Positions 1 to 64,000 of a stretch of DNA of 64,000 nt are shown here, in pieces. A program made the translations under genes and the position numbers. Origin of the DNA: Rhodospirillaceae bacterium (GTDB taxonomy: Bacteria; Pseudomonadota; Alphaproteobacteria; Rhodospirillales; Rhodospirillaceae); the NCBI GenBank assembly GCA_947476695.1, contig CANJRD010000004.1, positions 124,001 through 188,000 of the forward strand, read 5' to 3'. The notes below the pieces were generated by a model, which was given only the letters and a program-made list of their open reading frames with translations, searched no databases and was not told the origin of the DNA. The first letter of the stretch is position 1, and each line of letters begins with the position of its first letter.

Positions 1-2762
1 ATGCCGATCAGCAGAATGATGCCGATCAACCCGATCATATCCAGGGGATACCCGAAGACGCGCAGCATCAGCAGCGCGCCGACGCCTGCGGACGGAATGG
101 TCGACAGGATTGTCAGCGGGTGGATGTAGCTCTCGTAGAGGATGCCCAGCACGATATAGACCGCGACCAACGCCGCCAGCACCAGATAAGGCATCGTCGT
201 CAGCGAGGCCTGGAAGGCCTGCGCCGTGCCTTGGAAGCTGGGGATGATGGTCGGCGGCAGGTGCGCGTCGCGCTCGACATCCTTCACCAGATCGATCGCG
301 TCACTCAGCGCAACGCCCGGTCCTAGGTTGAACGAGATCGTCACGGCCGGGAACTGGCCCAAGTGGCTCACCGATAACGGGGCGGTGGCCCGCTCGAAGG
401 ACGCGAAAGCGCTTAAGGGGATTTGTCGCCCGTTGGTGGACTTTACGTAGATCTTATCCAGCGCATCGACGCTGCGTTGTACCTTGGGGTCGATCTCCAG
501 GATCACGTGATACTGGTTGAGCTGTGTGAAGATCGTCGCGACCTGACGCTGGCCGAACGCGTCGTATAGCGTATCGTCGATCTGTTGCGACATGACGCCG
601 AGCCGCGACGCTGTGTCGCGGTCGATGCGCACGACCGTACGCGCGCCGGCGTCCTGCTGGTCGGTGGTCACATCCTGCAGCTGCGGGATCGCGCTCACCT
701 TCGCCAGCATGGTCTTGCCCCAGGCATTCAGCTCGGTGACGTTCTGACCCTGCAGCGTGTACTGGAACTGCGTCTTGGCGGCGCGGGCGCCGATGGTGAT
801 GTCCTGCGACGACACCATGCGGACGTTCAGGCCGGTGATCTTGGCCAGCTTCGGGCGCAGCCGCGCGATCACTTCGTCTACGGTTGCGTCGCGCTCGTGG
901 AACGGCTTCATCGCAATGCCGATGCGACCCGTATTGGCGATGTTGCCGCCGTTGGAGCCGGAACCCATCGATACGTTGGTCTGGTCGACAGCCGGGTCGG
1001 CCAGGACGATGTCGTTGGCCTCCATCATCTTGCGCTTCATTTCGTCGAAGGAGATGTCCTGCGCGGCCTCGCTCGAGGCGATCATCAGGCCCGTGTCCTG
1101 CTGTGGAAAGAAGCCCTTGGGGCTGATTACGAACAGGAATGCGGTCAATGCCAGGGTCACGCCCAGCGATGCCAGAACCAGCTTTTGGTGGTTCAGGATG
1201 AACTGCAAGCGGCGGCCGTACGCTTCGGTCAACCAGGTGAAGAAGCGGTCGGCGCTGTCGTAGAAGCGGCCGTGATGCTCCGTCTCCTGGCCCAGGAACC
1301 GCGCGCACATGGTGGGCGTCAGCGTCAGCGATACGAAGGCGGAGATTAGGACGGCGATGCTCAGGGTCACCGCGAACTCGCGGAACAGGCGGCCGACAAG
1401 ACCGCCCATCATCAGCAACGGGATGAACACGGCGATCAGCGAGAAGGTGATCGAAATGATGGTGAACCCGATCTGGCGCGCGCCTTTGACGGCGGCTTCG
1501 TAGGGCGTTTCGCCGTCTTCGATATGGCGGACGATGTTCTCGATCATGACGATGGCATCGTCGACCACGAAGCCGACCGCGATGGTCAACGCCATCAGCG
1601 AGAGGTTATCGAGGCCATAGTCGAGCAGGTACATCACCGCGAAGGTGCCGACCAGCGACAGCGGCACGGCCAGGCCGGTGATGGCGGTAGCCCAGAATTT
1701 CCGCAGGAAGATGAAAATGACCATGATCACCAGCACGATGGTGATCGACAGTGTGAACTCGATGTCCTCCACCGAGGCGCGAATCATCTCGGTCTTGTCG
1801 TGCACCACCATCAGCGTGATGGCGGGCGGGATCGTGGCGCGCAGCTTATCGAGCCGATCCATGATCAGGTCGACAGTCTCGATAGCGTTCGCGCCGGGCT
1901 GGCGGCTGACCGACAGGATGATGCCGCGGTGCTGCGAGATCCAGCCGGCGATCTTGTCGTTCTCCACGCCGTCGATCGCCGTGCCGATGTCGGAGATGTG
2001 CACCGGCGCGCCATTGCGATAAGCCACGATGACGTTCCGATAGTCGGCGGCCTTCACCAGCTGATCGTTCGAGGTCAGCGTCGTCGCTTGGTGCGCGCCG
2101 TTGATCGAGCCCTTGGGCGCGTTCACGGAGGTCTGCGTCAACACCGTGCGCACGTCTTCAAGCGAGATGTTGGCCGCGGCGATGGCCGCCGGGTCGATCT
2201 GCACGCGCACCGCCGGCTTTTGCTCGCCGTTGATATTGATGATGCCCACACCGGGAATTTGCGCGATCTGCTGGGCTAACACGACGTCGGCGAAATCGTC
2301 GACCTGATCGAGCGGCAGCACCTCTGAATAGACGCCCAGGATCAGGATCGGCGGATCGGCCGGGTTGGTCTTGTTGTAGCGCGGCGGATTGGGAAGGTTT
2401 TTCGGCAGCTGACCGCCGGCGGCGTTGATCGCGGCGGAAACATCCTGGGCCGCGGCGTCGATGTCGCGGCTCAGGTCGAACTGTAGCGCGATGCTCGTCG
2501 TACCCAGCGAATTAGTCGACGACATCTGCGTGACGTAGGGAATTTGCGCGAATTGCCGTTCAAGCGGCGCGGCGACGGAGGATGCCATGGTCTCCGGGTC
2601 TGCGCCGGGCAGCGTGGCGTTGACCGAGATCGTGGGGAAATCGACGCGTGGAAGAACTGCGACCGGCAGCTCGACGAAGGCGACAAGGCCGGCCAGGAAT
2701 ATCGCCGCCATCACTAACGATGTGGCGATGGGCCGGTCGATGAATGGCTTTGAGAAACTCAT
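1..2762 (-). CDS. RND efflux pump permease, MdtB/MdtC-like (3' end outside window)
   Basis: Inner-membrane proton-driven pump of the resistance-nodulation-division HAE1 family. It should export drugs or lipophilic compounds through a tripartite complex with the adaptor encoded immediately upstream. The frame is open from the ATG at 2762 to the window edge, about 920 codons of an expected 1030-1050, so the last transmembrane helices and the stop are missing. It begins MSFSKPFIDRPIATSLVMAA, the usual first helix. Helix 4 carries the paired acidic residues of the proton relay in VGFVVDDAIVMIEN, and the late segment YESYIHPLTILSTIPSAGVG is typical of MdtB/MdtC. The start overlaps the adaptor stop by 4 bp (ATGA), indicating translational coupling. 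Family assignment is firm; substrates are unknown. Confidence 0.95.
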   Translation of the reverse strand, partial: MSFSKPFIDRPIATSLVMAAIFLAGLVAFVELPVAVLPRVDFPTISVNATLPGADPETMASSVAAPLERQFAQIPYVTQMSSTNSLGTTSIALQFDLSRDIDAAAQDVSAAINAAGGQLPKNLPNPPRYNKTNPADPPILILGVYSEVLPLDQVDDFADVVLAQQIAQIPGVGIININGEQKPAVRVQIDPAAIAAANISLEDVRTVLTQTSVNAPKGSINGAHQATTLTSNDQLVKAADYRNVIVAYRNGAPVHISDIGTAIDGVENDKIAGWISQHRGIILSVSRQPGANAIETVDLIMDRLDKLRATIPPAITLMVVHDKTEMIRASVEDIEFTLSITIVLVIMVIFIFLRKFWATAITGLAVPLSLVGTFAVMYLLDYGLDNLSLMALTIAVGFVVDDAIVMIENIVRHIEDGETPYEAAVKGARQIGFTIISITFSLIAVFIPLLMMGGLVGRLFREFAVTLSIAVLISAFVSLTLTPTMCARFLGQETEHHGRFYDSADRFFTWLTEAYGRRLQFILNHQKLVLASLGVTLALTAFLFVISPKGFFPQQDTGLMIASSEAAQDISFDEMKRKMMEANDIVLADPAVDQTNVSMGSGSNGGNIANTGRIGIAMKPFHERDATVDEVIARLRPKLAKITGLNVRMVSSQDITIGARAAKTQFQYTLQGQNVTELNAWGKTMLAKVSAIPQLQDVTTDQQDAGARTVVRIDRDTASRLGVMSQQIDDTLYDAFGQRQVATIFTQLNQYHVILEIDPKVQRSVDALDKIYVKSTNGRQIPLSAFASFERATAPLSVSHLGQFPAVTISFNLGPGVALSDAIDLVKDVERDAHLPPTIIPSFQGTAQAFQASLTTMPYLVLAALVAVYIVLGILYESYIHPLTILSTIPSAGVGALLMLRVFGYPLDMIGLIGIILLIG

Positions 2763-3937
2763 TTCCCCTTGCCCCCCGACGCTACGGCGTCGGCGGCTTT
2801 ATCGGCGCTGCCGTCGGCTTGCACGTCGGCGATGTCGGCGGCTTTCACGACTGTGCCCGGCTGCAGGCGCAGTTGCCCGTCCAGCACGACACGCTCGCCG
2901 GCTTTCAAGCCCGCGGTGACCAGAATCTGGCCGCGATACTCCGGTCCGATCTCCAGGTTACGCGCCTCGACCGTGTTGTCGGCCTTGAGGACATAAGCGA
3001 ACGATCCATTCGCCCCGCGCTGCACGACCTGCGCCGGAACCGAAATGCCGGCTTGATGTTCGCCCACTTGCAGGCGCGCGTTGATGAACTCGCCGGGCCA
3101 TAGGCGGTTATCGGCGTTGGGGAAATAGGCCTTCAGCCGGATGGTGCCAGTGTTCTGATCGATCTGGTTATCGATCAGTTCCAGCGTGCCTTGGGCGAGT
3201 TCCTGGGTGTCGTCGCGGCTGATCGCCGTGACTTTCAGTGGACCTTTGTCCTGTGCGGCGACCACCGTGGTCAGGGCGGCCTGCGACAGTGTGAACATTC
3301 CCGCGATCGGCTGGGTCTGCGTGATGACCACCAGACCATTGGCGTCATTGGCATGAACGATGTTGCCCTGGTCGATCTGCCGCACACCGGCGCGGCCGTC
3401 GAGCGGCGACAGGATGGTGGTGTAGCTCAGGTTCACCTGCGCGGTCTCGACGCCGGCACGATCGGCCTGCACCGCAGCGGTGAGGGAGGCGACCTGCGCG
3501 GTCTGGGAGTCGAGTTGCTGGCGCGAGGCGAAGCCCTTGGCGGCGACGTCCTCGGTGCGCGCCAGGTCGCGCTTGGCATTGGCGAGCAGCGCTTCATCCT
3601 TCGCCAAGGCGGCCTGCGCCGTATGCAGCGCGGCTTGAAAACCGCGGTTGTCGATCTGCGCCAGCACCTCACCCTTCTTGACCTGCTGACCTTCGCGGAA
3701 AGCGACTTTCACCAGTTCGCCGTCGACGCGCGCGCGCACGACGACAGTGTTGTAGGCCTGCACCGTACCGAGGCCGGAGAGGTACAACGGCACGTCCTGG
3801 GTGGTGATGGTGGTTGTGGTGACGGGAATGGGTGGCGCTTTGCCGCGCTCATTGCGCGCGCCGAAGCCGCCGAAATGCCAAACCAGGCCGACGGCGACCA
3901 AGCCGCCCGCCACACCTGCAATCGTCTTGCGATTCAT
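2759..3937 (-). CDS. RND efflux periplasmic adaptor (membrane fusion protein), MdtA-like
   Basis: A 392-residue HlyD/MdtA-type adaptor linking the pump to an outer-membrane channel. One N-terminal hydrophobic segment (about residues 5-22) anchors or exports it. A biotinyl-lipoyl-like half-motif (VVVRARVDGELVKVAFREGQ) is followed by an alpha-helical hairpin rich in Ala, Gln and Leu (about 105-165), the second lipoyl half and a beta-barrel domain. The C-terminus is Ala/Asp/Lys-rich and probably disordered. It is first in an operon with the RND pump (4-bp overlap). No outer-membrane factor gene is present in the window, so the system probably borrows a TolC-like channel. A 14-bp perfect palindrome lies 55 bp upstream of the start and could be an operator. 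Confidence 0.94.
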   Translation of the reverse strand: MNRKTIAGVAGGLVAVGLVWHFGGFGARNERGKAPPIPVTTTTITTQDVPLYLSGLGTVQAYNTVVVRARVDGELVKVAFREGQQVKKGEVLAQIDNRGFQAALHTAQAALAKDEALLANAKRDLARTEDVAAKGFASRQQLDSQTAQVASLTAAVQADRAGVETAQVNLSYTTILSPLDGRAGVRQIDQGNIVHANDANGLVVITQTQPIAGMFTLSQAALTTVVAAQDKGPLKVTAISRDDTQELAQGTLELIDNQIDQNTGTIRLKAYFPNADNRLWPGEFINARLQVGEHQAGISVPAQVVQRGANGSFAYVLKADNTVEARNLEIGPEYRGQILVTAGLKAGERVVLDGQLRLQPGTVVKAADIADVQADGSADKAADAVASGGKGK

Positions 3938-4272
3938 CCCGCCAACCTTCGAAAACCAGCGCTAATAACCGTAGATTGGTCCTAACACGCGCTGCACTGC
4001 AGTGCATGATGCGCTGGGGTTAAGGGAGTCCCGGGCCGGAAATTCGAACTTGTCCACAGAGTGGTAAAATCGGCGCGAGGCCGGCGGCGAGACCTGAAGT
4101 TCACCCATAAGAACAATATCTTGTTCGAATGTGGCCTGTGAACTGGGTGCCCGAATCCAATCCGTCAGCCTTACTGACCTCTGGTCGTGGCCCAGGGCTC
4201 TCGCACCGCCCGGGAGCGCGCTAGGAGCACGACTCGGGCGGGGGCGGATGGCTTTGTGCGATGATGCCGGGC
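3938..4272. other. 335-bp intergenic region upstream of the first RND operon
   Basis: This separates the adaptor start (minus strand) from the 3' end of the CBS-BON gene. It is less GC-rich than its surroundings. I see no convincing gene: a 108-codon open frame on the minus strand starts without a ribosome binding site and has no recognisable composition. The region probably carries the promoter of the RND operon near its left side, where a 14-bp perfect palindrome sits. Confidence 0.5.
3993..4006. promoter_or_regulatory. 14-bp perfect palindrome, candidate operator of the RND operon
   Basis: TGCACTGCAGTGCA is a perfect dyad with no spacer. It lies 56-69 bp upstream of the adaptor ATG on the minus strand, a usual position for a repressor site overlapping a promoter. 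No TetR, MarR or LysR regulator gene is adjacent, so the cognate protein is unknown. The symmetry is seen directly; the operator role is inferred. Confidence 0.35.
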
Positions 4273-5014
4273 CTAGGAGGCCGCGCACGGTCCTGCCAAG
4301 TCCTTGAGGCTGTCGAAGCCTTCCGCGCCGCCTGGCAAGCTGGCGTCATCGATCCAGATGAGTTTGTCTTCAACGCCGCGCACGCCCGTGACGTTGGTGG
4401 CCATGACGCGCAGGGCCGCGCGGTCGATGCCGTCGAAGACGATGCCGCGCAACGTCACGATGCCCTTGCACACTTCGGCATCGATGCACGTGGCGGCGGC
4501 CCACTCCTGCCGGTCGAACTGGGCCAACAGAAGGCTGCGAATATGCTCGTCCGACGGCTGCGTGGCGATCAGCGAGACTTGCGAAATAGCCTTTAGGAGG
4601 TCGGCGCGGCTGATGATGCCCGTCACCTTGCCGTTGGCCACGACCGGCACGCGCTTGACGTGATGCTCCTGCATCAGGTCGACGACGCTGGCTAGCGGCG
4701 CGTTGGGGCCGACCGCATAGATGGCGGGCGTCATGATCTCACCGACCGCGCGCATCGGCGCGGCGGCGTAATCCTGGGCGACGGAGTCGGGCGCGATGAC
4801 CAGGGTTGAGCCAATTGCGGTCGCGGCGATCGGTGCCGCTCTCGGGCCGGTACAGAAGGTCGCTTTCGGTGACGATCCCGACCAGTCGTTCGTCGCCGTC
4901 CACCACCGGGAGACCGCTAACGCGATGCCGGATCATCAGTTTCGCGGCGTCCTCGACCGTGGTGGCCGGATGCACGCACACGACGCGGCGCGTCATGACG
5001 TCGGACGCTCTCAT
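4273..5014 (-). pseudogene. CBS-CBS-BON domain protein, interrupted by a frameshift
   Basis: The first piece starts at the ATG at 5014 (GGAG nine bases upstream). It encodes a complete CBS domain (MRASDVMTRRVVCVHPATTV to GIVTESDLLYRPESG) and then runs into unrelated arginine-rich sequence. In another frame, the segment upstream of 4755 continues with STLVIAPDSVAQDYAAAPMR, a second CBS domain (VGEIMTPAIYAVGPNAPLAS onward) and a C-terminal BON-like domain (about the last 75 residues), ending at 4273. Placed end to end these match the usual 230-250-residue CBS-CBS-BON architecture. One base is therefore missing, or two are extra, around 4785-4825. Such proteins are thought to sense adenine nucleotides and are often induced by low oxygen or stress. 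A true pseudogene and a sequencing error cannot be separated here. Confidence 0.8.
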
Positions 5015-5070
5015 GGCAACAAACTCCAGCCCCGCACAACACCTGGGATGGCAGATGTGCCGCAACGGCG

Positions 5071-5106
5071 CAGCGGCCGCTTTGATCTAGCTCAAAGCGG
5101 CCGCTG
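5071..5106. promoter_or_regulatory. 15-bp perfect inverted repeat enclosing an FNR/FixK-like box
   Basis: A perfect 15-bp stem (5071-5085 with 5092-5106) flanks six bases. Its centre, 5082-5095, reads TTGATCTAGCTCAA, one base away from the FNR/FixK/Anr consensus TTGAT-N4-ATCAA. It lies about 74 bp upstream of the CBS-BON start, which would suit an activator near -41.5 with a short leader. CBS/BON genes are common members of low-oxygen regulons, which supports the idea. The same repeat could terminate transcripts from the upstream RND operon, although no T-run follows on the minus strand. Confidence 0.5.
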
Positions 5107-5147
5107 TTTGGATTGGGACGGTAAGTCGCAGGGTCGGAAGCGACGCG

Positions 5148-8100
5148 CTATTCGGCGGGCTGTTCCGAGGCTATCTTGGCGCCGAATGCCGCTTCCTGGG
5201 CGCGGATCTCCTCGGCCAGCTGGCCGGGCGAACTCGTGCGGCGGGCGAACAGCATGTAGAACGTCGGGATCACGAACAGCGTGATCAGCGTGGCGAACGA
5301 CACACCGGCGAAGATCACCACGCCGATCGGGCGGCGGCCTTCGGACCCCGCGCCGGTCGCGATGATCAGGGGCAGCGCCCCCATCACCGTGGCGAGCGCG
5401 GTCATGACAATCGGCCGCAACCGGGTGAGCGACGCCTCGATCAGCGCCTCGCGGAATTCCCGGCCTTCGTCACGCAGCTGGTTGGCGAACTCGACGATCA
5501 GAATTCCGTTCTTTGCCGCCAAGCCGACCAGCACGATCATGCCGATCTGCGAGTAGAGGTTGATGCTTTGGCCGAAGAGCAAAAGCCCCGCCAGCGCGCC
5601 GGCTGTCGCCAGCGGCACGGTCATCATCACCACCATCGGGTGGACGAAGCTCTCGAACTGGGCCGCGAGCACCAGGAACGCGACCACCAGGGCCAATCCA
5701 AACGTGAAGTAGATGGCCATGGAGTTGTCTTTGTAGTCGCCCGCCTCGCCGCGCCAGTTGATCTCGGCGGTGCTCGGCAAACGCTCGGCCACGACCCGTT
5801 CCAGTTCCGCGATGACGTCCGCCAAGGGCACGTCGGTGCGCGGATAGACGTTCAGCATGAACGAGCGGTGGCGGTTGTAGCGGTTGAACGACGCAGCCGC
5901 CCCGGCTTCTTCCAGCTTCACGACGTTTGACAGCGGCACCAGTTGTTTGGTGGTGTCGGAGCGCACGTAGATGTTGGAGACGTCGTTAGGCGTGCGGCGG
6001 TCTTCGGTCTGGCCCTGGATCATGACGTCGTATTCTTCGCCCTGGTCGAAGAACGTCGTCACGCGGCGCGACCCCATCATGCCGGCCAAGGTCTGTCCGA
6101 TGGTCTGCATCGACACGCCCAGATCGCCCGCGCGCGCCTGGTCGATCACGACCTTCACCTGCGGCTTGGTCTCGACGAAGTTGTTGCGCACCTGCAGGAA
6201 CTTCGGATTGCCCTGCAGGCCGTCCATCAGCAGATCACGCCACTTGCGCAGTTCATCGTAGGTCGGGCCGCCGACGACCATCTGCACGTTGCCGTAGCCA
6301 CCGCCGTTGAGGCCGAGCGCGGCGGGGAGGTTGGAGGCAATCTGCGCGCCGGGGATATTCTGGAACAGCGGGATCAAGGATTGCGAGAACGTCTGCACCG
6401 ACCGCTTCCGATTGTCCCAATCGGCCATGCCGACATAGACGTTGCCGCCGCCGCCGCCGCCGCCAACCGGGCTTTGCACGTTTTCCATCAGGGTCACGAC
6501 TTCGCCGGTCTCCAGGTGCTGCTTCAGACCTTCGTAGATCGCGTTCACCTGGCGTGCGGTGTAGTCGGCGCTGGCGCCTTCCGGCGGGCGGACCTGGATG
6601 TTGAAGCTGCCGCGGTCTTCACGCGGCGTGAACTCCTGCGGCAGAAGGGCGAACAGCCCCACGCAGACGACGAGCACACCGACGAAACCCGCCATCACGA
6701 AACGGGAATGGTCGAGCGCGCGTTCAAGATTGCGCCGGTAAAAGGCGGTGAACCTCGCGAACGCATTCTCTGTCCACTGCGAGACCGGGCTGTGGTCGAA
6801 CTCCGCCTTCAATATCTTGCTGCACATCACGGGCGTCAGCGTCAGCGATACGAACAGCGAGAACAGCACCATGATCGCCAGGCTCATCGCGAACTCGCGG
6901 AACAGGCTGCCGACGGTGCCGCGCAGCAACGCCACGGGCATGAACACCGAGGCCAGCACCAGCGTCGTGGACACGACCGCCATGCCAACCTGACGCGCGC
7001 CGCGCTTGGCAGCGAGCAGAGGCGGTTCGCCCATTTGCATGTGGCGATGGATGTTCTCCAGCATGATGATCGCGTCATCGACCACCAGGCCGATGGCCAT
7101 CACCATCGCCAGCAGCGTCAGGATGTTGATCGAGAAGCCTGACGCCCACATCACGATGGCCGCGCCGATCAGCGAGATGGGCACCGCCACCGCGGGGATG
7201 AGCGCGGCGCGGAAGGTTCCCAAGAAGAGATAGATCACGGCCATCACCAGGATCGCGGCGATGCCGCCGGCAATCGACACTTCGTGCAGCGCCTGGGAGA
7301 TGAACACGGAATTGTCGGAGTGGATCGAGAATTCGATATCCGACGGCGCCGTGCGCTTCATGTTCTCGATCGCCGTGCGGATGCGCTTGGCGACGTCGAT
7401 GGTCGACGCGCCGGGCTGCTTGACCACGCCGATGGACAGCGAGACGCGGCCATTGATCCGCGATTGGGAGTAGGGATCGACCGCGCCCAGTTCCACATTG
7501 GCGACTTCGCCCAGGCGCACGAGGTAGTTGTTCGGCCCTCGCGCCACGACCAGCTGCGCGAACTGTGCCGGCGTCTGGAACGAGCGCACCGTGCGCATCG
7601 TGAAGAAGCGGTCTTTCGATTCAAGAATTCCGGCGCCGAGTTCCAGGTTCTCTTTTAGCAGCGCGGTTTCGACGTCGGTTTCGGTCAGGCCGCGCGCGGC
7701 CATGGCGCGGCGGTCGAGCCACAGGCGCATGGCCTTCTTGCGCGCGCCGCCGTACCAGACGTTCGCCACGCCATCGATGGTGGTCAGCTGCGGACCTGCG
7801 GTCAGCATGCCGTATTCGGTTAGATCCAGCGGCGAACGCTTGGACGAGGTCAGGCTGACGAACAGGATCGGCTCGGCGTCCGGGTCGGCCTTCGAGATCG
7901 ACGGCGGATCGGCGTCGCGCGGCAGACGCGACAGCACTTTGCTGACCTGATCGCGGACGTCGTTGGTGGCCAGGTCGATGGAGCGGGATTCGGTGAACTC
8001 GATGTTCAGCCAGCCGTTGCCGTCGCGCGCGAAGGCGGTGATCGACTTGATCCCGGCGATGCCGCTGATCTGGTCTTCCAGCAGCTTCACGACGCGCGTC

Positions 8101-8279
8101 TCAACCACTTCGGCCGCCGCGCCCGGATAGTTCACGTTCACGCTGACGACCGGACGGTCGACGTTCGGCGTCTCGCGCACCGGCATCTGAGTGAGTGAAT
8201 AGAGCCCGAATACGCAAAGCATCAGGCTCGCCACGATCGCGACGACAGGTCGACGCACCGAGAAGTCAGAGATAACCAT
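5148..8279 (-). CDS. RND efflux pump permease (HAE1 family), second system
   Basis: Full-length 1043-residue proton-driven RND transporter. The N-terminus MVISDFSVRRPVVAIVASLM is the first helix. The helix-4 proton-relay pair is present in GLVVDDAIIMLEN, and two porter loops and twelve predicted helices fit the family. The large second periplasmic loop contains seven consecutive glycines encoded by a GCC/GGC trinucleotide run at 6444-6464, an unusual feature. It is not a close copy of the pump at 1-2762 and belongs to a different subgroup (starts with ISDFSVRRPV rather than SKPFIDRPIA). It lies 33 bp downstream of its adaptor, in the same operon. The substrate cannot be told from sequence. 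Confidence 0.95.
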   Translation of the reverse strand: MVISDFSVRRPVVAIVASLMLCVFGLYSLTQMPVRETPNVDRPVVSVNVNYPGAAAEVVETRVVKLLEDQISGIAGIKSITAFARDGNGWLNIEFTESRSIDLATNDVRDQVSKVLSRLPRDADPPSISKADPDAEPILFVSLTSSKRSPLDLTEYGMLTAGPQLTTIDGVANVWYGGARKKAMRLWLDRRAMAARGLTETDVETALLKENLELGAGILESKDRFFTMRTVRSFQTPAQFAQLVVARGPNNYLVRLGEVANVELGAVDPYSQSRINGRVSLSIGVVKQPGASTIDVAKRIRTAIENMKRTAPSDIEFSIHSDNSVFISQALHEVSIAGGIAAILVMAVIYLFLGTFRAALIPAVAVPISLIGAAIVMWASGFSINILTLLAMVMAIGLVVDDAIIMLENIHRHMQMGEPPLLAAKRGARQVGMAVVSTTLVLASVFMPVALLRGTVGSLFREFAMSLAIMVLFSLFVSLTLTPVMCSKILKAEFDHSPVSQWTENAFARFTAFYRRNLERALDHSRFVMAGFVGVLVVCVGLFALLPQEFTPREDRGSFNIQVRPPEGASADYTARQVNAIYEGLKQHLETGEVVTLMENVQSPVGGGGGGGNVYVGMADWDNRKRSVQTFSQSLIPLFQNIPGAQIASNLPAALGLNGGGYGNVQMVVGGPTYDELRKWRDLLMDGLQGNPKFLQVRNNFVETKPQVKVVIDQARAGDLGVSMQTIGQTLAGMMGSRRVTTFFDQGEEYDVMIQGQTEDRRTPNDVSNIYVRSDTTKQLVPLSNVVKLEEAGAAASFNRYNRHRSFMLNVYPRTDVPLADVIAELERVVAERLPSTAEINWRGEAGDYKDNSMAIYFTFGLALVVAFLVLAAQFESFVHPMVVMMTVPLATAGALAGLLLFGQSINLYSQIGMIVLVGLAAKNGILIVEFANQLRDEGREFREALIEASLTRLRPIVMTALATVMGALPLIIATGAGSEGRRPIGVVIFAGVSFATLITLFVIPTFYMLFARRTSSPGQLAEEIRAQEAAFGAKIASEQPAE
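6444..6464. repeat. Trinucleotide repeat (GCC)7 inside the RND pump gene
   Basis: Seven perfect GCC units on the plus strand encode Gly7 in a periplasmic loop of the pump. Such runs can slip during replication in steps of one codon without breaking the frame, so glycine number may vary between strains. Confidence 0.8.
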
Positions 8280-8312
8280 CGCTCGTCTCGTTTATTGCGG
8301 ACGCCGATTTGG

Positions 8313-9473
8313 TTAGGGCGCGACGTCCTGGGATAACTGCTGCGTCTTGGGATCGACGGCTTCAGCGGGGTTGGAGACGCGCACGGGCGCGTTCTCCGGC
8401 AGGTCCTGCATGCCTTCGACGATGACCACGTCGCCTTCGCTCAGGCCCGAAAGAACTTCAACGAGGCCCGCGCGCCGCGCGCCGATCTGGATCGCGACCT
8501 TGTGCGCGGTGCTGGCCGTGGTGACCACGTAAACGAACTGCGTGGTGTTCTCCGGCTGCAACGCGGCTTCGGGCACGACGATCGCTTGACGCTCGTCCTT
8601 GATCAGGTCGGCGACCATCAGCATGCCGGGGCGCAGGCGCAGATCGGGGTTGGGGATTTGCGCACGCACGGACACAGACCGCGTGACCGGGTCTATGCGC
8701 GTGTCGATCGAGGTGACTTCGCCCCTGAATTTGACCTTCGGATAAGCGCTGACTTCGGCTTCAACCGTCAGGCCCGGCTTCAGCGCGGCGAGGAAGCTTT
8801 CCGGTACCTGCAGGTCGAGCTTCATCACCGACAGATCGTCGAGGGTGGCAACCGGGGTGCCCGGCGATACAAGCGCGCCGAGGCTGATGCGGCGCACGCC
8901 GACGATACCTGAGAATGGCGCGGTGATGCGGCGGTCGCCGGCGCGCACGCTCGCGGCGGCCATGTTGGCCTCCGCTTTTTTCACGGCCGCCTGCAATTCA
9001 TCGACGCGCGATTGAGAGACGTGCTGCTTCTTGACCAGCTCCAGCGTGCGCTCCAGCTCGCGTTCCTGCTGTTGCAGGTTCGCGGCTTCCATGCGGACCT
9101 GGGCGTTCTGCTCGCCCGCGTCGATGGAGGCGAGTTCGTCGCCTTTCTTCACAAGCTGCGAGTCTTCGAAGGTCAGCGTGCGGATGATGCCTTGGGTCTT
9201 TGCCGTCAAGGTGACGGACTCATTCGCCATCAGGGTGCCGATGGCTTCGATGTGATCGGCGAAGGGCGCGGCATGCACCTGTTCGACTTTCACCAGGCGC
9301 GTGCGCTGCCCGCGGCCTTGGCCGCGCTGCGCACCTTTGTCTGAGCCGACAAAGGTCCACGCGCCGGCCGCGCCGAGCGCCAGAACCACGCCAGCCGCTA
9401 TGAGAACGTTGCGACGCAAGTTGCTTATGTCTTTCCAACCAGAGCGATCTTGCGGGGGCAGGATCGCCGACAC
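8313..9473 (-). CDS. RND efflux periplasmic adaptor, second system
   Basis: A 386-residue membrane fusion protein. The most upstream start is a GTG at 9473. No nearby ATG offers a better alternative, because the next hydrophobic segment (NVLIAAGVVLALGAAGAWTF, about residues 23-42) must be retained for membrane anchoring. Then come a short Gly/Arg/Gln-rich linker, a lipoyl half-motif (ANESVTLTAKTQGIIRTLTF), a coiled-coil hairpin (QQQERELERTLELVKKQ region), the second half-motif and a beta-barrel. It forms an operon with the pump at 5148-8279. A TetR-type operator-like palindrome lies 10 bp upstream of the start, so repression by a regulator encoded elsewhere is likely. Confidence 0.93.
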   Translation of the reverse strand: MSAILPPQDRSGWKDISNLRRNVLIAAGVVLALGAAGAWTFVGSDKGAQRGQGRGQRTRLVKVEQVHAAPFADHIEAIGTLMANESVTLTAKTQGIIRTLTFEDSQLVKKGDELASIDAGEQNAQVRMEAANLQQQERELERTLELVKKQHVSQSRVDELQAAVKKAEANMAAASVRAGDRRITAPFSGIVGVRRISLGALVSPGTPVATLDDLSVMKLDLQVPESFLAALKPGLTVEAEVSAYPKVKFRGEVTSIDTRIDPVTRSVSVRAQIPNPDLRLRPGMLMVADLIKDERQAIVVPEAALQPENTTQFVYVVTTASTAHKVAIQIGARRAGLVEVLSGLSEGDVVIVEGMQDLPENAPVRVSNPAEAVDPKTQQLSQDVAP

Positions 9474-9482
9474 CTAAACCGA

Positions 9483-9506
9483 GTACACATTGTATACACG
9501 CTGTAC
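9483..9506. promoter_or_regulatory. TetR-type operator-like palindrome upstream of the second RND operon
   Basis: Outer arms GTACA and TGTAC enclose a central perfect palindrome TGTATACA, each separated by three bases; 18 of 24 positions are symmetric. Size, symmetry and position (10-33 bp upstream of the adaptor GTG, probably over the -10 region) match operators of TetR-family repressors of RND pumps such as AcrR-like proteins. No TetR gene is in the window. The site is seen directly; its role is inferred. Confidence 0.55.
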
Positions 9507-9507
9507 G

Positions 9508-9529
9508 CTCAATCAGGAAAATGATTGAG
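9508..9529. promoter_or_regulatory. 8-bp perfect inverted repeat next to the operator-like palindrome
   Basis: CTCAATCA and TGATTGAG flank GGAAAA. It lies directly upstream (minus-strand sense) of the 24-bp dyad and could be a second regulator site for the RND operon. There is no T-run, so a terminator is unlikely. Confidence 0.35.
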
Positions 9530-9555
9530 TTTGAGCGCACTAAGCCCTGTTCGGA

Positions 9556-9573
9556 CTAAGCCCTTACGTCCTG
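9556..9573. repeat. Short dispersed intergenic sequence, copy 1
   Basis: CTAAGCCC followed by TACGTCCTG (one extra T here) also occurs at 14996-15012 downstream of lon. Both copies are intergenic. This may be a small chromosomal repeat family, but only two copies are visible in the window. Confidence 0.35.
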
Positions 9574-9827
9574 AGCTTGCGCAGGGCCTAAAGCATTTTA
9601 CGACAATCGCAGGGCATGGCCGCTGCCCATTGTCCGGTCAGTCCGCCTAATGAACCAAAAGGGGTCCTTGTCGGGCCTGCCGGGGGCAAAAAATCGTCCA
9701 CTTGGCTTGAATTGGACGAAATTTCCAATGATATCCGCCGATTAACCGTAAGGGAGGCTGACCCTGGATGCTGTCTTGATCGCGCTGATAATGTGGTCCG
9801 AGAGATTCGAGTCCAGGGGAGACCGAT

Positions 9828-10622
9828 ATGGAGCGCACCGCGAACGTCACCAAGCTCGATCCCGCCGGTAGCGGCTATACCTCCGCCGAATGGCAGGCCA
9901 GGGTGGACTTGGCGGCGGCCCATCGGCTGGCCGACCAACGCGGCTACAGCGAAGGCATTTTCAATCACTTCACCTTGGTGGCGCCGGGGCGGACGGATCG
10001 CTTTCTGGTGATGCCGTTCGGCCTGCACTGGTCGGAAGTGAACGCCAGCATGTTCCTTGAAGTCGACTTCGACGGTCAGGTGAGGCGCGGCAGCGGCGAG
10101 GTGGAGCGCTCGGCATATTGCATCCATGCGCCCATTCATCGGATCGGGCCGGATACGGCCTGCGTGCTGCACACCCACATGCCGTTCGCGAGCGCCTTCA
10201 CGCGCCTCGACAACGCGCGGCTGCAGCCCACGGGACAGACCGAGGCCAGCTTGGCGGCGATGGCGGCCTATGACGACACCTACAACGGCCTCGCCTTCGA
10301 TCCGACGGAAGGCGAGCGGCTCGCCAGGGTGATGGGCGACAAGAAGATCCTGTTCATGGCGCATCACGGTGTCGTGGTCGTGGGGCGCACGGTCGCGGAG
10401 GCATTTGACCGGCTCTACTATCTGGAGCGCGCCTGTCAGGTGCAGCTCTACGCGATGTGGACGGGCAAGCCGCTGAAGCTGATGCCGGAAGCCATCGTGC
10501 AGCACACGTTCAAGCAATTCGAGACCGCACCGAAGTACGACGGCGGACGCCTGCCCTGCGATATCCATTTCGATGCGCTGAAGCGCACGCTCGATCGCAG
10601 CGACGCCAGCTACAAGTCATAA
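9828..10622 (+). CDS. Class II aldolase/adducin family protein
   Basis: A 264-residue protein of the class II aldolase/adducin fold, which includes L-fuculose-phosphate and ribulose-phosphate epimerase-like enzymes. The zinc-ligand histidines are visible in VLHTHMPFAS (about 120-128) and in the later FMAHHGVVVVG (about 180-190). The start ATG has GGGGAG seven bases upstream. It stands alone, and the next gene is convergent with only 4 bases between stops. In this subgroup, many members act as decarboxylases or have no known substrate, so 'aldolase' should be read as a fold label rather than a reaction. Confidence 0.88.
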   Translation: MERTANVTKLDPAGSGYTSAEWQARVDLAAAHRLADQRGYSEGIFNHFTLVAPGRTDRFLVMPFGLHWSEVNASMFLEVDFDGQVRRGSGEVERSAYCIHAPIHRIGPDTACVLHTHMPFASAFTRLDNARLQPTGQTEASLAAMAAYDDTYNGLAFDPTEGERLARVMGDKKILFMAHHGVVVVGRTVAEAFDRLYYLERACQVQLYAMWTGKPLKLMPEAIVQHTFKQFETAPKYDGGRLPCDIHFDALKRTLDRSDASYKS

Positions 10623-10626
10623 GCCG

Positions 10627-11826
10627 CTAGCCGGCTTTCTCCGCGCCGAACACGTACCATCCGCCCATCGCATGCGCGGGGGCAGGCATTTCGCCGCGCA
10701 CGAACTTCGCGAAGTTCGCCGCACCGAACGTCTCATAGTTCGGAATGTGCATCTCGAACGCACGCGCCGGGTCGAAACCCGCAGCCGCGCAGAGTTTCGC
10801 GGGGTCCTGGCTACGATACAGCGTGTAATTCGGTTCGTTGTTGTTCGCCGTATCCCAGTTCCAACGGAAGTTGTCCCACGGATCGAGCATCTTTTCCGGC
10901 GGCAATTCCATATGAACCATGATGCCACCGGGTGCGAGCAGGCGGTGGCACTCGTTCAGGATCTGTTGGGTCGTCTTCACCGGCACTTCATGGAAGAAGA
11001 AGCTGGAAACGATCAGATCGAAATGTCCGTCCGGATAGTCGATGCGGTCGGCGCTTTGCTGACTGAAGTGCACTGTCAGTCCGTCGCGCTCCGCGATCGC
11101 GTGGCCGTAACGCAAGCCGGGCGCGGCGACGTCGAGCCCGTGGGCCTCGACGTCCGCAAAAATCCCGATGTAGGGGAAAAGGTTCCGCCCGATGCCGGTG
11201 GCGATGTCGAGCATGCGGCGCGGCTTGAAGTCGGGGCGGCTCGCCTTCAGCCAGCGCGCGATCGATTCACCCACGCCGCCGCCGATGCCGCGCAGGTTCG
11301 GCATGCTGGCGTAGAACACGGCGGCACCGTGGCTCACGACGGCGCCTTGCGCGATGTGGCTGCCGTTACCGGGCCAGTCATAACTGCCGGGGATGAGATG
11401 CACGTCAATGCCGGCGACATAGCGCGGCACTTCAAAGTCCGGATTAAGCCGCAGCGATCCGCCCGTGGGGCGCGTCGCGGCGATACGTTCCGCGGCCTCG
11501 ATCATCTGGGGCAGCCCGCGCTCGACGGGATCCTGCACAGAATGCCAGACCATCTCCTGCGCGTTGTACCTCATCACGCTGTAGAATCGGTATGACGCTT
11601 CCGACGTCATCGCCGCATCGACGTCGCGCCAATCCTTTGGCGCGGCGTTCTTTGTCAGCAGCGCCGGCTGGACACGCGTCTCGTAGTCGCGCTGCATCTC
11701 CAGCCGCAGATCGGCGCTGGCGAATTTGCGCAACGCGCTAACGATCCCCTGGCGCAGACGCTCATTCTGCGTGGGCTGATAGGTGGCGTCGACATCTGCG
11801 ATCATGACAGGCGATGTGTCGGGCAT
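10627..11826 (-). CDS. SAM-dependent methyltransferase with a long N-terminal domain
   Basis: A 399-residue protein. The second half (from about residue 205) is a class I methyltransferase: motif I MLDIATGIGRNLFPY, an acidic strand-2 end (VEAHGLDVA), motif IV FDLIVSSFFFHEV and a post-motif LLAPGGIMVHMELPP. The first 200 residues form an unassigned helical domain with no transmembrane segment. No partner gene is close: downstream is the convergent aldolase-like gene, and upstream is a terminator-bounded TonB receptor on the same strand. The methyl acceptor is unknown. Confidence 0.85.
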   Translation of the reverse strand: MPDTSPVMIADVDATYQPTQNERLRQGIVSALRKFASADLRLEMQRDYETRVQPALLTKNAAPKDWRDVDAAMTSEASYRFYSVMRYNAQEMVWHSVQDPVERGLPQMIEAAERIAATRPTGGSLRLNPDFEVPRYVAGIDVHLIPGSYDWPGNGSHIAQGAVVSHGAAVFYASMPNLRGIGGGVGESIARWLKASRPDFKPRRMLDIATGIGRNLFPYIGIFADVEAHGLDVAAPGLRYGHAIAERDGLTVHFSQQSADRIDYPDGHFDLIVSSFFFHEVPVKTTQQILNECHRLLAPGGIMVHMELPPEKMLDPWDNFRWNWDTANNNEPNYTLYRSQDPAKLCAAAGFDPARAFEMHIPNYETFGAANFAKFVRGEMPAPAHAMGGWYVFGAEKAG

Positions 11827-11858
11827 GTCGCCATTGTACGCCCCCTGACCGTAACGAA

Positions 11859-11887
11859 AAGGGCCCGGTCTGATGGACCGGGCCCTT
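11859..11887 (-). terminator. Rho-independent terminator of the TonB receptor gene
   Basis: A perfect 12-bp stem (11859-11870 with 11876-11887) closes a 5-base loop. On the minus strand the stem runs into TTTTCG. It lies 22 bp after the receptor stop codon and before the methyltransferase start. Confidence 0.85.
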
Positions 11888-11908
11888 CGCGTTCAGATTT
11901 TTTAGGTC

Positions 11909-14206
11909 TTAGAAGTCGTATTTAGCCCGCAGCGACCAGCGGCCCGGTTCGTTCAGGTACTGGAAGGTGATGAACGACACGACGAAGGTCTTGTTGAAGC
12001 AGTTGGAGCACTCTGCCGTCAGAGACCAGCGTTGATCGCGATTGCGCAAGGTCAGGCCCGCGCCGATCAGGCTGTGCGCCGGCTGCAACGTGCCCGGCGG
12101 GTTGGCTGCGGATACCCAGTTCTGGGACACATAGTACCAGTTCAAAGACGGATCGAGTTCGTATCCGCCACCCAATGGCATCTGATAGGTGATGCTCAGG
12201 TTCGAGTTGAAGTGCGGTGTACGCACCGGCACGCCGATGCCGCCGGTGGGGGTCACCACGCCGGTGTTGCACTGGGTGCGGGTCGTACTGATCGTCGCCA
12301 AGCACGTGGCCTGCTGTGCGAGCGTGCCGGCGCTCAAGTCGGCATACTTCGCCCACTGCGAACCGAAGGCCCAGTTGATGTTCAAGTTCTCGGTCGGGGC
12401 CCAGGTCACTTCGCCTTCCAGGCCATAATTGACCATGGTGCCGAAGTTGCCGGTGAGGAACGTCGTCAGGTTGGTGACGCGATCGACGGTCGATGCAGCA
12501 CCCTGGAACTGGGTGTCGCGGCTGTAGAAGGCGTTCAGGTTAAGACGCAGGTTCTTGTCCAGAAGGTCGGATTTGAAGCCGACTTCATAGGTCCAATCGT
12601 ATTCGGGAGCGAACGGCGTGACTTGCTGCGCGAAGTTCGAGCGCGCATTCCAGCCGCCCGACTTGAAACCGCGTGTGGCTGACGCATAGGTCAGCAGATC
12701 AGGCGTGGCCTGCCAATTTAACGCAAAGCGCGGCGTCCACACTTTAGCCGTCAAATTCACGGGCACGCCGTTGTTGATGATGTCCTGCGTCGAGAAGGGC
12801 GCGAACTGGCGTACCAACGGCGTCGCGTTCGGGATGAACTCGATCTTCTTATATTCCGCCGTCCAGCGAATGCCGGCCGTCGCTTTAATCGTGTCCGTCA
12901 GGTGCCAGTCGCCTTGGCTGTAGACCGCGTAGGCCTCGGTGCGGTTCAACATCGTACGGTCCGCAACCACGGTCGCCGCGCGCTGCGGTGTGATCGTCAG
13001 TGTGGCAAACGACGTGTCCGCCTTCTCGAAGAAGTAATAGAAGCCCGACACATACTCGAACTTGCCGTCGGCCAGCTTGCCGTTGACCTTGATTTCCTGC
13101 GTGAACTCATCGGCGATATTGTCGTTCGCCAGAGGCGTCGAATTGCCCGGCACCACATTGACGAGGATGCCGTTCACCACGTTCGGGGCGGCGGAGTTTA
13201 ACCCGTCGGCGCCGTCGGTGGTGTTGTTGAACTTCATCCGGTGATAACCGCTGATGACGTTCAGATGGTGGGTGTCGTTCAGATCCACCGCGAAGTTCGA
13301 GATGAAGTTGTCGGTGTAGGTCTTGTCCCACATGCCGTTTCCGGCCAACCGCGAGCTGAGCAGGCCCGGGCCGAACGGAATGCTGGCGGACGCTGGCGTG
13401 TAGTTGACGCGGCCCTTGCCTCCCGGTCCCGGGAAGTTCAGCAGGTTCATGTAGTTCATGTAGCCGTGGTCGTAGGAGAAATCCCACTGCGCTGAATCGC
13501 TGAAGCGTGCTTGCAGCGCACCGCGATAGCCATAGGTGTGCTGGAAGTTCAGGTGTTGCTTGGTGGTCTGATTGAAGACATAGCCATCGTCATGAATGGT
13601 GTAGGCCGACCACTTGCTGAGCAATTTGTCGGCGATGATGGGGATGTCGACCGAGGCGCGGCTGGTCCATTGGTTATACTTGCCGTAGCCCAACTCGATA
13701 TAACCGCCGAACGTTTCCGAAGGCTTCTTCATATAGACGTTGATCGAACCGCCCGTCGTGTTGCGGCCGTACAGCGTGCCTTGCGGGCCGCGCAGCACTT
13801 CGATGCGATCGATGTCGAAGAAGGCGAAGTTGTTTCCGTTCTGACGCGCGAGATAAAACTCGTCGACGTAAGTGCCGACCGGCGGATCGAATACCGACAA
13901 CGATTCCGTGTTGCCGAGACCGCGCAGGTAGTAAGTGTTCGCGCCGCCGAGGCCGGTGTTGTTGTGACCCGTGAGGTTCGGGATCGATGTGATCAGATCG
14001 ATCGTGCGCGTGATCTGGCGCCGCTCAAGCTCGGCCGATGTCATCGCGGTGATCGCGATCGGCACGGTCTGCAGATTTTCAGAACGGCGCTGCGCGGTAA
14101 CGACGATTTCTTCAAGATTGCCCTGCGCCATCGCGCCCGACGCTGAAAATACAAATCCCAGCACCGCCAGCGGATAAAGCGCTGTGGACGTCAGAAAACT
14201 CCGCAT
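11909..14206 (-). CDS. TonB-dependent outer-membrane receptor
   Basis: A 765-residue outer-membrane transporter with an N-terminal signal peptide (cleavage likely after SGAMA, about residue 27) and a TonB-box-like segment LEEIVVTAQRR. The plug domain follows (IEVLRGPQGTLYGRNTTGGS), then a 22-strand barrel ending in an aromatic residue (RAKYDF). It is of the alphaproteobacterial IroA/SusC-unrelated type common for aromatic or lipophilic nutrients. A pair of cysteines near the C-terminus (ECSNCFNKTF) may form a loop disulfide. A strong ribosome binding site GGGGGA precedes the ATG. The exported cupin-like gene is divergent, sharing a 226-bp promoter region. No siderophore genes are nearby, so the ligand is unknown. 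Confidence 0.93.
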   Translation of the reverse strand: MRSFLTSTALYPLAVLGFVFSASGAMAQGNLEEIVVTAQRRSENLQTVPIAITAMTSAELERRQITRTIDLITSIPNLTGHNNTGLGGANTYYLRGLGNTESLSVFDPPVGTYVDEFYLARQNGNNFAFFDIDRIEVLRGPQGTLYGRNTTGGSINVYMKKPSETFGGYIELGYGKYNQWTSRASVDIPIIADKLLSKWSAYTIHDDGYVFNQTTKQHLNFQHTYGYRGALQARFSDSAQWDFSYDHGYMNYMNLLNFPGPGGKGRVNYTPASASIPFGPGLLSSRLAGNGMWDKTYTDNFISNFAVDLNDTHHLNVISGYHRMKFNNTTDGADGLNSAAPNVVNGILVNVVPGNSTPLANDNIADEFTQEIKVNGKLADGKFEYVSGFYYFFEKADTSFATLTITPQRAATVVADRTMLNRTEAYAVYSQGDWHLTDTIKATAGIRWTAEYKKIEFIPNATPLVRQFAPFSTQDIINNGVPVNLTAKVWTPRFALNWQATPDLLTYASATRGFKSGGWNARSNFAQQVTPFAPEYDWTYEVGFKSDLLDKNLRLNLNAFYSRDTQFQGAASTVDRVTNLTTFLTGNFGTMVNYGLEGEVTWAPTENLNINWAFGSQWAKYADLSAGTLAQQATCLATISTTRTQCNTGVVTPTGGIGVPVRTPHFNSNLSITYQMPLGGGYELDPSLNWYYVSQNWVSAANPPGTLQPAHSLIGAGLTLRNRDQRWSLTAECSNCFNKTFVVSFITFQYLNEPGRWSLRAKYDF

Positions 14207-14432
14207 ATCGTTGGTCCCCCTTTGGAATTGTCGAGCGAGAATGTAGCTGCAAAAAAAGTCCTCGCCCCCGCAGGAAGGCTACACGATCTCCTTTTGCAGG
14301 CTATAGAATTTGAGGCCACGCTCATTGTGAGCGCGCCGGGGCGACAGCCGACAAGCGCCGCGTGACACTCAACAAGTGACGCGCGTGCTGATTGCATTGA
14401 GCATACAAAAGCACTCGAAAGAGGAGAGAGAA

Positions 14433-14903
14433 ATGAAGCAGGTGAATTACGCGCTGATCGGAATCGCGAGCGTGCTAGCGATAAACCTGCCGGTCACTGC
14501 GGCAGAAACGACGAGCAATGATCTCGTTGTGAGCGGCAAGAGCGTCACCGCTGCCGACATCGCAATTTGGAATGAGAATGGAAAGCAGATGTTGGCGCGT
14601 GGCGACGACGCCAAGAAGGCGCCGACGAACGCTCATCATATGAGAATGAAAATCTTCGCCATGGGCGCGTCGAGCATGCGCGAAGTGCACATTCCCAAAG
14701 GTCTTAAGTTCGCGCCGCCGGGCGGCGGGTCGAACGACACATTGATCTACGTGCAGTCGGGCCGCGTGAAGGTGAAGAGTGGCGACGTCGAGCGTGAAGC
14801 CGTTGCGGGCGACACGATTCACGAAGTCGGCGGCCGACCGATCTCGTTCGATTTCCTGGAGGACTCGATATTCATCGAAGCCGCCGTGCCGGCGGCGAAG
14901 TAG
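14433..14903 (+). CDS. Exported cupin-like protein
   Basis: A 156-residue protein. I chose the ATG at 14433 because AGGAGAGAG lies just upstream and it begins with a proper signal peptide (MKQVNYALIGIASVLAINLP, cleavage after VTAAE region). The mature part has a cupin-like profile: HHMRMKIFAMG, HIPKGLKFAPPGGGSNDTL, IYVQSGRVKVKSGDVERE and AVAGDTIHEVG. This resembles small RmlC-type barrels that bind sugars or act as periplasmic sensors. It is transcribed divergently from the TonB receptor, so co-regulation is plausible. No catalytic residues can be assigned confidently. Confidence 0.75.
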   Translation: MKQVNYALIGIASVLAINLPVTAAETTSNDLVVSGKSVTAADIAIWNENGKQMLARGDDAKKAPTNAHHMRMKIFAMGASSMREVHIPKGLKFAPPGGGSNDTLIYVQSGRVKVKSGDVEREAVAGDTIHEVGGRPISFDFLEDSIFIEAAVPAAK

Positions 14904-14915
14904 ATTTCCAGGGCG

Positions 14916-14946
14916 CCACCCCGGCAGCAAGGGGCTGCCGGGGTGG
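14916..14946 (+). terminator. Terminator hairpin after the cupin-like gene
   Basis: A perfect 13-bp GC-rich stem (14916-14928 with 14934-14946) with a 5-base loop begins 12 bp after the stop codon. Only a weak ATTTAT tract follows. Confidence 0.7.
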
Positions 14947-14995
14947 GATTTATCCCGATGAAACGTCAGGTTACGTAGAGGCCACCCTAGGGCGT

Positions 14996-15012
14996 CTAAG
15001 CCCTACGTCCTG
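14996..15012. repeat. Short dispersed intergenic sequence, copy 2
   Basis: It matches 9556-9573 apart from one base (CTAAGCCC then TACGTCCTG) and leads straight into the hairpin downstream of lon. Confidence 0.35.
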
Positions 15013-15042
15013 GAGTGATGCCAGAGGCATCGATCCAGGACG
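15006..15042 (-). terminator. Hairpin downstream of lon
   Basis: Outer arms of 9 bp (15006-15014 with 15034-15042) and inner arms of 6 bp (15017-15022 with 15026-15031) form one long hairpin 23 bp after the lon stop. No T-run follows on the minus strand, so it may act as a transcript 3' stabiliser rather than a classical terminator. Confidence 0.55.
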
Positions 15043-15064
15043 CAAGGATAGACCGACGAACCGC

Positions 15065-17509
15065 TTAAGCCGCCGCAGCCTGCGGCGCTTCAGGCTCAAG
15101 CGCGACAGCAAGCGCTTGATCGACAGTCTCCAGCCAGACGAACTCCAGGCTGTCCCGCGCTTCTTGCGGGATGTCGTCGAAGTCCCTCTTGTTCCGTGAG
15201 GGCAGCATCACGGTCTTGATGCCGGCGTGCATCGCCGCCAACACCTTCTCCTTAATTCCACCCACCGGCAGCACCAGGCCGCGCAGACTGATCTCGCCGG
15301 TCATGGCGACATCGCTGCGCACCGGGCGACCGGTGGCGAGGGAGGCGAGGGTGGTGAACACCGCCACGCCAGCGCTTGGTCCATCCTTCGGCACCGCGCC
15401 GGCAGGGAAGTGCAAGTGCACGTCGCTGCCCTCGAAGATCTTCGGATCGATACGCAAGTGGGACGACTTCGCCTTCACCAGGCTGATCGCGGCTTGCGCA
15501 CTCTCCTTCATCACATCACCCAACTGCCCGGTGATGACCGTCTTGCCACTGCCGGGCGTGCGGATCGCCTCGATGAACAGGATGTCCCCGCCCACCGGTG
15601 TCCAGGCCAGACCGGTCGCCACGCCGGGGATGCCTGCATGGGCGGCCTGTTCGGCCTCGTACTTGGCGCCGCCCAGGATGCCCGCGACGTCGTTCGCCTC
15701 GATGACGACCCTGTCCGTCGTCCCTTCGGCGATCTTCACCGCGGCGCGACGCACCACGCTGCCGATCTCGCGCTCGAGGTTACGCACGCCGGCTTCGCGG
15801 GTGTAGCTGCGCACCACCGTGCGCACCGCGTCGTCGGCGATCTGCACCTGCTCGGCCGTCACGCCATTCTCCTCCAGCTGACGCGGGACCAGATAGCGCG
15901 TCGCGATCTGCTGCTTCTCCGACGCCGTGTAACCGGCGAGCTGGATGATCTCCATGCGGTCGCGCAACGGGCCCGGGATCGTGTCGAGCATGTTGGCGGT
16001 CGCGATGAAGAACACTTTGCTCAGGTCGAAGTCGACGCCGAGGTAATTGTCGCGGAACGTCGAGTTCTGCGCCGGGTCCAGCACCTCCAGCAACGCCGAC
16101 GCCGGGTCGCCCTGCACGCCGCGGCCGAGCTTGTCGATCTCATCCAGGATGATCACGGCGTCGCGGCTGCCCGCGCGCTTGAGGTTCTGGATGATGTTGC
16201 CCGGCAGCGCGCCGATGTAGGTGCGCCGATGACCACGCACTTCCGCCTCGTCGTGCACACCGCCCAAGGACACGCGCACGAATTCACGGCCAGTTGCCCG
16301 CGCGATGCTCTTGCCCAGCGAGGTCTTACCCACGCCCGGAGGTCCGGCGAAGCACAGGATCGGCGCCTTGCCCTTCGGGTTCAGCTTGCGCACCGCCAAG
16401 TATTCGATGATGCGCTCCTTGATCTTCTCCAGGCCGAAGTGGTCCTCATTGAGCACGCGGCGCGCTTCGGCGATGTCGATGGTCTTGGCAGTCTCGATGG
16501 CCCACGGCAGTTCGGTCAGCCATTCGAGATAGGTGCGCAGCATCGACGCTTCGCCGCCGGATTCCGCCATGCCGCGCAGGCGTGACAGCTCCTTGCGGGC
16601 GTGCTTCTCCGTCGCCTCGGGCATCTTGGCCTTGGCGATGGCTTCTTCCAGCTTGGCGAGATCGGCGCCGCCGTCTTCGTTGTCGCCGAGCTCTTTTTGA
16701 ATCGTGCGCAGCTGCTCACGCAGGATGTGCTCGCGCTGACGGCCCTCGATGGACTCGCGCGTGCGCTCGCCGATATCGCGGGACAGGCGCAGGACGCCCA
16801 GCTTGTAAGACAACAGCCACAGTACGCGATCCAGGCGCGCGCTCAGGTCGAGCGTCTCCAGGATCTGCTGCTTTTCCTCCGGCTTGAAGTCGGCCAGGCT
16901 GGCGACCAAGTCGGCCAGCACGGCCCCATCGGTCACGCCGCGGATGGTCGCGATCAAGTCGTCGGAAGCATTTGGCGTCAGCTTCAGCGCTTCCAGCGCC
17001 CGCTCACGCAGCTGCATCACCCGCGCTTCGATTTCGGGGCCGCTCCGCTCGCTTTCGGGGATACGCTCGACGCGCGCCGCCAGGAACGGATAGCCATCCA
17101 CGAACTCGACGATGCGCAACCGCTGCTCGCCGCGCGCGATCAGATGATGCGTGTCGCCGCGACCGACGAGGCGCACGATCGAACCGACCGTGCCGATCTC
17201 GTACAGATCAACGGACGTCGGATCGCCCACGTCGGGATTGCGCTGCAACACCACGGCGATCGGCGTATCGCCGTCCACCGCGGCTTGCGCCGCGCTCAGC
17301 GATTTCGCGCGCCCGATGGTCAGCGGCGTGACGAGGGTTGGGAAAAGGACGGTATTGCGCAGCGGCAGCACCGGCAGAACGCCGGGTGGCAAACGGACGC
17401 GCGGGCCGCTTTGCTTGCCGTGGTCTGCCCCGGTGTTTGTCGCGGCATAGCCGGCCGCATCCAGGGCTTCGACAGTATTGGTATCCGCGTTCTCGGTGAT
17501 CGGAGTCAT
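15065..17509 (-). CDS. lon: ATP-dependent Lon protease
   Basis: An 814-residue Lon (LonA type), the cytoplasmic AAA+ serine protease that degrades misfolded and regulatory proteins. It has an N-terminal substrate domain (LPVLPLRNTVLFPTLVTPL onward), a central AAA+ module with Walker A GPPGVGKTSLGKS and Walker B IILDEIDK, and a C-terminal protease domain with catalytic Ser in KDGPSAGVAVFT and Lys in SLRGLVLPVGGIKEK. An unusual extra of about 40 residues precedes the conserved N-domain. The ATG at 17509 has AGGA four bases upstream. A good sigma-32-type promoter lies about 130 bp upstream. It is usually beside clpX or hupB, which are absent here. Confidence 0.98.
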   Translation of the reverse strand: MTPITENADTNTVEALDAAGYAATNTGADHGKQSGPRVRLPPGVLPVLPLRNTVLFPTLVTPLTIGRAKSLSAAQAAVDGDTPIAVVLQRNPDVGDPTSVDLYEIGTVGSIVRLVGRGDTHHLIARGEQRLRIVEFVDGYPFLAARVERIPESERSGPEIEARVMQLRERALEALKLTPNASDDLIATIRGVTDGAVLADLVASLADFKPEEKQQILETLDLSARLDRVLWLLSYKLGVLRLSRDIGERTRESIEGRQREHILREQLRTIQKELGDNEDGGADLAKLEEAIAKAKMPEATEKHARKELSRLRGMAESGGEASMLRTYLEWLTELPWAIETAKTIDIAEARRVLNEDHFGLEKIKERIIEYLAVRKLNPKGKAPILCFAGPPGVGKTSLGKSIARATGREFVRVSLGGVHDEAEVRGHRRTYIGALPGNIIQNLKRAGSRDAVIILDEIDKLGRGVQGDPASALLEVLDPAQNSTFRDNYLGVDFDLSKVFFIATANMLDTIPGPLRDRMEIIQLAGYTASEKQQIATRYLVPRQLEENGVTAEQVQIADDAVRTVVRSYTREAGVRNLEREIGSVVRRAAVKIAEGTTDRVVIEANDVAGILGGAKYEAEQAAHAGIPGVATGLAWTPVGGDILFIEAIRTPGSGKTVITGQLGDVMKESAQAAISLVKAKSSHLRIDPKIFEGSDVHLHFPAGAVPKDGPSAGVAVFTTLASLATGRPVRSDVAMTGEISLRGLVLPVGGIKEKVLAAMHAGIKTVMLPSRNKRDFDDIPQEARDSLEFVWLETVDQALAVALEPEAPQAAAA

Positions 17510-17637
17510 GGTGTCCTACCTTCGTCGGCATGAGCCGCGTTCCGCGAAATGCGCAAACGCCGCAAGCCACAAATCTCACAAAACCCAAGGCCCAAACGTC
17601 GCAATGACCGAGCGGCACGGGGAATCGCTTGAATCGC

Positions 17638-17666
17638 AGATAGGTGCCCGGAAACGGCGCAACAAG
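17638..17666 (-). promoter_or_regulatory. Sigma-32 (RpoH) heat-shock promoter of lon
   Basis: On the minus strand CTTG (17663-17666) is followed after 18 bases by CCTATCT (17638-17644). This fits the alphaproteobacterial heat-shock consensus CTTG-N17/18-CYTATNT exactly. It would give a leader of roughly 120 bases before the lon ATG. lon is a classic heat-shock gene, so context agrees with the motif. Confidence 0.7.
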
Positions 17667-17750
17667 ATGCGCCCCATGCGGGTCAGCGATGTGGGACTTT
17701 CACGTCGCTAGGAAGGAAAGCCGGGAAATCAAGGACAGTGGAAGTGGCTG

Positions 17751-18053
17751 TTAGCCTTTGATTTTCGGGTTCACGCCGTCGAACGGCTTCAGGCTGCCGT
17801 TCATTTGCTCGCAGCTGCCCTTGGGGACTTCCTGAAATTCCTGACCATCGAAGGCGATCTTGCCCAGGGTGGCGCAGCCATGCGCGCCAGTTTTGGCGCA
17901 ATCGTTCTCGCCCGGCTTGGACACGCCGTAGCACTTTTCCTTCGGGCCTTTGACATTGCTGGCCGGCATTTCGCCGGCTTGCGCGCTCGCCATCGCGGCG
18001 GCGCCAAGCACCGCCGACACCAGCGCTGCACGCGTCAAACGGGTATTGGCCAC
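17751..18053 (-). CDS. Bufferin-type copper-binding peptide precursor (DUF2282, BufA1-like), orphan
   Basis: A 100-residue exported protein. The GTG at 18053 has AGGAG seven bases upstream. Residues 1-27 form a signal peptide ending SAQAG. The mature part carries the DUF2282 hallmark: four cysteines in EKCYGVSKPGENDC, GAHGCATLG and EVPKGSC. In characterised bufferins, the cysteines become copper-binding thiooxazoles made by the MNIO enzyme BufB (DUF692) with partner BufC, normally encoded next door. Neither is in this window, so modification would need enzymes encoded elsewhere, or this is an unmodified orphan. Family assignment is good; copper binding is inferred. Confidence 0.8.
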   Translation of the reverse strand: MANTRLTRAALVSAVLGAAAMASAQAGEMPASNVKGPKEKCYGVSKPGENDCAKTGAHGCATLGKIAFDGQEFQEVPKGSCEQMNGSLKPFDGVNPKIKG

Positions 18054-18122
18054 GCGGCATCTCCTAAACGTTTTCCGAGCGGAATCTTAGCCGCTCTCCC
18101 CAGCGACCGCCAATCCCCAAAC

Positions 18123-18162
18123 GCAGAGAAGCGAGGCGGAATGACCCGCCTCGCTTCTCTGC
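18123..18162. other. 17-bp perfect hairpin in a divergent promoter region
   Basis: Arms 18123-18139 and 18146-18162 are perfectly complementary around a 6-base loop. It sits between two divergent gene starts (18053 minus, 18346 plus), where a terminator for annotated genes is not expected. It may end an unannotated small RNA or be a regulatory dyad. Neither flank has a strong T-run. Confidence 0.6.
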
Positions 18163-18345
18163 TGGGCAGGTCATGGCTGACCCGCTCTCAACAACCACCC
18201 TCAAGGGGACCTGCCAGCTTTCGCCGACGATCGTGGGAGGGCATGTCCGTGGAACGTCTCCCGGCCTGCGATGTTCCTTTTTTATGTGAGGGAACTCTGA
18301 GCCCGCTTCGCCTGTTCTGTCCGCATCCACTATTGGAGGTTACCC

Positions 18346-19017
18346 ATGAAAGCGGTGTTCATCGCTCTAACTTGCGCAACGATTGCGCTTCCGCAGCTCG
18401 TCGAGGCGGCTGATGCGCAGCCGAAGCCTGCGATTGCGCTGGGCAATAGTGCCCCGAAGGCCACCGCGCCGGTGCCGGGTAAGAACAGCTTCAGCCTGGG
18501 CGAAGCGAAGTCGCGCATGGAGAAGGCGGGCTATGCGGTCGCCAGCGATCCTGTGAAGGACAGCGATGGCATCTGGCGCGCAGAAGGTACGCGTGGCGCT
18601 CAGAAAGTCCGTCTCATGATGGATTATCAGGGCAACATTTTCACCGGCGCGACACCGGATAAGCCGGTTTCGGGCCCGACCAAGCTGAAAAGCGAAGAAG
18701 CGCAGAAGATTATGGAACAGCGCGGCTATGCGCTCTCCAGTATCCCGATCAAGGATGACCAGGGCATCTGGTACGCCGAAGGCCATCTCGACAATAAACC
18801 GTCCGTGCAGGTGATGGTCGATCACCAGGGCAATGTGTTCGAGAGCACCGGCTACACCGGCCATCCGAACTCCGCCCCTGGCACCCCGACCGGTCCGTTC
18901 AAGGAAATCGATCCGGCCGCGGTGAAGGGTGTGCCAGCCCCGAACAGTATCTCCGCTGACTCTGCTAAAACGAAATCAGGCGGCGGCGCGAGCCCGTCGG
19001 TTGACGATCTGAAGTAG
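18346..19017 (+). CDS. Exported protein with two tandem PepSY-like modules
   Basis: A 223-residue protein starting at an ATG with GGAGG seven bases upstream. A signal peptide ends near LVEAADA (about residue 24). Two copies of one module follow at about 50-101 and 116-167. Each has the pattern A-x3-ME-x2-GY-x4-x-P-x-KD-x2-GIW-x-AEG, then a VMxDxQGNxF strand. This GIWxAE/DxxG pattern resembles small PepSY-type periplasmic domains, which I infer rather than know. The tail is Pro/Ser/Gly-rich. The function is unknown; the neighbour across the divergent promoter is the bufferin-type peptide. The gene ends in a strong terminator. Confidence 0.72.
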   Translation: MKAVFIALTCATIALPQLVEAADAQPKPAIALGNSAPKATAPVPGKNSFSLGEAKSRMEKAGYAVASDPVKDSDGIWRAEGTRGAQKVRLMMDYQGNIFTGATPDKPVSGPTKLKSEEAQKIMEQRGYALSSIPIKDDQGIWYAEGHLDNKPSVQVMVDHQGNVFESTGYTGHPNSAPGTPTGPFKEIDPAAVKGVPAPNSISADSAKTKSGGGASPSVDDLK

Positions 19018-19037
19018 CGCGTCCGCTTCGAAAAGAA

Positions 19038-19070
19038 AAAGGGCTGCGACCAGTTTGGCCGCAGCCCTTT
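19038..19070. terminator. Bidirectional rho-independent terminator
   Basis: An 11-bp stem (19038-19048 with 19060-19070) is followed by seven Ts on the plus strand, and by a T-rich tract on the minus strand. It separates the convergent PepSY-like gene and the molybdenum hydroxylase operon. Confidence 0.9.
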
Positions 19071-19090
19071 TTTTATGAGCGTCGTTCGCC

Positions 19091-21325
19091 TTAGACGGCG
19101 AAGCCTGCGGCCTTGTTGAACGGCAGGCTGCGCACGCGCTTGCCCGTCGCCGCGAAGATCGCGTTCGCCAGCGCCGGATGCACCGGCGGCAGCGCCGGCT
19201 CGCCGATACCGGACGGCGGATTGCCGGTGATGTTGAAGTGCACTTCGACCGGCGGCGCTTCGTTCATGCGAAGCAGCGGGAAGTCGTCGAAGTTGCCCTG
19301 CTGCACGCGGCCGTTGGCGAAGGTCACCTGCTGACCCAGCGCCTGGCCGATACCGTCGAGCACGGCACCCTGCACCTGGCTCTCGGCCATAATCGGGTTC
19401 ACGATCTGGCTGCCGATATCGCCGGCGACCCAAACCTTGTTCACCTTCACTTCGTCTTTGCCGGCCGTGACTTCGATCACGTGCGCCAAATGGCCCGCGT
19501 GGCTGAAGTAGTAGGCCATGCCGAGCGCGGTGCCCTTGGGCATTGTGCGCTTGCCCCAGCCCGACTTATCCGCGACCAGTTGCAGCACCCCGCGCATACG
19601 TTCGGCATCGAAGCCCGGCGGACGGGGCTGGCCGTTGGCGGCGGGCGCAGCGGCTTTCGCGGCGACGCGCTTTTCCGCCAGCAGGTCCATATGGAACTGC
19701 AGCGGATCGCGGCCCGAGGCTTGCGCCACTTCGTCGAGGAACGACATGAACACGAACGACAGCGCATTGCTGCCCGGCGCGCGCAACGGTCCCATCGGCG
19801 TGCCAAGCTGCATGAGGCTCGCGCCATAAGACAGGTTGGGCACGAACTCGGCCGGGAAGATGTTGTCGCCCAGCTGGCACATCGGCGCGAACTTGCCGTT
19901 CTCACCGAAGCTGACGAAGTGATCGGTCAGCGCGATCAGCTTGCCTTGCGCATCCAGGCCGGCCTTGAAGTGGTGGTAACCGGCCGGACGATAGTTGTCG
20001 TGACGGATGTCGTCTTCACGCGACCACACCAGCTTCACCGGCGTGCCGTTGCCGACTTCGCGGGCGATCCAGGCTGCTTCCACGGCCGGGTCCGGCTGCG
20101 CGCGACGACCGAAGCCGCCGCCCGAACGCTGGGTCGGGTGAACAAGGATGTCCTTCTCGTCGATGCCCATCACCTTCGAAATCGAGGTGCGTGCCGCAGC
20201 GGCGTTCTGGGTCGGTGTCCAGACCTCGAACTTGCCATTATTGAACGACGCGGTGGAGTTCATCGGCTCCATCGTGGCGTGGGCGAGGAACGGGTAGGAG
20301 TAGGTGGCTTCGATCACCTTGGCCGCGCCCTTGAAGGTCGCGTCCGGATCGCCATCCTTGCGGATGTTGAACTGCGGTTCCTTCTTGGCGAACTCCAGCG
20401 CCGTCTTTTCCCAGTTCGCATTGCTCTGCAGACCGGTCGGGCCGTCTTTCCATTCCACGCGCAGCTTGCGGCGCGCGGTCTGGGCCTGCCACCACGTGTC
20501 GGCGACGATGGCCACGCCGGCTTCGATGCCGTTCTGACGCGCTGGATCGCCCTTGCCCGTGATGCCTTCGACGACGACGACTTTGCGCACGCCCGGCATG
20601 GCGCGGATCTCGTCGATGTTGGCTTTGACGAGCTTGCCGCCGAATACCGGCGAACGCTCGAAGGTCGCGGCCAGCATGCCCGGCGCCTGCACGTCGATGC
20701 CGTACAGCGGCTGACCGACGACGATCTTCGGGGCGTCGACGTCGCGCGTCGGCTTGCCGATGATCTTGAAGTCCTTCGGGTCCTTCAGCTTCACGGTCTT
20801 CAGGTCCGGCGCGGTTTGCGCCGCGGCCTTGGACGCGAGTTCGCCGTAGGTGGCCTTGCGGTTGCTCGCGGCATGCGTGACGACGCCCGAGCCGGTGGTG
20901 AGTTCGCCTTCCGGCACTTTCCACATCTTCGCGGCGGCGGAGACGATCATCTGACGCGCGGCGGCGCCAACGCGGCGCATGTTGTCCCAGTTGCGCGGGA
21001 TGGTCGTCGATCCGCCGACGTTCTGCGCGCCGAATTTCTCGGTGTCGAGCGGCGCGAGTTCAACCTTCACCTGGCTCCAGTCGACGTCGAGCTCGTCAGC
21101 GATGATCATCGGCAGCGACGTCTTCACGCCCTGACCGATGTCGACGCTCTTGGCCATGATGACGAAGGTGTTGTCCGGCGCGATGCGCACGAAGGCGCCG
21201 ATGTTCGCTTCAGTCGCGGTCGCCGCCTTCGCGGTGCCGAGGTTGAATGTGAGCATCAAACCGCCGCCGGTGACGGCGGAGGCCTTCAGGAAACTGCGAC
21301 GGGATTGATCGTTGCGGAGATGCAT
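19091..21325 (-). CDS. Molybdopterin-binding subunit of an IorB-type aldehyde/isoquinoline oxidoreductase
   Basis: A 744-residue large subunit of the xanthine dehydrogenase/aldehyde oxidase superfamily, most like the beta subunit of isoquinoline 1-oxidoreductase. The N-terminus has a twin-arginine signal, SRRSFLKASAVTGGGLML, so it is exported folded with its partner. Cofactor-binding signatures include GGGFGRR (RSGGGFGRRAQPDPAVEAAW) and GVGEPAL-like GIGEPALPPVHPAL near the C-terminus. The partner [2Fe-2S] subunit is encoded 4 bp upstream in the same operon. Such enzymes hydroxylate aldehydes or N-heterocycles; the true substrate is unknown. No cytochrome or maturation (XdhC-like) gene follows, which is unusual. 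Confidence 0.93.
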   Translation of the reverse strand: MHLRNDQSRRSFLKASAVTGGGLMLTFNLGTAKAATATEANIGAFVRIAPDNTFVIMAKSVDIGQGVKTSLPMIIADELDVDWSQVKVELAPLDTEKFGAQNVGGSTTIPRNWDNMRRVGAAARQMIVSAAAKMWKVPEGELTTGSGVVTHAASNRKATYGELASKAAAQTAPDLKTVKLKDPKDFKIIGKPTRDVDAPKIVVGQPLYGIDVQAPGMLAATFERSPVFGGKLVKANIDEIRAMPGVRKVVVVEGITGKGDPARQNGIEAGVAIVADTWWQAQTARRKLRVEWKDGPTGLQSNANWEKTALEFAKKEPQFNIRKDGDPDATFKGAAKVIEATYSYPFLAHATMEPMNSTASFNNGKFEVWTPTQNAAAARTSISKVMGIDEKDILVHPTQRSGGGFGRRAQPDPAVEAAWIAREVGNGTPVKLVWSREDDIRHDNYRPAGYHHFKAGLDAQGKLIALTDHFVSFGENGKFAPMCQLGDNIFPAEFVPNLSYGASLMQLGTPMGPLRAPGSNALSFVFMSFLDEVAQASGRDPLQFHMDLLAEKRVAAKAAAPAANGQPRPPGFDAERMRGVLQLVADKSGWGKRTMPKGTALGMAYYFSHAGHLAHVIEVTAGKDEVKVNKVWVAGDIGSQIVNPIMAESQVQGAVLDGIGQALGQQVTFANGRVQQGNFDDFPLLRMNEAPPVEVHFNITGNPPSGIGEPALPPVHPALANAIFAATGKRVRSLPFNKAAGFAV

Positions 21326-21329
21326 GGTT

Positions 21330-21803
21330 CTAGCCCTCCTTCTTTTCGGCCACGCCCGCGGCCTGTTTGATGGCCTTGCGGATGCGGATGTAAGTGGCGC
21401 AGCGGCAGAGGTTGCCGCTCATATGCGTATCGATGTCAGCGTCGCTCGGCTGCGGAACCTTGCTGAGCAGCGCGGTCGCCGCCATCAGCTGGCCGGCCTG
21501 ACAGTAGCCGCACTGCGCGACGTCCACGTCCAGCCAAGCTTCCTGCAGGCGCTTGCCGATCGGATTTTCGCTGAGCGCCTCGATGGTGGTGATCGGCTGT
21601 TCGCCGACCGCTGAGACCGGCATGGAGCAGGACTTCACAGCCTGTCCGTTGACGTGCACGGTGCAGGCACCGCACATGCCGACGCCGCAGCCGAATTTCG
21701 TGCCGACCAGGGACATCTGGTCGCGCAGTACCCACAGCAAAGGCGTGGATGGATCGACATCGACGGTACGGCTCGTACCGTTCACAGTTAGCGTATAGGC
21801 CAT
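21330..21803 (-). CDS. [2Fe-2S] subunit of the IorAB-type oxidoreductase
   Basis: A 157-residue electron-transfer subunit. The ATG at 21803 (MAYTLTVNG) has GGGAG ten bases upstream and matches the family start; an open frame extends 16 codons further without support. The plant-type ferredoxin cluster ligands are in [16 protein letters not shown] and the following SCSMP. The second cluster ligands are in [10 protein letters not shown] and GNLCRCATY. It carries electrons from the molybdenum site of the large subunit encoded just downstream. It has no signal peptide and is presumably exported by hitch-hiking on the partner's twin-arginine signal. Confidence 0.95.
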
Positions 21804-21937
21804 GGCGGGCGCTCCCAGATCAGAGGTCGGGCAGACCCCAATCATACACAATCCCCCGGAAAACGGCGAAGTACCGTTTCACCAGTTCCGTAAATCGGGC
21901 AGAGAGGGCCGGGAACCCTATGCGGCCAGGGTATAGG

Positions 21938-22258
21938 TCAGTTCGCAACGGGCTGGCATTGGGTCGCCGAGCACAGGCTCATCTGTCCGGTAAGGCCGTC
22001 GATCCGATAGACGAGGGCATTGTCACTGCGGGGAACCGGTACCAACACGTAACGGTGGGGTACCAGCGTTGCGACCAGCACGGCGCTGCTCAACAGGACC
22101 GATGCCACCACGATGGCGCGGGACAGCCCGGTCGGCAGGAATCCCGGCTTCGCGACGGCGGCAGGTTTTTTTCCCGCATCGTCGTCATCGTCGAGCGGCT
22201 TCTGACGCTTCGGAGCGGCAGCGGGTGCGGGGGCGGTCTTGGGCGCTTCGGCGGTCAT
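21938..22258 (-). CDS. Small single-pass membrane protein, unknown function
   Basis: A 106-residue protein starting at the ATG 22258 (GGAGG six bases upstream; a longer frame from 22294 has no such support). The N-terminal 45 residues are Ala/Pro/Lys-rich with a run of five aspartates. A transmembrane helix (SRAIVVASVLLSSAVLVATL) follows, then a short extracytoplasmic tail with two cysteines (SLCSATQCQP). I do not recognise the family. It is transcribed divergently from the PAS protein, and two FNR-like half-conserved sites lie between them. Confidence 0.65.
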   Translation of the reverse strand: MTAEAPKTAPAPAAAPKRQKPLDDDDDAGKKPAAVAKPGFLPTGLSRAIVVASVLLSSAVLVATLVPHRYVLVPVPRSDNALVYRIDGLTGQMSLCSATQCQPVAN

Positions 22259-22312
22259 CGGTGCCTCCAGGGTTGAAGAGCCAGATTTTCGCAAAAGGCG
22301 CGCAAGAACCCC

Positions 22313-22326
22313 TTAATCTCGGTCAA
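22313..22326. promoter_or_regulatory. Weak FNR/FixK-like site
   Basis: TTAATCTCGGTCAA resembles TTGAT-N4-RTCAA with one mismatch. It lies 55-68 bp upstream of the small membrane protein start (minus). Alone this would not be convincing; a second similar site lies 56 bp away. Confidence 0.25.
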
Positions 22327-22382
22327 GCGAACAAAACAAAATTATGAACGCATAGATTGAAATTTCGTCAATTCCAGGTTTC

Positions 22383-22396
22383 TTGACCTGCGTCAC
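22383..22396. promoter_or_regulatory. Weak FNR/FixK-like site upstream of the PAS gene
   Basis: TTGACCTGCGTCAC resembles TTGAC-N4-GTCAA with the last base changed. It ends 49 bp before the PAS gene ATG at 22446. The role is inferred from the motif only. Confidence 0.3.
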
Positions 22397-22445
22397 CCCG
22401 AAGCCGCCAAACTCTGTCACGCTTCAGGCGTTGACCGGATTAGTA

Positions 22446-22988
22446 ATGCCCACCGAAATGGAAGCCACTTGCGGCTCGTTCCTCGCCCACTGGATGGGGC
22501 TTCGGAACGGTGCGCGCGTCCCGACGGTCGAAGATTTCCTCGATCGTGTCTCGCCTTTGCATGCGCCCTGGTTGTTCATGGCGGAGATTCGCGGGCCAGA
22601 CCTTATCATCCGGCTTGAAGGCACTGGGCTTGTCGGCCGGTGGGGCCGCGACCTGACGGGTGAGCGACTGTTTCGCGATAAAAGCCCGGCCTTTGTGGCG
22701 CAGGTCGCGGAGAACTTCCGCACCGTGCTGGAGCATCCCTGCGGTTACTACGCGCTCAATCACTATCAGACCGGTCGCGGGCGAAACGTGCGCGTGCGCG
22801 TCCTTTATTTGCCCCTTGTCGCGAAGCCGGGACGATTGCCGCGAATCGTCGGCTATTCCGTCGAGCTGCAGCGACGTCCGTTAGACGATGAGACATCGTT
22901 GTCGGCGGCGCGCACCACGGTCGAAGCGGAATGGATCGACATTGGCGCCGGCCTGCCGGCGCACCAACCGAACCTGCCGTCAGGCTGA
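22446..22988 (+). CDS. PAS domain protein (PAS_5 type)
   Basis: A stand-alone sensory-domain protein of about 180 residues. The start is probably the ATG at 22446 (or 22458); the frame opens earlier from a TTG at 22383 without support. The core WLFMAEIRGPDLIIRLEGTG, VGRWGRDLTGERLF, then YYALNHYQ and VRVLYLPLVAKPGRLPRIVG follows the PAS_5 pattern seen in many alphaproteobacterial proteins (for example MopJ-like). No output domain is attached, so it presumably acts through a partner. It is divergent from a small membrane protein, and possibly oxygen-responsive given the FNR-like motifs nearby. Confidence 0.75.
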   Translation: MPTEMEATCGSFLAHWMGLRNGARVPTVEDFLDRVSPLHAPWLFMAEIRGPDLIIRLEGTGLVGRWGRDLTGERLFRDKSPAFVAQVAENFRTVLEHPCGYYALNHYQTGRGRNVRVRVLYLPLVAKPGRLPRIVGYSVELQRRPLDDETSLSAARTTVEAEWIDIGAGLPAHQPNLPSG

Positions 22989-22991
22989 CGC

Positions 22992-23990
22992 TTACGTCAG
23001 CGCTTTGAGATCCGGCGCGAGGCTCGCCAGCACTTCATAAGACCGAAGGCGGGCGGCATGCTCGAAGATCATGCCCGTGGCCATGATCTCGTCGGCGTCC
23101 GTTTCCTTGATGAACTTGATAAGGCCGTCGCGCACCTGTTCGCTGGTGCCGACGAAAGAGCGGCGCAGCATCCGCGATGCTTGCGCTTTCTCCGACGCGG
23201 ACCAGTACGTGTCGATGTCGTCGATCGGCGGCTGCAACTGGCCGCGTGTGCCGCGGAAAAGATTCGTGAAGCTCTGCTGCGGCGACGTGAACAAACGCCG
23301 TGCCGTCTCTTCCGTGTCGGCCGCGATCACATTCGCGCCGACCATCACATAAGGCTTCGCAAGCTGTTCCGACGGACGGAAGTTGAGGCGGTAAACCTCA
23401 ATGGCTTCCAACAGCGCGTCGGGCGCGAAGTGCGAGGCGAAGGCATAGGGCAAGCCCAGCATCGCCGCGAGCTGTGCGCCGAAGAGGCTCGAACCGAGAA
23501 TCCACAGCGGCACGCGCGTGCCCACCCCTGGAACCGCGAGGATGCGTTGGCCGGGCTGTGCCGGTGCGAGCAGCGCTTGCAGTTCGAGAACGTCGTCGGG
23601 AAAGCGATCGGCGGTGTCGTTGGTGCGGCGCAGCGCGCGCAAGGTCATCTGATCCGTGCCGGGCGCGCGGCCAAGGCCGAGATCGATGCGGCCGGGGTAC
23701 AGGCTTTCCAGCGTGCCGAATTGTTCGGCGATCACCAGCGGCGAGTGATTCGGCAACATGATGCCGCCGGAGCCGACGCGGATGGTCTTTGTACCACCCG
23801 CGACGAACCCGATCGCCACCGAGGTCGCGGCGCTGGCGATGCCCGGCATGTTGTGATGCTCGGCCAGCCAGAAGCGGTTGAAGCCCCAGCGCTCCGCATG
23901 CTGCGCGAGGTCGAGCGAGCGTCGTAACGCCTCGCCGGCGGTTGCGCCCTGCGGGATCGGTGCGAGGTCGAGGATCGAAAGCAATGCCAT
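22992..23990 (-). CDS. LLM-class (luciferase-like) flavin-dependent oxidoreductase
   Basis: A 332-residue TIM-barrel enzyme of the bacterial luciferase-like monooxygenase family, YhbW subgroup. Typical segments are [58 protein letters not shown] and [14 protein letters not shown]. These enzymes use reduced flavin supplied by a separate reductase, and the substrate of this subgroup is not known. It ends 3 bp from the stop of the convergent PAS gene. Upstream on the same strand is the Bcr/CflA transporter with a 78-bp gap. Confidence 0.9.
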
Positions 23991-24068
23991 TCGTCACTCC
24001 GTGCACAGGGCTTCTGCGCGGCTATTCCGTCGCGTTCATATAGGCCGCGGGCGACCTCGCGCAATGCG

Positions 24069-25301
24069 CTACAACGCGTGCGGTATACGGCGCACGATAG
24101 TGAGATGCGCGAACATGCCGGCGAAGGCGCAGAACGCCATGCCGACGGTCATCGGCAGTGCCGTGCCGGCGGGTATGATCGTCATCACGCTTGCGCAAGC
24201 CGCGCCGGTCATGAATTGAAGGCTGCCGAGCAGGGCCGAGGCCATGCCCGCGATCGTACCGAACGGCGACATCGCCAGCACCATCGCGTTCGGCATGATG
24301 AAGCCCATGCAGAACGTGTAGATCGCCAGCGGCAGCAGAATGCCGTACAGGCCGCCGAATCCGGTCGCGCCGTCGATCAGTATGATCGTGCCGGCGATGC
24401 ACTGCCCGATCAGTCCGCGCCGCAGCAAGACGCCCGGCGCGATGCGGCCGACCAGGCGTCCGTTGACCTGGAACGCCGTCATCAGCATCAGCGCATTGCC
24501 GCCGAACAGCCATCCGAAATGATGCGGTGGAATGTCGTAGAGGTCGATGAACACGAATGGGACGCCGGAGATGTAAACGAACATCCCCGCCAGGGGGAAC
24601 GCGCTGCATAGCGCGTAACCGATGAAGCGCTTGTCGACGAACAGGCTCCAGTAGCCTGTGAGGATCCGCCCGACGGCGAAGGCTTGCGCGCGTGCTTCGA
24701 CGGAGGCGATGGGGCGATAGGTTTCCTTCACGCGGAAATGCGTGATCGCCAGCAGGGCGATGGTCACGAACCCCAGCAACGCGAAGATCGCGCGCCAGCC
24801 CACGGTGATGAGGATATAGCCACCCAGCAACGGTCCCAGCAGGGGGCCAATGCTGGTCACCAGCGCAAGCATCGCGTAAACGCGCGAACCTTCCGTCAGC
24901 GTGAACAGGTCGCGCACCATCGCGCGCGACACCACGCCGCCGGAACACGCCCCGATGGCTTGCAGGAAGCGCAGGGCGATCAGCGCGTCGATGCTCGGCG
25001 CCAGCGCGCATCCGAACGATGCCAGCATGAACAATCCCATGCCGAAATAGAGTGGCGGTTTGCGTCCGAAACGGTCGAGCAGCGGGCCGTAGAAGGCCTG
25101 GCCCAGTGAGAAGCCGACGAAATAGCTGGTCAGGGTCAGCTGCGCGTCGCCCGGGGTGGCATTGAACGTGGTGGCAAGCGCCGGCAGCGCCGACAGGTAC
25201 ATGTCGATCGATAGTGGCGCCATGATGGTCAGGCTGCCGAGAAGAAGGGCAAGCCCGAAGCGCGCTCGTGTGGAGGTCGGCGCCGACGCCGGTTCGGTCA
25301 T
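24069..25301 (-). CDS. Bcr/CflA family multidrug MFS transporter
   Basis: A 410-residue proton-coupled exporter with twelve predicted helices. The family signatures are visible: SIDMYLSALPAL in helix 1, the loop-2/3 motif GPLLDRFGRKPPLYFG, and QAIGACSGGVVSRAMVRDLF. Members export bicyclomycin, chloramphenicol, sulfonamides or amino acids such as cysteine. No regulator is adjacent; the divergent-looking space to the histidine kinase gene is 116 bp on the same strand. Confidence 0.92.
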   Translation of the reverse strand: MTEPASAPTSTRARFGLALLLGSLTIMAPLSIDMYLSALPALATTFNATPGDAQLTLTSYFVGFSLGQAFYGPLLDRFGRKPPLYFGMGLFMLASFGCALAPSIDALIALRFLQAIGACSGGVVSRAMVRDLFTLTEGSRVYAMLALVTSIGPLLGPLLGGYILITVGWRAIFALLGFVTIALLAITHFRVKETYRPIASVEARAQAFAVGRILTGYWSLFVDKRFIGYALCSAFPLAGMFVYISGVPFVFIDLYDIPPHHFGWLFGGNALMLMTAFQVNGRLVGRIAPGVLLRRGLIGQCIAGTIILIDGATGFGGLYGILLPLAIYTFCMGFIMPNAMVLAMSPFGTIAGMASALLGSLQFMTGAACASVMTIIPAGTALPMTVGMAFCAFAGMFAHLTIVRRIPHAL

Positions 25302-25417
25302 TTTCGTTTCATACGAGTGCGCGCGCCGCGCGGCAACTGAACGATTGTGAAAATTGTCTCAGTTTTGAAGGGCGCGTCATTTTTGCTGAATACCAGTCGC
25401 CACCTTTCGGGGCGATG

Positions 25418-26905
25418 CTAGGTCGCGAGTGGGACCCGCACGGTGACGCTGAGGCCGCCGATCTTGCGGTTTTCCGCTTCCACGCTGCCGCCCATGGCGA
25501 TGGCGTTCTGGCGAACGAGCCACAGCCCGATGCCAAAATGCATTTCCGTCGCACCCTCTTTCGAATCCGTCGAAGGGCGCGACGAATAATAACGTTCGAA
25601 GATGCGCGCCAGGCGGTTGGCGTCGACGCCGGGACCTTCGTCCTCGACCTTCAGGACGGCCATGCCATCTTTCGCCTGCAACTGGACGCTTACGAAACCT
25701 TCCGTTGGCGAGAAGCTGACCGCGTTGTCGACCAGGTTCTCGAGGATCGTTTCCAGCAAATCGTCGCGTCCGCGCACGACGATGTCGGGCGCCACGTCGA
25801 TCTTCAGCATCTCCTGGCGCAAGCCGAGCATCAGGCGGTAGTCGTCGGCGAAGGCTTTGGTCAAGGCGGAGAGATCGACCTTGGCATAGCCGGTTTCGAG
25901 CATGTCCGCCGTCGCGGTGTCGAGGCGCTGGGCCGAACGCACCAGGCCCTCGAGGCGGTCGCACGAAGCGGTGATCGCGGCGACGCCCATGTTGCCTTCG
26001 CCACTTTCCGTGACGCGTTTGCCGACCAGCTCCACGGCCTGGCGGATCACCGCGATGGGGCCCTTGAACGCATGCGCGTTGTCCTCCGCGGCTTGGCGCA
26101 GTACATCGGTGGCGCGCTTCAGGCGCGAGACCATGCCGTCGAACTCGCGGCCCACCTGCGCAAGTTCCGGCACGCCGGACGCGGTAGCGAAGCTCCGTCC
26201 CTGGCCCTGTTCGACTTGGGCTGCGGCCTGACGAAAGCCGGACAGCCCGGACCACACGGCCGCGAAGATCAGGAAGACCAGCACCGCCATCGTCGCATAT
26301 ACGGCGATGGCCATGGGCGCTTCGGGTCGCTGCCAGTAGGGGCGGTCGTCGATCAGCCGCGTGACCGTATCTGTACTGGCGGCGACGATCACCGCCCAGC
26401 ATCCGCGCGCGCTCTGCACCGGCGTGACCGAGGTCAGCACTTCGCCGCTGCCGTCAGGCAGCGTCACGCGATCACCGAGCGGCATATTGCCGGAACAACT
26501 GGCCGCGAGCCGGTCGAGGATGCCGAGTTCCTTCAGGCGGTCGTGTTCCTGATCGAGATCGGTGAAAGGCACCGGCGGCGAACTGCCGACATAAAAGAAG
26601 CTGGTGCTGCCGGTCGGGCCAAACAGCACTTTGATTGTGCGGGCATCGGCATTGAACCGCGCCAGTTCGTCCTGGATCTTGGCGAAGTCAGCGGGCGCCA
26701 GCGTTTTCAGGAACGGCTCCATCGCCGTACCGATCAGGCGGCCGTTCTCGCGCACGGCGTCCAGCAGCAGCGCCTGCTTCTCCTGTTCGGCCGAACGGAA
26801 CACGGAATACAGCAGGATCGGCGGTACGACGAAGACGAGGACGAGCGCCACTAACTGCACGCGGATGGAACGTGAGAACCGCGCGAGCGCGGTCGCGCGG
26901 GTCAT
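25418..26905 (-). CDS. Sensor histidine kinase
   Basis: A 495-residue inner-membrane kinase with helix 1 (VQLVALVLVFVVPPILLYSV) and helix 2 (AIAVYATMAVLVFLIFAAVW). They enclose a periplasmic sensor of about 165 residues containing two cysteines. A HAMP-like linker follows, then the H-box AEDNAHAFKGPIAVIRQAVE (the conserved His is followed by AFKGPI instead of the usual ELRTPL). N-box ILENLVDNAVSFSP, G1 VEDEGPGVD and G2 HFGIGLWLV are all intact. Its ATG overlaps the response-regulator stop by 4 bp. Its regulator is frameshifted, so signal output of this locus is in doubt. Confidence 0.93.
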   Translation of the reverse strand: MTRATALARFSRSIRVQLVALVLVFVVPPILLYSVFRSAEQEKQALLLDAVRENGRLIGTAMEPFLKTLAPADFAKIQDELARFNADARTIKVLFGPTGSTSFFYVGSSPPVPFTDLDQEHDRLKELGILDRLAASCSGNMPLGDRVTLPDGSGEVLTSVTPVQSARGCWAVIVAASTDTVTRLIDDRPYWQRPEAPMAIAVYATMAVLVFLIFAAVWSGLSGFRQAAAQVEQGQGRSFATASGVPELAQVGREFDGMVSRLKRATDVLRQAAEDNAHAFKGPIAVIRQAVELVGKRVTESGEGNMGVAAITASCDRLEGLVRSAQRLDTATADMLETGYAKVDLSALTKAFADDYRLMLGLRQEMLKIDVAPDIVVRGRDDLLETILENLVDNAVSFSPTEGFVSVQLQAKDGMAVLKVEDEGPGVDANRLARIFERYYSSRPSTDSKEGATEMHFGIGLWLVRQNAIAMGGSVEAENRKIGGLSVTVRVPLAT

Positions 26906-27680
26906 GCGTTGAGGTCCTGACTATCCCAGCGATAGCCGAAGCCCGGATAATTCTTCAGGGCGTCGAACTGCGGATCGATGTCACAGAACTTGCGGCGGAT
27001 GCGTTTGATCGCCGCGCGCACGTTGGCGCGATAGCCTTCGGGCCCGCGGCCGCCCACGAATCCCATGTCCTGGATGACGTCGTAAATCTGACGATAGGAC
27101 ACGTCGGTGCCTGCCTTGGACGACAGCAGCGCGACCACGTCGAACTCGCCCATGCTCAGCGGCACCTGCGGGCCGCGCCAACAGGCGCGCTTGGATTCAT
27201 GGTCGAGCTTCAGTGCGCCGATCTGTTCGTCGCGCGCCTGTGCGGCGGTGGCGCGCTCGGCCGGGGTGGTGATCAGCCGCTCCAACCGCTTGAGAATGAC
27301 CCTGAGGCTGCGCGTCTTGTCGACATATTCGACGGCGCCGTGCTCGAGCGCCGTCTCCTCGAACAGCGGCTGGTTCATCGAGGTCAGGAACATAACATCA
27401 CCGGCGCGGTGAAGTTGCCGGCCTTCAGGCGCCGCAAGAGATCGAGGCCGTCCATCTCGGGCATTTGCCAATCGAGCACGCAAGCGTCGGGTTGCGGGCC
27501 TTGCAGCAGCTTGGCCAACGCCTCATCCGGTTTGGTGAACACCGTCACGCGATAGCCCGCACTTTCGATGTTCGCGGCGAAGGTGCGCAGGAACAGCACA
27601 TCGTCGTCGACGATCACGACGTGCGGAGCTTGCTCCCGCGCTGCGGGCTGCGGCGACGGGGCGATGGTCTCAACTTGCAT
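26902..27680 (-). pseudogene. OmpR-type response regulator split by a 5-bp tandem duplication
   Basis: Start at the ATG 27680 (AAGG eight bases upstream). The first part is a receiver domain: VVIVDDD acidic pocket and phospho-acceptor Asp70 in ACVLDWQMPEMDG. It stops at 27384 right after NFTAPVM. The remaining receiver (FLTSMNQPLFEETALEHGAV, with Lys in EYVDKTRS) and a winged-helix DNA-binding domain (LSMGEFDVVALLSSKAG to GFGYRW) continue in another frame to 26902. At 27389-27398 the plus strand reads AACAT twice; removing one copy restores a perfect receiver. An ATG at 27393 inside the duplication could restart translation, giving two half-proteins. The downstream kinase is intact. Confidence 0.85.
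27389..27398. repeat. 5-bp tandem duplication (AACAT)2 breaking the response regulator
   Basis: Two adjacent AACAT units fall between conserved receiver residues M and FLTS. One unit would leave the reading frame continuous; two shift it and give TGA after three codons. The copy number change is a simple reversible slip in principle. Confidence 0.85.
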
Positions 27681-28119
27681 GGCCGGCCTTGATTCGCTGG
27701 AGGCATTGCTGTTCGGCACGGGCGCTGCCGTCCGTGCCGGTGACTTTATGGTCGATGGCGAACATGTCGTTACGCACGACGTCGAACAGGAACAGCACTT
27801 CGACGCTGCAGCCTTGGGCGCGATACACCCAGGCCTGGCCGGGATTGCGCTCGGTGCGCTGGGCGGGTTCGCCCAGCGTCCGCGTCAGTTCGCCTCGCGA
27901 CAGACCGGCGACGACAATCGGCGTTGTCGGTGTTGTCGCGGGCGGTGCGGTCGCGGGCTTAGGTTTCGGTTTGGGCGGCGGCGGCTTCATCGCCGGCGGG
28001 GGCGCCGGTTCAGGCGGTGCCGTGACCTGTTGCACGGGCGGCGGCGGGACGTGTTTCGGCGTTTGGCAGCTTGCCAGCCCAAAGGCGGCGAGCATCAACA
28101 CGCTCAGGTGACGTTTCAT
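27670..28119 (-). CDS. Proline-rich lipoprotein with SmpA/BamE-like tail
   Basis: A 149-residue lipoprotein. The ATG at 28119 gives MKRHLSVLMLAAFGLASC, a signal peptide with lipobox LASC; upstream codons in the same frame lack such sense. A 45-residue Pro/Lys/Ala linker (PPPP, PKPKPKP) is followed by a compact domain, LSRGELTRTLGEPAQRTE and QAWVYRAQGCSVEVLFLFDV. This resembles the small SmpA/OmlA fold (similarity judged by eye). The gene overlaps the start of the response regulator by 11 bp and so belongs to the two-component operon. It may act as an envelope sensor component. Confidence 0.75.
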   Translation of the reverse strand: MKRHLSVLMLAAFGLASCQTPKHVPPPPVQQVTAPPEPAPPPAMKPPPPKPKPKPATAPPATTPTTPIVVAGLSRGELTRTLGEPAQRTERNPGQAWVYRAQGCSVEVLFLFDVVRNDMFAIDHKVTGTDGSARAEQQCLQRIKAGHAS

Positions 28120-28259
28120 AAGAGGTTGCGTCCCCGCCGCAAGTCCGTGCCGGCGCATCATGGCGGCAGCCCCGATGTGAATCCCGGGAGGGCGAACGAC
28201 TAACCGTCCGCCGGTTGTATAAACGTCGCAGCCGGGCAACCGGTTGCGCGGAATTGGCT

Positions 28260-28970
28260 TTACGGGCGCCAGCGATAGCCCAGCCCGGCCTGGTGCTCTA
28301 GGCTGCTAAAGCTCTGATCTACAACAAGGAATTTCTGCCGCAGACGCTCGGCCGCGGCGCGCACGATCATGCGATAGCCTTCGCCTGTCGTACCGGGGGC
28401 GAATAAATCGTCCTGAACCGCGCGGAAGATCTCGCGGTAACTCACCGTGACCCCGGCCCCTGCGGACAGCAGCGTGGCGATGGCGAATTCACCGCGGCTC
28501 AAGGTGAGCGCCCGGCCCCGCCACAGCACGCGCCCGGCGGTTTCGTCCACATCCAGCGGTCCAACGTGGAAGCCGCGCAGGCTGGGCAAGGTTTCACCGG
28601 TCACGCGTGCGAGGTGGCGGAGGATCACCGCCGGCGGCAGCGTCTTTGCGATCGCATCCGTGCCGGTCTCGGTGGACGGCGCGCCTTCCGGGGTCATCAG
28701 CACGATGGGACCGGTGTACCCGATCGAGCGCAGCGCCCGGGTCATAGAACCGTGATCGCGCATCGCGGCCCGCAGTTCGACCAGCACTGCGGCGGGCCGC
28801 ATGCCCTCGAACCAGCCGGCGAGGATGGCCTTCGTTGTGGTGAACGTCGCCACGCGATAGCCGCCCCCACGGATGTTGGCGGCCAGCGTATCGAGGAATA
28901 GCGGGACATCGTCGACCAGCGCGATTTGCGGCGCAGAGCACACGGTCTCGTGTTTCAAAGCTTCTGCCAT
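28260..28970 (-). CDS. Degenerate response regulator with Glu at the phospho-acceptor site
   Basis: A 236-residue paralogue of the split regulator. The ATG at 28970 has GAGGA eight bases upstream. The receiver keeps the acidic pair (ALVDD, residues 20-21), the Thr of VLMTP and the Lys of AIAKT. The phospho-acceptor Asp is Glu65 (AAVLVELRAAM), and the usual MPxMDG is lost. Glu here often mimics the phosphorylated state, so constitutive or signal-independent activity is likely. The C-terminal winged helix is complete (LTLSRGEFAIATLLSAGAG to GLGYRW). It lies 140 bp upstream of the lipoprotein-regulator-kinase operon on the same strand. Confidence 0.85.
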   Translation of the reverse strand: MAEALKHETVCSAPQIALVDDVPLFLDTLAANIRGGGYRVATFTTTKAILAGWFEGMRPAAVLVELRAAMRDHGSMTRALRSIGYTGPIVLMTPEGAPSTETGTDAIAKTLPPAVILRHLARVTGETLPSLRGFHVGPLDVDETAGRVLWRGRALTLSRGEFAIATLLSAGAGVTVSYREIFRAVQDDLFAPGTTGEGYRMIVRAAAERLRQKFLVVDQSFSSLEHQAGLGYRWRP

Positions 28971-29180
28971 CGGCGCGTCCTCTTTCCATCCTGGATGAGC
29001 GCGTTGCCCTTCGCACTTACTTCTTTCCCGCCCGATCCGCTCGAAACCCGAACGTGACAATTTGAGGCCTGCGCGGAGCGCGTGTGACAAAGATGGCGCC
29101 TGCGTTGCCTATTGGTTGCGAACGGCGTTTGCTTGCCGTGCGGCTGATGCACCGCGACGCTGCTTAAACAGGAGACGATT

Positions 29181-29408
29181 TTGACGCCCACGACTGCAAA
29201 GTTCGCCAAGTTCGGTGTGATCGCGATGTTGGCGCTGTCTCTCTGCGGCTGCAGCAACATGACGCGTCAGCAACAGCGCGCCCTCAGCGGCGGCGCGATT
29301 GGCGCGGCCGGCGGCGCGCTCTTCACGGCGGTGGTGGGCGGTCCCGTGCTAGTCGGTACGGCCGTGGGCGCGGCGGCGGGTACAGCCGTGGGTGCCATGT
29401 CGAAATAG
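29181..29408 (+). CDS. Glycine-zipper small lipoprotein (TTG start)
   Basis: A 75-residue protein starting with TTG at 29181; AGGAG lies seven bases upstream and no ATG is placed so well. Signal peptide with lipobox LCGC, then a glycine zipper (GGAIGAAGGALFTAVVGG and GTAVGAAAGTAVGA). Such proteins insert into or coat the outer membrane. A paralogue lies at 36740-37048; the two share 29 identical bases over the first zipper turn. Divergent from the degenerate response regulator. Confidence 0.75.
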   Translation: MTPTTAKFAKFGVIAMLALSLCGCSNMTRQQQRALSGGAIGAAGGALFTAVVGGPVLVGTAVGAAAGTAVGAMSK

Positions 29409-29710
29409 AATGTCGAAATAGAACTTTGGGAGCGGCGTCGAACCACGCCTCTCCCCGGCGAAGACCTCATCGACGGCCTCACCCGCCGATGAGGTCGTCA
29501 GCGCCGAGATTGAGAAACGCCTGTCACTCAGCACGTGCGCCCCAGCCTCCCGTGCTGAGTGACTAGCGTGAAGCCCCGCCGCTCCTGTGGTCGGCGGGGC
29601 TTCCTATTTTCGGGGCGATCGCGCAGACCGCGTTGTCGACGGTGATCTTCGCAGCGCGCGGAACAAATGCCTGCGTTCCGGCGCTCCGATTGCGGAAGCT
29701 GGAGGTTTTC
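29409..29710. other. Intergenic region with three consecutive hairpins
   Basis: 302 bp without a convincing gene. Three inverted repeats follow each other: 29463-29496 (10-bp arms plus an inner extension), 29523-29563 (13-bp perfect arms, 15-base loop) and 29570-29603 (12-bp perfect arms, then CTATTTT). The last is a rho-independent terminator on the plus strand. The whole may be the 3' end of the lipoprotein mRNA or an independent structured RNA of about 150 bases. Confidence 0.6.
29570..29603 (+). terminator. Rho-independent terminator
   Basis: A perfect 12-bp stem (29570-29581 with 29592-29603), a 10-base loop and the downstream tract CTATTTT. It ends transcripts from the lipoprotein gene or from the structured region before it. 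Confidence 0.8.
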
Positions 29711-30031
29711 ATGGCTCGTTTTTCCGAACCGACCGATCACGATGCGCGTGTGAGTGACCGCGCCTATCACATTTGGAAACAGGAAGGCTGCCCCGACGGG
29801 CGCGCCGACGTTCATTGGGACATGGCGCGCGAACTCGTGGCCATCGAGGAGAATCAAAGCCTCGCCACCAAGCCGAACCCGCAGCGCTGGGATGTCCGTC
29901 GCGATCCGAGCACCGGCGAGCCGGTCGAGCCGCTCATGGCGGTCGCGAACCAGGGCGAGTTCCCAACGCTGACGGACCAAGGCGAAGAACAAAGCTATCC
30001 GCAGCCGCGAGGTCCGACGGCGCCGCGTTAG
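29711..30031 (+). CDS. DUF2934 domain protein
   Basis: A 106-residue soluble protein. The ATG at 29711 follows GGAGG by five bases; a longer open frame from 29633 is unsupported. The N-terminal DUF2934 motif is visible: RVSDRAYHIWKQEGCPDGRA then DVHWDMARELV. The tail is polar and proline-rich. The family is widespread in soil proteobacteria with no known function and is often stress-linked. Its stop overlaps the end of the convergent glycosyltransferase by 4 bp. Confidence 0.8.
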   Translation: MARFSEPTDHDARVSDRAYHIWKQEGCPDGRADVHWDMARELVAIEENQSLATKPNPQRWDVRRDPSTGEPVEPLMAVANQGEFPTLTDQGEEQSYPQPRGPTAPR

Positions 30032-31074
30032 CTAGTGCCCAAGGCCTCTGCCACGATCCGCGCGGTGTCATCCCAACGCGGAAGCTTGTCGACAGCTTCG
30101 CGCGCGCCGATGCCCATGCGGGCTCGTAGGCCTGCGTCCCCGATAAGTCTCGCGAGAGCCTCGCGTAGCGCATCGGGTGACTGCGGCGGTACCAGAATGC
30201 CGGCCTCGGGCGGCACGACTTCCGGAACCGCGCCGGCGGCGCAGCCTATGACGGGCACGCCGTGGGACATGGCTTCCGCGAAGGCCATGCCAAACCCTTC
30301 GTGCAGCGACGGAAGCACAAAGATATCGGCGTTGCGATAAAACAGACTGAGCTGCGCGGGCCCGACCGCATCCATGAACACGATGTGTTCACCCAGTCCA
30401 TGCGCCAGGACCGCCGCGTAAACAGCGCGCGCGTGGACGCTGTCGCGGTCGCGGCTGCCAACGAACGTGCAGCGCCACGACAAATGCCGCAGCCCGCCGA
30501 GCGCCGCGATCAGATCGAGGTGCCCCTTGCGCGGCGTCAGCGTGGCGACGGTCAGCAGCGAGACCTCGGATGTCGGCGACTTGGGTGGTCTCATAGCGAC
30601 GAGGTCGGTGCCCGGCTGCGCGACCGTGATATTGTCCGCAGGTACGGCATAATCGCGCGCTAGCGACGCGGCAGTGTGGTGGCTGGTGCAGATCACATGG
30701 CGCGTGCGAGCCAAGGCCGCGCGTTCGCTGTCCCTGAAGGCGCGGCGCATCGGTTCGGTCAATCCGCTTTCGTCCGCGAGCGGGTGATGAACAAGCGCCG
30801 TATAGCCGCGGGCGCGCGGCTTCAGGATGTCCGCCGGCAATGCACCGAGGGCAAGGCCGTCGATCACCAAGGGCGTATCGTCCGCTACGTCCGCCAAGGC
30901 GGTGGCCGTATCGGCCACGTCCTGCGACGTCGGATACGGATAACTCCCCGGCAATGCGATCACGCGCGCCTGCCAACCGTGGGCGTGCAAGGCGGCGATC
31001 AGCCGGCGGGCATAGACGTACCCGCCGGTCGCTGTCTCAAGGTCGCCGGGGATCGCGAACGCGAATTCACGCAC
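30028..31074 (-). CDS. Glycosyltransferase family 4, last gene of the seven-gene operon
   Basis: A 348-residue GT-B enzyme. The C-terminal Rossmann domain has the nucleotide-sugar EX7E motif in LPSLHEGFGMAFAEAMSHGV, preceded by LLTVATLTPRKGHLDLI. A GTG start at 31074 overlaps the upstream gene by 8 bp, so it is translationally coupled. No signal or membrane helices: it acts on the cytoplasmic face. In this context it may glycosylate the small-molecule or lipid product of the operon. Donor and acceptor are unknown. Confidence 0.9.
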   Translation of the reverse strand: MREFAFAIPGDLETATGGYVYARRLIAALHAHGWQARVIALPGSYPYPTSQDVADTATALADVADDTPLVIDGLALGALPADILKPRARGYTALVHHPLADESGLTEPMRRAFRDSERAALARTRHVICTSHHTAASLARDYAVPADNITVAQPGTDLVAMRPPKSPTSEVSLLTVATLTPRKGHLDLIAALGGLRHLSWRCTFVGSRDRDSVHARAVYAAVLAHGLGEHIVFMDAVGPAQLSLFYRNADIFVLPSLHEGFGMAFAEAMSHGVPVIGCAAGAVPEVVPPEAGILVPPQSPDALREALARLIGDAGLRARMGIGAREAVDKLPRWDDTARIVAEALGTS

Positions 31075-31474
31075 GCGGAACGTCGGCTTCGTAAGAAGCG
31101 CGCGCGATGTGGGATTCGTTCAGCGTCACGCGCAAGCGGCTGATGCCTTCGCTATAGGTCCCGAACTTACCGTCGCGCAGTTCGTGCGTGACCTGGTCGA
31201 ACACCCAGCGCGCGATCGCTTCGGTGGTGGAGCGCTTGCCTTTGAAATCCGGATGTTCATCCAGGTTGGCGAAATTCAGCTTGGAGAGAATCTCCTTCAC
31301 CAGATCGCTGGCGCGCCCGATGTCGACCACGATGTCGTTGGGGTCGAGTTCGGCGCGCATAAAGTTCACATCGATCACATAGGTCGCGCCGTGCAGCTTC
31401 TGCGCCGGGCCAAACACAGCCCCCGCCAGGCTGTGGGCGATCATTACGTGATCACGGATTTCAACGGCGTACAT
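31067..31474 (-). CDS. 6-pyruvoyltetrahydropterin synthase/QueD-like protein with altered active site
   Basis: A 135-residue T-fold protein; ATG 31474 has AAAGGAG seven bases upstream. The family acts on 7,8-dihydroneopterin triphosphate. Compared with QueD/PTPS, His14 (IAHSL) is kept, but the HGH zinc pair reads His28-Gly-Ala (KLHGATY). The position of the catalytic Cys four residues before it is Ala/Gln (PAQKLHG). The Asp-His region is NLDEHPDF and the late Glu remains (NESHIARASY). One zinc ligand and the nucleophile are therefore missing, and the canonical reaction is unlikely. Embedded in the seven-gene operon, it probably binds a pterin-like substrate for different chemistry. Confidence 0.85.
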   Translation of the reverse strand: MYAVEIRDHVMIAHSLAGAVFGPAQKLHGATYVIDVNFMRAELDPNDIVVDIGRASDLVKEILSKLNFANLDEHPDFKGKRSTTEAIARWVFDQVTHELRDGKFGTYSEGISRLRVTLNESHIARASYEADVPRA

Positions 31475-31484
31475 GGCAGCTCCT

Positions 31485-32435
31485 TTAATAACGCAGCACG
31501 GTCATAAGGCCGGTCGAGCCGGCCAGCGCCGCGGGGACTTTGGCGGGGGCGTCGTCAAACGCGATCTCGCCGGTGATGAAACGGTCGAACAGGGGATCGG
31601 CGAGCAGCGCGAGCGCTATACCGATCCGGCGCGCATAGCTCCAGCGCGGCGCGCGCGCGGCGGGGATGCTGCCGACTTGGGATGAAATGAGTTTCAGGCG
31701 GCGCTGGTGGAAGCCTTCGCCCAGCGCGAGCGGCACTTGCGTTGCGCCATACCAGCTGGCCTCGACCACGGTGGCTTCCAGGCCGGCGCATTCAAGGGCT
31801 AGCGCCAAGCCTTGCGGCGCGGCGCTGGCGTGGATCACCACGTCCTGATCGCGCGGGGCCTCATCGGGGGCGGCATAGGTCGCGCCGAGGGCGACGACGA
31901 TCTCGCGCCGTTCGGCGAGGGGATCGACCACCGTGACTTGCGTGCCGGGCATGCGCGCGGCGAGGGCTGCGATCAGCAGGCCCAACACGCCCGCGCCAAT
32001 CACCAGCACCTTGTCGCCCGCGCTGACGCCGCTGTCCCAGATCGCGGTCAGCGCCGTTTCCATGTTCGCCGTCAGCACCGCGCGTTTGGCCGGCACGTTC
32101 GCCGGCACGGTATGCAGCGCCTCCGCCGGCAACGCGGCCTCGCGTTGGTGCGGATGCAGCGTGAACACGATCTCACCAGCGCGCGGCCCGTCGATCACGT
32201 TGCCGACCAGGCAATAGCCGTACTTCACAGGGAAGGGGAAGGCGCCTTCCTGGTGCGGGCAGCGCATGCGGTCGTATTCCGACGCGGGCACGCGGCCATT
32301 CAGTACCAGGCGCTCTGTCCCACGGCTCAAGCCGGAGTACAGCGCGCGCAGGCGCACCCCGGTGCCGACGGCGCCTTCGCGCAGTTCGGCTTTGCCTTCG
32401 CCGACGTACCAGAGGGCCGAGGCGGTGCTGCTCAT
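31485..32435 (-). CDS. MDR-superfamily dehydrogenase lacking zinc ligands (BchC-like)
   Basis: A 316-residue medium-chain dehydrogenase/reductase. The ATG at 32435 overlaps the stop of the upstream RibD-like gene (ATGA), which decides the start over one five codons upstream. The nucleotide-binding motif is VIGAGVLGLLIAALA. In the catalytic domain the usual zinc cysteine is serine (SGLSRGTE) and the GHE histidine is absent (VKYGYCLVG). This is the pattern of the BchC-like 'zinc-binding' group that has lost zinc. It probably oxidises or reduces an alcohol or carbonyl of the operon's intermediate with NAD(P)H. Confidence 0.85.
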   Translation of the reverse strand: MSSTASALWYVGEGKAELREGAVGTGVRLRALYSGLSRGTERLVLNGRVPASEYDRMRCPHQEGAFPFPVKYGYCLVGNVIDGPRAGEIVFTLHPHQREAALPAEALHTVPANVPAKRAVLTANMETALTAIWDSGVSAGDKVLVIGAGVLGLLIAALAARMPGTQVTVVDPLAERREIVVALGATYAAPDEAPRDQDVVIHASAAPQGLALALECAGLEATVVEASWYGATQVPLALGEGFHQRRLKLISSQVGSIPAARAPRWSYARRIGIALALLADPLFDRFITGEIAFDDAPAKVPAALAGSTGLMTVLRY

Positions 32436-33241
32436 GCGCGCAGATCGCAATCGCAGAGAAGATCGTCGCCGGGCAGGCGGAACGCGCGTATCGCCGGGCG
32501 CAACGCGTCGCGCAAGTGATCGATGGGCGGCAAGGCCAGACCCGGAATGCCGGACCCGATGATGATCGGCGCGATCAGCAGGTGCAGGCGATCAATCGTA
32601 CCGGCCGCGACAAAGCGCGACAGGGTGTTCGGCCCGCCTTCGATCAGGATGCGCTTGCAGCCCTGCGCCGCCAGCGCCGCGATCACATCGCGCGGGTCCA
32701 AACCCCCGTCGCGGCTGGGGATCAAAAACTCCTCGACGCCTTTCGGCACCGGCCGCGACGTGCTGCGGATGACAAGACGCCGCGCACCGTCCGCCGCGAG
32801 GCATTTGGATTCGCTCGGCAAGCGCCCGTTGGGATCGAGGATCACGCGCATCGGATCGACGCCGTCCGCGTGGCGCACGGTCAGCTGCGGATCGTCCGCG
32901 AGTGCGGTGCCGACGCCGATCACCACCGCGTCGCTCAAGGCGCGCAGGCGATGCAAATGCGTCAGGGCCGCCGGACCGTTCACGTAATGGGAGTGACCGT
33001 TTTCCGTCGCGACACGCCCGTCGAGCGATTGGCCGATCTGGCCGATCACCAACGGTTGTGCGGTCGCTTCGATCAAAGGGCCGTAGACCGACCACAACGC
33101 GCCGGCGGACGCAGCGGACGCGTCGCCGCGCGCGGCCGCCAGCACGGCGGACCAGTCGGCGCTTTCCCAGTCGAGGATTTCGGCAACGTCCATGAACGAT
33201 CGGTTCTCGCGAAAACAGGCGGCGTTTATCGGCTTGGCCAT
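32432..33241 (-). CDS. RibD C-terminal-domain reductase family protein
   Basis: A 269-residue protein (253 if it starts at the ATG 33193). After about 63 extra N-terminal residues comes the dihydrofolate-reductase-like RibD_C fold: IGQIGQSLDGRVAT, LRALSDAVVIGVGTALADDP, DPMRVILDPNGRLP and RILIEGGPNTLSRF. RibD/ArfC enzymes reduce the ribosyl chain of a diaminopyrimidine phosphate with NADPH. The deaminase domain of bifunctional RibD is absent, so this is the stand-alone reductase form found in the archaeal riboflavin/F420 route. It overlaps the creatininase gene by up to 16 bp. Confidence 0.88.
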   Translation of the reverse strand: MAKPINAACFRENRSFMDVAEILDWESADWSAVLAAARGDASAASAGALWSVYGPLIEATAQPLVIGQIGQSLDGRVATENGHSHYVNGPAALTHLHRLRALSDAVVIGVGTALADDPQLTVRHADGVDPMRVILDPNGRLPSESKCLAADGARRLVIRSTSRPVPKGVEEFLIPSRDGGLDPRDVIAALAAQGCKRILIEGGPNTLSRFVAAGTIDRLHLLIAPIIIGSGIPGLALPPIDHLRDALRPAIRAFRLPGDDLLCDCDLRA

Positions 33242-33981
33242 GGGGCGGCGGCAAGCTCATTCACCAGCGTGTTGAGCTTATCGGCGGCATGGTTCGCCAG
33301 CTTGTGACCGATCTCGGCCGTTCCCAGCTCGGGATTGCCGATCCAGCTGCCGCCCAGATCGTCGCTGCGCCACCCCCAGGCAATCGGGCCCGCGGGCGAC
33401 AGCAGCGGCGAGGGCGGCCGCGCCGGCTGGGCGCGCGCGGTCTTCATATCAACGAGCGTCGGCGCGAGATGCAGCATGACGGCGGTCTCTACCCAACCAC
33501 CGTGCACATCGGCACGCACCGGCGTCGGCGGCGTCAGGTCGGCCGGCAGACCGAAGTCGAGCCAATGCGCGTGCGCGGCCAGCATGTCGAACCGCGTGCG
33601 CAGTTTCAGGATGGCGATGCGCGCCAGCGCGATGTTGCCGCCATGGCCGTTGAACAGCACGATGCGCCGCGCGCCGGCGCGATGCAGCCCTTTGCCGATC
33701 TCGACGATCTGCGCGATCAGCGCCTCGGGTTCGGTGCTCAGGGTGCCGGCGTTATGCGCATGCTCGGCCGACGCGCCCAGCCACAACAGGGGCAGGCGCA
33801 GCATGGTCGTGGGGCCGGTGTGCCGCTCCGACGCGCGGTCGAGCAACAACTCGGCAATCGTCCCATCGGTGCCCAGCGGCAGATGCGGCCCATGGCTCTC
33901 CATGGCGCCGAGCGGCAGGATCACGACAGTATCCGCGCTCAAGACGACCGGTTCGCGCAAAGCGGAATATGTGGTGAACAT
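33226..33981 (-). CDS. Creatininase/ArfB-type metallo-amidohydrolase
   Basis: A 251-residue creatininase-family protein. Metal-site motifs are clear: LPLGAMESHGPHLPLGTD (Glu, His, Asp ligands), LFNGHGGN and, later, VHGGWVETAVML. The family includes creatininase, the mycofactocin peptidase MftE and archaeal ArfB, which deformylates a formamidopyrimidine made from GTP. Pairing with a RibD-type reductase next door is exactly the ArfB-ArfC combination, which argues for an aminopyrimidine-like substrate here. The start directly abuts the stop of the membrane sulfatase-like gene. Confidence 0.9.
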   Translation of the reverse strand: MFTTYSALREPVVLSADTVVILPLGAMESHGPHLPLGTDGTIAELLLDRASERHTGPTTMLRLPLLWLGASAEHAHNAGTLSTEPEALIAQIVEIGKGLHRAGARRIVLFNGHGGNIALARIAILKLRTRFDMLAAHAHWLDFGLPADLTPPTPVRADVHGGWVETAVMLHLAPTLVDMKTARAQPARPPSPLLSPAGPIAWGWRSDDLGGSWIGNPELGTAEIGHKLANHAADKLNTLVNELAAAPWPSR

Positions 33982-35532
33982 CTAAGGCCCCGCACTAAAG
34001 GTTTCGGCCAAGCGTGGGCGCAAGCTGTCCATGCGGATGACCGGGCTCGCGTCGTCTGGCTTCATACCGGCGGTGAGATTCCATGTATCGAGGCGCGCCA
34101 GCACTGCCGGGTCGCGCGCGATAATGTGCATCGGTACTTCACGCGGGGCCTCCTCGCCGCTGATGAAGCCCATCGGCTGATGATCGCCGAGGATGATCAA
34201 CACGGTGCGCTCGGTGGCATAGGTCAGCGCGAAGGATTCGAGCGTAGCAAGATCGTAAGCGATCGACTTGCCGTACTGCGCGCGCACGGCGTCGGGATTG
34301 GCCCAGATTTTTTCCGCGCTTTCGCCTTCGCGCGCCTGATCGAACACGCGGCCGTCGCCGACTTGATCCCAGGGCACCAGCTTCGGCAGGGGCGTCCACG
34401 GCGCATGGCTGGAGACGAGGGCGGTCACAGCCATAATCGGCGGGCGATCCGCTTTGGTCAGCTCGCGCGTCGCCAGCTGCGACAGCGTGAACTGGTCGGG
34501 CATCGTGACATAGCCAAGCGGCGCGCCGCCGAACTTCAACGCATTCGCGTCGTAGGTCACATCCGCGCCGTAGTAGCGCCCCTGCGGCCAGTCCGTCGTG
34601 ATCTCGGGCTGCACCATCACCGAGCGCCAGCCGGCGCGGGTGAAGTCGTGCATCAGTGTCGGGCGCGTGCTGCCGGTCAGCGCGATGTAGCGCCGCTGGT
34701 TCTCGATCCACAGGCCCGACAACAGCGTGCTGTGCGCGAACCAGCTTTCGCCGCCGAAGGTGGGCGATGTCACCCAGGCGCTACGCGTGCCGAAACCGGC
34801 CTCGCCCAGGCGCGCGGTGATGGCGTCGAGTTGTTGGCCGATGTCGCGATAGCGCGGATCGTCCACCGCGACGCGCCCGTATGATTCCACGAACACGATC
34901 AGGACGTCGTGATTGCGCAAGGCGGCGAACACTTTGTCGTCGGCGACGCCGGCGACGGGATCGTGGGCGAGTTCCTTGCTGAAGGTCGCCGTCTCGCGCA
35001 GCCCCGCGATGGTGATCTGCGTCTGCTCGGCCAGAAGGTGCGCGCTATGTTGCGTGCCCCAGGGCAGCCATAGAAGCGCAAGGCCGACCGCCAGCGCACC
35101 CAGCGCCGCGGGCTTCGGTCGTGCCGGCGCATAGGCCAGGCGCCGCAGGCTCGTACCGATCAGCCAGCCGAGAAGCGCGACGGCGACGAGCACGCCCGCC
35201 ACGGCTCCCAGTGCGAATATCAGGCTGTGGCTGCGCACCAGCAGGTCCCACCCGGCAGCCATCAGCGGCAGATCGACGCCGGCATCGAAGGGCCGGTCGA
35301 ACGCGACATAGATGCCGCTGTTGGCGGTCTTCAGAATGAGCACGAGCACGATCAGTGCGGTGAACACCGGCAACGCGCGACGGCGCAGCGGGATCGGCAT
35401 CGCCCACAGCGCCGCGAGCATGAGCGGCAGTTCCACCGCGAGCCCAAGCCGCGGCCAGTCGAAGATCCAGACGTGATCGGGCAAGGACAGGATGATGTCG
35501 AGCATCAGGAACGCGAGACCGGTCGCGATCAT
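33982..35532 (-). CDS. Membrane-anchored sulfatase/phosphotransferase-like enzyme (alkaline phosphatase superfamily)
   Basis: A 516-residue protein with four or five N-terminal transmembrane helices (residues 1-160) and a C-terminal extracytoplasmic catalytic domain. The metal-site Glu is in IVFVESYG. The nucleophile region is SPTFGGESWFAHSTLLSG (Ser/Thr as in LtaS/EptA-like enzymes). His is in SSHAPW, and Asp-His in ILGDHQPMG. Such enzymes move phosphoglycerol or phosphoethanolamine between lipids and glycans, or hydrolyse sulfate esters. A transferase acting on a membrane lipid fits best with the CDP-alcohol phosphatidyltransferase encoded 3 bp upstream. Confidence 0.85.
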   Translation of the reverse strand: MIATGLAFLMLDIILSLPDHVWIFDWPRLGLAVELPLMLAALWAMPIPLRRRALPVFTALIVLVLILKTANSGIYVAFDRPFDAGVDLPLMAAGWDLLVRSHSLIFALGAVAGVLVAVALLGWLIGTSLRRLAYAPARPKPAALGALAVGLALLWLPWGTQHSAHLLAEQTQITIAGLRETATFSKELAHDPVAGVADDKVFAALRNHDVLIVFVESYGRVAVDDPRYRDIGQQLDAITARLGEAGFGTRSAWVTSPTFGGESWFAHSTLLSGLWIENQRRYIALTGSTRPTLMHDFTRAGWRSVMVQPEITTDWPQGRYYGADVTYDANALKFGGAPLGYVTMPDQFTLSQLATRELTKADRPPIMAVTALVSSHAPWTPLPKLVPWDQVGDGRVFDQAREGESAEKIWANPDAVRAQYGKSIAYDLATLESFALTYATERTVLIILGDHQPMGFISGEEAPREVPMHIIARDPAVLARLDTWNLTAGMKPDDASPVIRMDSLRPRLAETFSAGP

Positions 35533-35535
35533 GTT

Positions 35536-36252
35536 TTACGCCGCCGTCCGTGCGGCGCGCGCACCGGCTTGCCAGACAATGTCGGTGCCGAAGGAATAGA
35601 GCAGCAGTGCCAGCGCGGCGGCGGCGTAAAGGCTGCTGGCCGGTGGAACGATCAGCGGCGATGTCAGCGCGACCAGCACGCTGCCTTGGATGGCGGCGAC
35701 CAGGCGACGGCGCTGCGAGGGGAATAGCGGCTCGCGCAGCGTCGGAAACACGTATGACGCGGCGACAGCGAGGTAACGTGCTGCCCCGCTCATTAACACC
35801 CAGGCGCCGGCCTTGCCGGTTTTCCAGGCGGCGATCGACAGCACCAGGATCACCAGCGCATCGACTTCCATGTCGAAGCGTGCGCCGAAGGCCGAGGCTG
35901 TGCCGGTCTTGCGGGCGACCCAGCCGTCGACGAAATCGAGCAGCAATGCCGCGACGCCGACGGTGAAGATCGCCGTGCTTTGCAGGCTCGTGGGTTCAAA
36001 CCCGCTCAACAAGGCGGTGACGTAGCCCGTGAGCAGGCAGGCGATGGTGAGACGCGTCAGCGTCACCGCGTTGGCGAGGCCGAAGCCTGAGACGAGGGCG
36101 TCGGCGCGCCGCAGGATCAGCAGGCCCGCCGTGAGGTACGCACCGCCCGCGCCGACCAGAAATGATACGCCCAGCCCAACGCGCAAGCTGGCGATCGACG
36201 CCAAGGCAAGCGCAAGGGCTCCGAACGCAAGGGGTAACGCGGCGGGGTTCAC
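35536..36252 (-). CDS. CDP-alcohol phosphatidyltransferase, first gene of the seven-gene operon
   Basis: A 238-residue integral membrane enzyme with six or more helices. It carries the full family motif D-x2-DG-x2-AR-x8-G-x3-D-x3-D, seen as LDFVDGWVARK through FGARFDMEVDA (about residues 106-129). It should transfer a phosphatidyl (or similar) group from a CDP-linked lipid to an alcohol. Its start is a GTG at 36252 with weak SD. A 199-bp divergent promoter region separates it from the zinc-ribbon gene. The alcohol acceptor is unknown; the downstream genes may supply it. Confidence 0.9.
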   Translation of the reverse strand: MNPAALPLAFGALALALASIASLRVGLGVSFLVGAGGAYLTAGLLILRRADALVSGFGLANAVTLTRLTIACLLTGYVTALLSGFEPTSLQSTAIFTVGVAALLLDFVDGWVARKTGTASAFGARFDMEVDALVILVLSIAAWKTGKAGAWVLMSGAARYLAVAASYVFPTLREPLFPSQRRRLVAAIQGSVLVALTSPLIVPPASSLYAAAALALLLYSFGTDIVWQAGARAARTAA

Positions 36253-36451
36253 GAGAGCGGATCCGGGCGGTGGGAAAGAAAGCCGATTCTACCGTGCCGT
36301 GTCGGCAGGGACTAGGAGCGGGCTGGCGCCTGTCAGAGAATTTACGGCCCTGCCGGCGCGCTGGATCACTTGAAATCGAGGCTCATCTGCCGACGTCCGT
36401 AACTCCGCGCGCCGGGCCGCATTCGTCCTACGACGATCACAGGAGGCGGCC

Positions 36452-36676
36452 ATGGCGATCTGCGAAAAATGCGGCAACGACTACCCGAAGTCCTTCGAGG
36501 TCGTGCTCGCTGGCCAAACCCACACGTTCGACTCTTTTGAATGCGCCATTTCGGCCCTGGCGCCGACGTGCGGCCAGTGCGGCTGTCGAATCATCGGCCA
36601 TGGTATCGAAAAATCAGGGAAGTTGTTCTGTTGCAACCACTGTGCGGACGCGGTTTACGCCCAGGCCGCAAGTTAG
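36452..36676 (+). CDS. Small cysteine-rich zinc-ribbon/metallothionein-like protein
   Basis: A 74-residue protein with AGGAGG just upstream of its ATG. Nine cysteines occur in groups: CEKC near the N-terminus, one in FECAI, CGQCGC in the middle, and FCCNHC near the end, plus histidines at HTFDSFEC and IIGHGIEK. The spacing suggests two zinc ribbons. The family is common in proteobacteria, sometimes called prokaryotic metallothionein, and its role is not established. It is expressed divergently from the seven-gene operon. Confidence 0.75.
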   Translation: MAICEKCGNDYPKSFEVVLAGQTHTFDSFECAISALAPTCGQCGCRIIGHGIEKSGKLFCCNHCADAVYAQAAS

Positions 36677-36739
36677 CCGCGCGACATTGTCCCGGTCGCT
36701 GCGTTCTAGGACTGAGTTTCCGATAACGGGAGATATCTG

Positions 36740-37048
36740 ATGAATATTCGTATGGCGATTGCGCCGGCTTTGATTGCGACGTTGGTCCTTTGCGGCTGCG
36801 GTTCCGATCCGGGCGGTCGCGCCCTCAGCGGCGGCGCGATTGGCGCTGGCGCGGGTGTCGGCGCGGCGGCGATTCTTGGCGCGCCTTTGGCGGCCGGTGC
36901 GGCTGTCGGCGCGGTGGGCGGTGCGGTGATCGGCGCCGGTACGACCCCGGGCGCAGGCGAGCGTCGCTCGGAACGTCGTGGTGAACGCCGTGACGCCTAC
37001 GAAGACGGGTACACCGACGGCGCGAAAGACGAGCGCTACGGCCGCTAA
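36740..37048 (+). CDS. Glycine-zipper lipoprotein with charged tail
   Basis: A 102-residue protein; GGGAG lies nine bases before the ATG. Signal peptide with lipobox LCGC, then a long glycine zipper (GGAIGAGAGVGAAAILG, then GAAVGAVGGAVIGAG), and a hydrophilic tail ERRSERRGERRDAYEDGYTD. It is a paralogue of the lipoprotein at 29181-29408, with 29 identical bases including RALSGGAIGA codons, but adds the charged tail. It ends in a strong terminator. Confidence 0.8.
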   Translation: MNIRMAIAPALIATLVLCGCGSDPGGRALSGGAIGAGAGVGAAAILGAPLAAGAAVGAVGGAVIGAGTTPGAGERRSERRGERRDAYEDGYTDGAKDERYGR

Positions 37049-37072
37049 GACTTAGCGCTTCGGCGCGAAGCG

Positions 37073-37106
37073 AAGGGCGTGCATGGGATTTCCCGTGCAC
37101 GCCCTT
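37073..37106 (+). terminator. Rho-independent terminator
   Basis: An 11-bp stem (37073-37083 with 37096-37106) with an inner GGGA/TCCC pairing, followed by TCCTTTTTG on the plus strand. It separates the glycine-zipper gene from the convergent DUF3096 gene. Confidence 0.85.
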
Positions 37107-37159
37107 TCCTTTTTGTCGCGCCAACGCCGCGACGGCGAGTCGTCGAGGAGGGCTGTCTC

Positions 37160-37303
37160 TTAGTGGAAGACGGTGGGGAACAGGCCGGTCAGGCCGATGA
37201 TGATCAGATAGACCGCGACAATGATGTTCAGCAGGCGCGGCATCGCGAGGATCAGGATGCCGGCGATCAAGGCGACGATGGGTTGGATGGCGACGAGAGT
37301 CAT
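37160..37303 (-). CDS. DUF3096 small two-helix membrane protein
   Basis: A 47-residue protein consisting almost wholly of two transmembrane helices, VAIQPIVALIAGILILAM and LNIIVAVYLIIIGLTGLF, joined by PRL. This matches the DUF3096 family (QPLIALIAGILILIMPRLLN-type sequence). The ATG at 37303 has GAGGT seven bases upstream; the longer open frame has no such signal. Function unknown, probably an envelope stress small protein. Confidence 0.85.
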   Translation of the reverse strand: MTLVAIQPIVALIAGILILAMPRLLNIIVAVYLIIIGLTGLFPTVFH

Positions 37304-37394
37304 GGTGTTTACCTCATAGTGCGTTACGCTCACACAACGGACGGGGCCAGGCTTTGTTGCGACTGGCGCGCGCGACTCACTAGGATGCTGCCGC

Positions 37395-38924
37395 ATGACG
37401 CAGTCATCTCTTATCGGCGCGAAGCCATCCCTCATCGGTGCCGTTCTGCTGGCGCTTGCGGCAAGCTTTCCGGTGCAAGCTGAGACGCTGCGCGTCGCCA
37501 TCCCGGCGTTGCCGCCGTCCTTGGGTGTACCGTTCACTGCGGTCGGTCAGCCCAGCAACGTCAGTTGGGCCGCGCTGTTCGACGGCCTGACGCAGATCGA
37601 TGCCAAAGGCCAATTGCAGCCCGCGCTGGCGACTTCATGGACGTTGGTGAAGCCCACCACCTGGCAATTCAAATTGCGTCCCGGCGTGCGATTCCACGAC
37701 GGGACGGAGATGACGGCGGCGACGGTCGTCGCGGCCATCGAGATCCTGCGCGCGCCTGAAGGGCGCAAGTTCTATCTCGCAAGCGAACTGCAAAGCATCG
37801 CCGGCTTACGTGCGGTCGACGCGCTTACGCTCGAGATCGACACCCATCAGCCCGACGCGATCTTGCCGCGCCGCTTGAGCATTGTCTGGATCGTGTCGCC
37901 GACCGCCTGGAAGGCGAAGGGCGAGGCGGGCTTCGCGCAGAGTCCCGTGGGTACGGGGGCTTATAAACTGCGCGAATGGGGTTCGGGCGGTTCGGCGAAG
38001 TTTGACGCCGCCGACAGCTGGCGCAAGCCTTCCGCGATGGACAAGCTGGAACTCATCCCGCTCGACAATCCCATCAGCCGCCTGCAAGCGCTGTTGTCCA
38101 ATCGCGTCGATGCCGTGGTGCGTCTGAACGCGGAAGACATTCCGCAGGCACAAAGTGCCGGCTTCAATGTCCTCAGCTTCGCCGCGCCGCAGGTCATGAG
38201 TCTCGGCTTCCCGCTGACCACCACGGCTGAGAAAAGTCCGCTCGCCGATCCGAAAGTGCGACGCGCTTTGTCGATGGCGCTCAATCGTCCGGCGATGGCC
38301 CAGCAAATTCTGCTCGGTACGGTGAAGGCGGCGAACCAGGGCGTCGGCGCGGAGACCAACGGCTTCAACCCCAACCTGCCGGCGGCGGCCTACGACCCGG
38401 CGCGTGCGAAGGCGTTGCTCGCCGAAGCCGGTTATCCCAACGGCTTCAAGATCGCGGCCGAGGTCGTGATCGGCACGATCCCTGGCGACGATGTGATCTA
38501 TCAACAAGCGGTGCAGGACCTGTCGCAAGTCGGCGTCACCGTCACCCTGCAGACCATCCCGTTCGCGACATGGCTGCGTAAGTTCACCGCCGGTCAGTGG
38601 GCCAAGACAGACATGTTCTCCCTGGTATGGGATTCGTCGTCTTCCTATGACGCCAGCCGCATGCTGAACGTCGCCAGCTGTCGCAAGACGCCGCCGTTCT
38701 TCTGCGACAAGGCCTTGATGCCGATCTACGACGCCGTCGATGCCGAACTCGATGAGAAGAAGCGCCTGACGGGTCTTCAAGACCTGATGGCCAAGATGGT
38801 CGATCTGACGCCCGCGCTGTGGTTGGTCACGGTCAGTCATCACTATGCCGTGTCGCCCAAGCTGGCGAACGTCACCTTGCGCAATTCCGGGCTGATCTAC
38901 GAAAGCATCACGCCCAAGAAGTAG
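37395..38924 (+). CDS. ABC transporter substrate-binding protein, family 5 (peptide/nickel type)
   Basis: A 509-residue periplasmic binding protein with a signal peptide (cleavage after FPVQA). SBP_bac_5 features: LFDGLTQIDAKGQLQPALAT, WQFKLRPGVRFHDGTEMTAA, PVGTGAYKLREW and ALSMALNRPAMAQQILLG. It binds oligopeptides or other small organic ligands. No permease or ATPase genes follow, so it is an orphan that must dock on a transporter encoded elsewhere. An FAD-dependent enzyme and an IclR regulator are downstream on the same strand, suggesting a catabolic set. Confidence 0.92.
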   Translation: MTQSSLIGAKPSLIGAVLLALAASFPVQAETLRVAIPALPPSLGVPFTAVGQPSNVSWAALFDGLTQIDAKGQLQPALATSWTLVKPTTWQFKLRPGVRFHDGTEMTAATVVAAIEILRAPEGRKFYLASELQSIAGLRAVDALTLEIDTHQPDAILPRRLSIVWIVSPTAWKAKGEAGFAQSPVGTGAYKLREWGSGGSAKFDAADSWRKPSAMDKLELIPLDNPISRLQALLSNRVDAVVRLNAEDIPQAQSAGFNVLSFAAPQVMSLGFPLTTTAEKSPLADPKVRRALSMALNRPAMAQQILLGTVKAANQGVGAETNGFNPNLPAAAYDPARAKALLAEAGYPNGFKIAAEVVIGTIPGDDVIYQQAVQDLSQVGVTVTLQTIPFATWLRKFTAGQWAKTDMFSLVWDSSSSYDASRMLNVASCRKTPPFFCDKALMPIYDAVDAELDEKKRLTGLQDLMAKMVDLTPALWLVTVSHHYAVSPKLANVTLRNSGLIYESITPKK

Positions 38925-39005
38925 CGCATTGCCACGACGCCTGCGGGCGACCCATACCGTACTTGCAGCTATCCCATACCCGTTTCGCAGGGAGAGTATT
39001 CTTAT

Positions 39006-40418
39006 ATGCAGAATACGTGGGATGTGATCGTCGTCGGCGGGGGGACCGCCGGTCTGCCCTGCGCGATCTTCGCCGCCCGACGTGGCGCGAAGGTGCTGTT
39101 GCTCGACGCCGCCGACAAATTGGGCGGCGCGCTGCATCTCGCGCAAGGCCAGCTGAGCGCCGCCGGCACCAAGGTGCAAAAAGCGCGCGGCATCAGCGAT
39201 ACGCCCGACGAACACTTCGCCGACATTCTCCGCATCAGTAAAGACACCGTCAACCATCCGCTGGTCCGGCTCGCCGTCGACAACGCGGCCGAGACGTTCG
39301 ATTGGCTGATGGATTGCGGTTTCGAGATGGTGCCGGAACATCCCGTCGAAGGCCGCGCGCACGAGCCGTACTCGAAGCAGCGTTATTACTGGGGCGTTGA
39401 TTACGGCCGGTCGCTGGTGAAAGTGCTGGTCGCGCAGGTGCAGCCGGAAATCGAACGGGGCGCAGTGACGCTGCGCCTGTCCACGCCGGTCGAAGCGCTG
39501 GACATGGAAAACGGGACAGTGCGCGGCGTTGTCGTCGGCAAAGGCGATGCGCGTGAAGTCATTCGTGGCCGCAACGTCGTGTTGACCTGCGGCGGCTATG
39601 CCGCGAACCCGGAGATGTTCTCCGCCCTCAACGGCCTTCCGTTGTTCGGACAAGGTGCTTATCCGCACAGCCAGGGCGCCGGCATCACGCTCGGCTTGTC
39701 GGCCGGCGGATATCTGCGCGGCGCACAAAGTTACCTCTCGAACTTCGGCGTGATCCTGGAGAACGATCGCTATCCCAGCCCGATCTTCGGCCGCTTCAAC
39801 ACCTATCCGAACCAGCGCCAGCCCTGGGAGATTTATGTCAACACCCACGGCAGGCGTTTCATCCGCGAAGACGAGCCCAGCGTCGATGCGCGCGAGCACG
39901 CGCTCCTCGCGCAACCGGGCTTGCGTTACTGGATCGTGTTCGACGAAAGCATCCGTCGCGCAGCGCCGCCGCAGATGGCGGATCGCACGCGTGAAGACAT
40001 CGCCGCGCTGTTCGATCGTCATCCGATGTTCGTGAAGGCCGACACGCTCGCGCAACTTGCCGCGCGCATGGGCGTGCCGGCGGCTGCGTTGGCCGACACG
40101 GTTGCCACATACAATCGCGGTCACAACGACGGACGCGATGCGCTCGGACGCGCGCACATGCCGCGCCCGTTGAGCGATGGACCGTTCTACGCGGTGAAGC
40201 ATCAGGGAACGTCCGTGACGTCCACCGTCGGCCTCGCAGTAAATCACGTGCTTCAATTGATCCAAGACAATGGTGCGCCGATTCCGGGCATTTACGCTGC
40301 GGGAGAAATACTTGGCGCGGGTCAGTTGATGGGCAGCGCATTCTGCGGTGGCATGATGGGGACGCCGGCGCTCACATTCGGGCGGCTCCTCGGAGACAAG
40401 GTCTTGCAATTCGCTTGA
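39006..40418 (+). CDS. FAD-dependent oxidoreductase, fumarate-reductase/ketosteroid-dehydrogenase-like
   Basis: A 470-residue flavoprotein. N-terminal dinucleotide fold VIVVGGGTAGLPCAIFAARR, then LLDAADKLGGALH. The C-terminal flavin segment is PIPGIYAAGEILGAGQLMGS. It belongs to the FAD_binding_2 family, which dehydrogenates or reduces C-C bonds (succinate, 3-ketosteroids, urocanate). No signal peptide, so cytoplasmic. GGGAGAG precedes the ATG. It follows the binding protein by 81 bp; that gap carries CCCATACC twice, 22 bp apart (38951-38958, 38973-38980), a possible regulator site. Substrate probably the imported compound. Confidence 0.88.
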   Translation: MQNTWDVIVVGGGTAGLPCAIFAARRGAKVLLLDAADKLGGALHLAQGQLSAAGTKVQKARGISDTPDEHFADILRISKDTVNHPLVRLAVDNAAETFDWLMDCGFEMVPEHPVEGRAHEPYSKQRYYWGVDYGRSLVKVLVAQVQPEIERGAVTLRLSTPVEALDMENGTVRGVVVGKGDAREVIRGRNVVLTCGGYAANPEMFSALNGLPLFGQGAYPHSQGAGITLGLSAGGYLRGAQSYLSNFGVILENDRYPSPIFGRFNTYPNQRQPWEIYVNTHGRRFIREDEPSVDAREHALLAQPGLRYWIVFDESIRRAAPPQMADRTREDIAALFDRHPMFVKADTLAQLAARMGVPAAALADTVATYNRGHNDGRDALGRAHMPRPLSDGPFYAVKHQGTSVTSTVGLAVNHVLQLIQDNGAPIPGIYAAGEILGAGQLMGSAFCGGMMGTPALTFGRLLGDKVLQFA

Positions 40419-40496
40419 TGAACTCGGCACACTTCACGCATGAACCGGGCTTAGCTCGTGTGTGCGGGTAACGATAATCCGCGGGGGAGTATGTCC

Positions 40497-41273
40497 ATGG
40501 ACTCAGAGCGCGATGACGTCACAGGTGACGTCGCACATATCCGTTCCGCCAAACGTGTCCTGATGGTGCTTGAGCACGTCAATCAGGCCGGTCCCACAAC
40601 AGTCTCGGCGATCGCACGCGCGGTCGATCTGCCGCGCGCCACGGCGGGGCGCATCGTCGCGACGCTGCGCTCGCTCGGCTATCTCGATGACGACGGCGGT
40701 GGTCTTGGCGTGCGCGCCAGCCGTCGCGTGTTGAATCTCGCGAAGGGCTTCCAGCCCGATCTCGAGCGCATGTCGACGATCCGCACCGCGCTGTCGGACT
40801 TCACGCGCAAGATCAAATGGACGTTGGTGTTCACGCGCCCCAGCGGTCCCTATGTCGAAGTCGCGGCGACGACGGCGACGGAAAGTCCGCTGACGATCGA
40901 GCGCAGCCATCCGGGCGAGCGTCTGCCGATGCACGACAGCGCCTGCGGCTGCGTGATGCTCGCCGCCTCCAGCCAGGACATGCGCGACCGTGTGTACGGC
41001 ATGCTCGAAACTGAACCGATGGCCAAGGCCTCGCTGCCCGATCTGCAGGCCCGCATCCGCCGCGCCGAAAGCCAGGGCTATGCCTGGCATCGCCGGACCG
41101 GCCGCCGCGAGGCGGTGCTGGCCGTGCCGGTGATGGGCATGGACGCCGATGCGGTCGGCGCGCTGGGCCTGCGCTACATCCATTCGGCGATGACCGCCGA
41201 CGATGTCGCGCGCAACCTGTTGCCGCAACTGCGCGAAGCCGCGGCCCAGATCGAAGTGGCCTGGCGGGTCTAG
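40497..41273 (+). CDS. IclR-family transcriptional regulator
   Basis: A regulator of about 258 residues. Among clustered starts the ATG at 40497 has the best spacing to GGGGGAG (seven bases). The N-terminal winged helix is SAKRVLMVLEHVNQAGPTTV, AIARAVDLPRATAGRIVATL. The IclR effector domain follows, with HPGERLPMHDSACGCVMLAA and a late RRTGRREAVLAVPVMG. It likely controls the upstream binding-protein and flavoprotein genes in response to their substrate. Confidence 0.92.
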   Translation: MDSERDDVTGDVAHIRSAKRVLMVLEHVNQAGPTTVSAIARAVDLPRATAGRIVATLRSLGYLDDDGGGLGVRASRRVLNLAKGFQPDLERMSTIRTALSDFTRKIKWTLVFTRPSGPYVEVAATTATESPLTIERSHPGERLPMHDSACGCVMLAASSQDMRDRVYGMLETEPMAKASLPDLQARIRRAESQGYAWHRRTGRREAVLAVPVMGMDADAVGALGLRYIHSAMTADDVARNLLPQLREAAAQIEVAWRV

Positions 41274-41306
41274 CCGCCACTTCTCGTTAATTGCGACGAT
41301 TGCTCC

Positions 41307-41337
41307 GAGGGGCGCTCACGCTTAGTGTGCGCCCCTC
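41307..41337 (+). promoter_or_regulatory. Hairpin abutting the rlmI start codon
   Basis: Arms 41307-41315 and 41329-41337 (9 bp, perfect) continue inward as CAC/GTG after a T-T mismatch, with a 5-base loop. The 3' arm ends directly before the ATG at 41338, and no Shine-Dalgarno sequence is otherwise present. It may be the IclR gene terminator or a structure controlling translation of rlmI. Confidence 0.55.
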
Positions 41338-42528
41338 ATGTCAGTCCGCCATCCCCGTCTTGCCCTTCGCCCCGGTGCCCAACGTCGTTTGCGCGGCGGC
41401 CACCCCTGGGTGTTCTCCAATGAAGTCGCCGTCGATCCGACCGTGAAGGCGCTGCCCGCCGGCAGTGTGGTCTCGGTGACGGATGCGGGCGGCATGCTAC
41501 TGGGTACCGCCCAGTTCAATCCGCATACGCTGATCGCCGCGCGTGTGCTCGATACCGCCGCCGATGTGGCGGTCGACGAGGGTTTCTTCACCGGACGGCT
41601 CGCGCGGGCCTTGAAGATGCGCGACACGCTGTATCCACGCCCGTTCTACCGCCTCATTCATGCCGAGGCCGACGGCCTGCCGGGTATGGTGATCGACCGG
41701 TATGACGACGTCTGTGTCGTCCAGCCCAATACCGCCGGCATGCAGGCTGCACTGCCGCTGATCGCCGCCGCGCTGACCAGCTTGCTGAAGCCGCGCGCCA
41801 TCGTGCTGCGCGGCGACAGTCCGGCGCGAGGGCTCGAAGGGCTCGCCGAAGACGTGAGGCTTTTTGCTGGCACGCTCGACGGCCCGGTGCGGGTCGAGGA
41901 GAACGGCGCGGTGTTCAATGCCGATCTGATCGGCGGCCAGAAGACCGGCTGGTTCTTCGACCAACGCGATAACCGCGCTTTCATGGCGAGTCTCAGCAAG
42001 GGCGCCACGGTCGTCGATTTCTATACTCACACTGGCGGCTTCGCGATTGCGGCCGCCAAAGCCGGCGCGGTACACGTCACCGCTGTCGACCGCTCGCAGC
42101 ACGCCCTCGATCTCGCAGCCGCCGCGGCGACTGAGAACGGCGTTGCCGATCGCTTTACGGTTACGCGCGGCGAAGTCTATGGCGTGCTGGAGCAAGCGGC
42201 GTCGCGCGGCGAGACCTGGCAGGTGGTCATCGCCGATCCGCCCGCGTTTGTGAAATCCAAGAAAGACCTCAAGGCCAGCCTACAGGGCTACCGCAAGCTC
42301 GCCCGGCTCTGCGCCGCGGCGACTGCCCCGGGTGGCTGGCTATTCATCGCCTCGTGCAGTCACAACGCGCCGCTGGAGGAGTTCAGCGCTGCCGTTGCGC
42401 GCGGCTTGCACGATGCGGGCCGCGCGGGCCGGATCGTGAAGACCTCCGGCGCGGGCGCGGATCATCCCGTGCATCCGATGCTGCCGGAAAGCGCCTATCT
42501 GAAAGCACTCACCTTCGCGCTCGACTAG
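41338..42528 (+). CDS. rlmI: Class I SAM-dependent rRNA methyltransferase, RlmI-like
   Basis: A 396-residue enzyme with an N-terminal PUA RNA-binding domain (RLALRPGAQRRLRGGHPWVF), a middle EEHEE-like domain and a C-terminal methyltransferase domain. Motif I region VVDFYTHTGGFAIAAAKAG and motif IV IADPPAFVKSKKDLK match RlmI, which makes m5C1962 in 23S rRNA. Catalytic Cys in FIASCSHNA is present. Downstream is a convergent methyltransferase gene overlapping by 4 bp. Assignment by family; the exact target base is inferred. Confidence 0.88.
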   Translation: MSVRHPRLALRPGAQRRLRGGHPWVFSNEVAVDPTVKALPAGSVVSVTDAGGMLLGTAQFNPHTLIAARVLDTAADVAVDEGFFTGRLARALKMRDTLYPRPFYRLIHAEADGLPGMVIDRYDDVCVVQPNTAGMQAALPLIAAALTSLLKPRAIVLRGDSPARGLEGLAEDVRLFAGTLDGPVRVEENGAVFNADLIGGQKTGWFFDQRDNRAFMASLSKGATVVDFYTHTGGFAIAAAKAGAVHVTAVDRSQHALDLAAAAATENGVADRFTVTRGEVYGVLEQAASRGETWQVVIADPPAFVKSKKDLKASLQGYRKLARLCAAATAPGGWLFIASCSHNAPLEEFSAAVARGLHDAGRAGRIVKTSGAGADHPVHPMLPESAYLKALTFALD

Positions 42529-43415
42529 CGCTTCAGGATCGCCAGCAGGCCCGGCACGTCGATGCCTTTTTCCTGGCGGAAGACGTCCGGTGTCAGCGTG
42601 ACGATTTCGAAGGGTGCTGCAATCGCGCGCAGATAGTCCGCGCTGTGGCGATAGCGGTGTTCTTCGCCCAACACAAAGCCCGCGTCGTCGTGGCGTTGGG
42701 CGGTGAAGGCAAACAATCCGCCCGCCGTTATCTTCCTGGCAACGGCCGCGAACAGCGGCGCAAGATCGCCCACATAGACCAGTACATCCGCTGCGATTAC
42801 CAGATCGAACGGCTGCGCGGCGGTGCCCACAAACGTCACCATCTCGCTGACGGCCAGGTGATCGTAGATCGCCTTGCGCTGCGCGGCGGCGACCATCGCC
42901 GGCGATAGATCGACGCCCTCCAGCCGCTCCACCCGATCGCGGAGCGCGGCGCCCGCAAGCCCGGTGCCGCAGCCAAGATCGAGCGCATGCGCGAAGTGCC
43001 GTTGCGGTGCGACAGCAGCGATGGCCGCGGCCAATTTCTCCGGCGCCTGATAGCGCAGACGCTCCACCAGCGCCGTATCAAAGCGCGGCGCGTATTCGTC
43101 GAACAGCCGGCGCATATATGCTTCGGGCAGAGCGTCAGGAGTTGCGGCGTCCAGCAGAGCCAGCCGCACCCCCGCGCCCATGGAGTCGACGGGATCGCGC
43201 GCGAGGTAGGCCTGGTACGCTCTCTTGGCGTCATCGCGCGCGCCGGCGGCGGCAAGTTCTTCGGCATAGGCGAAGCGCGCCTCGGCCCACTCCGGCGCCA
43301 ATTCCAGCGCTTGTGCCATGACATCGGCCGCGGCGTGATGATCGCCCGCGGCTGCCAGGCTGCGGGCATAATCGAAGCGGCGATCGGCGGTGAGGTTGCC
43401 TGAGGACATCGGCAA
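42525..43415 (-). CDS. TPR-containing SAM-dependent methyltransferase
   Basis: A 296-residue protein. Residues 1-100 hold two or three tetratricopeptide-like repeats (AGDHHAAADVMAQALELAPE, AGARDDAKRAYQAYLARDP). The rest is a class I methyltransferase with motif I ALDLGCGTGLAGAAL, motif II LEGVDLSPAMV and motif IV FDLVIAADVLVYVGDL. This architecture is common in Rhizobiales and Rhodospirillales (NodS-like group), with unknown methyl acceptors. The TPR part presumably docks a protein partner. Confidence 0.85.
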   Translation of the reverse strand: MPMSSGNLTADRRFDYARSLAAAGDHHAAADVMAQALELAPEWAEARFAYAEELAAAGARDDAKRAYQAYLARDPVDSMGAGVRLALLDAATPDALPEAYMRRLFDEYAPRFDTALVERLRYQAPEKLAAAIAAVAPQRHFAHALDLGCGTGLAGAALRDRVERLEGVDLSPAMVAAAQRKAIYDHLAVSEMVTFVGTAAQPFDLVIAADVLVYVGDLAPLFAAVARKITAGGLFAFTAQRHDDAGFVLGEEHRYRHSADYLRAIAAPFEIVTLTPDVFRQEKGIDVPGLLAILKR

Positions 43416-43526
43416 TCTATATAGCGTGTTCGCCCGTCCGTGTGTCGCTTTGGTGACGCTTGCAGCTTCCCGCGCGAGTGATTAAGCAAGCTGACTGTCA
43501 GCCCTGCTCGAGACCCCAAAAAGCCG

Positions 43527-44555
43527 ATGCCGCACAAAAGCTATCTGCAACCTGCCGAATGGGCGCCGCACAGCGCCGTGTGGTCCGCATGGCCGAGCCA
43601 CGGCGAGCTTTGGGAAGAGGATCTCGATCCCGCGCGCGCCGAAGTCGCGGCGCTGTTCCATGCCATTGCCGATGTCGATGCCAACGGCACGCCGCGCGGC
43701 GAGAAGCTGCAGATCGTTGCGGCGAACGATGAGGCGCGTGAATCGGCCGAGCGCATGCTGGCCGGCACCGGTGCGAGCATCATCACCGCGCCGTTCGGCG
43801 ACATCTGGTTTCGCGACACCGCGCCAATCTTCGTGACGTCGCCGCAAGGGTTGGCGGCTGCTTGCTTCCGCTTCAACGGCTGGGGCGGCAAGTATGTGCT
43901 GCCCGGAGACACGGAAGTCGCGCAAATCGTCGCAGCAGAAGCCGAAGTCGTGGCGATGCAATACGATTGGGTGCTGGAAGGCGGCTCGCTCGACGTCGAC
44001 GGCCAGGGCACTGCGCTGACCACGCGTCAGTGCCTGCTCAACGCCAACCGCAATCCGAACCTGAGTCAGGCCGAGATCGAACGTCGCCTGCGTGACTCCC
44101 TCGGTATCGAAAAGCTGATCTGGCTGGGCGATGGGCTCGCCAACGATCACACCGATGGCCACGTCGACAATATCGCGCGCTTCGTCGCACCGGGCGTTGT
44201 CGCCTGCATGGAGCCGGCGCCGGGCGACGACCCCAATCGCGACGCCTTGAAGCAGATCATCGCCGACCTTAAGTCGGCGACCGACGTCAACGGCAAGAAG
44301 CTGGAGATCGTCACCATCCCGTCGCCGGGCCGCATCACCGACGAAGACGGTGAAGTCATCCCGGCGAATCCGATGAATTTCTACATCGGCAACACGGCGG
44401 TGGTCGTTCCGCTCTACGGCAGCCCGCATGACGACGCGGCCGTTGCCGCGATCGCCAAGCTGTTCCCGACGCGCCGCACCGTCGGGCTTTCGGCCAAGCA
44501 CGTCATCACCGGCGGCGGTTCGTTCCACTGCATCACACAACAGCAGCCCGCATGA
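43527..44555 (+). CDS. aguA: Agmatine deiminase
   Basis: A 342-residue guanidino-group-modifying enzyme that converts agmatine to N-carbamoylputrescine and ammonia. Active-site segments: DIWFRDTAPIFV (Asp), LANDHTDGHVDNIARF (His-Asp) and the C-terminal GGGSFHCITQQ with the nucleophilic Cys. Length fits the proteobacterial AguA. Its stop overlaps the aguB start by 4 bp (ATGA), so the pair forms a two-step arginine-to-putrescine route after arginine decarboxylase. Confidence 0.95.
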   Translation: MPHKSYLQPAEWAPHSAVWSAWPSHGELWEEDLDPARAEVAALFHAIADVDANGTPRGEKLQIVAANDEARESAERMLAGTGASIITAPFGDIWFRDTAPIFVTSPQGLAAACFRFNGWGGKYVLPGDTEVAQIVAAEAEVVAMQYDWVLEGGSLDVDGQGTALTTRQCLLNANRNPNLSQAEIERRLRDSLGIEKLIWLGDGLANDHTDGHVDNIARFVAPGVVACMEPAPGDDPNRDALKQIIADLKSATDVNGKKLEIVTIPSPGRITDEDGEVIPANPMNFYIGNTAVVVPLYGSPHDDAAVAAIAKLFPTRRTVGLSAKHVITGGGSFHCITQQQPA

Positions 44556-45415
44556 ACACCGTAGCCCCGAAGACGACCGTCACCGTTGCCGCCATACAGT
44601 GCGCGTTCAGCGACGATCTCGATGCCAACGTGGCGCGCATCGAGGACTTTGTCGCGGAAGCGGCGAAGAAGGGCGCGCAGGTCGTGCTGCCGCCCGAACT
44701 GCTGCAGGGTCACTATTTCTGCGTCGAGGAGAAGGAAAAGCACTTCGACCGCGCTTTCCCGGCGGCGACGCATCCGGTCGTCACGCGGCTGCAAGCAGTG
44801 GCGAAGAAGCTCGGCGTGGCGATCCCGGCCTCGATCTTCGAGCGCGACGGCCAAGTGTTTTACAACAGCCTGGCGATGATCGATGCCGACGGTTCGCTGA
44901 TGGGCGTCTATCGCAAGAGCCACATCCCCGACGGCCCGGGTTACGAGGAGAAGTTCTACTTCCGCCCCGGCAATACCGGCTTCAAATCCTGGGACACGCG
45001 CTTCGGCCCCATGGGTGTCGGCATCTGCTGGGACCAATGGTTCCCGGAATGCGCACGCGCCATGATGCTGCTCGGCGCCGAGATCCTGTTCTATCCCACA
45101 GCGATTGGATCCGAGCCGGATAACTCCGACCTGGATACCAAGGACCTGTGGCAGCGCGCCATGATCGGCCATGCCGTGTCCAACGTCGTGCCGGTTGTCG
45201 CCGCGAATCGCGTCGGCACCGAGAACGGCCAGACGTTCTACGGTTCGTCGTTCATCGCCAACCATCGCGGCGACAAGATCGCAGAGATGAACCGCACCGA
45301 CGAAGGCGTTATCGTCGCCACGGTCGATATCGCCGAGATACGCCGCAACCGTGCTGCGTTCGGCTTCTTCCGCGATCGCCGGCCCGAACTCTATGGTCCG
45401 CTGACCGAGACGTAA
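44552..45415 (+). CDS. aguB: N-carbamoylputrescine amidase
   Basis: A 287-residue nitrilase-superfamily enzyme that hydrolyses N-carbamoylputrescine to putrescine, CO2 and ammonia. The Glu-Lys-Cys triad is visible in LPPELLQGHYF, YRKSHIPDGPGY and GVGICWDQWFPECA, the AguB-specific cysteine motif. Translationally coupled to aguA. The 3' end overlaps the convergent TPR-glycosyltransferase gene by 25 bp. Confidence 0.95.
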   Translation: MNTVAPKTTVTVAAIQCAFSDDLDANVARIEDFVAEAAKKGAQVVLPPELLQGHYFCVEEKEKHFDRAFPAATHPVVTRLQAVAKKLGVAIPASIFERDGQVFYNSLAMIDADGSLMGVYRKSHIPDGPGYEEKFYFRPGNTGFKSWDTRFGPMGVGICWDQWFPECARAMMLLGAEILFYPTAIGSEPDNSDLDTKDLWQRAMIGHAVSNVVPVVAANRVGTENGQTFYGSSFIANHRGDKIAEMNRTDEGVIVATVDIAEIRRNRAAFGFFRDRRPELYGPLTET

Positions 45416-46974
45416 GCGCTCAACCGTTCCCGGACCGCGCTTTCCAATCCCGCGAAGACCGAGCCCCAATCGGCCGGCGTCGGCTGCCGGAACACGCGCA
45501 TGCTGGGATACCAAGGATTCGTGCCGCCCCGATCGCCCCATCGCCAGTCCGGTGCGAAGGGGACCGCCACCCAGGTTGGCGCACCCAGCGCGCCGGCGAG
45601 ATGGGCGACGGATGTGTCGATGGTCAGGACGAGATCGAGGTTTCGAATAACGGCTGCGGTGTCGAGAAAGGCGTCAGGTCCGGCGTCGAACGCCTCCCCC
45701 AAATTTTCCACCGGGAACACGGCCGTGCTGATATCGCCGTCTTTTTGCAGGCTGATCAAGCGCACGCCGTCGATACTTGCGATTCCGGCGAAATGCGCGA
45801 GCGTGGTCGAGCGCGCTCGCTGCATCGGTGTCTCGCCCTTGCCCTCCCAGACGATGCCGATCTTGAAACCCTGCGCACCCAAACGCGCACGCCAAGCCGC
45901 GGTTCGCGCGGGGTCAGGTTCGATATAGGGGCTCGGTGCCGGAATGGCTGTCGGCAATATGCCTAAGATGCCCGGCACGCTCATGATGGACTGGTACATG
46001 TCGAACGGCGGCGGTGGCGTGTCGAGGGGTATGACCTGCGACACACCGCTGAGGCTTTGCATCAAGGCGACCAGGGGCGGATGAACCGCGAAGATGACTC
46101 GCGCGCCTTGACCGGCAAGAACGGTCACGAAACGCGCGAAGTGGATGGCATCGCCAAGACCCTGTTCGGCATAAAGCAGAATGGTCTTTCCCGTGAGCGG
46201 CTGGCCTTGCCACCGAGGCTTGGGGTATTCGCGCGGCGGGATGCCGTCGGCGAGCCCACGCCACTCGTATTCCTGCCAGCCGCGTTGATATTGACCATCG
46301 CGCAACAGAGCAAAGCCCAGATTCATGTGAGCGATCGCCAAATGCGGCGCGGAGCCGATCGCGCGCTCGTAGGCGGCGATGGCCTCTGTCGTTTGTCCCG
46401 CTGCCGAAAGCACCGCGCCGAGGTTGCTCTGCGCATCAGCTGAGTCCGGCTTTAGCGCGGTGGCCTTCCGGATGGCCTGCAATGCGTCTTCGATCCGACC
46501 CATGTCCAACAAGCAGGTGGCGCGGTTGCACCACGCTTCGACATTCGTTGGATCGAGTTGCAGCGCTTCATCGTAACTTTCCAAGGCCTCGTTGAGCCTC
46601 TTGAGCTCCAGCAGCGCCTTTCCGCGATTGTTGCGGGAGCCGACATGGCTTGGAGCGAGAGAAAGCGCCTGGTCATAATTTTCCAGCGCGGCGGCGGGTC
46701 TGCCGAGTGCGAGAAGCGCATTGCCGCGATTATACAGCGCGCGGACGTGATCCGGCTTCAGCGCGAGGGCCTTATCGTAGCTTGCCAAGGCGTCGTCAAA
46801 ACGCTTGAGCGCCAGCAGCAGGTTGCCGCGGTTGTTGAGGGCCTCGACATAGTCGGGCTTTATCTCCAGCGCGCGGTCGTAGCATGCGATCGCATCCTCC
46901 AGCCGTCCCTGCTGGATCAGTTCCATGGCGCGAGTGGCGTGCTGTGCCGCCTGATGTGCCGTTTCGCGCGGCAT
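45391..46974 (-). CDS. TPR-glycosyltransferase (GT9-like C-terminal domain)
   Basis: A 527-residue protein. The first 240 residues form about seven tetratricopeptide repeats (units such as LEIKPDYVEALNNRGNLLLA, KPDHVRALYNRGNALLALGR). The C-terminal half resembles a heptosyltransferase-like GT-B fold: GIVWEGKGETPMQRARSTTL, AAVIRNLDLVLTIDTSVAHL and GALGAPTWVAVP. Such fusions are widespread in alphaproteobacteria and are thought to glycosylate proteins or surface structures. It follows the GT41 gene by 3 bp in one operon. The start is uncertain: AGAGG touches the ATG. Confidence 0.85.
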   Translation of the reverse strand: MPRETAHQAAQHATRAMELIQQGRLEDAIACYDRALEIKPDYVEALNNRGNLLLALKRFDDALASYDKALALKPDHVRALYNRGNALLALGRPAAALENYDQALSLAPSHVGSRNNRGKALLELKRLNEALESYDEALQLDPTNVEAWCNRATCLLDMGRIEDALQAIRKATALKPDSADAQSNLGAVLSAAGQTTEAIAAYERAIGSAPHLAIAHMNLGFALLRDGQYQRGWQEYEWRGLADGIPPREYPKPRWQGQPLTGKTILLYAEQGLGDAIHFARFVTVLAGQGARVIFAVHPPLVALMQSLSGVSQVIPLDTPPPPFDMYQSIMSVPGILGILPTAIPAPSPYIEPDPARTAAWRARLGAQGFKIGIVWEGKGETPMQRARSTTLAHFAGIASIDGVRLISLQKDGDISTAVFPVENLGEAFDAGPDAFLDTAAVIRNLDLVLTIDTSVAHLAGALGAPTWVAVPFAPDWRWGDRGGTNPWYPSMRVFRQPTPADWGSVFAGLESAVRERLSAYVSVSGP

Positions 46975-46977
46975 CCT

Positions 46978-49287
46978 CTAACCGCTCGTCAAACTGGCTG
47001 GCGGTAGGCCGGCCTGGTATCGATTATGGATGCTTTCATAGGCCGCCTCGATTCGCCGGGCGAATAGCTTGGCGTCGAATAGCGATCGCGAGTGCCGATG
47101 ATCGGAGAGCTTGCGCCTGAATTCGGCGAGCCGCGGCGCATCGTTTGCCAGTTCGATCGCCATGGATTCATAAGCCTCGGTCGACGGTGCGATGAGCTCT
47201 GGAAGGTCCAGGGCCGTCAGTAAGCTGGCGGCAACGCGGCTGGCGAAGGACTTGCCGGGGCACGTCAGCACCGGCAGATGGGCGCGCAGAGCGTCACTGG
47301 CGGTCGAATGCGCATTGTACGGCGACGAATCGATGAAGAGATCCGCCAGCGTATGTCGTGCCAGATGTTCGTCGAGTGGGACGGGGCGGGCGAACACGAG
47401 GCGATCCCCCTCGACGCCGCGTGCCACAGCCGCTTTGCGCAAGTTCACGGTCGCGGCTTCGTCTTCATGCCGCAGCCATAAAGTGCTGCCCGGAACCGCT
47501 TTCAGAAGCCGCATCCAAATCTCAAAGAACGCCGGCAGAACTTTGTAGCTGTTGTTGAAGCAGCAGAAGACAAAGCCCGTGTCCGGTAAACCGAATTCGC
47601 GACGCGTCAACGCGCGTTCCGAAATCTTGGTCTGTGAGCCGTTTATCAGGAACGTTGACGGTATACGGATGATCTTTTCGGTGTAATTCTCTTCATGCGA
47701 AAATGGGATGACGGTCTCGTCTGCGATTAAGTAATCCACGAACGGCGCACCGGTGGTGCCGGGATATCCCAAAAAGTTAACCTGCACCGGAGCACAGCGC
47801 TCCGCAAAGATGCCGAGACGGCCGTGTTGCGTGTGGCCATTGAGGTCGACGGCGATGTCGATCTCGAGCTCGCGCGCGTAGGACGCGATGTTGCGATCGG
47901 ATGTTTCGCTGACCTCGAAAAACCGGGTGCACGCGGCGGATATCCGCCGGCGCATCTCGTCCTCGGGTCCGGACGCGATGGCAAAGCCGTAGACCTCCAC
48001 TTTATCCCGGTCATGAGCTTCGAATAGCGGCGCGACAAAATTCGCTACGGCGTGATTTCGGAAATCGGCGGAGAAATAACCAATCCGAAGTCGTGCTGGC
48101 CGGGGGCGCTTCTTGAGCGGTTCCAGGCTGGGCTGTGACGGCAATTTCGCGGCGACATAACTTTCGGCGGCGAGCCGATGGAGCTCGGGTTCGTCGATGA
48201 GGGCAAGCAACGGAAAGGGTACGCTGACGTTTCTGCCGGCCCGGATACTCGTCGTCAATGTCGCGAGACGCGCGTCGAATTCGGTCCAATCGCAAAGTTT
48301 CATGCGTGTATGCAGCGCGGGCCCGGCCAGGAAGGGATGATGAGGATCAATCGCCAGCGCCTTGTCGTAACTTGCGACAGCATCGTCCAGACGTTTGAGC
48401 TCTGCGAGCGCGTTAGCCTGGTTGGCATAGGCGCCCGCGAGCACGGGATTAAAGGTTAGCGCGCGCGCGAAGCTTGCCAGTGCATCATCCTGGCGTTTCA
48501 GGGCGATGAGCGCGTTGCCGCGATTGTTGTGTGCGTCGGCATTGGTCGGATCGAGAGCTATGGCCGTATCGTAGCTGGACAGAGCCTCGGCCATCCGTCG
48601 CATATCAAGCAGTACGCTGCCGCGGTTGTTATAGGCCTGGGCGTAGTCCGGCTTCAGGGCAACCGCCTGATCGTAACTTGCGACCGCGTCGTCCAAGCGA
48701 TGCAGCGCGTGCAAGGCGTTCCCGCGATTGTAGTGAAGCTCCGCTTGCTTCGGGTCGAGTGCCAGCGCCGCGTCGTAGCTCGCCAGAGCTTCGGCGGGCC
48801 GGGCCAAGATCAGCAAAACCGTCCCACGGTTATTGAGGGCCAAGCCATGGTCGGGCTTGAGCGCCAGGGCCTGATCGTAGCTCGCTAGCGCTTCCGCCGG
48901 TCTTTTTAAGAGCTGAAGTGCATTGGCGCGATTGAAATGCGCCTCGGGACGGTTCGCTTCGAGCGCAACGGCTTTGTCGAAAGCCTGAAGCGCCTCTTCT
49001 GAACGCTGTAGTGCCATCAGCGCCCGGCCGCGATTTATATGCGCCACCGTCACGGTGGGAATAGAAATAAGCGCGCGGCCGATCAGTGTTTCCGCTTCCA
49101 AGAAAGCGCCAGTTTGCAGCGCAAGCGCACCTAGCAGATTCAGCGCGTCGAAAGAGGCGGGGTCAGACGCCAGGATGGACTCATAGATCATCCGCGCTTC
49201 CGCCAGCCGACCCTGCCGGTGCAACGCAAGTGCATCCTGCAGACGTGACTTCAATCCGGCGGCAGAGGGCGGCGTAGGGGCGGACAA
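46978..49287 (-). CDS. TPR O-GlcNAc-transferase-like protein (GT41/SPINDLY type)
   Basis: A 769-residue protein with about nine 34-residue TPR units in residues 10-330. These are so regular that the DNA shows a roughly 102-bp period from 48.3 to 49.2 kb. The C-terminal GT41 domain has IGYFSADFRNHAVANFVAPL, IDIAVDLNGHTQHGRLGIF, VNFLGYPGTTGAPFVDYLIA and SSPYNAHSTASDALRAHLPV. In eukaryotes the family adds GlcNAc or fucose to Ser/Thr of proteins. In bacteria, targets include adhesins and flagellins, but no such gene lies nearby. Start is a TTG at 49287. First gene of a two-gene operon with the next TPR enzyme. Confidence 0.92.
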   Translation of the reverse strand: MSAPTPPSAAGLKSRLQDALALHRQGRLAEARMIYESILASDPASFDALNLLGALALQTGAFLEAETLIGRALISIPTVTVAHINRGRALMALQRSEEALQAFDKAVALEANRPEAHFNRANALQLLKRPAEALASYDQALALKPDHGLALNNRGTVLLILARPAEALASYDAALALDPKQAELHYNRGNALHALHRLDDAVASYDQAVALKPDYAQAYNNRGSVLLDMRRMAEALSSYDTAIALDPTNADAHNNRGNALIALKRQDDALASFARALTFNPVLAGAYANQANALAELKRLDDAVASYDKALAIDPHHPFLAGPALHTRMKLCDWTEFDARLATLTTSIRAGRNVSVPFPLLALIDEPELHRLAAESYVAAKLPSQPSLEPLKKRPRPARLRIGYFSADFRNHAVANFVAPLFEAHDRDKVEVYGFAIASGPEDEMRRRISAACTRFFEVSETSDRNIASYARELEIDIAVDLNGHTQHGRLGIFAERCAPVQVNFLGYPGTTGAPFVDYLIADETVIPFSHEENYTEKIIRIPSTFLINGSQTKISERALTRREFGLPDTGFVFCCFNNSYKVLPAFFEIWMRLLKAVPGSTLWLRHEDEAATVNLRKAAVARGVEGDRLVFARPVPLDEHLARHTLADLFIDSSPYNAHSTASDALRAHLPVLTCPGKSFASRVAASLLTALDLPELIAPSTEAYESMAIELANDAPRLAEFRRKLSDHRHSRSLFDAKLFARRIEAAYESIHNRYQAGLPPASLTSG

Positions 49288-49324
49288 GGCGTTTTCCGAG
49301 ACGACGGCAGGAAAAGTGCCCGCA

Positions 49325-50245
49325 TCATAGCGGTCGCGTCGCTTCCACGTCGCTCAAAAACGCGACGAGGTCGCGCTGCGATTGCGCCTTGGTGGGCCCA
49401 TCCGGGAAATTGAAATAGCCGTGCGTGGCACCCGGATAGATTTTCAGCGTCACTTTGTAACCGTCACGCTCCAGGCGTGCGGCATAGTCGTTGGTCGAGC
49501 AGGCGATGGGATCATACTCGCCGCACCCCAGGAACACGGGTGGATGGGCGGCGAAGCTCAGATCCATCGGCGTGATGGCGCGTTCCGCGCTGACGGTCTC
49601 GGCCAGCACTTCCAGCCCGCCATACGCTTCCAGCATCGTATGGCCGCCGGGGAATCGTCCGCGCATGCATGAGCTGCGATCCAGCACGCCGTAGATCGAC
49701 GTCGCGCTGAGGATTCGCGGCAAGCGCGCGGCGTCGAAGGTCGGATCGACCGCGGCGATGAGTTCGGGATTGCTGGCCAGCAGCGCGGCCATCACCGCCA
49801 AATTGCCGCCCGCGGAATCGCCCATCACATGCACCGTGCCGCCGCTCTCACGCAGAGCGCCGACGAAAGCCAAGGCTTCCAGGACCGAGCGCAGCGGCCA
49901 CGGGTGCGGGTACTCCGGCGCCTTGGGGTACTCGACGTTGAACACCGGAAAGCCGGCCTTTGTCAGGAACAGCAGGTCGTGGGCATAGAAATCCTTGGTG
50001 CCCATCAGCCAGCCGCCGCCATGGAAGAACACCACCGGATGCCGGCGCGTGGTTGCGTCATCGACAGCGTGAAAGTCGAGGATCTCGTCGCGCTTCAGCC
50101 CATAGCGCAGCGTCCTCCAACCCTGTGGCGGGCTGCCGCGCACCAGCCGCAAGGCACCCGTCAGCGTGCCGAAGAACAACCGCGCGCTGTTGACGGCCGT
50201 GTGCTGAAGCAGGGTGAGGGGCGTTGGCTCGGAATGGTGGCTCAT
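49325..50245 (-). CDS. Alpha/beta hydrolase of the hormone-sensitive-lipase family
   Basis: A 306-residue hydrolase from the ATG at 50245 (the frame is open upstream without support). The oxyanion-hole motif HGGGW (VVFFHGGGWLMGT) and nucleophile elbow GDSAGGN are both intact. The acid and His of the triad fall in CGEYDPIA and GATHGYF. Probably an esterase acting on small acyl or aryl esters. It lies 11 bp after the M19 dipeptidase gene, in the same transcriptional run as the mutase genes. Confidence 0.88.
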   Translation of the reverse strand: MSHHSEPTPLTLLQHTAVNSARLFFGTLTGALRLVRGSPPQGWRTLRYGLKRDEILDFHAVDDATTRRHPVVFFHGGGWLMGTKDFYAHDLLFLTKAGFPVFNVEYPKAPEYPHPWPLRSVLEALAFVGALRESGGTVHVMGDSAGGNLAVMAALLASNPELIAAVDPTFDAARLPRILSATSIYGVLDRSSCMRGRFPGGHTMLEAYGGLEVLAETVSAERAITPMDLSFAAHPPVFLGCGEYDPIACSTNDYAARLERDGYKVTLKIYPGATHGYFNFPDGPTKAQSQRDLVAFLSDVEATRPL

Positions 50246-50256
50246 GTCCGCTGGAT

Positions 50257-51507
50257 TTATTTGCGCGCCTTGCCGCGGGCGGCATGTTGTTCGACGCGCT
50301 CCATCACGCGCAAGAGATTTCCGCCCCAAATCTTAGCGATTTGCTCTTCGGTATACCCGCGCCGCACCAATTCTAATGTGACATTGAATGTCTCGGCCGC
50401 GCCGTTCCAGCCTGTGATGCCGCCGCCGCCGTTGAAGTCCGACGCGATGCCTACGGTTTCAATCCCGGCCATCTTCACGGCGTAGTCGATCTGATCGACC
50501 AAATCCTTCACCGACGCGCGCGGCCACTTCAGTTCGATCTCCGCCATCTTTTTGTCATATGCCGCGAGCTTGTCGGCCGGCAGCTTCGCGATTTCGTCGG
50601 GACGTCCCGCGCCGAATTCACGGCCCAGCGCGGCGATGGCTTCGGTCTTCTCGGCGGGCACCGCCCGAAGGTAGCTGTCGAAAGCGACGATCTGCGCCAC
50701 GCCGCCGGTCTTCTTGATCGCGAGCAAGCCCTCGTCGGTCAGATTGCGTGGATGATCGAACACCGCCTTCACGCCGGAGTGCGAAGCAATGATCGGCGCG
50801 GCCGAGGTCGCGGCAATATCGAGCGTGCTTTTCGCCGACGAGTGCGACACGTCGACCATGACGCCCAGCGCGTTCAGGCGGCGCACGACATCCTTGCCCA
50901 GCGGCGACAGGCCGTTGTGTTCCGCAGCCGGCTCGTTGGTCCGGACGTTCGGCTGCGCGGAGTCCGCCAGGTCGTTGTGCCCGTTGTGCACCAGGCCGAA
51001 ATATCGCGCCCCGAAGGCCTGGAACTGATCGAGCAGGCGAATGTCCTTGCCGATGGGATAGCCGTTCTCCACACCGATGAAGGCGACCTTCTTGCCGCTG
51101 GCATAGATACGCCGCGCGTCTGCCGCACTCAGCGCGATCTCGATTTTGTCGTGATTGGTCACGTCGGCCATCTTGTGGATGGCGGCGAATTTCACAAAAG
51201 CATCCGACAGAGCTTTGGCATAGCCCCAGGTGTTGCGCTCGCCTTGGCCGACGAAAACGATAAAGAACGGCGCGTCGAGCCCACCCTCGATCATTGTCGG
51301 CAGATGCACCTGCTGCCCGCGCACAGGCTTCATCATGTCGTAGCCATCGCTCCCGAAATTCGCCGGGATATCGACATGGGTATCGATGGTCAGGATGCGG
51401 TCGTGGATGGTGTGGGCGCGCGCGACGATCTCGGCGTCGGTCTGCGCCTGGGCTCCTGGAACCAAGGGCGCGGCGAATAGCACAGCCGCGAGCAACCATG
51501 TCCGCAT
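50257..51507 (-). CDS. Exported membrane-dipeptidase-like M19 peptidase
   Basis: A 416-residue zinc dipeptidase. ATG 51507 has AGGGGA eight bases upstream and starts a signal peptide (MRTWLLAAVLFAAPLVPGAQ). Metal ligands: His-x-Asp in TIDTHVDIPA, Glu in AFIGVENGYPI, and two His in DVSHSSAK and IASHSG. It hydrolyses dipeptides, including D-amino-acid containing ones, in the periplasm. The start lies 1 bp after the meaB stop, an odd functional neighbour suggesting simple transcriptional read-through. Confidence 0.92.
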   Translation of the reverse strand: MRTWLLAAVLFAAPLVPGAQAQTDAEIVARAHTIHDRILTIDTHVDIPANFGSDGYDMMKPVRGQQVHLPTMIEGGLDAPFFIVFVGQGERNTWGYAKALSDAFVKFAAIHKMADVTNHDKIEIALSAADARRIYASGKKVAFIGVENGYPIGKDIRLLDQFQAFGARYFGLVHNGHNDLADSAQPNVRTNEPAAEHNGLSPLGKDVVRRLNALGVMVDVSHSSAKSTLDIAATSAAPIIASHSGVKAVFDHPRNLTDEGLLAIKKTGGVAQIVAFDSYLRAVPAEKTEAIAALGREFGAGRPDEIAKLPADKLAAYDKKMAEIELKWPRASVKDLVDQIDYAVKMAGIETVGIASDFNGGGGITGWNGAAETFNVTLELVRRGYTEEQIAKIWGGNLLRVMERVEQHAARGKARK

Positions 51508-51508
51508 G

Positions 51509-52501
51509 TCAGTCCCCTTTGGCGAATTGCGACAGCAACTTCTCCATCGCCAGCACGGGCGTGATCTTGCCGGCACCGACGTCTTTCTCCAGCGTCTTCA
51601 CCGACGGCAGCGCCTTCAGGCGCGCCATCAACCTGTCTTCCACCAGCGACCACATCCAGCGCACCTGCTGCAGGCGGCGCTTGCCCTCGCGCTCCCCGGA
51701 TGCCGTCAGCAGCTTCTTATGATGCGTGATCTTATCCCAAAGGTCGTTGAGGCCTTTGTTTTCCGCCGAACTGATGGTCACCACCGGCGGGATCCAGGTG
51801 GGGTTCATCGGTGTGATGATGCGCAGCGCGTGCTGGTAGTCCTTCGCTGTCATCTCCGCGCGATGGGCGTTGTCGCCGTCGGCTTTGGTGATGGCGATCA
51901 TATCGGCGATCTCAAGCACGCCCTTCTTGATGCCCTGCAGTTCGTCGCCGCCGCCGGCGATCATCAGCACCAGAAAGAAGTCGACCATCTCGGCGACGGT
52001 GATCTCGCTCTGGCCAACGCCGACGGTTTCCACCAGCACGATGTCGAAACCGGCCGCTTCGCAAACCAGGATCGCCTCACGCGTCGCGCGCGCCACACCG
52101 CCCAACGTGCCGCCGGTGGGCGAGGGGCGGATAAACGCGGCTGGATCGACCGACAACCGCGCCATGCGCGTCTTGTCGCCCAGAATGCTGCCGCCGGTGC
52201 GCGACGAGGTCGGGTCCACCGCCAGCACCGCGACTTTATGGCCTGCGGCCGTCAGCATCGAACCGAAGGCGTCGATGAACGTGCTTTTGCCCGCGCCGGG
52301 CAGGCCGCTGATGCCGATGCGCAACGAATTGCCGGTGCGCGGCAGAAGCTGCATAAGCATCTCCTGCGCCTGCGCCTGGTGGTCGGTGTTGCGGCTTTCG
52401 ATCAGCGTGATCGCGCGCGCCAGTTTGGCGCGATCGCCGGAGATCACGCCTTCGGCATATTCGGCGGCGGTCGCGGGCTTTTTGGCGCTGGCTGCGACCA
52501 C
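51509..52501 (-). CDS. meaB: Methylmalonyl-CoA mutase-associated GTPase MeaB
   Basis: A 330-residue G3E GTPase that loads and protects the coenzyme B12 of methylmalonyl-CoA mutase. P-loop GLPGAGKSTFIDAFG, switch region VDPTSSRTGGSILGDKTRM, a Walker-B-like DIVLVETVGVGQSE, and the base-recognition TKADGDN. GTG start 7 bp after the mutase large-subunit stop. The gene order (small subunit, large subunit, meaB) is the usual one. Confidence 0.96.
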   Translation of the reverse strand: MVAASAKKPATAAEYAEGVISGDRAKLARAITLIESRNTDHQAQAQEMLMQLLPRTGNSLRIGISGLPGAGKSTFIDAFGSMLTAAGHKVAVLAVDPTSSRTGGSILGDKTRMARLSVDPAAFIRPSPTGGTLGGVARATREAILVCEAAGFDIVLVETVGVGQSEITVAEMVDFFLVLMIAGGGDELQGIKKGVLEIADMIAITKADGDNAHRAEMTAKDYQHALRIITPMNPTWIPPVVTISSAENKGLNDLWDKITHHKKLLTASGEREGKRRLQQVRWMWSLVEDRLMARLKALPSVKTLEKDVGAGKITPVLAMEKLLSQFAKGD

Positions 52502-52508
52502 GGGCGGC

Positions 52509-54698
<2,190 letters not shown>

Positions 54699-54711
54699 GT
54701 CACGCCCCTCC

Positions 54712-56772
54712 TTAAGCCGCTTGCAGCTTGCTGTGCATGTCTTTCAGCACAGCGGGCACATCGCAGCCGATGAAGATGAAACCACCGACGCCGGCGGTGC
54801 GCAATTCCGCTTCCTTGTCGCCGCCACGGCCCGCGAGCAGCACGAAGCCCGCACCCGCATCACGCAGCGCCTTGGCCAGCACGGTGGCGTGTTCACTGTA
54901 GGACGCATCGGTGCCGCAGATCGCGGCGAAGGCCGCACCCGAGCGCTTGAAGTCCGCGACGATGGATTGGGCATCGGTGCCGCCGGTGCCGCCAATGGCT
55001 TCAAGTCCCCCGGCTTCGACGAAGTTCTTGGCGAAGGTCGCGCGTGCCGTGAACTCGGCGATGGTCCCGATATTGGCGAGGAACACTTTCGGCCACGCGC
55101 CGAACTTGGCTTTGAACGCATCGCCGGCGTCACGCAGCGCCTCGAACTCCTGACCGAGGCGGATACCCGGCATCGGCGGCGCGGTGACGACGTCGGGCGT
55201 CTTCAACGCGGCGTTCATCGCCGGCTGGTTCGCACCGGCCTTCGCCGCGTCCACCAGCGCCGACATCAGATTGCCTTTGCCGGCATAGGGCAGTTTCGCG
55301 ACCGTGCCGACGGGGCCTTGATCGCGGCGCTTCAGGATCGCGTCCAAATCCACCGGCTCTGCCTTCACCTCGGCTTCGTGGAGATTGGGGAACTCGCTGA
55401 CGCCGGTCAGCGCGTCCTTGCGCTTGCCGATGTTGGCCAGACGCGCCTCGCGCACCGCGCCGATCTCCTGCGCGATCAGTCCGGAGACGACGGCCTGCTT
55501 CATGCCGCCGGCTTTTTCGATTTTCTGGAAGAACGACCAGGCCGCCGCGGCGAGGTCGTCGGTCAGCTTCTCGAACGTCCAGGCGCCGCCGGCCGGATCG
55601 ATGACGCGGGCGAGGCCGCTTTCTTCCTGCAGCACAATTTGCGTGTTGCGCGCGATGCGGCGCGCCAGCGCGCTCGGCTGACCCAACGCGTAATCCAGCG
55701 GCAGCACGGTGATGGCGTCCGCTCCCGCAACACCGGCGCCGAAGCAGGCGATGGTGCCGCGCAGAATGTTCACCCACGGATCGCGCTTGGCGAACATGCG
55801 CGGCGCGGTGATCGCGCCGACGGGCACGGTGCGGTTTTCCGCGCGCGCGCCGCAAGCTTCCGCCACACGGCCCCACAGGCGGCGCAGCACGCGCACCTTG
55901 GCGATGCTCATGAACATGTCGGCATCGACGGTGATCGTGAAGGCAATCTGGCCGCAGGCCGCATCCACGTCGAGCCCGGCAGCGACAATCGCGCGCAGGC
56001 ATTCGACGGCGGCGGCAAGCCCGCAGCCCAGTTCTTGCGCTTCCGCCGCACCGGCGGAGTGATAGCCGGCCGTCTTGATGTTGACGCCCCGCGCCTGCGG
56101 GAAATGTGCGGCGGTATAGGCGGCGGTATCCGCCATCCGCGCCATCGCCTCGTCCAGGCTGGTGATCATCTTGCCGCTCACGGCCAGCGTGCCCAGCGGG
56201 TCGGTGCCGAAGTTGCCGGCGAAGGTGTCATTCTTCACGCCCAGCGCGCGCATCGCGTCGACGATCAGCGCCGTGATCGGCAGCGACGGGCCGACCGGCT
56301 CCAAAATCACCGGGGCGAGGTCGAGCATGATGCCCTTCAGCACCGTCTCAAGGTCGCGGCGTGAACGCACGCAAATGCCTTGCTGACCGCTGGCGTCGAT
56401 CTTCAGCGTGATCGAAGTGACCCCGCGCTCCAGGTCTTCGAGGATCTGGCGGTTGGCGACTTCGGGATCGGGATGGGTGTGGCGCTGGCGGATGTCCCAG
56501 CCGTTCTGCGCCGTGCCCAGCGCGCTGCCGCCACGGGTATAGGGCGCAGCACCCGGGAAACCGGACGGATCGCCCGCCGCGTTCCAATCGTCGCGCGTAT
56601 AGAGGGGCTGGATGGTCAGGCCGTCATAGCTGCGGCCGACCAGCTTCTTGTCGAAGGGCGCCCCGGCCAGGACCTTGTCGACCAGTTTCAGCCAGGCGTC
56701 CTGGCGCGCGGGCGCGAATTCGGCCGCAAGGGACAGTTCGTCCGCCGTGGTTTGCGTCGTCAAAGGCCCCAT
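54712..56772 (-). CDS. mutA: Methylmalonyl-CoA mutase small subunit
   Basis: A 686-residue non-catalytic partner, homologous to the large subunit. It lacks the DxHxxG cobalamin ligand motif (the B12-like domain ends [16 protein letters not shown]). Barrel segments such as [20 protein letters not shown] and SARNTQ-type [15 protein letters not shown] are clear. The ATG at 56772 is directly preceded by GGAGG with no spacer; a TTG three codons in (56763) would have better spacing, so the exact start is uncertain. First gene of the mutA-mutB-meaB run. Confidence 0.94.
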
Positions 56773-56879
56773 CCTCCACCCAAATTCCTTGGGAAATCGG
56801 GACCTTATTAGGGGAGTCGGTCCGGGGCGTCAAACCACCGCAGTAGCGGGCAGATGCGCGTTTCCGGCATAGTTTCCCC

Positions 56880-57425
56880 ATGCCTAGTTTCGAGCGCCCC
56901 AACGACCCCAACATTGCCCCATCGCCCTGGATTCTGCGCTGGGCGCATCTCGTTCCGCGCGGTGGACAGGTCCTCGACCTGGCCTGCGGCCATGGGCGGC
57001 ATGCCGTGGCCCTGGCCGCCATGGGGCACCGGGTGGTGGCTGCGGACATCGACGTCGCCGCGCTGCCGGCGCTGCCCGGCATCGCGCCGCTGGCGGTCGA
57101 TCTCGAGACCGGCGTCTGGCCGTTCGCCGGCCAGACCTTCGCCGGCATTGTCATGACGAACTACTGTCACCGTCCACACTTCCCGCATCTGATCGACAGC
57201 CTTGCCGACGGCGGTGTGCTGCTGATCGAAACGTTCGGACAGGGCAACGAGAACTATGGCCGTCCGCGCAATCCGGATTTCCTGCTCGCACCCGGCGAAC
57301 TGTTGCGCGCGTTCGATCGCTTGCAGGTCGTTGCCTATGAGCACGGCGCGGAGCAGGTGCCGCGACCGGCTGTGCGTCAGCGCATTTGCGCGATCAAAGG
57401 CGCATCGCTTGCGACCTTGTCTTAG
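56880..57425 (+). CDS. TehB-like SAM-dependent methyltransferase
   Basis: A 181-residue small class I methyltransferase: motif I VLDLACGHGRHAVALAAMG, acidic loop VVAADIDVAALP and motif IV FAGIVMTNYCHRPHFPHL. It resembles the tellurite-resistance/TehB-like family that methylates small molecules or metalloids. The gene is divergent from the mutase operon with 107 bp between starts. Confidence 0.82.
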   Translation: MPSFERPNDPNIAPSPWILRWAHLVPRGGQVLDLACGHGRHAVALAAMGHRVVAADIDVAALPALPGIAPLAVDLETGVWPFAGQTFAGIVMTNYCHRPHFPHLIDSLADGGVLLIETFGQGNENYGRPRNPDFLLAPGELLRAFDRLQVVAYEHGAEQVPRPAVRQRICAIKGASLATLS

Positions 57426-57620
57426 TTGCAGCGCGCGGGTCACGCGTCCGTGCGCGGCTTACAAACAGGATAGTTTGCAACAGCGTGTAAACAATGCCGC
57501 AATGCTTACTAACCCTTACGAGAATGGTTGATCGTTGTCATCGCACGGATACGTGCAGGTGCTCATATCCATCTCACCGGCGAACCCCCGCGTCGGCGAA
57601 CTCAGATGGAGAACATCACC

Positions 57621-57701
57621 ATGATTGCCAGCTGCATCCTTCTCACGGCCGCGTTCCTGATCTGGTCGATCAAGTTCGATAACGCGCCCTGGAGCCGTTA
57701 A
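57621..57701 (+). CDS. Tiny single-helix membrane peptide
   Basis: A 26-codon frame, MIASCILLTAAFLIWSIKFD then six polar residues. Its ATG has GGAG nine bases upstream; a longer version from the ATG at 57606 (31 codons) is possible. The peptide is one transmembrane helix with a short positively charged tail. A strong terminator follows 28 bp later, which supports a real transcription unit. Too small for homology by eye; function unknown. Confidence 0.45.
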   Translation: MIASCILLTAAFLIWSIKFDNAPWSR

Positions 57702-57728
57702 AGCCTGAGGCGCTAACCCCCAAAGCAA

Positions 57729-57752
57729 AACGCCCGCATCGCTGCGGGCGTT
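57729..57752 (+). terminator. Rho-independent terminator after the tiny peptide
   Basis: A perfect 10-bp stem AACGCCCGCA/TGCGGGCGTT (57729-57738 with 57743-57752) with a 4-base TCGC loop. The flanks are AAAA before and CTCGTT after. It could serve the minus-strand Dabb gene as well. Confidence 0.75.
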
Positions 57753-57776
57753 CTCGTTGGGACGGAGGGCGCGGAC

Positions 57777-58076
57777 TCAGAAATTGATGTCGAACACCGC
57801 ATAGTTCTTGGCCACCGGCAGCCATACTTGCTTGATGATATGGGTGTGGGTGTCGTGCTTCTCGTAACCTTGGCGGCCGTCGTTGTCGGCGAAGTCGCCC
57901 ATCATCATGTACTCGTACGGAATCTTTTCAGGGTTCGCTGGCAGGATGTTCTTGCCGGAGACAAAGTGCTTCACCGTGGGCAGGCTGCCCAGCTTGGCGA
58001 TCTCCGCCATCACCTGCTCACGCTGTTCCGGCGACGTTTCGTCTTTCAGGTTGAACAGCACGATGTGGCGATGCAT
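57777..58076 (-). CDS. Dabb (stress-responsive A/B barrel) domain protein
   Basis: A 99-residue dimeric ferredoxin-fold protein. The ATG at 58076 has AAGGA seven bases upstream, better than the one five codons further up (58091). The family pattern HIVLFNLKDETSPEQREQVM, LPTVKHFVSGKNI and YEYMMMGDFADNDGRQGYEK is clear. Members include stress-response proteins and some small-molecule cyclases; no active-site residues can be named. Confidence 0.85.
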   Translation of the reverse strand: MHRHIVLFNLKDETSPEQREQVMAEIAKLGSLPTVKHFVSGKNILPANPEKIPYEYMMMGDFADNDGRQGYEKHDTHTHIIKQVWLPVAKNYAVFDINF

Positions 58077-58121
58077 GGCGGCGTCCTTCATGGTTTGGAT
58101 GTCCTTACATCCTAGCGGCGC

Positions 58122-58766
58122 TTAAGCCGCCGCGAAACCGGGACAACTCACCTTGGTGCCCCCGATGCCGCAGTACCCGCCGGGATTCTTCTCAAGGTAC
58201 TGTTGATGATACTCCTCGGCGTAATAGAACGGCGGCGCGTCCACGATCTCGGTGGTGATCTTGCCATAGCCCGCGGTGCCGAGGGCCCGTTCGTAGGCCA
58301 GCTTCGACGCCTCCGCCACGGCGCGCTGCGTCGGCGAATAGACGTAGATCCCCGAGCGATACTGCGTGCCGACGTCGTTGCCCTGGCGCATGCCTTGCGT
58401 CGGGTCATGGCTCTCCCAAAAGGTCTTCAGCAACGTCTCGTAGCTGACCTTCGTGGGATCGAAGACGACGCGAACCACTTCATTGTGGCCGGTCTGGCCT
58501 GAGCAGACCTCGCGATAGGTCGCATTCGGCGTGAAGCCGCCGGCATAGCCGACCTGCGTCGAATAGACGCCGGGGATCTTCCAGAACAGCCGTTCCGCGC
58601 CCCAGAAGCAGCCCAGCCCGAACATCGCCATCTCCAGGCCGTCGGGGAACGGCGCGACCAGGCGGTTGCCGTTCACGAAGTGCTTTTCAGGCACGGGGAT
58701 CGTCTCAGCACGGCCAGGCAGCGCTTCGGCGGCAGAGGGCATCGCAGGTTTACGCAGTCCGAACAT
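58122..58766 (-). CDS. msrA: Peptide-methionine (S)-S-oxide reductase
   Basis: A 214-residue MsrA repairing oxidised methionine. Catalytic Cys in [20 protein letters not shown], then VGYAGG and [12 protein letters not shown], as expected. The resolving cysteines are near the C-terminus (GYCGIGG, VSCPGFA). About 40 extra N-terminal residues ([15 protein letters not shown]...) precede the core, as in E. coli MsrA. CGGAGG precedes the ATG. Divergent from glnS. Confidence 0.96.
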
Positions 58767-58905
58767 GGGAACCTCCGGGGTGTGGGGCCATTATATAGGG
58801 CCCTTCGCGCCGATTGCAGCCGGGCCGCCCTTGGCGAATGGCCTGAGATTTGGCACATAAGCCCGGCGTGCCGGGTTCCCGGTACCGGATTTCAGAGGAA
58901 ACAGC

Positions 58906-60591
58906 ATGTCCGCCGAAACGGCGCCGGCCGCTCCGGCCGAGCCCAGCAATTTCCTCCGCGACATCGTCTCCGACGATATCGCCTCAGGCCGCCATACCGC
59001 CCCCGTCACCCGCTTCCCGCCGGAGCCGAACGGCTATCTGCACATCGGCCATGCCAAGGCCATCTGCGTGAACTTCGGAATCGCCGAGGAATTCGGCGGC
59101 CGCTGCCACCTGCGCTACGACGATACCAATCCGGCGAAGGAAGAGCAGGAATACATCGACGCCATCGAGACGGATGTACGCTGGCTCGGCTTCGATTGGG
59201 GCCAGCACCTCTATCACGCGTCCGACTACTTCGAACAGCTCTACGCCTGGGCGGAAAAGCTGATCGAAGACGGCAAGGCTTACGTCGACGATCAGTCAGC
59301 CGATGAAATGCGCGCCAGTCGCGGCACGCTGACCGAGCCCGGCAAGAACAGCCCGTTCCGCGACCGCTCGGTGGCAGAAAACCTCGATCTGTTCCGCCGC
59401 ATGCGGGCGGGCGAATTCCCGGACGGCACGCGCGTGCTGCGCGCCAAGATCGACATGGCGGCCGGCAACATCAATCTGCGCGACCCCGCGCTGTATCGCA
59501 TCATCCACACGCCGCATCCGCGCACCGGCACGCAGTGGTGCATCTATCCGATGTACGACTACGCCCACGGCCAGTCGGATGCGATCGAGCACATCACGCA
59601 CTCGCTCTGCTCGCTGGAATATTCCGATCACAAGCCGCTTTATGAGTGGCTGCTGAACAACCTGCCGGTGCCGGCGCAGCCGCGTCAGTTCGAGTTCGCG
59701 CGCCTCAACATCACCTACACGATCCTGTCGAAGCGCTACCTGAACCTGTTCGTGCGCGACGGTCATGTGAAGGGCTGGGACGATCCGCGCATGCCCACGC
59801 TCGCGGGCATTCGCCGTCGCGGCGTGCCGGCGGCCGCCGTGCGCGATTTCATCAAGCGCGTCGGTGTCGCGCGCGCCAACAGCGTGGTCGATGTCGCGAT
59901 GTTCGACGCCTGCGTGCGCGAATTGCTGAATAAGACCGCGTCGCGTTACATGGCGGTGCTGAAGCCGCTCAAGGTCGTCATCGAGAACTATCCAGAAGGC
60001 CAGTCCGAAGAGCTTGAGGCGGTGAACAACCCGGAAGATCCGTCCGCCGGTTCGCGCAAAGTGCCGTTCGGCCGCGAGCTCTATATCGAACAAGAAGACT
60101 TCATGGAGAACCCGCCGAAGAAGTTCTTCCGCCTGTCGCCCGGTCAGGAAGTGCGCTTGCGCTACGCTTATTTCATCACCTGCCGGGAGGCGGTGAAGGA
60201 TGCGGCGGGCAATGTGATCGAACTGCGCTGCACCTACGATCCCGCGACCAAGGGCGGCAACGCGCCCGATGGCCGCAAGGTGAAGGCCACGATGCACTGG
60301 GTCTCGGCGCAGCACGCCGTGAATGCCGAAGTACGGCTCTACAACGCACTGTTCTCGCGCCCCGATCCGGGCGCCGACGGCGATGTGGTGGCCGACCTCA
60401 ACCCCAACTCGCTGGAAGTGATCGAAGGCAAGCTCGAGCCGGCGCTGGCCGCGCTCACGGAGACCGCTGCGGTGCAGTTCGAGCGTATCGGCTACTTCGC
60501 CGTCGATCCGGACTCAACGCCCGCCAAGCCGGTGTTCAACCGCACCGTCGGCCTGCGCGATACCTGGGCGAAGGTCCAGAACGCCGGCTAG
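58906..60591 (+). CDS. glnS: Glutaminyl-tRNA synthetase
   Basis: A 561-residue class I synthetase charging tRNA-Gln. HIGH motif in [23 protein letters not shown] equivalent in [10 protein letters not shown], and the anticodon-binding beta-barrels follow. GAGGAAA precedes the ATG. In alphaproteobacteria GlnRS coexists with or replaces the GatCAB route; no gat gene is in this window. Confidence 0.97.
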
Positions 60592-60603
60592 CTACTTCGC
60601 GCC

Positions 60604-61155
60604 CTACTTCGCGGGCGCTTTCTTCTGCATCGCGATGACTTGGTCGAGAATGCCAAGCTGCATCAGCATGCCCATGCCGTCGGCATTGCCCCAACGCTCG
60701 ACAACCTTGCCGTCCTTGAAGCGATAGATGTCGATCGCGCTCATGGTGAACGACTTGCCGGTGGGCGGGATGCCGTTCATCGGCCCGGTCATGCTGCCGG
60801 TCACGGTCGTGCGCACGGTGACGGTGTCGCCGCTGCACAAAATGAGATCGTTCACCAGCTTGCGGTCGGGCAGGCTGACCTTGAAGCCGCGCCACATCGC
60901 TTGCATCTGCGCGATCGGCACCTGGGTGATGCCGGCGCTGTTGGCGCCGTCAGTATTGTGGCTGGTAACGGTCGGTGCGTAGAAGCGGGGGGCCTGATCG
61001 GCGTCGCGCTGGTTGAACAGGATCTCGGTCATCTCTTCGACCGCCTTCTGGTTCACTTCGTTGCCTTTGCACTGAACCTCGGTCGCTTGCGCGCCAGCGG
61101 AGGCGAGCCCCAGTGAGCCGAGCCCGAGAGCGGCGACCATCATCACGAAACGCAT
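60604..61155 (-). CDS. Exported SnoaL-like (NTF2-fold) protein
   Basis: A 183-residue protein with signal peptide (cleavage after GAQA) and ATG preceded by GGGGAGG. The mature part is a SnoaL/ester-cyclase-like NTF2 fold: AVEEMTEILFNQRDADQAPR, FYAPTVTSHNTDG and MSAIDIYRFKDGKVVERWGN. These bind small ligands in a cone-shaped pocket. Two cysteines (VQCKG, LILCSGD) may form a disulfide. Function unknown. Convergent with glnS. Confidence 0.82.
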   Translation of the reverse strand: MRFVMMVAALGLGSLGLASAGAQATEVQCKGNEVNQKAVEEMTEILFNQRDADQAPRFYAPTVTSHNTDGANSAGITQVPIAQMQAMWRGFKVSLPDRKLVNDLILCSGDTVTVRTTVTGSMTGPMNGIPPTGKSFTMSAIDIYRFKDGKVVERWGNADGMGMLMQLGILDQVIAMQKKAPAK

Positions 61156-61303
61156 GCCAAATCCTCCCCAAGATTGCTGTTGCCGGAGTGTGCGCGCGGG
61201 TAGGCCGGGCCGGGAAGGGGGATCGCATCCGCCAACCGCTGCGTGAGCGCCGCTGGGGGCTGTGCTAAGCTGCCGGCCTGAAGCGGCGCGAGGAGCGGCA
61301 GGA

Positions 61304-62743
61304 GTGGTCTTTTACGTCGATCAAGGTGCGCAAAAATCCGTGCGCGCACGCTGCGATTTCTTCCTCGCCAATGTGCCCACCTTCGATGCTCACGTCGGTG
61401 TCGCGCGCCCGAATATCGCCGTGGATACGCGCCTGGCGGAAATCACCACCTTCTTCACGGTGTTCTCGTTCAACCTGCCGCAGGCGGACTTCCGCTTCGC
61501 CTTCAGTTGGGACGATGCGCTGAAGCGCTCCACCAAGGACTTCGTCCTGATCCAGAACGCGGGCCACATCTTCTACGGTGGCGACGATCTGTCGCATGCG
61601 TTGAATGCGGCGCTCGATGCCTGCGAACTGGCCTCGGGCCATCTCATGGATCGCGGCGGCTATTTCTATTTCCACGACCAATGCGTTCTGATCAATCGCC
61701 GCGCCTGGGAAAAGGCGGGTCGCCCGTCGCTCGGCGCGCCCGAGAAGAAGCGCGAGACGGTGGCTATCCCGCAGCGCAGTCCCGAAAACGTCCACGACAA
61801 CTACACGCCGCTGTGGCTGAAGCCCACGGGCCAGACGCTGCCCATCGAGGCGTCCTATGGCTACGGCTGGAATCTGATCAACGCGGGCCTCGCCAGCGGT
61901 CAGACGCTCAACAACTGGTCGAGCGACATGCGCCGCTTCAAGCGGCACTGTTACGCCTACTACGGCGACGCCGACGAATGGAAGCAGGCGCTGACGGATG
62001 TGATCGCCGCGCCGCCGACCGAAGACAAGATGCTGAACGAGATCCTGACGTTCCTGCGGCGCACGCCTAGCCGACATGACCAGCCGAACTGGATCTTCGT
62101 CTTCAACAGCGAGACCGACGTCGATATCCCGACGTTGAAATTTCGCGACGGCCTCGACAGCGTGTTCATGCTCGCCTCGGGCTTCAAGACCAACCGCATC
62201 CTGGAGACGATCGGTTTCCATGATCGCACCAAGGTCGTGCACTACGATTACAGCAAGCCGGCGTTGATGCTGCGTGAGATCATGATCGGCGAATGGGACG
62301 GCGAGGACTTCGCCGGCTTTTTCGCCCGCACCAAGCCGCGTGTCGACGCGGCCTTCGCCGAGTTGAAGCCTTACTACGTGCCAGAAATGCTGCTGACGGA
62401 TGCCGGGGCTGCGCAGCGCGAATTCGTGCGCGAGATGGGAACGGCCTTCGGCTCGATGGACCAATGGCTCGCGCACTGGCAGCGCTATCGCGCGCTGCCA
62501 CACGCCTTCGTTCACGTCGACGTGCTGCGCCAGCCCGAGGCGGTGACGTCGATGCTCGACGCACATGCTACGGGCCACAGCGCGGTTTGGATCAGCGATC
62601 TGTACAATTCTCCGAACGCCATCGGCAAATTCGCGTTCGAGCGCCGTAAAGCGGCGTACGACGGCCTGATCCGGGGGCTGGCTGACCGTACCGCGAGCCA
62701 TCTGGTCCTGGGCAGCGAGCCGCGCCCCTGGATGCCGATGTAG
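61304..62743 (+). CDS. Unrecognised 479-residue protein
   Basis: I do not recognise the family. GTG at 61304 has AGGAG eight bases upstream; the frame is open from 61262. No signal peptide or membrane helices. Notable segments: FVLIQNAGHIFYGGDDLSHA, YFYFHDQCVLINRRAWEKAG, WNLINAGLASGQTLNNWSSD, IFVFNSETDVDIPTLKFRDG and VWISDLYNSPNAIGKFAFER. The FHDQCVLINRRAW part recalls the acceptor region of GT-A glycosyltransferases, but there is no clear DXD context, so I make no assignment. It stands between an exported SnoaL-like gene and mcd. Confidence 0.7.
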   Translation: MVFYVDQGAQKSVRARCDFFLANVPTFDAHVGVARPNIAVDTRLAEITTFFTVFSFNLPQADFRFAFSWDDALKRSTKDFVLIQNAGHIFYGGDDLSHALNAALDACELASGHLMDRGGYFYFHDQCVLINRRAWEKAGRPSLGAPEKKRETVAIPQRSPENVHDNYTPLWLKPTGQTLPIEASYGYGWNLINAGLASGQTLNNWSSDMRRFKRHCYAYYGDADEWKQALTDVIAAPPTEDKMLNEILTFLRRTPSRHDQPNWIFVFNSETDVDIPTLKFRDGLDSVFMLASGFKTNRILETIGFHDRTKVVHYDYSKPALMLREIMIGEWDGEDFAGFFARTKPRVDAAFAELKPYYVPEMLLTDAGAAQREFVREMGTAFGSMDQWLAHWQRYRALPHAFVHVDVLRQPEAVTSMLDAHATGHSAVWISDLYNSPNAIGKFAFERRKAAYDGLIRGLADRTASHLVLGSEPRPWMPM

Positions 62744-62913
62744 GCGTTTGCCGGCGCGGCGGGCCCGGCAGCGTTCGGGTTTGGCGAAGGCTGCTATTTC
62801 ACACCGCACAGAGGCCGCCTTCGACCCGGCTTGCGGGGGCTTGGTCCCTTGAATAACACCGTCCGGTCTATTACCACCGTGCCATCCAGGCATCATTTTT
62901 TGCGAAGAAACAC

Positions 62914-64000
62914 GTGACCAATCAAATCACTCTCCCCGATCTCGTCACGTTGCTCCGCACCGCCGCGAGCGACGCGCAATCCTTCGTCTCCGCCGCCCGT
63001 GACGGCGTCTACGCCCGCGTCCAAGGGCCCAAGGGCGTGGACCGCGTGAAAGCCGACAACGAACAGCACATCGTGCACGGCCTGGGCTGGTACGCCTCCT
63101 ACGCCGAGGTGATCAATCAGGTCACCGGCTGGATCGAGCGCCTGTCGCAGGACGGTAAGCTCACCGAAATCGAAGAACTGCTCGCGCAGCTGCTGGTCGG
63201 CGAATACGCCGCGCAGATGATCGGCGGCATCCCGATGACGCAGGAAGAGATCGCGCGCCCGTACGATCTCACCCAAGATGCGGACACGCTCGCCAAGCTC
63301 TCGTCGCCGGCGATGCTGAAGCTGTCGCGCGAAGGCGTAAATCAGGCGGTGAAGTCGCGTATCGCGCACCACCTGGTCGCACAGCGCGGCCGTCCGACGC
63401 TGGAGAACACCGGCCTCGACGAAACCCTCGACATGATCCGCGACCAGTTCCACGCGTTCGCGGAAGAGAAAGTGATTCCCTTCGCGCACGAATGGCACCT
63501 GAAGGATCAGTTCGTCCCGATGGAGCTGATCGAAGAACTCGGTGAACTCGGCGTCTTCGGCATGACCATGCCTGAAGAGTGGGGCGGCCTCGGCATGGGC
63601 AAGACCGCCATGTGCGTCGTGTCGGAAGAACTCGCGCGCGGCTGGATCTGCGTCGGCTCGCTGGCGACGCGGTCCGAGATCGCCGCCGAACTCATCCTCA
63701 GCCACGGCACCGGGTGGCAGAAGGAAACCTATCTGAAGGGCCTCGCCGCGGCGAAGATCCTGCCGACCGCCGTGTTCACCGAGCCGAACACCGGCTCTGA
63801 CCTCGGCTCGCTGCGAACCCGCGCCGTGAAGCAGGGCGACAAGTACGTCGTCACCGGCAACAAGACCTGGATCACCCACGCGGCGCGCACCGACATCATG
63901 ACGCTGCTCGTGCGCACCAACCCCGACAGCAAGGACCATCGTGGCCTGTCGATGCTGCTGGCGACCAAACCGCGCGGCGACGACGCCAACCCGTTCCCGG
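62914..64000 (+). CDS. mcd: (2S)-methylsuccinyl-CoA dehydrogenase (3' end outside window)
   Basis: The first 362 codons of an acyl-CoA dehydrogenase with the long N-terminal extension typical of Mcd (expected about 550 residues). Extension markers are HGLGWYASYAEVINQVTGWI and LLVGEYAAQMIGGIPMTQEE. Then the dehydrogenase domain begins: LDETLDMIRDQFHAFAEEKV, MTMPEEWGGLGMGKTAMCVV, TAVFTEPNTGSDLGSLRTRA and VTGNKTWITHAARTDIMTLL. The GTG at 62914 starts it. Mcd oxidises methylsuccinyl-CoA to mesaconyl-CoA in the ethylmalonyl-CoA pathway, whose later step uses the mutase encoded at 52.5-56.8 kb. Confidence 0.93.
   Translation, partial: MTNQITLPDLVTLLRTAASDAQSFVSAARDGVYARVQGPKGVDRVKADNEQHIVHGLGWYASYAEVINQVTGWIERLSQDGKLTEIEELLAQLLVGEYAAQMIGGIPMTQEEIARPYDLTQDADTLAKLSSPAMLKLSREGVNQAVKSRIAHHLVAQRGRPTLENTGLDETLDMIRDQFHAFAEEKVIPFAHEWHLKDQFVPMELIEELGELGVFGMTMPEEWGGLGMGKTAMCVVSEELARGWICVGSLATRSEIAAELILSHGTGWQKETYLKGLAAAKILPTAVFTEPNTGSDLGSLRTRAVKQGDKYVVTGNKTWITHAARTDIMTLLVRTNPDSKDHRGLSMLLATKPRGDDANPFP

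Follow-up and report, generated by a model that had tools for sequence, protein, structure and literature searches.

A compact seven-gene operon around a PTPS-IV protein, and a candidate two-module pathway to a GTP-derived, glycosylated compound

The window (the whole 64-kb stretch of Rhodospirillaceae DNA that was analysed) contains, at 30028–36252, seven ORFs that are tightly packed and all lie on the minus strand (Table 1). These are the genes of the compact operon that was proposed in the first-pass annotation, and that description stands: every ORF is present, with small gaps or overlaps. In the order of transcription, the CDP-alcohol phosphatidyltransferase and sulfatase-like genes are separated by a 3 bp gap, the sulfatase-like and creatininase genes by 0 bp, and the creatininase and RibD genes overlap by 16 bp; further downstream, MDR and PTPS are 10 bp apart, and PTPS overlaps GT4 by 8 bp. 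The RibD/MDR junction depends upon the start codon: the listed TTG (32450) gives an overlap of 19 bp, and an in-frame ATG (32435), which we prefer, gives one of 4 bp (ATGA). The spacing of at most 16 bp claimed earlier holds with the ATG but not with the TTG. Pfam backs the GT4, PTPS, RibD_C, creatininase and CDP-alcohol transferase assignments; the Pfam matches of the MDR protein all fall under the Pfam cut-offs (best, ADH_zinc_N, E 9.1e-7). A scan of 29300–37100 for promoters and terminators returned background (promoter-like, 2 vs 1.0 expected; terminator-like, 5 vs 4.6).

Table 1. The seven operon genes in order of transcription, with the basis for each assignment.
Coordinates	Strand	Product	Basis
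35536..36252	-	CDP-alcohol phosphatidyltransferase; lipid module	PF01066, E 3.1e-14; motif DxxDGxxARx8GxxxDxxxD intact
33982..35532	-	Predicted membrane-anchored alkaline-phosphatase-superfamily transferase (sulfatase-like), LtaS/LtaP/GacH/EptA fold; lipid module	No Pfam match; fold
33226..33981	-	Creatininase-family amidohydrolase; putative accessory to pyrimidine/pterin module	PF02633, E 1.4e-58; GAMESHGPHL, NGHGGN, DVHGGWVET
32432..33241	-	Stand-alone RibD_C-type reductase; no deaminase domain found	PF01872, E 1.2e-39
31485..32435	-	MDR-superfamily dehydrogenase, BchC-like	ADH_zinc_N below cut-off; BchC model, 51.2 bits
31067..31474	-	PTPS-IV protein (FGPAQ), without catalytic Cys and one zinc His	PF01242, E 1.5e-22
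30028..31074	-	GT4-family glycosyltransferase	PF00534, E 4.3e-30

The PTPS protein was initially taken to act on dihydroneopterin triphosphate. Its sequence reads FGPAQKLHGATY: the Cys is absent and HGA stands instead of HGH, while the Glu of NESH is retained. The CxxxHGH motif of QueD and PTPS-I is missing from this protein, its score on the QueD model is 44.9 bits (cut-off 89.25), and the FGPAQ signature of PTPS-IV is present. As a PTPS-IV protein missing the catalytic Cys and one of the zinc His residues, it should not be presumed to act on dihydroneopterin triphosphate, and we reject canonical PTPS or QueD chemistry on the same residues. The nearest solved sequence is PDB 3d7j (SCO6650; E 8.6e-37). 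PTPS-IV is described as a subgroup of COG0720 with the FGPAQ signature (PMC5445326); the available text of that paper gives PF00925 and PF01872 as the neighbours of its cluster-node 62 (561 sequences), names neither other neighbours nor a pathway for this node, and labels PF00925 as FolE2. PF00925 is in fact the GTP cyclohydrolase II (GCHII) family. Plasmid records of PTPS-IV relatives are mostly annotated ‘6-carboxytetrahydropterin synthase’. Viral spread of PTPS-IV was considered and rejected: a pattern-based search of viral contigs, which reaches close relatives only, found no PTPS relative.

The creatininase and RibD had been read together as the ArfB–ArfC pair. We reject the plain form of this reading, since both proteins score under the curated cut-offs (creatininase on NF033501, 22.9 bits vs 180; RibD on TIGR01508, 92.1 bits vs 186.45). 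RibD is a member of the RibD_C reductase superfamily (PF01872, 136.7 bits vs a gathering score of 24.1), and it obtains 372 bits on a profile of cluster RibDs, against 125 for a RibD-like ORF elsewhere in the same genome (L053). A formamidase role for the creatininase was judged by the GCHII switch site, at which we take Met in place of Tyr105 of E. coli RibA to denote the FAPy-forming type, and Tyr the deformylating type. The RibA of the window genome (L052) has Tyr, rather than the FAPy-forming residue. Among 34 readable RibAs of PTPS loci, Tyr occurs in 31, Met in 2 (both Streptomyces; Met in S. globisporus was read by eye) and Leu in 1; this count omits L009 and L010 (duplicate contigs), L052, L053 and L095 (no PTPS) and L065 (an unreadable fragment). 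Both of the Streptomyces clusters found combine Met at the switch with a creatininase beside that RibA. A creatininase is also held by 17 of the 31 PTPS loci with a Tyr-type RibA, and because of that residue a formamidase role does not explain the creatininase there; such a role for the alphaproteobacterial enzyme is not supported by this test. An ArfB-like role may nevertheless apply, because Sinorhizobium possesses a creatininase-annotated formamidase, BrbF (SMc02977), that is reported to act on a GTP-derived formylaminopyrimidine in riboflavin synthesis (PMC9478397).

That precedent, the membership of RibA, RibD_C and creatininase in riboflavin-pathway families, and a statement, quoted as unpublished work in PMC5041015, that PTPS-IV acts in archaeal F420 synthesis, would all suit an ArfB/ArfC-like alternative branch, of riboflavin or F420 type, that supplies the cell with flavin and lies next to unrelated lipid genes. 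We consider such a branch improbable. Besides the low ArfB and ArfC scores, a RibA of its own, a RibBA-like gene and the RibD-like ORF in L053 are present in the window genome outside the cluster; MDR is an obligate partner of the cluster, with the methyltransferase (MT) and GT4 near-constant; and the distribution is patchy (27/398), unlike that of a vitamin route.

At the cut-offs used, PTPS and MDR occupy identical genome sets, both in an order sample (13/120) and across Pseudomonadota (27/398), and the MT query from a relative matches the same 13 order-sample genomes as PTPS; genome-wide profiling covered PTPS, MDR, MT, CDPOH and creatininase, with GT4 and RibD counted at loci. A gene-neighbourhood survey covered 26 non-window PTPS-IV loci in the phylum sample, counted over whole 12–19-kb stretches: MDR is found in 26, GT4 in 25, RibD in 22, CDPOH in 12, MdoH in 12, the flippase in 11 and RibA in 11. 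Both neighbours named for PTPS-IV, PF01872 (RibD) and PF00925 (RibA), are thus represented; at the window locus only RibD lies beside PTPS-IV, RibA being elsewhere in the genome. In a 45-locus set counted within a 9-kb limit, GCHII adjoins in 22. Among 39 genomes searched, all 19 with RibA in the cluster hold at least one further GCHII-domain gene, RibBA included. The loci L009 and L010, which share their contigs with L023 and L028, are left out of the 45-locus, association, distance and fusion counts; 13 of the 14 plasmid records inspected, from 21 with PTPS, are within the 45-locus set. The cluster recurs in other phyla, with the order MDR-PTPS-GT4-MT conserved across distant lineages and an altered version in one haloarchaeon. 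Methylosinus trichosporium OB3b is among the strains that carry it. Pairwise distances for PTPS, MDR, GT4, MT and RibD are correlated (Pearson r 0.56–0.71), which is mild support only, because species relatedness is uncorrected.

The seven genes are not a chance grouping, as the identical genome sets of PTPS and MDR make plain. That housekeeping genes or genes with nothing in common merely lie close together is in our view very improbable: the GT4, creatininase and CDP-OH families are common, and the creatininase query matches 23/120 order-sample genomes vs 13 with PTPS, but the PTPS/MDR sets coincide in two samples and the gene order persists in distant lineages. The co-occurrence counts speak against this explanation for MDR, PTPS, MT and GT4, though not for the creatininase and sulfatase-like genes. 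Rare co-occurrence, which the first-pass annotation had named as fatal to its pathway idea, is therefore not what we see for PTPS, MDR and MT. Nor is the set of seven indivisible: the CDP-OH, sulfatase-like and creatininase genes are absent from many clusters, and the lipid genes also occur separately. One genome (G062) has cluster-type creatininase, RibA and RibD but neither PTPS nor MDR; in another (G044), which gave no PTPS match, the sulfatase-like gene, creatininase and RibD are accompanied by an MT fragment at the end of a contig; and PTPS-IV stands alone in two of four Streptomyces plasmid loci inspected.

MT is absent from the window operon and sits elsewhere on the same contig. Counting fusions, it is present in 24/26 phylum-sample loci and in 37/45 loci (the latter without the 9-kb limit); GT4 and MT are fused in 7 loci from three genera. 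All matches from a fold search with MT were class I methyltransferases, of diverse kinds (the best was 3mgg, TMq 0.63), and they gave no hint of a substrate. On the lipid side, the CDP-alcohol phosphotransferase motif is seen in DFVDGWVARKTGTASAFGARFDMEVD. The sulfatase-like protein was classed from its predicted fold: the structure model (mean pLDDT 81, weak over the membrane part) has helices to approximately residue 189, which probably lie in the membrane, and residues 202–516 match LtaP (4uop; VIA Z 21.8, rmsd 3.9, 269 aligned), its best fold match. E216, T258, D450 and H451 are invariant across 9 sulfatase-like sequences. The model points to an LtaS/EptA-type layout, with membrane helices followed by an alkaline-phosphatase-superfamily domain, and to a predicted transferase activity. 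Many relatives carry an extra PF03706 flippase or cytochrome b561, or adjoin OpgH. CDPOH is present in 17/18 flippase loci, and is negatively associated with MdoH (both in 5/56 loci; Fisher p 0.003, kinship ignored; 15/71 loci with <7.5 kb on one side left out), which indicates that the envelope part of the cluster varies.

This variability also suits a different account, in which module A of the cluster (the heterocycle genes) would make a soluble product for export, a pterin or aminopyrimidine bearing methyl and sugar groups, while the lipid genes serve a separate envelope function (a glycolipid, or OpgGH glucan decoration) and often travel alongside. A minimal cluster without lipid genes does exist (Rhodobacteraceae SC52, MDR-PTPS-MT-RibD), and in 4 of 19 CDPOH genomes the lipid module occurs while PTPS and MDR are lacking; these four belong to a single family. 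We nevertheless think this account unlikely: GT4 occurs in both modules, sits in the core in 41/45 and 25/26 loci, and forms a fusion with the core MT in seven. Furthermore, in all four lipid-module-only genomes, an NMT1/THI5-type importer, from a family with pyrimidine-binding members, lies inside the module in place of module A; its binding protein was found in none of the inspected PTPS-IV loci (tblastn E <= 1e-3). Dinoroseobacter shibae pDSHI05 carries an NMT1-type binding protein. The ligands of NMT1 proteins include non-pyrimidines as well, and in Qingshengfaniella a sugar-type ABC transporter takes the place of this importer.

We judge it somewhat probable that the operon carries most of an undescribed two-module pathway to a GTP-derived, glycosylated and often lipid-anchored compound. 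The original proposal of one pathway joining pyrimidine/pterin chemistry to lipid and glycan transfer survives on the co-occurrence of PTPS, MDR and MT and on the GCHII neighbours, although three of its supporting arguments fail or weaken; its statement that no described pathway has this gene set agrees with our literature search, which found none and had most subscription journals outside its reach. For the reactions, their order and the product, we infer the following. Module A would build a small heterocycle from GTP: GCHII, most likely the separate RibA (G000:C1), would yield 2,5-diamino-6-ribosylamino-pyrimidinone phosphate; the RibD-type reductase would convert the ribosyl to a ribityl chain; and MDR would oxidise that chain, enabling it to condense with the 5-amino group into a ring of dihydropterin type. 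PTPS-IV might grip the 2-amino-4-oxo ring and steer closure or rearrangement, MT would methylate, and the creatininase would hydrolyse an amide, which in the Streptomyces clusters would be a formamide. Module B would handle sugar and membrane: GT4 may add a sugar, the CDP-alcohol transferase may attach a phosphatidyl group, and the LtaS/EptA-fold enzyme may add or remove a phospho-headgroup on the periplasmic side. The step order rests on chemical reasoning, and enzymes of the MDR, GT4 and MT families accept a broad range of substrates.

A bolder version, offered tentatively and with more doubt than confidence, is a membrane lipid of a new kind, in which a tetrahydropterin (or ribityl-aminopyrimidine) that has been methylated and glycosylated is attached to a phospholipid, made by a GCHII–reductase–MDR–PTPS-IV route that replaces GTP cyclohydrolase I, and acting with cytochrome b561 as a redox- or light-active envelope cofactor. 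It would span several phyla, with an altered form in some haloarchaea, and non-synthesizers would import a precursor via a dedicated ABC transporter. Should the product prove to be a lipid that bears a pterin, it would be a surprising type of lipid, and its synthesis another route to a pterin-type ring. PTPS-IV, a branch that has a name but no explanation in a family with frequent mis-annotation, now has a fixed partner set and a modular logic; the open question of its function is directly testable by label tracing in common laboratory strains, and the importer in place of synthesis constitutes a built-in natural experiment.

Among known systems, the toxoflavin pathway (GCHII, RibD and a methyltransferase) has the same pyrimidine, derived from GTP, as its starting point and likewise involves a methyltransferase; it is not known to include PTPS-IV, MDR, GT4 or lipid genes. 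The Streptomyces coelicolor protein SCO6650 (PDB 3d7j) shares FGPAQxLHGAT with the window PTPS; it is reported to lack zinc and PTPS activity, and the GCHII SCO6655 reportedly yields a formylated product. The sulfatase-like protein resembles the headgroup transferases LtaS/LtaP, GacH and EptA/MCR in predicted fold (VIA Z 19.4–21.8) and in its invariant Glu, Thr, Asp and His, but is only 13–15% identical to the LtaP, LtaS and GacH chains. Archaeal ArfA-ArfB-ArfC likewise combine a GTP cyclohydrolase, a metal-dependent amide hydrolase and a stand-alone RibD_C-type reductase, whereas our cluster falls under the ArfB and ArfC cut-offs and has constant MDR, MT and GT4 partners. BrbF has its family and alphaproteobacterial origin in common with the window creatininase, but is described as serving riboflavin synthesis (PMC9478397). 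The PTPS-IV node 62, as presented in PMC5445326, also has RibD_C (PF01872) adjoining an FGPAQ protein.

All seven open reading frames of the operon were recovered, in agreement with the first-pass annotation, and the family names given there were borne out by domain and profile searches. For the MDR dehydrogenase, the most likely start leaves an overlap of 4 bp (ATGA) with the RibD-type reductase gene, versus 19 bp otherwise. The CDP-alcohol phosphatidyltransferase (CDP-OH) motif is complete in the window protein. The sulfatase-like protein gave zero Pfam matches; its predicted structure (mean pLDDT 81) resembles lipoteichoic-acid synthases, GacH and EptA/MCR in Foldseek searches (matched residues about 180-516), and this model aligns with LtaP at a VIA Z of 21.8 (rmsd 3.9, 269 residues).

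Coordinates of the operon, its partner gene and neighbouring features (window positions unless a contig or locus is named)
Feature	Position	Strand	Remark
Window	G000:C4:124001-188000		genome 3.9 Mb
Seven-gene run	30028-36252	-	
Probable MDR start	32435	-	ATG
Methyltransferase (MT) of window genome	G000:C4:232301-233062		same contig, beyond window; 51% identity to query
Response regulator	26902-27719	-	apparently frameshift-split (read by eye)
Its receiver piece	27384-27719		overlaps next piece in a different frame
Its winged-helix piece	26902-27483		
Likely histidine kinase	25418-26905		adjoins split regulator
Second regulator-like gene	28260-29090		adjoins split regulator
PfkB-type sugar kinase	L054 9831-10751		beside minimal Rhodobacterales cluster
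PfkB-type sugar kinase	L058 13994-14884		beside minimal Rhodobacterales cluster
Inositol-monophosphatase-like gene	L058 8168-8971		
Divergent GCHII-like protein	L033 from 13586		Acuticoccus cluster; Leu at switch

Genome-wide profiling covered PTPS, MDR, MT (the query being a methyltransferase from a relative's cluster), CDP-OH, the sulfatase-like protein and creatininase; the order sample held 120 genomes and the phylum sample (Pseudomonadota) 398. At order-sample cut-offs of E <= 1e-5 for PTPS, 1e-15 for MDR and 1e-8 for MT, all three have matches in the identical 13 genomes; genome G044, with a piece of MT at the edge of a contig (63 bits by profile), is not among them, so the identity of the PTPS and MT sets is valid at the cut-offs used. 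Across the phylum, PTPS and MDR occupy the identical 27 genomes, which represent 20 of 213 genera and, as sampled, are not independent of one another. The co-occurrence expected of a single pathway held for PTPS, MDR and MT. Creatininase has matches in 23 order genomes, ten of which lie outside the PTPS 13. CDP-OH was matched in seven order genomes, six times within the cluster and once weakly and off-cluster (G048), and in 19 phylum genomes; 15 of these belong to the 27, two of them (G135, G456) with the gene away from the cluster. The sulfatase-like protein also has seven order matches: six within the PTPS 13, and G044.

Among 26 non-window PTPS loci of the phylum sample we found MDR in 26, GT4 in 25, MT in 24 (fused ORFs included), RibD in 22, CDP-OH and MdoH (OpgH) in 12 each, a PF03706 flippase and RibA in 11 each, an FkbM-type methyltransferase in 8, cytochrome b561 in 7 and creatininase in 6. 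A mixed set of 45 loci, drawn from the order sample, from named GTDB loci, from plasmids and from the window (duplicates removed, several clipped by contig ends), gave, within 9 kb, MDR 42, GT4 41, RibD 33, RibA 22, CDP-OH 21, creatininase 20, MdoH 15, sulfatase-like 12, cytochrome b561 12 and flippase 8, with MT in 37 when counted anywhere in the fetched stretch. The window's gene order is repeated in locus L039. In seven loci GT4 and MT form a single ORF (three each in genera g175 and g185, one in g39); spread over three genera, these fusions represent at least two, perhaps three, events, and they tie an operon gene directly to one missing from the operon. Annotated or scanned examples of the cluster come from Methylosinus, Streptomyces, Haloarcula, Rhizobium, Thiodictyon, Microbacterium and Agrobacterium, and profile searches added Halomonas, Thioalkalivibrio and a Kofleriaceae MAG without GT4 and MT. 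The PTPS subgroup with FGPAQ (PTPS-IV) stands without other cluster genes in two (L059, L060) of four fetched Streptomyces plasmid loci (six plasmid matches); cupin, MBL-fold and regulator genes surround it there.

In 56 loci flanked on each side by 7.5 kb or more of sequence (Fisher tests, relatedness uncorrected), CDP-OH accompanies the flippase in 17 of 18 loci (p 1.3e-6), and CDP-OH and MdoH tend not to occur together (both in 5, only the one or the other in 22 and 17, neither in 12; p 0.003). OpgH is a frequent neighbour of the cluster, and OpgG homologues lie near the cluster or the lipid genes in L040, L063, L067, L074, L080, L081, L083, L089 and L090, which suggests a link to periplasmic glucans. 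The four phylum-sample genomes with CDP-OH and no PTPS or MDR match (G300, G325, G355, G393; all family f43) carry CDP-OH, sulfatase-like, flippase and GT4 genes in a separate run, with cytochrome b561 labelled in three. Each of the four also has an ABC transporter between flippase and GT4, whose binding protein is of the NMT1/THI5 type (PF09084, E 1.7e-36). The closest solved relative of this protein with a named ligand is 3ix1, which binds a formyl-aminopyrimidine (E 6.4e-8); 4nmy, for which no ligand is named, ranks higher. The binding protein was found in none of the fetched PTPS-IV loci, and plasmid sequences of Dinoroseobacter shibae, Paracoccus, Tateyamaria and Alloyangia also carry the importer-bearing operon. 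Three points count against a simple reading: NMT1 proteins have a wide range of ligands, Qingshengfaniella has a sugar-type ABC transporter at this position and no GT4, and G062 and G044 carry partial gene sets (L095, L094). G456, also of f43, has both the pyrimidine/pterin and the lipid module, at separate loci (L085, L093), and its GT4 immediately follows the flippase.

GTP cyclohydrolase II (GCHII, RibA) was typed at the position of E. coli Tyr105, located on chain 2bz0, where we take Met to mark the FAPy-forming type and Tyr the deformylating one. The 34 readable RibAs of PTPS loci have Tyr (31), Met (2) or Leu (1). Both Met cases are the Streptomyces clusters, and in both creatininase adjoins RibA, which fits a formyl-pyrimidine plus formamidase; this leaves unexplained the 17 of 31 Tyr loci that also have creatininase. 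PMC9478397 describes a Sinorhizobium creatininase-family enzyme that deformylates the GTP-derived formyl-pyrimidine. Cluster RibA occurs in 19 of 39 searched genomes, and each of these 19 has one or more additional GCHII-domain genes, counting RibBA; two GCHII-domain genes exist in the window genome, both outside the operon.

The window PTPS reads FGPAQKLHGATY; of the CxxxHGH motif it lacks both the Cys and the second His, and it retains the Glu in NESH near its C-terminus. HGAT is present in all examined bacterial copies that have the N-terminal half, one copy has FGSAQ instead of FGPAQ, and the Haloarcula protein, which has no FGPAQ, falls into another subgroup. The presence of RibA, a RibD-type reductase and a tunnel-fold protein that binds a ring suggests that a 2-amino-4-oxo-pyrimidine is made from GTP; on chemical grounds, its ribosyl chain would be reduced and then oxidised, so that a dihydropterin ring could close with no need for GTP cyclohydrolase I. 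GT4, CDP-OH, the flippase and the LtaS/EptA-fold enzyme suggest steps of glycosylation, anchoring to a lipid and decoration in the outer leaflet. We lean towards a two-module pathway, a GTP-derived heterocycle joined to sugar and membrane handling; that its product is a lipid-anchored pterin is a tentative suggestion. Our literature search found no description of a pathway with this gene set. Two papers bear on its PTPS: PTPS-IV (FGPAQ) with neighbours PF00925 and PF01872 was reported in 2017 (PMC5445326), and a 2016 paper (PMC5041015) mentions unpublished work linking PTPS-IV to archaeal F420.
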